In this document: one piece after another, positions 1 through 30,773 of the stretch
How the letters are laid out: each line of letters opens with the position of its first letter
Position numbering within the stretch: position 1 is the stretch's first letter
Origin: Baffinella frigidus
Taxonomy: Eukaryota > Cryptophyceae > Cryptomonadales > Baffinellaceae
Direction of reading: 5' to 3'
Assembly (NCBI GenBank): GCA_026770585.1
Contig: MU647769.1
Coordinates: 30,300 to 61,072 of the forward strand
Length of the DNA stretch: 30,773 bases
Position numbers and translations under genes: made by a program
The notes under the pieces: model-generated
The model's input: only the letters and a program-made list of their open reading frames with translations
Databases searched by the model: none
Told to the model about the DNA's origin: nothing

Positions 1-1885
1 CAGCACCAGACAAGGCCCAGGACAGCCCGGGACAGCCCTGGAGATGGTTACCAGGTGGTGGACAACACCCCCATCACCCACAAAATGACGAATCCTCGCC
101 AGCCCCCCCCTCAAAAAACGCAGATCAGCACCTGGAATCACCAGCAAACGCTGGATGCAGCAGGGCTCCCCGCACCGTCCCGAGCACGAAAGGCACCCGC
201 GAAGTGGCCCTGCGAACCATTCCATGGTGAGCGGCGCCTCCAGGTCCCGGAAGCCGCTGAATACCCAGCACAGACGCACCCTCGAAAAAGCAAACCGCGA
301 ACCCCTCCCCCAAATGAGTGCACAGAGCGCCGGGGGAGGGGGGCTGGCAAGTGCCGAGCACAGGGATCACACCGGGGAGCACAACGGAGCGATGGCGCCC
401 AGCAGCTACTGTCAGGAAGACCCCGCCGCCGCAGCAGCAGCCCCTCAACTCCCTCGAAGCGTCGATCGTCCTCTGCAAAACGAGTCGGAGTTCCCTGAAC
501 CCAGCCAACCCAGTGGATTTCAAGGGAGAAAACGCTGGGTTGGCCCCTGGGTTTGCCCCTTGAAAAAGAGGGGTGGCACGTACTCCCTCCAGGGTGGAAA
601 CGTTATTGGTTGTACAAGTGTTTTATGACCATTGGAACCATTGGATCCATATTTTCTTTGTGATTTGACCAGTTTATGGATTTCTGACGGAGTTTCTCCC
701 AGGGCGCAGGTGGGCAGGGCGCGGGCAGGAAACTGACACCGCTGCCTGCTGCATCGTGCTGCCTGATTCGCCCTGCCACTGCTTGCTGACTGGGCCCCCA
801 GGAATGGAGTGCCAGTGCTGACTGCCGTCGAGCAACCCACCCCTTCCCCCCCCCAACCCCATGCTTTCATCGTGAAGCTCCCCCAACTGCGGATGCTCAA
901 GCGACGATTATTTGATTGAGCTCTCCTCTGATGGTGAGTGCGACGGTGCCCTGAACCTTAAAAGCTAAACCCTACCAACCTCCGCGCAGAGTCTTCATCC
1001 GTGACAGGGCTTTTGACGTGTACCTTGACTTGATCGTATTGCTTGGACCGGAATTCGCCTCCATCTAACAGCATGCATCGATTGAGTCGGCAGCAAACTT
1101 TCTGGTGCCCTGAACCAATGCTCTCGGTCAAACTCTCGGGAGTGACGCCCTCCGCGCAGGTCAACTCGAGGAGAGGAGCGGCTCAGCAGATCGGTAGTTA
1201 CCACCGAGGATCGGCCCCCACGTAGTGTAGGACTCCAATTGTGTGGGCTAGATGGTCCGGATCGAGTAGGCAGGAAAGCGGGGGGACCTGTGGCGGCGTC
1301 CTCGGTCCCTGACCAACCCTGTCTTCTGAGATCCAGGTGGTGGACACTGGAGCGCTATGCAGCGCCTCGATCTTTCCCTCTCATGGAGAGGTTTTTGGTC
1401 CCTAAAGTGTCCATGTTCGTCAAGACTCGTCGAGAGAGGAAGGGGGTTCGCCAAGTAAGGGTCGGTCAGAATTCTCTGGGTCGAAACCTGCTATGGCTCC
1501 AGGACCAGCCCCCGCGGCCGTGCTCACCACGGCGTTTTCGGTCCACCGGACGTGGAAACGTGTGTGCTGCTGTATGACGTTCATTAAAGCTCCATAAGCT
1601 CCATCCGAAAGCAAAAATCGTGTTTGTCATCTTATTAAACCTCGCTTTTCCCCAAAATGCTTTCTCTGCAGTCCTTTCTACGGAAGGGCGTGGCGTTGGC
1701 ATATGTTGGGAGCATTTAAAACCTCAAGGACCTAAAGGATCCTAGGGTTTGATTCGATCCCGCCATAGCCGCCACCAGCCCTCTCCCGAGGAAGGGTTTG
1801 GTCGAAAAGGACTAGGGAGGTGATCCACAGGGGGTATGTCAAGGTACACACCACCCCATGGGGGGCTCTGCATCGAAATGATGAC
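1..1885. other. No gene recognised
   Basis: Moderately GC-rich sequence with several overlapping open frames on both strands, none with a recognisable domain or a convincing splice structure. A short direct repeat pairs 947-985 with 1105-1160 (GGTGCCCTGAACC and CTCCGCGCAG in both). Positions 1655-1740 are a dispersed repeat, also found at 29065-29148. Confidence 0.5.
1655..1740 (+). repeat. Dispersed repeat, copy 1
   Basis: Shares about 80 bases with 29065-29148, including CTTTCTACGGAA, ATGTTGGG and AAACCTCAAGGACCTAA. Both copies are in the same orientation, one intergenic and one in intron 5 of the helicase gene. Family unknown. Confidence 0.7.
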
Positions 1886-1960
1886 TTAAGAACACGGACA
1901 CCGACCGGAAGCATCATCTTAGATCTGAAATCGAGCCTCGGTCGGTTTCTGTGTTCTTAA
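1886..1960. mobile_element. 75-bp foldback element
   Basis: TTAAGAACACGGACACCGACC at the left pairs with a right arm whose complement is TTAAGAACACAGAAACCGACC, leaving a loop of about 25 bases. This is a small foldback MITE. Confidence 0.6.
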
Positions 1961-2045
1961 ATTGTTACCAACAAGTGTTGACAACGCGAGATTTAGTCAA
2001 CGTTTTGGCAATACATTGAGAACACGCAGGCCCCAAATCCGGGAG

Positions 2046-2255
2046 GGTTTAGGGTTTAGGGATTAGGGTTTGGGGTTCTGGGGTTGGGAGTCTGGGGCTT
2101 GGGATAACCCCCAACTCTACCCTACACCCTACACCCTACACCCTACACCCTACACCCTACACCCTACACCCTAAGCCCTACACCCTAAACCCTAAGTCCT
2201 TGGGGCAGCCCCCAACTCCAACCCCTACCCCCTACCCCCTAAACCCTTAGGGCAG
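2046..2255. repeat. Telomere-like tract with TTTAGGG and CCCTACA variants
   Basis: Starts with degenerate GGGTTTAGGG units on the plus strand, then changes orientation to about eight tandem CCCTACA units, followed by CCCTAAA, CCCTAAG and CCCTACC variants. The orientation flips within 60 bases. Confidence 0.85.
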
Positions 2256-2315
2256 CCCCGGGCGCATGTTGTAGGGTTTAGTGTGAGTGTGCTTGTATTG
2301 ACCAAGCGCTACCGT

Positions 2316-2351
2316 GTGTGTGTGTGTGAGAGAGAGAGAGAGAATCAGAGA

Positions 2352-2386
<35 letters not shown>

Positions 2387-2388
2387 CG
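2316..2388. repeat. TG/GA microsatellite
   Basis: A short (TG)n run is followed by (GA)n with few interruptions. Confidence 0.9.
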
Positions 2389-2414
2389 TCGTGTAGCCTT
2401 CATTCAAACAGACT

Positions 2415-2780
2415 TCAACCAGCACACACTAAAGCAATTAATTAAGTTCTCAAATTCTAGGAGGCACGGCAGCGTGCCGAACGGTTGGGCATTATTACAA
2501 CCACGGCCGCCATCGATATCCCCTCACGGGGGTTAGGGCTGAGCAGGACATATCCCTTAAGTGGCGAGGGGGTCAAAATTGACCCCCAAAAGGTCCTAGG
2601 CAGGTCCTAGGACCCTACGGTTGGGCGTATGAGCCTACTCGCCACTTAAGGGATAGACTTAGGGCCCTCGTGTGTGTGTGGCGAGTCGGGTAGGCTGGAT
2701 TAAACAGAGTTCCAACTGAAGCAATTGATTAAATTCTCAATTTCTAGGAGGCACGGCAGCGTGCCGAACGGTTGGGCCGC
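2415..2780. repeat. Direct repeat pair around a MITE
   Basis: The segment AGGAGGCACGGCAGCGTGCC, with AAGCAATTAATT upstream and GAACGGTTGGGC downstream, occurs at about 2431-2491 and again, with AAGCAATTGATT, at about 2718-2778. A family-3 MITE (2551-2655) lies between the copies. This could be a target region duplicated with the insertion. Confidence 0.7.
2551..2655. mobile_element. Family-3 MITE, 105 bp
   Basis: Terminal inverted repeats TATCCCTTAAGTGGCGAG and CTCGCCACTTAAGGGATA are perfect over 18 bases, and the termini are TA. A half copy is at 4263-4335, ending GCCACTTGAGGGATA. No coding capacity, so non-autonomous. Confidence 0.85.
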
Positions 2781-2810
2781 ATCCCACTACACTCGGAGCC
2801 ACAGCATTTC

Positions 2811-2911
2811 GCCTAAGTCAACTCCCCCTGAAAGCTAGCGCCTTAAGTCAAATGCCTGGTCCCAGACCAGGGTCCATCTAAACAAAATCAGGGGAAAGTT
2901 GAATTAGGTGA
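2811..2911. mobile_element. Inverted-repeat element
   Basis: CCTAAGTCAACTCCCCCTGA at the left is complementary, with a few mismatches, to TCAGGGGAAAGTTGAATTAGG at the right. It is a roughly 100-bp MITE-like foldback. Confidence 0.5.
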
Positions 2912-3046
2912 GCTAGTTGACTTAGCTTAAATCTTGTGGGCCGCATCCCACTAGCCCTTGGAAGTGGATCAAATAATGCTCTTGAACAATTTCGATTTAC
3001 CTTGACATCGGGATCGCAAGGTAAAATCGAAGACCTTCCAGGGCAC

Positions 3047-3167
3047 TACAGGGGTACCTCGCTCATAAGAAACCGTCCCCCCCTAGGACCCTACAGTAAG
3101 GCGATGCCTAGGGCCCTACGGTGTTCCTGGGGGGGGGGCGGTTTCTTATGAGCGAGTTACCCCTGTA
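3047..3167. mobile_element. Family-1 MITE, copy 1
   Basis: Terminal inverted repeats begin TACAGGGGTACCTCGCTCAT and run about 26 bases, then a polyC/polyG-containing interior with CCTAGGACC motifs. TA at both ends is compatible with a Tc1/mariner-type TA target. At 121 bp it has no coding capacity. Confidence 0.9.
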
Positions 3168-3348
3168 CTTGAACAACTTGGGAGGGCTGGTGGTCACGCA
3201 GGGAGGAACGGCGAACGCAGAATGCACACGGCCCCACCATCGCACCCCACGCAGACCACCCCCCCGTGGCACCTGGGTTGGAGTCGCTTTACAAACGGGC
3301 TTCCCTACACCCTACACCCTAACCCCCCCCCCCCCCCCCCACACCCTC

Positions 3349-3510
3349 TCTCTCTCTCTCGCTCTAACCCCCACACCCCGAACCAGGCCATTCAAGTGCG
3401 ACATGTGGGGGGCTCTCTCTCCCCCTCTTTCCTCTCTCCCTCTCTCTCTCGCTCCCTCTCTCTCTCTCTCTCCCTCCCTCTCGCTCTCTCCCTCTCTCTC
3501 TCTCTCTCTA
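3349..3510. repeat. CT-rich microsatellite
   Basis: Long (CT)n with interspersed CCC, containing the partial zinc-finger exon copy at 3387-3410 and forming the pyrimidine tract before the exon at 3531. Confidence 0.9.
3387..3410 (+). pseudogene. Partial duplicate of a C2H2 finger exon start
   Basis: The acceptor-like AACCAG is followed by a copy of the first seven codons of the finger at 3531 (PFKCDM), but the second zinc cysteine is replaced by Trp (TGG). The coding similarity stops into a CT microsatellite. It duplicates the 3' splice site and 5' edge of the exon at 3531, 144 bases upstream. It is not a functional finger. Confidence 0.6.
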
Positions 3511-3530
3511 ACCCCCACACCCCACATCAG

Positions 3531-3607
3531 GCCTTTCAAGTGCGACGTGTGCGGGCAAGGGTACACATCGTCGAGCTACCTGGTCATCCACATGCGGATC
3601 CACACAG
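3531..3607 (+). CDS. C2H2 zinc-finger exon (complete finger)
   Basis: After a CT-rich tract and the acceptor CACATCAG, the exon reads PFKCDVCGQGYTSSSYL and then VIHMRIHTG, a canonical C2H2 finger (C-x2-C-x12-H-x3-H) followed by the start of a TGE/TGD-type linker. The 3' boundary is unclear: the sequence after ACAG is GCGCGT, so either a GC donor is used or the frame continues. The finger type suggests a DNA-binding transcription factor. It probably belongs to the same gene as the exons at 4197-4216 and 4715-4947, but the phase link to them cannot be closed, so intermediate exons or decay are possible. Confidence 0.7.
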
Positions 3608-4079
3608 GCGCGTCCCCTTTGCTTTACAAACCGTTTTCTGCCGTGCTTTACAAACCGGGACGAAACCGGGCAAATTTGGGTACGGGTACTGCGTAGGGTG
3701 CTACGGTAGGCGGTACCGTAGGGTGCTACGGAGTACCCGTACCCGCCTTCGTACCCGGTCTCTTCCGGGGTTTCACGTCAGGTTGGGCTGGGCATCCACA
3801 CTACTGAAAAGCTCTAGCCCGCTCTGTCTATCTAATCGTTTGAAAACGAATTTAGGTTTAATAGTCAGCTTTTGCTCAAAATATGTCAACTTGGGGTCTC
3901 AAATGATTTTGATCCGTGGCAATATCCCCTTTTTGTGGGAATTGGAGCCGTCGGTGTTGGAATCCAAGTATCCACACCCCTACCGAATCCACATACCGGA
4001 TTGTCACAGGCTCCCCGCACTCCTCCAGTCTGTAGCAGCCTGCGGTTTGCAACGTCTGAAGTCAGTGCCATGTGGTAGT

Positions 4080-4135
4080 TCGATGAATGTTCCACGTTGT
4101 ATTCGTTCGATGAATATTCCACGTTGTATTCGTTT
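4080..4135. repeat. Tandem duplication, 28-bp unit
   Basis: The unit containing TCGATGAATGTTCCACGTTG is followed by a second copy with one change (GAATATTCC). Two units, between zinc-finger exons. Confidence 0.8.
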
Positions 4136-4196
4136 GACGACCTTGATCTGAAACCGATCGGTTACAGGATAGGGTGGGTGGGGTGTGACTTTCCAG

Positions 4197-4216
4197 TAGC
4201 AAGAGGATCCATACAG
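4197..4216 (+). CDS. C2H2 zinc-finger microexon encoding a finger end and linker
   Basis: TTCCAG is followed by 20 bases coding SKRIHT plus the first base of a Gly codon, then a GTGCGT donor. The phase 1 end joins perfectly to GC GAT at 4715 to make the linker HTGDRPFKC, as in classical C2H2 arrays. The sequence after its donor (GTGCGTCTCCTTTGCT) resembles that after the finger at 3607, so these are two copies of the same ancestral exon end. Confidence 0.55.
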
Positions 4217-4262
4217 GTGCGTCTCCTTTGCTATCCCTTGAGTTGCGAGTAAACGCATACGC

Positions 4263-4335
4263 CCTACCGTAGGGCCCTAGGACCTGCCTAGGACCTCTTG
4301 GCGGTCAATTTGACCGCCTCGCCACTTGAGGGATA
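4263..4335. mobile_element. Truncated family-3 MITE
   Basis: Shares GGACCTGCCTAGGACC and the terminal CTCGCCACTTGAGGGATA with the family-3 element at 2551-2655, but the other terminal repeat is missing. Confidence 0.6.
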
Positions 4336-4456
4336 CAAACCGTTTTCTGGAGACTCTCCCGCGCTTTACAGACCGGTTCCTGGCGCCCCGTGCTTCACAG
4401 ACCGATTGCCTTTGTTAATCTCTCGCCTCGAGAGATGACCAAAGGTCCCAAAACTC

Positions 4457-4576
4457 TACAGGGGTACCTCGCTCTTAAAAAATCACCCCCCCTAGGACCC
4501 TACAGTAGGACTATGCCTAAGGTCCTATGGTGGTCCTAGGGGGGGGGCGGTTTCTTATGCGCGAGATACCCCTGTA
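4457..4576. mobile_element. Family-1 MITE, copy 2
   Basis: Same terminal repeats as copy 1 with minor changes (CTCTTAAAAAAT at the left). It lies in the intron before the degenerate finger at 4615. Confidence 0.85.
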
Positions 4577-4614
4577 CACGACCCCCGACCCCATAACACC
4601 CTAACCCCCAAACA

Positions 4615-4665
4615 CCAAGCGAGCGGCTGTTCAAGTGCTGGACGTGTGACCTGACCCATACGGGC
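4615..4665 (+). pseudogene. Degenerate C2H2 finger with internal deletion
   Basis: RLFKCWTCD is followed directly by LTHTGERN. The first cysteine pair and the H-TGER linker are present, but the roughly 10-residue middle and first histidine are missing. Its upstream flank and first nine codons are a near copy of the acceptor and start of the exon at 4715, about 100 bases away. It is a decayed or partially copied finger. Confidence 0.55.
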
Positions 4666-4714
4666 GAACGAAACCCGAACCCCTGCACCCTAACCCTCTT
4701 CCCCCAAACCCCAG

Positions 4715-4947
4715 GCGATCGGCCGTTCAAGTGCTGGACGTGCGGGCGCACCTTCACCGCACAGAACCACCTCACCACGCACATGCACACGCACAAGGAT
4801 GACGCGGCCGATCAGGGGGGGGGCGCATCGCAGGGGGGGGGCTCATCGCAGGGGGGCGTATATCAGAATGCGGCTCAGAAGGTACTCGGGGAGGCGGCGT
4901 TAAGGGAGCGGGTGGCGCTGCTCGAGACGGCATACGCCAAACCCTAA
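4715..4947 (+). CDS. Terminal exon of a C2H2 zinc-finger protein
   Basis: The exon starts after AACCCCAG in phase 2, encoding DRPFKCWTCGRTFTAQNHL followed by TTHMHTHK: a complete C2H2 finger. It is followed by a low-complexity Gly/Ser/Gln run (QGGGASQGGGSSQGG) and a short helix (LGEAALRERVALLETAY), ending KP-stop. The stop TAA lies in a CCCTAACCC telomere-like motif, and a family-1 MITE begins 10 bases after it. The protein is probably nuclear and DNA-binding. Upstream exons are only partly visible, so the full protein is not defined. Confidence 0.72.
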
Positions 4948-4956
4948 CCCTCAGCC

Positions 4957-5077
4957 TACAGGGGTACCTCGCTCATAAGAAAGCGCCCCCCCCTAGGACC
5001 CTACAGTAGGGCTATGCCTAGGGCCCTATGGTTGTCCTTGAGGGCGGGAGTCTTCTTATGAGCGAGGTACCCATGTA
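4957..5077. mobile_element. Family-1 MITE, copy 3
   Basis: The full-length copy starts 10 bases after the zinc-finger stop codon. It may contribute the 3' untranslated region or end of that transcript. Confidence 0.88.
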
Positions 5078-5214
5078 CAGCAAGGGCGCGCACCCTGTCA
5101 GGGTGTCGCGGGGGGGAAGGGCAACGGTGGCTGCTAAGGGGGTGGGCATCGGAGGAACCCCGGTGCAACCTTCGTGACGTAACCCCCCGGATCCCGGCGG
5201 TATTCGGAACTCCG

Positions 5215-5336
5215 TACAGGGGTACCTCGCTCATAAGAAACGCTCACCCCCCTAGGACCACCATAGGGCTCTAGGCATAGGCCTCCTGTAGGGTCCTAGG
5301 GGGCACGGGGTTTCTTATGAGCGAGGTACCCCTGTA
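5215..5336. mobile_element. Family-1 MITE, copy 4
   Basis: Full-length, 122 bp, with near-perfect terminal inverted repeats; TA at both ends. Confidence 0.88.
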
Positions 5337-5460
5337 GTCCGTTGTCGGCGTCCTCCGCGTCCTCTGTTCACCGCAGTTGCTGTAGAAACTGTAGAAACGG
5401 GGAGGGGGGGGCGCTCGGTGGGGGGGCGAATTTCAGAACCCACTCCCTGCCGGACCCGCA

Positions 5461-5572
5461 GGACTATACCTAGCGCCCTAGGGTGGTCCTGGGGGGGGGG
5501 GGGCGGTTCATTGTGAGCGAGGTACCCCTGTACAGGTACAGGGGTACAGGGGTACCTCAAATTTAAGAACTC
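5461..5572. mobile_element. Fragments of family-1 MITEs
   Basis: A right half (GAGCGAGGTACCCCTGTA ending at about 5534) is followed by tandem GTACAGGGGTAC units and a divergent left half. A further worn relic is around 5985-6060. Confidence 0.6.
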
Positions 5573-5738
5573 GCACCCTGCTGTAGGCCGAGAGGGGTTA
5601 GGTTTAGGCTAACCCCTAAACCTAAACCTCAATCAAGGACACGCAGCGCCCCTCGTGAGGGTCGTTTGTAGGCTCCTAGAGATACGTCTCGGGGGGGCGC
5701 GAACACCCTTGCTTCCCGATGGTTGTAATAAGTACAGC

Positions 5739-5784
5739 AATAAGTAAAGCTCAGATCTGCAATAAGTAAAGCTCAGATCTGGCG
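5739..5784. repeat. Tandem duplication, 22-bp unit
   Basis: CAATAAGTAAAGCTCAGATC followed by TG occurs twice in direct tandem. Confidence 0.85.
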
Positions 5785-5888
5785 CCGCGTACAACTCTCT
5801 TTTAAGGATTTGAATTGGCAGGTACCAAATTTGTACTGAGAATCTTAAAACCCTGAGATGGCTTCACTCGCTCGAGCCTTCTGGCCTA

Positions 5889-5985
5889 ACCCATAAACCC
5901 TAAACCCTAAACCCTAAACCATAAACCCTAAACCCTAAACTCTACACCCCTACACCCCAAACCACAAACCGTAACCCCTAAGGGG
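5889..5985. repeat. Interstitial telomere-type tract
   Basis: CCCTAAA units with CCATAAA and CCCTACA variants. It lies between the two convergent genes. Confidence 0.88.
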
Positions 5986-6288
5986 TCTCTCGGATTTCAG
6001 AATCTGCCCCCCCCCTGTACCTGTAGCCCTGTACATAGGGCCCTAGGGTGGTCCTACTGCAGATTCTCGATCACAAGGAAACGCCTGCAAAAAGCACTCC
6101 AGGCGGGCTCGCTTATCAACTTCATGAACGCTCGTCCACGGGTCTCCCATTGCATTTACTTTCTGTATCACCCCATGGGGAACTCTGGCCGGCCTCTCTG
6201 TGTTTTGATCGTGTGACCAACCCCCGATTTGTACCACGGAGGTGCCAGAAAACGGGGGCCTCCCGGTACAGAGATTGCTCGCGAACAA

Positions 6289-6349
6289 GACACGCATCGC
6301 CCTAGGTTTCTGGGGTATTCCTAACACCACCCTAGCGGCGATGCGTGTC
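6289..6349. terminator. Perfect 13-bp hairpin just after the helicase stop codon
   Basis: GACACGCATCGCC (6289-6301) is exactly reverse-complementary to 6337-6349, with further pairing of CTAG after a one-base bulge. It begins 27 bases past the TGA of the helicase gene, so it would be in the 3' untranslated region. It could be a foldback MITE remnant or an RNA stem used in 3'-end formation or stability. No canonical AATAAA signal was seen nearby. Confidence 0.5.
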
Positions 6350-6376
6350 CTTCTTCGTGAGAAACCCCTGACCGCA

Positions 6377-7164
6377 TCAGTGCCTCCTGAGAGGGTCACG
6401 AACTTGGTCGAGGAACTCAGTGGCAGCAGTGTTGCCGGCGGCGCTCCGGTGGCCCGCCCCGCCGATGGTCGCACCGCACTCGGGACAGACGGAGGTCTCC
6501 GTGGCACCGCCGCAGTCTCCGATGAGGTCTGCGAACACAGGGGGGCGGGGGGGGTGAGGCTAGCGTCAAACCTGGATGCTGTCAGCACACAATCTGTAAG
6601 AAGCACACAATCTGTAACAGCACACAATATGTGCAGATTCGGACTACCTCGGTGATTACAGGGTCATCTGCAGGGGGCGGGAGGGGGGTTTGATGGAAAT
6701 AAACCCGGTCAAAATGAACTAGAGCACAGGGTACACGAGGGGGCACGGGTTGGGGACTTACAGGGATGGCCGTTGGGGCATGTGTACCAGTGATTTCCCA
6801 TTCCCGCCTGATGATGAGGGGTCTGGGTTCAGATTCGAGGTGTTCCAGAGGGTTCGCGCATGGGGGGTCTTGTGCTGGAATCGAAGACAGGGCCGAAGGT
6901 GTGAGGTGCGAAACGCGGGACAGGGACATTGGGGTTCTCGAGAGCTGATTCATCGCGCACAGGGAAAGCACAAATCAGGGAGGAGGCCTGCTCGGGTCTG
7001 GTCTGCTTGAATGTGGGCCACACCCTGCCGCTGTTCTCGCCGAGCAAAGCTTCACTAGCGATGACTGCATTGTAGACTTCTGTCTTCTCTTCGATCGTCA
7101 GCGCCCCGCCCTGCTCCACACGGACTTCTTCGCGCAAGAGCTCTTCATCGAGAGTAGCGAGCTC
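6377..7164 (-). CDS. ZNFX1: ZNFX1 exons 54-56: C-terminal RZ-type zinc finger
   Basis: Exons: 7024-7164, 6762-6807 (46 nt), 6377-6528. Exon 54 carries LDEELLREEVRVEQGG and TIEEKTEVYNAVIAS, matching the segment before the finger in human ZNFX1. Exon 55 encodes NHWYTCPNGHP, and a codon split over intron 55 gives Tyr. Exon 56 continues LIGDCGGATETSVCPECGAT and IGGAGH. This is the RZ finger pattern H-W-x2-C-x2-G-H-x-Y-x-I-G-D-C-G-G-x6-C-P-x-C, the same as in ZNFX1 and RNF213, where it takes part in RNA/ubiquitin-related functions. All metal ligands are present. The protein ends about 25 residues later (DQVRDPLRRH, then TGA). Confidence 0.95.
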
Positions 7165-10100
7165 CTGCGTCACGAACCATGGCGTCAGCCTCATCTCTCT
7201 GCCCAATCATGCTTGCTACTCGCCCGCCCTGGAGCCTGCCGCCTTCACAGCCCCCTCCCCTCAACTCTGCAGACTCTCAGCTCTTCACCCCCCCCCCCCC
7301 TAAAACCGAGGAACGTAACCTCCCTAAACAATTACCCACCCTGTCTCACCGCCGGAGAAAGGCTTCCCGTCGCGTCCGACACGCCCTCCTGCTTCAACAT
7401 CGTGCTGCGGAGCTGTTCGCGCGATGCAGCGATCAACTCCAGCTGCTTGCTCTTGATCGTTCCCTGCAAATTTCAGTGCAATGCGGTGATTACGCGGGGC
7501 AGGAAAAAGGTGAGTTCACGTAAAAGGCTCGATTAATACTGTGTAGCCTCAATTCACACGCGCGGTCTTCGAATCAGCACCCTGATCACACGTCTTACAT
7601 ACATACATCTTGTTATCTCAACGTTAACTGGTGACACAGCGGACAGCCAGTACGTATTCGCCCAAGTGTCAGAAAAATCTCCCTTTCTCTCTCGGTTTCA
7701 TCCGGGAACATGTTTATTTTTTTAAAAATGGCCTATCAAACCGGATTGTGGCCCTAATTAAATTCACTTAGGGCCATAATTAAGCTTCGTCCGACTGCTA
7801 TGAACAAATAGGGAATTATTTTGATTTAAATTAAACATGTCCCCGGATTAGGTTGTTTCACCTGCTCCTCGGAAGTCGCCTTGTTCGCAGCGAGGGAGAG
7901 GCAGCGGACGCGCTGCAGGTAGAACCGCTGCGCCACGCGCTGGATGGCCCATTCGCGCGAGAAGTCTGCCGCCTGTCGGGAGCTGAATCACAGGCTGCGG
8001 GGAACGGGGTTCGGAAACGGGATTCGACTCGGGGTGCGGGTTTGGTGATTCGAGATGCAGCGGTGAAGTGTAGGGTCACATCAAGTTGTGTAAAGTCCTC
8101 TCTCCAGATCCACCTAAAAACTAGTCTATGTAGGAGGACAGGCGTGACGGCTGTGTTGGGATCAATCGAGGTCTCACGTTCCGGTCCGCCTAAAATTCGC
8201 AGGATTGAGCACCTGCGCAGCGCGAGACAGGGCGAGGGATCCCTCGCGTCGGCGGGCTTCCTCGAGGTGACGCGTTCCACGAGCCCACTCCTCTCCGTCG
8301 TCGAGCGCCTTGACGCTTGCCGAGCCTGGGGTTCGGGGGTAGGGCGTTGAGCAGCAGCAGGAGGTGAGGCGCGAGCGATCGGGATGGTGAAGGAGCGCTG
8401 GTTGGCGTCCAATGGGAACTGGGCCGAGGGCGGGCGACTGGGGTGTTGTTTGACTGATTCAGGTACGATTGATCAATACGCATAACATCGATCAAATCAG
8501 CTCAGACCCCCACTACCAAACCCGCCTATTCATGTTCGGGCGGGGGGGGGCGGAGTGTGGACTTGCCTCGAAGTTTCATCCCCACGCGGTCCGTCTCACA
8601 CATGTCCAGGAGCACCTGCAGCGTCCACGGGAAGAGGTTTCAGAGAGTTTGGTGGCGGTGAATGACGCTGATACCGATGCACTCGTTTCTGAACCTCGCA
8701 AGCAGAACTGCTTGCTCTCAGACGCCCGGCAGCTCGTGGCTGGGAATTGATGTGCGCCATGAGCCCCTGGGTTCAGTTTCTCAGCGTTGAACCATTTTCG
8801 GGGGGAGAATACAACGCAAAATACACAGCTGGGGAGATACAAAGCACGAACGCTGGGAGGGTGTGAGGGGGGGGGTAGAGAGAAGGGTGTGCGTTCGGGC
8901 CTGAATAACGACGCACTCGGAGTCGCCGAGGGTCTTGGTCATGGTCAGGGTGCGCAGGCTGCCCTGGAGTGCTTCCAGCTCCCGTAGCATCCGTTCCAGC
9001 TCCCTGGGATAGAGAGAGTTTTTTATTGACAACAGACCCGGATTCACTGCATCACTGCTCAGTACCGCTGTATGTGTCGGTCGCTGCGAGCAGCCCCCCC
9101 TCCGACTGCTGACTAAACCTGCGGAGTTTTTATCGGGATGGTATCTAAAAAGACAGAAAGTGTACAAGGAAAAACTGTGATTAGTCAGCAGCTGTGGATT
9201 TTACTCCCTACGCGTCGGCGTGGAGCAACTGTGGGTCATGTGAGGGAGACCGTTGTTCAGATGGCGCACAAGGGACGCTGCGTCGATGGAGAGTGGAATG
9301 AGGATATCTCGAGTGCGACGTGCGTGCCAGCGATCCAGTCAGTGCACCCCAACTGCTTCAATTGCTCCACAGGTTTCAATTGATTACCCGAGCATGGACG
9401 CGATCTTTCCCTCCGTTGGTCTTCCTTTCTTGGTCGCCCACTGCCCTCGCCGGAGCCCGCACTCCAGCAGCTGAACATTCACCAGGAGAAGCTTCGCCAG
9501 CGAGCTCTCCTGGGGACAGGGAGAGTTCTTTATCGGCGACCAAAAGAGCGGGATCGAATATATCGCTGTTCAATACCGATATTCAGAATTGAGCTAAACA
9601 TTGAGCTTAACATTGCACCTATCACTGCTCACCGCCTCACTTTCCTCGAATATTTATGAGAGTACCCTGCGGGAGGTTTCTTGCACGGGTCCCCTCGTAG
9701 AAGACGGGAGTCGCGTGTGTGTTCCAGGTTCATGCAAGCATCGAACCATCATATACGAAACACCGCAGCAACGAAACACCAGGATCACGCGAGCAAAGAA
9801 ACACCGTCGGTATTCGCGCACAGCGTGGTCAGCTGGCAGATTTTGAAACAGGACGCTAACGAAACCGGGTAAGCTTACTACAATAAACATCTCGAATTCG
9901 TCAAAGGTCGGGGGATCTTTCTTGACCTCAATGCCGGGCCGGGGGATCTCGATCGGCTCGTCAGGAGCTCGCCCCTCGCGCAAGGCAGCTGCCTTGGACG
10001 CCTGGTAGATCTTGTGGAGCGGCTGCGGCACCTTGCAGGTTTTTCTGAGCTCCTTGGCGATGTTGAGCACTGCGGATCGGTTGGGGACCTTGTTGGCGGC

Positions 10101-13100
10101 CTCTGCGCGGTAGTTCTCCTCCTGTGGTGAGGTGCTTGTTGCGATGAGTGGTCGAGGTTCACCTAGGTTGGCGAGAAAGTGTGCAAAAAGTGTATCATGT
10201 GGTGTATTGTGATAGAGTGTGTACGCCGGACCACCTTTTGATGTTCACATCTTTGTCTGTTTTGACGAATTCAATTCGAGTGAATAGTGTGAGGTGAGGC
10301 TCAAATAATCGAGAATTCTCGAGGACTTTTTGTTCGCGGGGCAAGCTTCCGCGCTTCTGGTTTAGGCGCAAGACACAGTTTTGTTGAGAACCATTTTCGT
10401 CTAAGTTTCTTTCGCCGTTACCAGTTCAACAACGTCATCTCCCTCTCGGGCACTAGGGAGGCACCAGCTCTGCGAGGCGCAGCCTCATCTGCTTCTTGTA
10501 CTTGAGCGTCATGGTGCTGAGGAGCCCAACGTTGGTCACGCGCATGTAGCGTTGCACGCCGATGATAGGCTCGCGGCAGTCCGGGCAGCCTTTGACTCCG
10601 CTGGTTCCAGCTTGCTGCTCGAGGGGGGCGAAAATATTCAGGCTGGTTTCCCAAACTTAGACTCAAGCTTGAGCACTGAAAGCGTTGCAGCGTAAAATAC
10701 ATGCCGCAATCGGGGCAGAGGGGCCGTCAACATCGAGATTACTCCTCCTTGGTGGGGTGTAGGTATTCGGGTTTTCCAGAGAAAGGGTCAGGAACAGATG
10801 AGAGTGAGAAATATCAAGTGGGGTTTATTTCTCAGGCACACATTCGTGAGACAAAAATTTAGGCGCGAGTCACTTTCTTGGAGACATTTGTGGTTCTGGT
10901 GATCTTCAAAGTCCCACATATTTAGGATTATACCACAAGCGGCTCCAAAAAAATGGATGACAACTAGCAGACTTTTGCAATTACGTGATGGAGCGCGCGT
11001 GGCGTGTGGAACGCCTCGTCTGTCTCGTGGTAGAATTCGCCCATCTCGCACTGGCCATCGAGACTCTCGACCTGTTCCAGAGGGTTGAACAATGTTGGAT
11101 CGAGACACTCACAGATTGTGGATCCAGGCACTCACAGCGGTGCTGAGTAGTGATGGGTTCGGGTCGAATGGTTGTCAATAAAGACACTGCTCTCTCTCTC
11201 TCTGACCCACACTGGCAGGTTATGAGGCGCGGAGAGTGAACTGAAACCGAGAATAACACGAAGGAACGCCGATTCTGCCAGAGCAACTAGCGAGGGGGAA
11301 CCCCCCCCTCCGGGTAGATTCGCTGACGGACGGTACAGCGGAAACGTAAAATAATTTGCCCGAGAGTCAGTCAAACACTCTCTCTGTGCAAGAGAAATTC
11401 CATTCGGTTTCGGTTGTTGCTCTTTGCACCATTGAGACAGTCCAGTGGAGCAGCGCTGTTGATGAAGGGTGCGGGACCACTCAATCGGATTATTGAATCT
11501 CCAAGAGCTCTCCAGTTACCGTGTAGACGTGCTTGCACCCTGGGAGCATGATCAGCGGCCCGTCCGCGTCAACGTCGTGGTCTCCAAGCGTCGACAAGTT
11601 GATCAGGTCAACGCGATGGTTCTGCGCAGAAACAATGCGTTACAGTTCCGGAATCCGTCCTCTCACGAACATGACATTGTCCTCTTTGTGGCCCGACTTC
11701 CCACAGCACTGCCACCAATCAAATCAAATCAAAGTGATGGCAGTCCGGGTCTCAGTCCGACAGAGGCACACTGCACCCACCCCCCACCCGCGAGAGACCT
11801 TGTTCTTCTCGGTTGCGCACGCTGGGCAGGCGATCTCCGGCGGAGGGCACGTTTCGCCGCAGAGCGAAGGGCACTGGTGCCCGCAGGAAAGCTTCTTGGA
11901 GCAGCGCAGATTGCAGAGGGCGCGATCGCACGGGGCGCCTGCCACAGAGCAACAATGTGCTTAGATGCGTTGGGGATTTTAGGTTTACCTTGATTGTTGA
12001 AGCTCCAATTTTGATCCAAATGCACACGCGGGTAGGGTGCCTGCCGCGGATGAACCATGGGCTTAGGTGTGTTCTCTCTCTGATCGTTGATGCTCCAAGT
12101 GCTCCAGTTTCACACACGGTTGAAATGGGAGGTGCAGAGTTGAGGATGCAGGGAGGAAGTGGACGTGCAGGTCCCGGGATGCGGGCATCCCTTTTTGGAG
12201 TCCCCCGTACGACTGTTGACTGATTTCAGGATTAGTACGACGGTTGACTGATTTCAGGACTGATTTCAGGATCAAACCTCCTCGGAGTAGACGGGTCTCG
12301 CAGTTCCAAAGGCGTTGAACTCTCTTCCCTAGCAGGCAGCACTGGATTTGGGTTCAAGGTTTGGGGGTTGGGGTTGCGTGCTCAATGTTTAGGGTTGAGG
12401 GTAAAGGGGGGGGGGGGTACCGCACGGCATGGAGCACTCCCCGTGCGGGCATTTGCACACGCAGGCCTCAATGCACGGCGCACACACCTGTCCCCACGGG
12501 TCCATCACACATTCATCGCGGTTCTTCAACCCTGCCATCCACCAGTCTGGTGCACTGACGCGGTGCTTCAACCCTTAGTTTTGTTTGCAGGAGAAAAACC
12601 ACGCACTTGGCGGGGGGTCCGACCTCGTCACACTTGCCCGGACACTTTGAATGGGCGCACTTGGACACACATGCCTTCTGGCACCCGCCACAGGGTGCGC
12701 CCGCGCCGGAGTGGCAACTCTCCACGCACAAGTGCCCGCAGAGAAAGACCTTCCCGCACCGCTTCTCGCATTCGAGGTGTCTGAAGCCGTCGTCGAGGGT
12801 CTCGGTCTCTTGAAAGGTGCATCTGCGCAAGGTGAGGCGCTCAGAGGGTTATGCATCGTGGGTCTGAGTTGTGCGGTGCGAAACGGGAGCTCTGGAATGG
12901 CAATGGTAACGCGTGCAGGTACGGTGAAGGTTATGAGTACACGTACGAGGCCTATTTCGTTGCTCCAACATCTTCCCTCTGGCGTCTAGAGTAGGAGACA
13001 CGGAGGGAACATCACCCTGGATCGGTGAAGAGAAAGAAAGCGATACATGGGTACCTCGCAATCCAAAACATTCCGGTAACGATCGATGAGCATAGGCGTG

Positions 13101-14696
13101 CCTCCAATGTAAGAACACGTCCCCCCCTAAGCACCACCCTAGGGTCCTAGGTATCTATAGGCCTACAGTAGGTTGCGAGTTCTGAAAATCGAGGTGCCTC
13201 TGTACCTGCCGCAGCTTCCTCGGCACTCGTGCCCGCACGAGAGGCTCATCCCACAGGCCTCTTGGCAGGCTCTCCGACACTTGGTGTCGTTCTGGCGCAG
13301 TTCTGTAGCCTCGTTGCACGCCACCTTCCATCGCCCCACCACCGTTAACTGAAGACTCGTGCCCAAAGCAATTACTTGCGCCCGGTTTGTACACGAACGG
13401 TAACTATCCGGGCCGAAAGTGCACCACATGATCCTGAAATTAGTCAACAGTCGCAGTCGTGTGGGGGACTCCCGCACCTTGAGGAGATGCCCGCATCCCG
13501 GGACCCGCACGTCCACTTGCTCCCTGCACTCGACGCTCGTGGGATCGCGCGCCCGGAAGCACGCAACGTTCTTCGCTTTGTGTCCGCACGGGAGGTCGAC
13601 CGACGTGATCTTCACAACGCACGTCCCGCACGGCTCCCAGCACAGCTTCGGGCACGCGTGCTCGCACCCATCCCGGAGCCTCGGGCAATCCTCGCGGCAT
13701 CGCGACGCACCGTGCGCCGGGTCGTCCGGGTGGCAGCGCCGCGGGCACGCGTGGCCGCACCCCAGCCGGAACGCGCAGTTTCTGTTGCACCCGCCGTCTG
13801 CAGCCACCTCCGCGAAGTCGCTCGGCTCCTTCACGAAGATGACGTCGTCGGGGTGGCTCTGGCACCGGAGGGGGAACGCGGGGCCAACGCGCCCAGCGGT
13901 GCTGAGCGTGTTGATGACTTCGGGCCACATCTTGGAATTGGAGCTCTTGGTCAAGGAGGGGATGTGGCCGATGAGGTACAGGCCTGCGATGGAGATTTGG
14001 GGTGAGGGGTTCTAAGGGGTGGGTGTTGGGATCCGGGCCAAGCGTTGAGGGGTCAGGAGTTTTGTCGTTTAGAGTGTGGTGAAGGTGGTGCCGTGTGTGA
14101 GTTAACGTGAGTACACAAAAAGAAGAGAAAGATATAGGGAGAGGGAGAGGGAGAGGGAGAGGGAGAGGGAGAGACAGCCAGCCAGCCAGACGTGCATACA
14201 AGGGTGAAGGTGGTTCCGTGTGTGAGTTGACGTTGGTACACACAAAGAAAAGAGAGAGAGAGAGAGGGAGAGAGAGAGAGAGAGGGAGAGGGAGAGAGAG
14301 AGGGAGATGAATAGGGAGAGACAGCCAGACATACATCCATACAGCCATACAGACAGACAGACAGACAGCGATAAAAGAGACCGAGGGAGATAGNNNNNNN
14401 NNNNNNNNNNNNNNNNNNNNNNNNNNNNNNNNNNNNNNNNNNNNNNNNNNNNNNNNNNNNNNNNNNNNNNNNNNNNNNNNNNNNNNNNNNNNNNNNNNNN
14501 NNNNNNNNNNNNNNNNNNNNNNNNNNNNNNNNNNNNNNNNNNNNNNNNNNNNNNNNNNNNNNNNNNNNNNNNNNNNNNNNNNNNNNNNNNNNNNNNNNNN
14601 NNNNNNNNNNNNNNNNNNNNNNNNNNNNNNNNNNNNNNNNNNNNNNNNNNNNNNNNNNNNNNNNNNNNACAGAGAGAGAGAGAGAGAGAGAGAAAC

Positions 14697-14727
<31 letters not shown>

Positions 14728-17700
14728 GTGTACCGTGCTGCGCGCGCGAAAGGAGGACATTAATGCGGTTCGTGGTCATGAGGAACCCGATCTTGCCTTC
14801 GTTATTGTTCCGCACGAGCGAGATGATGACCACCTTGCAGGACAAATCTGGAGTTCATCTCTCCAGATGCAGGGTGCTGAACGCAGTGAAGCGGATGCAG
14901 GAGGGTCACCTTCGGACCCAGCACCACATTAGGAGGAGCGTCCAGCAACGATCCTACCCCTCGCAACCCATCAGAGAGGGCAGATGCAACCCATCAGCGA
15001 GGGCAATAGTTAAGAAACCAGATCTGGTTGTTAGGTTCGGGGAGCGGAATAAAAACATTAAGGAGAACTGCGTGGCGGGGTGTGCACATCAACTGGAGCT
15101 GTGATAATCAGAAACAACACACCAACACAACACATCAAAACTGGCTCAGCTGGTTTGAAAACCGTGGGCTCTCTCCTCTCTCCTCTCTCCTCTCTCCTCT
15201 CTCCTCTCTGGTGGCGTCACGCACCTTGGATTCCTCCCCCTGGAAGTTATCGATCGTCGCCAACCGAATCCTCTTCGACATAGGCGCCCTCACCTCCTGC
15301 ATGGACGCACACCGCACACTCGTTATCCTTCAACCATTTCAGAGCAACATTCGGCCAGGGGATGAAAGCGAGCGCGGAGACAACAGCTATCTCACCTGCG
15401 GCCCATTCCCGGCACCCCCCCGTGCTGTGTCTCCACCCTGCGTCCACGCAGTAGACCCCCCCGCGCCCACTCCATCTGGTGAAGAAGTGTCCTCGGGTTG
15501 ACCCTCGATTCGTTCCTCCAGGTTCAGCCCCTCGATTCCCTCCTCCAGGTCGCAAAGCTCTTCCGCATCACGGTCGTCGAGCACCACCTGGCGCGGTTGG
15601 AGAAAGATTACCCCCGTGTCCTCGGATTACCCCCGTGATTACCCCCGTGTCCTCGACACTGCGCGTTCTGGCTGGGCCACGCGTGTTGGGCAGGGGGGGG
15701 GAAGTTTACATTGTTCATAACTTTGCGGAGAAGGAGTGATAATTGTGCACCACTTCTGGGGACTAGAAGGCATGTCGTGGTGTCTGGATAAAGTTGCGCC
15801 AGACGATCCAAAGTGCGCGCCAAGTTGTTCAAAGTTGCATCGAAAGATGCGTCAACAAGCGTCCAAAAGAGTCGAGGTTTCGTCCAAGCTTCGTTCGCCG
15901 CCATCAATTCAAAAAACTCGTATCTATCCCAGCGTCTACCGTTAACATACGTGCAGCGGCGAGCTTGCGGAGCAGGGTGAGCTGGCCATTGTACGGCGTG
16001 AGGATGGTGATCTCACTGGCGGCATACCTGCACGTGCGCCCACACCCATAGGGTCACGACAGAGGTGTTACAGAGAGCCGATACAAGCAGCGCAGCCATC
16101 ATCAACGGCACCGGTTTGTTCGGGACAGTATGCTCACTCTCACCCGTCAAGTTTCGACAGCTGCAACAACTCCAACAGCTCACAAAGCTGCCAAACCGTT
16201 CCTGGGGCGTACCCTTGGTGAATCAGGTGAGCGGCGAGAGCGAGGGACATGTCCGCTTCGAACGCGTTGGATTTGGACTTGGAATCCCCGCCATCATCTC
16301 CGCCTGCCTCCTTGTGGTCGTGGTCCATGAAGAACAGGTTGTGCGCCATCTGTTGACCACGGAGAACACACCGCAGAGTTTTTGTCAAAATCGCGATTCT
16401 GACCAACGGAACTACGCAACGAGACAGCTCATGGCAACCAAACAGAACTTAGTTAAAGATTGAAGTTTGGAAATCGGCTCGAATCGTCAACCCGAAGCTC
16501 TCAAAGAGTCCCACGACTGTTGACTTAAGGTCAAGCTGCGAGTCCAACGATGGTGGACTAAATCGAGCAGTTCCTGGCACATAATCTCTCTGGTTTCTTG
16601 ATCGTCCTGGTACAAAACCAGTCCTTTTAGGTCAACAGTCGTGGGACTCTCTAAGAGCTTCGGTTTCAGAGCTAAGAAACGCTTAACCAGACGGACTTTA
16701 CCTGGAACACCTCTGATCAGTCAGCAGTTGTACGGGGGACTCTTGCTTGTCGCGCGCAAGTCAGGGTATTATTTACCAGGTAGGTTGTACCACAATCTCT
16801 TAATAGCCGGCTGTTATAGAGCAGTTTTTGCTTTTGTTGGCCACACAAACAATCAAACAATGACACTAGCTTCTCGAATTCGTACCAGCATACTCAGCTT
16901 TTGCGATGCTTTCATTCTTTTCCGTGGCCAACAGATGCAAAAACCGCTCCACCTCTTTGATTCGAGTTTCTGCTGAAAATAACTTCAAAACTATCAAAAC
17001 GTACCCCTTTCACGTCAGGATACGCCGTCGAGGGATGGTCGAGGAGCGTCGGGTAGATGGGGCGGATCAGCTCTGCGATCTCGGAGCGCATGCGCCGTTG
17101 CATTTCCAAAGTCACCTGCCGCAAAAGTTGAGTATGCTGGTACGAATTCGACAACCGTTTGGCATTGTTCGATTGTTTGATTGTTTGTGTGGCCAACAGA
17201 CGCAAAAACTGCTATATATCAGCCGGCTATTTAGAGATTGTGGTACAACCTGAACCCCCGCACGGTCCAGGTCTCTTTAGTTTTTCGCGTGGATGACTTG
17301 GACACGGGGGCGCTGAGGAAGAGACTGTGGCGACGTGCGAATCGGGCGCGTCCTCGTTTCAGATTTTTCTCTCGAGGCTGAAAGGGATGAATTTTTGCGT
17401 TCGATGTGCGGTTCAGTCCATGGATGGGCAAGGGAGACCAATCAGAAAATCATAAGATTGCTTATTCACTTGCATTTGGTATCAAATACGGTAGGTTCTG
17501 ATAGGGCTCCGCCGAAGAGACGCGGTTACAAACCGAGGGTAAGAGGCGGGGAGAAGGAGCGACCTCAGGGTTTATTCAATGGGAGGTTGATCCAATGTGA
17601 GGCATCCAATGTAAAGTTCCGACCAGGAATGGGCGACCTTTGGAAAGTTGTGGGGCGGCGCGCGGCGCACAAGGCGCTCGAAAAGTGAGATGTCGAGGTC

Positions 17701-20700
17701 GAAGCCCTTGCGGGATTCGACCGCGAGGGTGTACATTTGCGGCTTCGGTCGCAGCTGCTCGTGGTCCCCTGCCGAGGCAACACCTTCGTGTCACGATTCG
17801 AACACCAAGGCAACACCTTTGTGTCGCGATTGCCAAGGCAACACCTTCGTGTCATGGTTCGAACACCTGCGTCTCCCTGACAGACACGCAAACCAGTTTT
17901 GTCAGAAAAGACAACTGTTTGTCTTTTCTCTGTCGAGAGACGGATCTAAGGGATCTTGCAGCGTCGACGAAATTAGAAGCGATACAATGCATTCATGCAT
18001 ATTGGACCTGGTGCTAAACTGCTCCGAGGCCGCCAACCCAACCTGACTCCGACCTGGGTTTCTTTCGCCGTCACCAGTGCAACATCGTGGTGTTGGAGGT
18101 GGAGTTAGAATCCATCCGGAAAATGCTCGAATGAGCGGCCGACACGGGGTACAGTCATGGCACAAGGCGTAGCATGTGCGACACTGACGCTGACTGTTTG
18201 GCAATAAATTATCAATCTCTGGTGTTGGAGGCCACCGATGAGGATGAGGTGCGCGGTGCTCTCCATAAGGATCGCGAGGATGTGTGCCTCCAGCACCTCC
18301 GCCGCCTCCTCCACCACGATCACTTTGGGGGCCAGCGCCTTGATGACACTGCGTGGGAGTTTCAATGACCGTGGGGCGATTCAGGGTGCAGCTGCCACCC
18401 TTGGTGACGGGGTCCCGGGTTAGACTCATCAACTAGATCCACCCTCAGGGCGCTGCAGTCACACTGGGTGGTGAAATCTGGGCAAACTTGCAGATGGACC
18501 GTTCGGACGTTTTCCAGAACACAACACTGCGCGAAAGCTGCATGCCAATCCCATTCTTACGGTAAAACCTCGTAAACCAACCCATAAATTGCCACACACA
18601 AAGAGAAGTCACTAACAACCCGAGTCTCATGGGTACCTCTGGAGGCTTGCAGCGCCCGTGGTGGTGATGCCAATGACGGAGGCGCCCCCCAAGATCCGGA
18701 CGTCTGTCGCATACCTGGCACACTGCAGATCCTTGATAGGACCTTGGGGAGAGGGTGGTTGACGTTTCAGACTTTCGCAGTCGTTTAGTGGCAGAGGGTG
18801 ATTTCCCCGGCGCGGTGGATTCCATGAATAGAGACTAGAGCATAATACTTGCAGCTGAGGCTACAGCATCATTCTTTCCGGTCTGGGCGAACCTTCGATC
18901 CTGTCCTGCACGTCCGTGAATTCCTCAGCGAGGGCCTCCTTGGAGACGTTGAAGATGAAGTCTTTCACGCGCCGGCGCTCGATCCGCGACAAGGCGAACG
19001 CCTCCATGTCCAGCACTGTCTCCAACTGGCAAACCGTTCAATTGTCAGATTGCCGGGGGAGTCGATTGGCGCTGATTTTGTTGCCTTGCACTGGTTTCGT
19101 TTCGCGCACACCATTTCACGGAAGTCTTCTCTCTCGTTGCCAAATCGTGTGTTTGATCTTTCGGAGAGTGGAGTGCGTCAGAGAACGGGAATGACTCCCA
19201 AACATTGCAGCCCAGCTCGCAGGCACGGGAGGAAACACGGTTGCACTCTGGACCCGAAATGGCTCTCGAGAGTCACCAAGTGAGCAGCACTTCCGAACGC
19301 AAAAACACGCCTCGGGAGAAGCTTATTTACCGGGCGGTCCGTTTCGTGCAAGGGAGCCAGAAGTCCGGCCTTGACCTCGCTTCGTACCATCACCAGCGAC
19401 CCATCCTGTCGGACACGCGTGATCAGGGTTGCCTCAGCATGCGCCGTCCAGAAGACAATGATTGGGCGCCCAGCAGCTGAAAGAATGAGTGTGTGCCTAA
19501 ACGTTGATTCAAACCTACCTGGGTCTCGAGACGTAGTACGGTGAGCGTCCCCTTGGATGCCGCGCCGTCTCTGAGGACTGCACAGTGCTGCGCACGACCC
19601 CAACCAGAGTCAGATCGAACAATTCCGGAACACGGTTGAGTTGAGGTGCGAGATTGTCTCACGCCATCGATCTGATCAGACATAGTGCTGGCTAGTCGCA
19701 GAGATAACACGCACCCCGGGATCAGAGAGGGTCTCCCAGGCAGCTTATGGACCGCTTCAAACAATCTTAAGCGTCGTTTCAGACCGGACAACATGAGATA
19801 ACCAGCTCACATCGCGGGTGGGCAGTAGAGAGCGTCGATGCGCACCTGACCAGCAGCGCGAACATCCTCGTCTGAGAACGCGATGTCTTGCAGCGCGACC
19901 CTGGCGTGAATGCCGAGCTTCGGCGAGTAAGACGCTTTCACCTGTCGTCCGCACGCGCGGATTTCAGCGTCGTGGGCAACATATCCACCGCCTCACAACA
20001 TCAACCAACGGGCGGCTGGGGCGTACTCACTCACCGTGGGAGTTTTGATGGTCCTCGTAAGCGTCACGCCATCGCACGGAGGTTTGCTTCTCAGTGCCTG
20101 TGCGGAACCAGAGTCAGGATGGCATATTGCTCGAGACTGGTGTTTTAAGATAAAAAATTCGAAGGTTTGAGTGGAAAAGTGATGGCTGCAGCAATTAATT
20201 GGTACAGCAATCAAATGGTGCAGCAATTTATGGTGTGGTTGAGCACCAGCAGGAATGGTGCAGCAATTTGATAGGAGATGGAGTTAGAATCCATCCGGGA
20301 AATGCTCGTATGAGCGGCCGACACGGGTTACATTAGTGGCACAATGCGTAGCATGTGCGGCGCTGACGCTGGTTGTTTGGCAATAAATCATCAATTTCTC
20401 TCTGCAGAAATTTATGGTTTGGTTGAGCACCAGCAGCACGTCTTCGAAGCCGAGCATCTCCAGATCATCGAGGGTGAAGGGAACTGGCGTGTCTGCCACC
20501 ATAGGAACAGTAAGACAGCGGGAATATGAGAGAGAGAGAGAGAGAGAGAGGGGGGGAGAGAGAGAAAGAGAGAGAGACGTATCGAGACGGGGAGAAGTGG
20601 AGAGAGGGGGGGCGAAGGAAAGACGGTGAGTGAAGATAATCAGTGCGGAGGGGGGGGTCGGATCTGGAGGACAGAGCAGTGACAGCCGTTGCCCATCCTG

Positions 20701-23700
20701 ATTGTATTTCAGCAGTCACAAGATGCAGGGAGGTCTCGGTGGTTTCCAGGATTTGATTGAAGTTTGAGGAAAGCAAGTTGGCCACCGTGGAATGCAGGGG
20801 GGGGGGGGTGCGAGACATTGGTGCGAATTGTTTGAGGAACAACAGCGATTCTCGATCTTCGTTACCACTCAAAAAAATCTTTCCAAGCAGGCATCGTTGC
20901 TAAGTCGTATCGGTGGAGACCTTGCGCTGCGGTTGCCCGGAATGCTGCAGCGAAGTCGTCGCCTGTCGCGCCGCCACGCTCGACCTGCGGCTCAACCGTT
21001 TCCCATCGCTTTGCTCAGTGGAAATAGCTTGTCCCAGGAAGCAGACGTTCAACAGATGTATATAATATATTTTACTACATCCTGTATACATTTCAGGGTG
21101 TGTACCGGAGCGGGTTTAGGTGTGTACGGAGGGTTGAGGGTTTAGGGTTTAGAGTTTAGGATTTAGGGTTTAGGGTTTAGGGTTGAGGGTTGAGGGTTGA
21201 GGGTTTAGGGTTTAGGTTTTAGGTTGAGGGTTTCGGATTTAGGGTTCATGGTTGAGGGTTTAGGGTGTTGGGTTTAGGGTTTGGGGTCTAGGGTTTAGGG
21301 TTTAGGGTTTAGGGTTTAGGGTTTAGGGTTTAGGGGTTAGTGTTGAGTGTTTAGTGTTTAGGGTTTAGGGTTTAGGGTTTACGGTTTAGGGTTGAGGGTT
21401 TAGGGTTTAGGGTTTAGGGTTTAGGGTTTAGGGTTTAGGGTTTAGGGTTTAGGGTTGATCTGTTCACCCTGATCATGGAAATTCCAACCGTATTTGGGCT
21501 GATAAACGGAACGAAAACTTCTGGGTGCCCAAAAGACGCAGTGAGCTGTGCCAATGCAATATTGCAGAAGTTGACGATACGGTATCGTCAATACCGGTAC
21601 CCAAACGTCAACGTGTGCGTGGTTCAATTATGGATGGCAATCACAACGGGAAAACTCGCCACCTGGAAGACAGCGGCGAGCTGCTGCGCCAGAGAGAAGA
21701 GGCGCGTCCGGCGCACCTCGAAATCGACCTCCACGTCCTCCTCTTCCGAGTCGTTGTAGTCAACCGACGAAAGGACTCTGTTTTGCATCCTGCATCCATC
21801 CGCAGCAGTGCTCACACATACACAACTCCGAACCAGGAATCGGTTCTCATTCAAGCAAGAAGCTGGGGAACTGCTTTGATTTTCAAATAGATAGAGTGTC
21901 CCCGCTGTTGTTGGCCTAAGTGAGGCTTGAAGGGCACACCTCGTCTGCATTCTCCCTCCTTTCTGTGTTTTCCTTGCTCTGGAGTCCTCTTCTGCCTGCC
22001 ACCACCCTCAAAAGCTCAAAACCGAAAAAATCGATGGCACGATCCCTGGTGTGGAGTTTCGGCTACCGGCAGCCAGATCTTTGCTGACTCGTTTCCGCCC
22101 TAGCCTTCAACCCACTGACACGAAAAAAAGCAATTCTGGGACGAGTGGGGTGCGCCTTCGGAGCTCCGGTCTGGTGTGAACGGCAAAGGGGATAGGAGCA
22201 CGAGTCGTGATCCGGACCATGCGTCCAGTTTTTGTACGCGAACCCGCTCGACACGTGCTTGAACAGGGACTCCCAGAACACCTGCGGTGTTCTCTGCAAT
22301 TAGGATTGGAGGGCACACGAAAAGAGAACATCCCGCCAGAAATCATTGCACTCCAGCAACTAACTGAATCCAAAACAAACTTCCACTTTTCGAGCAAGAG
22401 TGCCCACGGGCGGAGGGCTGAGACCCCGCTGGTCTGGGAGAATCTCTCCCGAATGTTTGTGAAGCTGACTTTCTTGCTGCAGAGCGCCTTGCTGAGACCC
22501 TCCACCTGCTCCAGGGTGGGAGCTCAGGGCTCAGCAATCATCAAGTAGGAGTGATACAAAGCTTTGGGATGCGTCAGCTGGCCTTTGCACATTTCACAGG
22601 TGGGAGCCCCAAATACGGGTCTGCGATGCCACACAATTGCATTTGCTTCTGCGCGTTGGGTTCTAGGATCCCGGATTTCTTGTATCGGGGGCTGTGTACA
22701 CCACCAACCTTTTTCTCGTATTGCTCCACGCGTTGACGATGCCCGCAGTTGAGCGATCTCTCGGAGGGAGTCTCGGAATTTCTGCGCCACATCGTTCCGT
22801 TTCTCAGCTCTCCCGGTACGGCATTTAGAAGAGCGCGCCTAGTCTCCGAACAGGCGGGAAGCTACAGGGCAGGAAACCGAACCCTCGGCCATCCACGCAA
22901 GAGTGCCTCGACTGCTTGGCAGAACTTGCACTTCGGGGGTACACGACAGGATTCATTGCCGGGGTCCAACTTAGGTTCCAGTGTTGACGTCTGGTGTGGA
23001 GACCTGGTGATGTTCCAGAGGTTGACGGCAGCAAGCTTCTCGCTCTTCGACCTGGAGATAGGGGACCCCTCCACCATCAGCGGCGAGCAGAAGATGCAGC
23101 GGCCACGTGAATTCGGTTTCGGTGTTCCGTTCTTGGGTACGGGCCCGGTTCAGGTCTTGGGTGTGGGGAGTTTTTTTCTTCGCCAGAGCAACAGAATATT
23201 CTCTCTCGGGTATCGGGTGGGGTGGAACCCTCCGCCCACTCGAACAACATTCTTGATCCCTGTCAGGGCTCGTGTTTCAGATTTCGAGGAACCAGGCAGC
23301 TGGGGTTCTTGCCGCAGAGTGAAAGATGTGCATATGCAAGAAGATCCTGTAAATATGAAAACTTGATCTGGCTCAGTAAAGTTTCAAACAACGAGTTGTT
23401 GTTGGAAAAGGAAAAAGATTCTTGCCAAGGCAAGAATCTTCAAAATTAATCGTGCTGAAGTAAAACGCACCCCCGCTGCACAAGTGCGCACAGTTCTCTG
23501 TCCACCACGGACCAGATCCGATCAACTCGAGCCGTTTCAACACCGAGCAGCTGGAGCAATTGGAGCTTCAGTGATGAGGGCGAACCCCGAGGAGGCTTCG
23601 ACTCACGCCTTCTCAAAAAGCACTCAACACGTAGGGAGGGTACCGCCGGTTTTGACTGACGCACTTTCCGCTCACGAGGCAGGTGGGGTATCACGCACTG

Positions 23701-26700
23701 ACGGTCGGGGCAAGAGGGGCGCGCGTGATCGCGGTCGAGCCGGAGAACAACGAGCACCTGCGTCGATGAGGCTTTCCAGGAGCTGGTCGAGAGCGTGGTT
23801 CGTGAAGCACATCACCACGATCGGCCCAACGTCAAGTCCCCGTCCCCCCCTCTCCACAAGTGCCGCTACAGCCGCACCCCCCTCCCCGTTCACCCCCCCG
23901 TCTCCGACCCTCCTAGGTTCTCCGAAGCGGGGCCTTAGGCGCAGACCCGCGCGGCCAGCAGGCTTCCTGATGCGTGCGAGGGATGGTTTCGCGGTCGGGT
24001 GCTCGGCTTGCGGGTTGGGGGCAAGTCGGGGTACGGTCAAGTGTTTTTGGAACCATGTCGGGAACCAGGGTGTGTGTCTCAGGCTTGAAGCTGCGCTGCA
24101 TACCTTGCCTCACGGCTGACCGCTCAATCCTTGCAACGAAGTTTGGAGATCAAAGAGTTGGTCTTGGCGAGTTTCAAGATACCTGGCATTCTTCACGAGG
24201 GTTGCGACGATTTTGGTACCCACATAGGACTTGCCAGTCCCAGGCGGTCCCTGGATCAACGCAACCTCCTGTTTCGAGGACGTGAGTGAGTGAGCATGTC
24301 AGCTTTCGAGGAAATGGGATCGGGTGCCAGATTTTCAGCGCTGGAGAAACGCAAAGAATAGAACAGAGGGTCCGGGTTCCAGGCACTAAGAAGAGATTAT
24401 CAGCTGACGGATGAGACAGTCCCCCGGGGCGATTAGGAAAGTACGACCTCTTAGGAAAACTGATATATGTCAGGGCTCGTTTAGCAGACGGTATGGACTA
24501 CGGTGGGTCTTAGGTCTCCTTAGAAGAGAGGCTGTGCTAGGGACCCTGGGACCTACAGAAGTCAAACTCGTATGCTAAATGACCCTGGAATCGAATAGAG
24601 CCCTGGCTAGACACAGCACCTGGGTAACTGCAGCGACGAAGGCGTTGAGCTGCGCGGGGTCCAGAACCGAGTGGTCCCGCAAAAACTGCCACGCCTCTTC
24701 TCTCTCATCATCCTGTCAGAGGGGCCAGCTTCAGCACGAGTTAGAGACTTCTCTCGAGGAAAGGGGGTTAGGTGCCAGTTTTCCAGCGCTGGAGAAACGC
24801 AAAGATGTTCAGAATAGAACGGAGGGTCCGGGGTCCAGGTACCAAGAAGTGGGGTTTACGGTTTTGGAATTTCTGCTAGGGGTTCGGGTTCGGACATTGC
24901 GCATGAGCACTTGCTTGACGGGGGAGCAGTCCACGCCTGCATCACATTGGAGAACACGGTTCAGCGGAAGGTGCCTTTGGGGATGGCAACGAAACATGGT
25001 TCTAACTTATGTCAACTTCCGACACTATCAAAGCTGGAAACCCGGCCAAGGGTCACAGGTGCAGCGATCCAGGGCGAACACCCGCGATTTTCGTAGGGTC
25101 GAGCAGATGGGTGAAGTCCATAGTCGAGGTCTCCTCGATGTAGGAAGGAAGTTCCATCTCGGTCCCCTCGAACGTGTCCGGGGCGAGGTACTTCTCCATG
25201 AGGCGGCAGGTCTCGGATTTGGTCTGCAGCGCCTCGAGTACCTGGACCAACCATGGTGACTTTACTGACAAGATATAAAACCACCGCTGCATCATTTAGA
25301 CTCGGCATGCAAAGACGAAGAGGACTGTGTTGAATGAAGGGATTTCTCTGCAGCGCCTCGAGAACCTGGGAAAACGCATGGTTTGTACCAGGACGGAAAC
25401 CAACACTCTTAACAAGCGAGTACTGACGACTCGAGCCCCTCGCCAGTCTCGCCGGGGCTATCACGATTAACCCTTCCTAGGAAGCTTTAGACCAGGAGAA
25501 GTGCTGTTGAATCGACTTTTCGGGAGTCTCGAAGACAGCATGCAACTTTGCTTGCGCTGCGGCCTCACGTGTGGAGAGCACGTGGCCTCGCTCTGGCTCC
25601 TGCTCAAACCAAGCCTTCGTGGGGGGGAATGCATGGTGGCCATGTTGGTATCAAAGAAGGTATCTCAAAACACCACCGAAGCAGGAGATGAACCCCATTG
25701 ACCCAGTCGAACCACAACTCAATGATAAGTGACCCATCGCAAAGGTTGTGTCTCAGATACGGGGGGGCGGGGGGGGGGCTCGGAGTTCCGGGTGCAAGGT
25801 GCGGGGTATTGGGCTGGGGGTTGCGTCTCGGGCGCACGTAGGAGGTGGAGTCAGAATCCATCCGGAAAATGCTCATATGAGCGGCCGACACGGGGTACAG
25901 TAGTGACACAATGCGTAGCATGTGTGGCGCTGACGCTGGTTGTTTGGCAACAAATTATCAATCTCTCTCGGGCGCACCGGCTTGTAGGAGAAGAATGAAT
26001 CGCACGTCTGCAGGATGACAGCGCGCGCCGAGATCCTGAAGTGGATTCGGGTATCAGCCACTTCCCCCAACGTAGAACTGGCTCCATGGGATCGGCTCCT
26101 GGGTATCGGGCGGGTTGCCATCTTCGGAGCTCGGGAGCCCTCCACGCTTCCAAGAGCGATAGAGCGTTCGGGACTCAATCGCAAACGATCGGGTGTATCT
26201 CGGAGTTGAAATGGGTCTAGGATTCCTGATCATTTTGGAAATCTGGCGCCGATGCGGATCTTGCTCTAGGGGTGGTTCAAAACATTCCAGCACGGTTCCC
26301 ACTCATCTTGGAGATCTACTTCACGGGCAAAGATGCGATGTGGTTGGGGTCTAGGATTCCTAATTATTTTGGAAATCGTTGGGTTGGGGTTGAGACTCCG
26401 GATCGAGGAGGCCTTCGAAAAGCTGCTTGCGGTTCTCCGGCGATACGTCGCAGACCAGCCCCACACGCGGCCTGACAGCACACGCCAGACTCCCCAGTGA
26501 GTTGTCAGCTTTGGCGTAGGAGGTGCAGTTGGAATCCATCCGGAAAATGCTCCTATGAGCGGCCGACACGGAGTACAGTAGTGGCACAATGCATAGCATG
26601 TGCGGGGCTGACGCTGGTTGTTTGGCAACAAATTATCAATCTCTCTTGACAGCTTTGGACGGCATGGGATAAACAAGAGGTTTAGGTCTTCAGGCCATGG

Positions 26701-29700
26701 AATGGCTTTGAGCTTCACAGCGCACGTTTCAGCGCTTACCGGTGCTCGTTGCTTGCCAGTTGCTTCTCATCCCGGACCGCGACTGACGCGAAGATCAACA
26801 CCGGATCGCCCCCAGGAACACTCCACGAGACGCACACCAGCGACCTGACGGCAGAGCATCATTAGCTTCATCGCTGCTCCGCGCTGAGGGGAGCAAGGGT
26901 CTGTGCTGCATTAGGCCGAAACAGCCTTTCCACCGGACGCCTTTCAGCATTTCTGAGTTGACGCGTTTCTATTTTGTTTGAAGTCGCACCCGACTTGTCT
27001 TACATCAGAACCAAACGGGGGGATGGACACAAACAAGCAGACGTTTCATGGAACAGAAGACTCACCCTTTCTGCAAGCGCTTTGTGCTCTTCCAGAAGGC
27101 GAGGCGCTTCGCCTTTCCCATCGTGGCGATTCTGGGAAGGTCGAAGTCCACAGAGTAGACGAGACCCATCTGCCGAGGATCCGGACGTCAATGGGGTCGG
27201 CCCCACACCCAGACCGGCTGGTATTATTGCGAATTGGTGTTCAGCTCCTTCAGAACCAACACCCACCACCGCGAGGCCAGCAGTGGTTGCTTTCACGTGG
27301 TTTCGGTTTTGTCCCGTCTCACCTCTCTGGCTACAGTCTTCGAGGTTCCAACACGCACCGCACGGTTCTCGGGGAGGAGTCAACCTTCTTATCCGAGACG
27401 ATCCGTACCAGCTTCGGCCTGGTGAACGTGAACACAGACTCCCCACTGGATCCGAAGAAAAACTTCCCCTCCCTCATTCCCCCCGCCCCCTGCTCGTGGC
27501 CAGGACCGCGGCGAAACATTTGGCGGAAATTGCTAAGCACCCCAGGCTGTGCAGGGAGGGCGAAAAATTCTGAGCAGGCTTCGCGGAGCGGACGCATGAA
27601 ATCCTCCCTCAGGAGCCTGAAGTTGATGTCGAGGCGACGTGCGGTAGAGCCTTCCGGGAGGTGGTGCACGACTCCTGTCGGGCCAGCAGAAGAATCAAGA
27701 GAGGTTGGAGTTAGTCGGAGGTGGAGTTAGAATCCATCCGGAAAATGCTCGTATGAGTGGCCAACACGGGGTACAGTAGTGGCACAATACGTAGCATGTG
27801 CGGCGCTGACGCTGGTTGTTTGGCAATAAATCATCAATCTCTCTCAAGAGAGGGGGTGATGTTTCTGAGCGCCGTCGAAATCACTCTCAACTCTGCTCAA
27901 ACAACGTCGCGCAAACAGCTGCGGGGTGGGGTGTTGAGACGGTGGGTGGGTAGATGCCTGGGTTGTTGCGGGGGAGGTATGGGGCAGTCGAGAGTGCCTC
28001 GCTGCTCGTCGGAGCCACCTGTGCGCGCGTGAGGGGCGTTAGGTGGTAGCAAGAGGAAGCATTGCCACTGCTATCCGACACGCTGGCGTTTTGGCTGGCC
28101 GTTGTGGCCGCAACGCACAGACAGCCACAACGCACAACACATGACGTCAGAGGAAGCTCCTGGACGTACCTTGATGTCCGCAATGCGCTGGAAGTCATTG
28201 TCGTGACGCATCTCCCCCGTACGGCTCAACTCCCCGGGGCCATCCTGCAAGACAGCTTTGGTGATTCAGGGGCCTCTAGAATCCCCACCCGATGGGGGCT
28301 GAGGCAGTGATGGGTGGAGAGCCCCTGGGCTCGACTCAACAGCTGATCTTTCGGATCACTCAATCTGAAGTAGTCACACGTAGAGGCTGCTTGCACACAA
28401 AGGATACCGATTTCGTGCCAGTATCTTTCACCGACACCACTTCAGTCAAGTCATCTCTCTCAGGGGAAAGGGGTGCGACCTCTTGGTCTGGAAGCAGGCG
28501 CGGCTCGAAGGGCTGCATCGTTTCTTGCCGCTGGTGCTCGACCTCCCGCCGCTGCTCCAACATCTGCCGAGAGAGAGAAGAGGTATTGATATTTTGTTGC
28601 CAAACAACCAGCGTTAGTGCCGCACATGCTACGCATCGTGCCACTACTGTACCCCGTGTCGGCCGCTCATACGAGCATTTTCTGGATGGATTCTGACTCC
28701 ACCTCCTACTCATCTGCCGAGAGAGAGAAAAGACTTTGTTCACTTGTTGACGGGGGGAGAGGAGCTGACACGGAACCGGAAATCAAATGTGCAGTGTCAT
28801 AAATAACCAATTTCCCGCAGAAAATGTGATGTGACCCCCCGCCCCTGCTTCCGGACCTGCTGAGAGAGAGAAAGATTTATTGAACTGGTGTAACTAAAGC
28901 CGCCACCTGTTCAATAAAGTTGGCGAAACAAACTGAAACGAAACCGGAACTCGATAAGCAGTATCATGAATAACCAACCACCCGAATAACTTTGGGGGCC
29001 TTTGGATCTGCCGGTTCAAGAGCCTCTGCACTGGAGAGCTGAATGCGACCCGAAAGCACAAAACGCTTTTTCTGCAGATCTTTTCTACGGAAAGACGTAT
29101 CATTGGGCTATGTTGGGCAAAATTAAAACCTCAAGGACCTAACGGACTTCCGTCGGAGGAAGGTGCGAAATCGGAGGGCCCAACAGGTGCCGGACCCCCC
29201 CCCCCCCCCAACAAGTCAAAAACCCAACAGCAGTTGGGTTGGACCTGGCGCCTGTCTTCCTCCGCGACAGTGCCTCTGAGGTAGCGGAGCGCCTTGTTTA
29301 AGTTGCCGCGCGCCCCCACCTGCATCGCAGCCACCAACCCTCACGGTGAGACCAAATCAACGAATTGATTGGAGCCATTTTACCCTTGCAGTCCCCCCGT
29401 TTTACCTTTGCAGTCCCCCTCATTGGGGGGTCTGTCCTACACAATACAATCTTAAAAGTCCCATTCGCCCACAAATGGGAGTTTTAAACTGCTTTGCACA
29501 AAAGGTCAAAAATCGTGGATTTAGTCCCTCCGTGAGGGTGAGTGGAGAGACCGCCACGAATGAAAGGGTTTGATGCGGACTCCGACCTCTGTTGACTAAT
29601 CCGAGTTTTTTCGCTGCGAACTCTGGTCTAGTCATCCTGGGGCACCTGCCCGTTTTAGTCAACAGTCGAAGGAGTCTCTCATCGCACAGTGGGTAAGCCC

Positions 29701-30598
29701 CTCGCTCGCTACCTGCGCGAGACCCTTGCCCCACCCCGTTTCAAGGAGCCGTTGCAATTCGTGGACCTGTTGTTTCTGGAAGTTCTTTCGCGCAGAGCGC
29801 ACTCAGCTCCGTGGGGGACAATACACGGCGGCCGTGCTCACTTGCATCAATAAAGGTCTCTCTCCATAGGGGGGCACCTGCGGGGCAGCCTCTGATTCCG
29901 CCCACTGCTGGGCGAGATTTATGAGGTTGCGCGCGCACCCGATGACCTCCGGATCCGACTTCAGGTGCCGGGAGCTGAGGAGGATCTTGTGGAAGTAGGC
30001 AGCGACGGGTTCGAAGATGTCGACCCAGCTTTCTGGCTCCCACTCGTCCTGGGACTGGTGGGAGAAGGTGGAGAAGCCGTCTGTGATGCGTCGCATGGTC
30101 GTGATGTCCTGGTGGGGGCAGAGGGGGTTACTGGGGTTCAACGGAAAGTGGGCGGCTAGCCCAAGTCAATCAAGAGGAAACTGGACTGCGCGTTTCAAGC
30201 CCTCTCGTCAACCCCTTTGGCGAGAGCAACAAGTGATGCCAAGTACAGGGACGCGGGGTGGTGCCGGGAATATTCACCTCGAGGCATTTGATGAGCTTCT
30301 CCTCGAAGCCTGCGCACCCGTTCATTGTCGCGAACACGCTGTTGACCTGCGAGTCCCCACAACGGTTGATTAGACCGAGCAGCTTTCGTACCGGGGCGTT
30401 CACTCAACCGGGCAGATTATGTACCGGAAAAAGCTCCGATTAGTCAAGAGTCGTGCGGGGTCCCTCGTTGACCTCGGTGAGTGTCGACAACACGAAGAGC
30501 CTGTGCGTCACGACGCGGAGGAGCGGGAACCGTCCTGGATGTGTGATGCCTAGAGCAACGGCTAGGACATGTCGTGCAGTTGCAGCAGATGGGTGCAT
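6377..30598 (-). CDS. ZNFX1: ZNFX1-like NFX1-type zinc-finger SF1 helicase, 56-exon spliced gene
   Basis: Spliced gene on the minus strand. The exon model, given in the block entries below, starts at an ATG at 30598-30596 in a GCCACCATG context and ends at TGA 6379-6377. All 55 junctions are in compatible phase; the coding length is 6,306 nt (about 2,101 residues). All introns are GT-AG except one proposed GC-AG. Seen in sequence: Walker A GPPGTGKS, motif II VVEEAAEV, motif III IGDHEQLRP, motif V IDNFQGEES, motif VI NRINVLLSRAQ, a run of CGH-type NFX1 fingers and a C-terminal RZ finger. This is the domain order of animal ZNFX1. Known members bind RNA and act in antiviral sensing (human) or inherited small-RNA silencing (nematode ZNFX-1, fission yeast Hrr1). 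A role in RNA surveillance here is inferred. Weak spots are the donor of exon 49, the acceptor of exon 51 and a probably shortened segment between exons 9 and 10. Confidence 0.93.
7350..11621 (-). CDS. ZNFX1: ZNFX1 exons 44-53: helical C-terminal region
   Basis: Exons: 11520-11621, 10985-11071, 10465-10614, 9879-10121, 9388-9509, about 8910-9003, 8563-8615, 8213-8315, 7862-7972, 7350-7463. Exon 44 (LINLSTLGDHD, IMLPGCKHVY) and exon 46 (GCPDCREPIIGVQRY) match the human segment from the DCSHIF region to the CPICQVPI motif. Exon 47 (AVLNIAKELRKTC), exon 48 (SLAKLLLVNVQLLE) and exon 49 (ELERMLRELEALQ) are amphipathic, probably coiled-coil, helices. Exons 51-53 (EEWARGTRHLEEARRRE, EWAIQRVAQRFYLQ, KSKQLELIAASREQL) continue this. 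The domain is conserved in position but not in sequence. Exon 49's donor (8910 or 8913) and exon 51's acceptor (8315 or 8325) are ambiguous. Exon 50 is supported only by splice sites and phase. Confidence 0.78.
7701..7847. mobile_element. Foldback MITE in intron 52
   Basis: Left arm TCCGGGAACATGTTTA and right arm TAAACATGTCCCCGGA are complementary at 15 of 16 bases, with an internal GGGCC inverted repeat and an AT-rich core unlike the neighbouring DNA. It ends 14 bases after the 5' splice site of exon 52. Confidence 0.8.
9100..9200. mobile_element. Family-2 MITE copy, imperfect
   Basis: Inverted arms CCGACTGCTGACTAA and TTAGTCAGCAGCTGTGG lie in intron 48. They share the TGTTGACTAA core of the family seen at 16495 and 29578, with G substitutions. 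Confidence 0.5.
11799..13983 (-). CDS. ZNFX1: ZNFX1 exons 39-43: NFX1-type zinc-finger block
   Basis: Exons: 13478-13983, 13206-13324, 12603-12822, 12421-12487, 11799-11938. Exon 39 first closes the helicase with LYLIGHIPSLTK (human YCIGNMQML) and then enters the cysteine-rich array with FRLGCGHACPRRC. Further repeats include CEHACPKLC, LPCGHKAKNVAC, MSLSCGHECRGSCG, VFLCGHLCVESC, CAPCIEACVCKC and LSCGHQCPSLCGETC. Spacing follows the NFX1 pattern of closely packed Cys/His pairs that bind zinc in RING-like or RNA-binding modules. The order and number are comparable to human ZNFX1. The introns carry a MITE (intron 40) and an inverted copy of part of exon 39 (intron 42). Confidence 0.94.
12144..12250 (-). 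repeat. Inverted copy of the exon 39/intron 39 junction
   Basis: Read on the minus strand, this block matches plus-strand 13432-13545. It contains the family-2 terminal motif (AGTCAACAGTCG), then GATGCCCGCATCCCGGGACC and CACGTCCACTT. The latter come from the antisense of exon 39 coding sequence. About 90 bases match overall. A second TTGACTGATTTCAG motif follows at 12241. Confidence 0.75.
13047..13204. mobile_element. Family-1-like MITE in intron 40
   Basis: Divergent copy with ends TACATGGGTACCTCGC and TCGAGGTGCCTCTGTA and the internal CCCTAGGGTCCTAGG motif. Its right terminus sits at the 5' splice site of exon 40: the donor GTACAG is made of one host base plus the MITE end. Confidence 0.75.
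14134..14393. repeat. GA-rich microsatellite
   Basis: (GAGAGG)n and (GA)n in intron 38, with two copies of a segment containing CAAGGGTGAAGGTGGT / GAGTGTGGTGAAGGTGGT and CCGTGTGTGAGTT. It runs into the assembly gap. Confidence 0.9.
14394..14668. other. Assembly gap, 275 N
   Basis: A run of undetermined bases inside the GA microsatellite of intron 38. The true length is unknown. Flanking exons 38 and 39 join in phase, so no coding sequence need be missing. Confidence 1.
14669..14720. repeat. AG microsatellite after the gap
   Basis: (AG)n with one AAAC interruption. On the coding strand it is a pyrimidine tract just downstream of exon 38. Confidence 0.9.
14734..17115 (-). CDS. ZNFX1: ZNFX1 exons 33-38: second RecA domain, motifs IV-VI
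   Basis: Exons: 17005-17115, 16213-16349, 15940-16027, 15396-15587, 15225-15296, 14734-14833. Exon 33 (MQRRMRSEIAELIRPIYPTL) matches the QHRMCPEIARLL segment. Exon 34 has MAHNLFFMDHDHKE followed by an acidic/Ser-rich loop. Exon 35 has SEITILTPYNGQLTLLRKL. Exon 36 adds a 64-residue acidic and Gly/Pro-rich insertion that starts VVLDDRDAEE and is longer than in human ZNFX1. Exon 37 has IRLATIDNFQGEESK (motif V), and exon 38 VVIISLVRNNNEGKIGFL and NRINVLLSRAQHG (motif VI with the arginine finger). All helicase residues expected for NTP hydrolysis are present. Intron 38 contains the assembly gap; exon 33 is bracketed by a foldback repeat. Confidence 0.94.
16495..16660. mobile_element. Family-2 MITE, 166 bp
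   Basis: 34-base terminal inverted repeats: AAGCTCTCAAAGAGTCCCAC continuing ...GACTGTTGACTTAA at the left, and its complement with two or three changes at the right. It is in intron 33. Half copies are nearby at 16711-16750. Confidence 0.88.
16777..16904. repeat. Left arm of a foldback repeat around exon 33
   Basis: About 125 bases, starting CAGGTAGGTTGTACCACAAT and ending CATACTCAGCTTTTGCG. It is the reverse complement, with roughly 15 percent mismatch and small gaps, of 17116-17252. Confidence 0.85.
17116..17252. repeat. Right arm of the foldback repeat around exon 33
   Basis: Complement of 16777-16904. It extends up to the 3' splice site of exon 33 (CAACTTTTGCGGCAG on the minus strand), so the acceptor and probably the branch site of intron 32 lie in the repeat. 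Confidence 0.85.
17638..18742 (-). CDS. ZNFX1: ZNFX1 exons 30-32: motifs II and III of the helicase
   Basis: Exons: 18637-18742, 18236-18348, 17638-17768. Exon 30 has LGGASVIGITTTGAA, the conserved segment VVGMTTTGAA of ZNFX1. Exon 31 has KVIVVEEAAEVLEAHILAIL, the Walker B/motif II (EEAA in place of DEAD, as in animal ZNFX1). Its last codon is split, and exon 32 begins with DHEQLRPKPQMY (motif III) and continues through LDISLFERLVRR. Catalytic glutamates and the QLRP motif are intact. The phase 1 junction between exons 31 and 32 rebuilds the glycine of the IGD motif. Intron 31 carries a SINE-like copy starting within 15 bases of its 5' splice site, and a short tandem repeat (17765-17868) lies just before exon 32. 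Confidence 0.95.
17765..17868. repeat. Tandem repeat with AAGGCAACACCTTCGTGTC unit
   Basis: About three degenerate units of a 30-35-base motif in intron 31, immediately before exon 32 and overlapping its acceptor side. Confidence 0.75.
18100..18220 (+). mobile_element. SINE-like element, copy A
   Basis: Body starts TGGAGTTAGAATCCATCCGG and ends AATTATCAATCTCT. It is flanked by an 11-base target-site duplication GGTGTTGGAGG (18089-18099 and 18221-18231), in intron 31. In gene sense the right duplication covers intron bases about 5-15. Confidence 0.9.
18893..22781 (-). CDS. ZNFX1: ZNFX1 exons 21-29: charged helical insertion between motifs Ia and II
   Basis: Exons: 22709-22781, 22425-22505, 22238-22293, 21663-21777, 20921-20984, 20431-20492, 19846-19941, 19519-19587, 18893-19025. 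Exon 22 (VEGLSKALCSKK, NIRERFSQ) and exon 23 (TPQVFWESLFKHVS) match the human region around SPQHWESLM. Exon 24 is acidic (DYNDSEEEDVEVDFEV), matching the acidic stretch of the vertebrate insertion. Exons 25-28 are lineage-specific. Exon 29 (ERRRVKDFIFNVSKEAL) corresponds to the helical stalk before motif II. This region is the 1B/stalk equivalent of UPF1-like helicases and is expected to be variable. Support for exons 25-28 is open frame, splice sites and phase only. An interstitial telomeric array occupies intron 24, a GA microsatellite intron 25 and a SINE-like copy intron 26. Confidence 0.75.
20253..20402 (+). mobile_element. SINE-like element, copy B
   Basis: Same body, flanked by a 34-base imperfect direct repeat (20219-20252 and 20403-20436) containing GGTTGAGCACCAGCAG. 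The right repeat includes the 5' splice site and last codons of exon 26. Confidence 0.85.
20528..20577. repeat. GA microsatellite
   Basis: (GA)n with GGGGG and AAA interruptions in intron 25. Confidence 0.9.
21126..21456 (+). repeat. Interstitial telomeric array (TTTAGGG)n
   Basis: About 330 bases of TTTAGGG units with TTGAGGG, TTAGTG and other variants. The two ends are the more uniform parts. It lies in intron 24 of the helicase gene and reads CCCTAAA on the coding strand. Confidence 0.95.
23004..24712 (-). CDS. ZNFX1: ZNFX1 exons 16-20: first RecA domain with Walker A
   Basis: Exons: 24620-24712, 24183-24268, 23758-23912, 23229-23259 (31 nt), 23004-23051. Exon 16 carries the pre-Walker Q-motif-like segment LDPAQLNAFVAAV. 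Exon 17 holds EVALIQGPPGTGKSYVGTKI, the ATP-binding P-loop. Exon 18 starts with a glycine-rich low-complexity insertion and continues with IVVMCFTNHALDQLLE, the motif Ia region of UPF1-like helicases. The tiny exon 19 encodes IKNVVRVGGG and joins in phase to SKSEKLAAVNL in exon 20, matching VRVGGRSNSE of the human protein. The residues expected for NTP binding are intact, so the ATPase should be functional. The intron 15 sequence shares a duplicated segment with intron 16. Confidence 0.93.
24308..24397 (+). repeat. Duplicated intron segment, copy 1
   Basis: Shares CAGCGCTGGAGAAACGCAAA and the AGAATAGAAC...GAGGGTCCGGG...CCAGG run with 24755-24848. It lies in intron 16 beside the Walker A exon. 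Confidence 0.85.
24755..24848 (+). repeat. Duplicated intron segment, copy 2
   Basis: Direct copy of 24308-24397, with an inserted ATGTTC, in intron 15. The pair brackets exon 16. Confidence 0.85.
24860..28018 (-). CDS. ZNFX1: ZNFX1 exons 8-15: conserved pre-helicase domain
   Basis: Exons: 27958-28018, 27541-27674, 27066-27169, 26740-26844, 26397-26471, 25978-26035, 25082-25241, 24860-24936. Exon 9 contains FRLLREDFMRPLRE, nearly identical to the hallmark segment upstream of the helicase in animal ZNFX1. Exon 10 has MGLVYSVDFD and WKSTKRLQK, exon 11 has GSLVCVS and FASVAVRDEKQL, and exons 11-12 join across an Arg codon. Exon 13 gives ILQTCDSFFSYKP and exon 14 VLEALQTKSE through TMDFTHLL, matching the vertebrate segment that ends in HVLEGLQ and continues to YDFTPLI. 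Exon 8 appears to end at a GC donor. The linker after exon 9 is about 20 residues shorter than in human ZNFX1, so a small exon may have been missed between 27170 and 27540. SINE-like copies lie in introns 8, 11 and 13. Confidence 0.88.
25225..25382 (+). repeat. Duplicated 3' splice site and start of exon 14
   Basis: TCTGCAGCGCCTCGAGTACC at 25225 (real exon 14 start on the minus strand) is repeated as TCTGCAGCGCCTCGAGAACC at 25348, each followed by a CATGG-containing flank, with about 90 unrelated bases between. The second copy would encode VLEALQ followed by unrelated residues. Confidence 0.8.
25838..25965 (+). mobile_element. SINE-like element, copy C
   Basis: Flanked by a perfect 12-base duplication TCTCGGGCGCAC (25826-25837, 25966-25977). 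The right duplication ends exactly at the first base of intron 13 (donor GTGCGC on the minus strand). Confidence 0.92.
26515..26646 (+). mobile_element. SINE-like element, copy D
   Basis: Flanked by TGTCAGCTTTGG (26503-26514) and TGACAGCTTTGG (26647-26658), in intron 11 about 30 bases upstream of the acceptor of exon 12. Confidence 0.88.
27705..27843 (+). mobile_element. SINE-like element, copy E
   Basis: Flanked by TCAAGAGAGG (27695-27704 and 27844-27853), in intron 8 about 20 bases upstream of the acceptor of exon 9. Confidence 0.88.
28170..30598 (-). CDS. ZNFX1: ZNFX1 exons 1-7: helical N-terminal region
   Basis: Exons (high to low): 30473-30598, 30278-30346, 29842-30108, 29713-29766, 29245-29319, 28480-28563, 28170-28244. 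Exon 2 carries VNSVFATMNG and KLIKCLE; exon 3, the largest here, carries MRRITDGF and WVDIFEPVAAYF; exon 5 carries LNKALRYLRG; exon 6 is a charged helix MLEQRREVEHQR. The content is predicted helical and corresponds in position to the armadillo-like N-terminal half of ZNFX1, which is poorly conserved. Exon 7 (RHDNDFQRIADI) begins the better-conserved pre-helicase part (human FRTMPI-type segment). All boundaries are phase 0, with a CAG or AG acceptor and a GT donor. An alternative exon 1 start is an AG acceptor at 30535-30536 instead of the ATG. A possible 21-nt microexon near 28830-28850 (VRKQGRG) was not included. A SINE-like copy interrupts the intron just before exon 6. Confidence 0.75.
28580..28710 (-). 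mobile_element. SINE-like element, copy F
   Basis: The only copy in gene-sense orientation. Flanked by a perfect 19-base duplication CATCTGCCGAGAGAGAGAA (28561-28579, 28711-28729) that spans the 3' splice site of exon 6 (CTCTCTCTCGGCAG, then ATG). Confidence 0.93.
28760..28985 (+). repeat. Direct repeat pair in intron 5
   Basis: GGAACCGGAAATC...CAGTGTCATAAATAACCA at about 28760-28815 recurs as GAAACCGGAACTC...CAGTATCATGAATAACCA at about 28938-28985. Each is preceded by a GAGAGAGAGAAA tract. Confidence 0.6.
29065..29148 (+). repeat. Dispersed repeat, copy 2
   Basis: Matches 1655-1740 with scattered substitutions. It lies in intron 5 of the helicase gene, downstream of exon 5. The ends of the repeat are not defined by visible inverted repeats. 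Confidence 0.7.
29578..29676. mobile_element. Family-2 MITE, 99 bp
   Basis: 22-base terminal repeats GACTCC...TGTTGACTAA on both sides (inverted), differing only in a six-base internal block. It lies in intron 4, about 37 bases past the exon 4 donor. Confidence 0.82.
30437..30466. mobile_element. Family-2 terminal-repeat relic in intron 1
   Basis: ATTAGTCAAGAGTCGTGCGG, then GGTCCC, matches one family-2 terminus. It begins 7 bases downstream of the exon 1 donor. No partner arm was found. Confidence 0.5.
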
Positions 30599-30660
30599 GG
30601 TGGCGTGTGGTGGTGGTGGTGGTGGATGCTTGATGTTGTGTACGAGCAAGTCTTTTGAGT

Positions 30661-30667
30661 TTATATA
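30661..30667 (-). promoter_or_regulatory. TATA-like box upstream of the helicase gene
   Basis: On the minus strand the sequence AATTATATAAAC ends about 63 bases before the proposed ATG at 30598. A TATA box here would place transcription start near 30635 and give a short leader. The leader contains a CCA-rich tract (30600-30625). The ATG itself has a strong Kozak-type context (GCCACCATG). Position and motif support this as the core promoter, but no transcript data exist to confirm it. Confidence 0.5.
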
Positions 30668-30773
30668 ATTCCGGAAACAGCGAGGCTGCGTGTACGTAGT
30701 GGTGCACGCACGTGCAGCGAATGAATAAGCTCGTACGTAATAACCTGTACTACGCGTTGTGTGGTGATCCGGG

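Follow-up and report, generated by a model that had tools for sequence, protein, structure and literature searches.

A short element that lies six times in the introns of one helicase gene of Baffinella frigidus belongs to a genome-wide family of SINE-like retroposons. We favor, with moderate confidence and on sequence grounds, the reading that older copies located antisense at intron acceptors have been kept as portable 3′ splice regions, by which existing introns would be extended and not created.

Six independent insertions reside in the introns of one helicase gene

The one named protein match that bears on the species, a weak one, is to Baffinella frigidus (51% over 46% of a 76-aa repeat peptide). 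The window, which is the whole 30,773-nt stretch of DNA that was analyzed, carries the following features.

6400..28563 (limits approximate), (−) strand: host gene, a ZNFX1-like (NFX1-type zinc finger) helicase with many short exons, placed from homologues, tblastn of 120 of them and exon cores
18091..18222, (+) strand, antisense to the gene: copy A, target duplication 18088-18094 (or to 18099) and 18220-18231
20270..20401, (+) strand, antisense to the gene: copy B, target duplication 20259-20269 and 20403-20413 (11 nt, 1 mismatch)
25837..25968, (+) strand, antisense to the gene: copy C, target duplication 25826-25837 and 25966-25977 (12 nt)
26515..26646, (+) strand, antisense to the gene: copy D, target duplication 26502-26514 and 26646-26658 (13 nt, 1 mismatch)
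27713..27844, (+) strand, antisense to the gene: copy E, target duplication 27695-27704 and 27844-27853 (10 nt, by eye only)
28579..28710, (−) strand, sense to the gene: copy F, target duplication 28561-28579 and 28711-28729 (19 nt)

The first-pass annotation had reported six copies in introns of this gene, and all six were recovered, five on the (+) and one on the (−) strand, with a mean column identity of 87%. It had given duplication lengths of 10, 11, 12, about 12, 19 and about 34 nt, of which the "34" stems from a local tandem duplication at copy B. The duplication of copy A measures 7 nt by program and up to 12 nt when the 5 nt common to the element end are counted, and that of copy E, which carries about a dozen additional nucleotides at its 5′ end, was not detected by program (score 0.4). 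Over 150 nt, the flanks of copies A–F show no resemblance to one another or to those of other copies (E ≤ 1e-5), so that segmental duplication, the alternative origin that the annotation had named, was excluded for the six. Each is confirmed as a real insertion that arose independently within an intron of this gene.

Copies A, B, C and F had also been placed within a few bases of, or across, a splice site, which inspection by eye supported for A, C and F: the duplication of A starts 4 nt into the intron from the donor at 18235, the second duplication of C (25966-25977) begins exactly at the donor 25977, and the duplication of F includes the acceptor CTCTCTCTCGGCAG^ATG. The duplication of copy B is 17–18 nt from the donor at 20430. 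Copies D and E do lie near acceptors as described, their duplications being ~30 nt from the one near 26471 and ~20 nt from the one near 27674, respectively (by eye). For six random intronic insertions, the probability was 0.0003 that all would fall within 33 nt of a splice site and 0.014 that at least three would fall within 5 nt, under a rough model of 24 introns with one length assumed and with both thresholds picked after seeing the data. Since the element-free introns of this gene are short (median ~310 nt), proximity to a splice site by chance is common. The conserved hairpin that the annotation had singled out was rejected as a functional feature, the fold of copy C giving z=−1.24.

The element is well supported as a SINE-like retroposon and has a young and an older subfamily

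The element of which copies A–F are members is 131–132 nt long, and its termini, GTAGGAGG... and ...ATCAATCTCTCT, are by sequence not inverted repeats. Its antisense end, TTCTAACTCCACCTCCTAC, carries a branch-point-like motif, and the antisense strand terminates in GGATTCTAACTCCACCTCCTAC, where a branch-point-like CTAAC and a pyrimidine-rich stretch resemble an intron 3′ end. Genome pattern matches at ≤3 mismatches numbered 1,033 for a young subfamily, near-identical with a mean identity of 99.6% to its own consensus (28 copies), and 362 for an older, more diverged one (94.8%, 77 copies with the window copies counted in). The element has been active recently. "Young" denotes an extra A (28 copies) in these identities and in the final acceptor tests, and ≥97.5% identity (33 copies) in the earlier acceptor tests and the exon-distance counts. 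Two pairs of segmental duplicates among the other copies (L010/L114 and L016/L033) were kept in all counts.

Target-site duplications scored ≥7 in 44 of 75 copies compared with 1.6% of 1,471 shuffled flank pairs, and ranged from 8 to 19 nt with a mode of 11–13 nt; two of the 44 copies are partial, and one of these, which sits in a tandem array of element fragments, is probably spurious. A (CT)n tail of varying length ends the element at its 3′ side, and among 12 partial copies, one of which is cut by a locus edge, eight of the remaining 11 keep the 3′ end without the 5′ end, two keep the 5′ end only and one keeps neither. Terminal inverted repeats were not found in the element. The variable duplications, the (CT)n tail, the mostly 3′-anchored partial copies and the lack of inverted repeats thus make SINE-like retroposition well supported, in agreement with the preference of the annotation for retroposition over cut-and-paste; a MITE or other cut-and-paste DNA transposon was rejected because inverted repeats are missing and the duplication length is not fixed. 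Alignment of the target sites showed no splice-like motif, the sole preference being a weak one for G|T where the first nick falls.

SINEs mobilized by LINEs are short, need no coding capacity, and have variable target duplications, a 3′ repeat tail and 3′-anchored partial copies. The present element is like them in all these structural features and in having young and old subfamilies, but differs in its (CT)n tail. It may also differ in its head and promoter: no tRNA, 5S or 7SL head was found by the Rfam and tRNA searches, and by eye one B-box-like stretch, GTTAGAATC, but no A box of an internal RNA polymerase III promoter was seen against the box consensus. A small-RNA ancestor, at which the annotation had hinted, was likewise not borne out, since Rfam gave no match at gathering and a single chance-level match for copy C and no tRNA gene was found in the window; on these searches, snRNA, tRNA and 5S ancestry was rejected. 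Reverse transcriptase frames with no RNase H match in the surrounding sequence occur at L060-L062. A partner LINE was not found, and a 3′ tail common to the element and a LINE was not seen in ~3.5 kb around 15 reverse transcriptase domains.

Older antisense copies are enriched at intron acceptors

To find exons around sampled copies, a codon model was used whose training and checking both relied on the exon pieces of a single gene; it recovered 24 of 31 such pieces and also called some plus-strand pieces of the window. At a coding threshold of 11, the 190 nt next to a copy held no detectable exon in 50 of 65 cases for older copies and in 28 of 33 for young ones. An exon lay within 20 nt of 12 of 65 and 5 of 33, respectively; of random points, 25% within the helicase gene and 6% within L009-L028 were that close. 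Measured against chance positions in that gene, plain exon-distance counts thus do not stand out. Strict splice-site targeting is wrong, because most sampled copies have no detectable exon nearby.

Acceptors gave a different picture. Compared with windows in the same flanks, where 11 of 836 (1.3%) matched, 9 of 71 older copies were antisense at an intron acceptor, an approximately ten-fold excess (p=5.6e-6), and at thresholds 7, 9 and 10 the count was 10, 7 and 7 of 71 (p=2e-5 to 5e-5). The older copies comprised 55 from the pattern list (8 matches) and 16 from BLAST-picked loci (1 match, L009). Only 2 of 71 older copies lay sense at an acceptor; the young copies gave 0 of 28 antisense and 1 of 28 sense, and the window copies 1 of 6 sense and none of 6 antisense. 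The contrast between young (0/28) and older (9/71) antisense copies reached p=0.06. A donor-side excess was weaker and threshold-dependent. Earlier tests had been less telling: of the 34 copies outside the window whose duplications were clear, 4 were scored in an exon versus 8% in controls and none within 30 nt outside an exon versus 4%; a strict acceptor test of older copies gave only p=0.04, and a broader one (threshold 8) gave 7 of 66 older antisense acceptors versus 1.2%. To some extent the final test is post hoc, since the signal emerged only with sampling of the older subfamily and separate scoring of antisense acceptors.

Eight of the nine automated antisense acceptor cases were inspected by eye in gene context, L009 being the exception. 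In all nine, the spacing from the branch-like motif to the AG is tight, 15–24 nt; in several, the acceptor AG lies within the duplicated target. The original acceptor upstream still looks strong in several of the acceptor copies. The detected duplication is 5 nt at L082 and L120, and none was detected by program at L092. In the helicase gene, a branch-like motif precedes 13 of 31 exon starts, ten of these at 16–28 nt, so it is no general rule. Convincing or fair Pfam matches were obtained for only 3 of 10 flanking peptides; among exons at the acceptor sites, that at L087 is WD40 (above cut-off) and that at L081 pirin (E=3e-5, just below), those at L067, L079 and L092 had no Pfam match, and these three, like those at L064, L082 and L120, are putative exons called by the codon model. 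The exon–intron border association proposed in the annotation is thus retained as an older antisense acceptor excess and abandoned as strict targeting; the spread of copies through intergenic DNA, which it had named as contrary evidence, was largely found, yet that excess remains.

CAG follows antisense ends more often than expected genome-wide

N{0,4}CAG followed the intact antisense end in 72 of 531 genome-wide cases compared with 7.16% expected (1.9 times, p=1.8e-7), and GAC did so in 40 of 531 compared with 6.1% expected (p=0.11); the contrast between the two gave p=0.002. In a 100-place subset, the CAG rate did not differ between young (8/49) and other ends (7/51), which weakens the retention reading. 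Spacers of 1–4 nt before the CAG leaned to the other ends (7 versus 3 young), and a spacer of 0, found in 24 of the 72 genome-wide cases, was a young feature in the subset (5/8); the latter cases may stem from an additional C at the junction and not from acceptors.

Origin of the acceptor excess

In the favored reading, a non-autonomous SINE-like retroposon copied via target-primed reverse transcription would insert antisense across an existing acceptor, and the target duplication would double the AG. The downstream AG would then have the branch-point-like motif of the element 15–24 nt before it, and we propose that correct splicing can therefore continue. This supposes that the motif is really used in splicing, and that the excess would come mainly from retention, with acceptor copies tolerated and then kept and other genic copies lost, insertion preference not being its main source. 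Such older copies may lend a gene a ready-made splicing signal at the intron end. Several observations speak against this reading: young and other ends had equal CAG rates in the subset, the original acceptor looks strong in several acceptor copies, none of the six window copies is antisense at an acceptor, and a branch-like motif is no rule in the helicase gene.

That preference, in which new copies are steered to 3′ splice regions by the machinery of retroposition or by a cDNA end (...CCTCCTAC) that anneals to the pyrimidine-rich DNA of acceptors, is a less likely source. It would fit the tight positioning of the AG beside the element end, the equal CAG rates of young and other ends in the subset, the young copy L031, which duplicates an acceptor, and the clustering of copies (9 pairs <10 kb apart among 100 listed places versus 0.26 expected, although clusters may include segmental duplicates); against it stand the absence of young antisense copies from acceptors (0/28), target sites with the weak G|T only, and the lack of a detectable exon near most sampled copies. 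An ordinary SINE inserting at random, with the pattern left by purifying selection against exonic copies, short introns and chance in one gene, appears improbable: the distance of most sampled copies from exons and the first tests at or close to background agree with it, but neither the ten-fold antisense acceptor excess over same-flank windows nor the genome-wide CAG excess does, and exon purging by itself gives no acceptor enrichment over the neighboring intron.

We regard as very improbable that the element is an introner, landing in exons and making new introns. Introners are common in aquatic protists, and several obtain splice sites through target duplication, which can supply or duplicate them, according to Gozashti et al. 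2022 (PMC9860276); the present element is like them in this respect, but unlike them in its retroposon hallmarks, its lack of inverted repeats, its many copies with no exon nearby and the absence of intron creation. By eye, A, C and F of the window and L031, L079, L087 and L100 were inserted in or beside apparently pre-existing introns; in the inspected cases the element forms only part of a larger intron, and similarity up to both splice boundaries, by which introners are judged, was not found. Existing introns are extended by the element in the cases inspected, and none is newly created.

Relation to known retroposons and implications

The Merle SINE in dog PMEL is described (PMC7349775) as inserted in reverse orientation at an intron–exon boundary; the acceptor there carries its target duplication of 15 bp, and a longer tail forces a cryptic splice site. 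The reverse-orientation insertion at a boundary with the acceptor duplicated is shared, but Merle is one allele, the events seen here are recurrent, and the antisense end here resembles a usable 3′ splice region. In the same paper, reverse-orientation Alu copies carry acceptor-like, pyrimidine-rich signals, as does the present element, but yield new exons inside introns, whereas the excess here is at existing acceptors. Mammalian transposable elements have "hazardous zones" in which they are underrepresented near exons and donor-biased within 20 bp (PMC3088655); selection on elements close to splice sites is common to both, but the present element shows an excess, for the most part at acceptors.

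A bolder proposal, which we hold as possible but doubtful, is that the antisense strand of the SINE is a portable 3′ splice region which, through insertion at acceptors and doubling of the AG, supplants the pyrimidine tract and branch point of the host in many introns. In this way the family would progressively take over 3′ splice-site recognition in a lineage without creating introns. If true, the finding would make a clear prediction for RNA data, and would bear on why transposable elements near exons are kept or lost, the published mammalian trend near exons being depletion (PMC3088655). Retroposons would then reshape splicing by replacing the branch point of existing introns, beside intron-making by introners and exon-making by Alu.

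The helicase gene and its six element copies

By sequence similarity, the gene on the minus strand of the window is a ZNFX1-like helicase. Its exons were located by tblastn. A query of exon pieces chained by hand was scored against 7,992 candidates, 245 of which were relatives at E <= 0.001; one from Myrmecia bisecta ranked first, at 31% across 45% of that query. The surrounding assembly comprises 382 Mb and 1,364 contigs. The host is probably a cryptophyte, though on weak grounds: a repeat peptide encoded in the window has a single named relative, which comes from the cryptophyte Baffinella frigidus. Within the gene, a run of undetermined bases at window ~14394-14740 appears as X in translations, and telomere-like repeats (TTTAGGG/TTGAGGG) form an interstitial array in an intron at window 21088-21526; similar CCCTAAA repeats come after an exon at L031, one of the loci elsewhere in the genome (L-numbers) that carry the element. 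At window 27959, the exon preceding the intron of copy E seems to use a GC rather than a GT donor (CCAG^GCATC), as inferred from continuity of the reading frame.

The first-pass annotation had placed six copies of one element in this gene, and all six were found where it put them, A-E antisense and F sense to the gene.

Positions of the six copies relative to splice sites, determined by eye
Copy A, antisense: target duplication starts 4 nt inside the intron, in gene orientation
Copy B, antisense: about 17 nt from the donor
Copy C, antisense: duplication starts exactly at the donor GT
Copy D, antisense: about 30 nt from the acceptor
Copy E, antisense: about 20 nt from the acceptor
Copy F, sense: duplication includes the acceptor (TTCTCTCTCTCGGCAG^ATG)

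Under a rough model of 24 introns with one assumed length, six random intron positions would all fall within 33 nt of a splice site, as the six copies do, with P=0.0003; for three within 5 nt the figure is P=0.014. Both thresholds were picked post hoc.

The element is retroposed and has two age classes

The element was inserted by retroposition. It begins with GTAGGAGGTGG at the 5′-end and finishes with ATCAATCTCTCT(CT)n at the 3′-end. Of the 75 copies that retain the 3′-end intact, 67 are full length and 8 partial; 44 of the 75 had a target duplication score of at least 7, vs 1.6% of 1,471 shuffled pairs, and the duplications were 8-19 nt long (median 12). Twelve partial copies were found, one of them cut by the locus edge; the other 11 kept the 3′-end without the 5′-end in eight cases, only the 5′-end in two and neither in one. 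These variable duplications and 3′-anchored partials, together with the absence of terminal inverted repeats from the element, form the signature of target-primed reverse transcription, by which LINEs and SINEs insert. The searches made identified no partner LINE, and neither an Rfam family nor a tRNA nor a stable fold accounts for the element's origin.

The young class carries an extra A (28 copies, 99.6% identity), and the older class (77 copies at 94.8%) includes the six of the window; genome pattern matching with at most 3 mismatches returned 1,033 young and 362 older matches. The young-marking base converts GTAGTGG at element positions ~62-68 to GTAAGTGG, which on the sense strand resembles a consensus 5′ splice site.

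Older antisense copies are in excess at acceptors

The criterion for an acceptor was a coding run preceded by a YAG, the latter sought in the first 16 nt past the element together with 2 nt of the element end. Older copies in antisense orientation are in excess at such acceptors, with 9 of 71 matching vs 11 of 836 windows from the same flanks (p=5.6e-6); 55 of the 71 came from the pattern list (8 matches) and 16 from BLAST-picked loci (1 match). The other counts were 2/71 for older sense, 0/28 for young antisense, 1/28 for young sense, and 1/6 sense and 0/6 antisense for the window copies; older vs young antisense gave p=0.06. Independently of any exon model, CAG followed within 0-4 nt of intact antisense ends in 72 of 531 cases vs 7.16% expected (p=1.8e-7; 24, 6, 10, 18 and 14 ends at spacers 0, 1, 2, 3 and 4), and GAC in 40 of 531 vs 6.1% expected (p=0.11). 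Among the 100 listed ends that could be aged, with young defined by the exact young core, CAG followed 8 of 49 young ends (five at spacer 0) and 7 of 51 others (all at spacers 2-4), near-equal rates that do not establish an age contrast.

Most sampled copies lie away from detectable exons. A codon model trained on helicase exon pieces, which finds 24 of its own 31 training pieces, detected no exon within 190 nt of 50/65 older and 28/33 young copies (threshold 11), and the first positional tests of copies genome-wide were at or close to background. Among exon-adjacent older copies, a recurrent layout was seen by eye, with the antisense element immediately 5′ of the exon (...GGATTCTAACTCCACCTCCTAC-nn-CAG^exon). 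The acceptor AG lies inside the duplicated target at L064, L067, L079, L081 and L100, and also in three sense copies (L087, L031 and window F). The arrangement at L082, L092 and L120 is alike, with duplications that are short or undetected. Ten flanking peptides were scanned against Pfam, and six had no match. The L087 exon was matched to WD40 (above cut-off) and the L081 exon to pirin at E=3e-5, which falls just short of the cut-off. At the young copy L041, whose duplication begins just inside the exon, a DnaJ piece scored below cut-off (E=0.0003), and L122 gave one doubtful SAM match. Weak matches were to inositol-monophosphatase at L100 (E=0.3) and 17-beta-HSD at the donor-side locus L094 (E=0.03).

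Origin of the acceptor excess

An insertion preference for acceptors is a live rival explanation of the excess, and the copies are indeed clustered: at the 100 listed places, 9 pairs lie no more than 10 kb apart, vs 0.26 expected. Clusters occur on contigs C5 (487-492 kb), C158 (474-478 kb), C49, C79 and C30, and may reflect local duplication. Several copies lie within or adjoin an interspersed repeat (translation ...RGTSLIRN...LGPYS...LMSEVPLY) that is present at window 2921-3151 and ~5000-5300 and in the flanks of L010, L015, L016, L033 and L037. It is improbable that the element is an introner, creating new introns; no intron creation was seen in the inspected cases.

Introners are described in PMC9860276, and PMC3088655 and PMC7349775 describe, respectively, depletion of TEs near mammalian exons and one SINE within an acceptor in dog; among the matches listed from open-access PMC text, none describes comparable acceptor enrichment for a SINE.

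In all nine older antisense acceptor copies, a branch-like motif lies 15-24 nt from the AG. Of 31 exon starts inspected in the host gene, 13 have such a motif (one of them copy F itself), 10 of these at 16-28 nt. The element's motif may be used in splicing at the adjoining acceptor, and the excess would probably have been made by retention of copies at acceptors rather than by targeted insertion.
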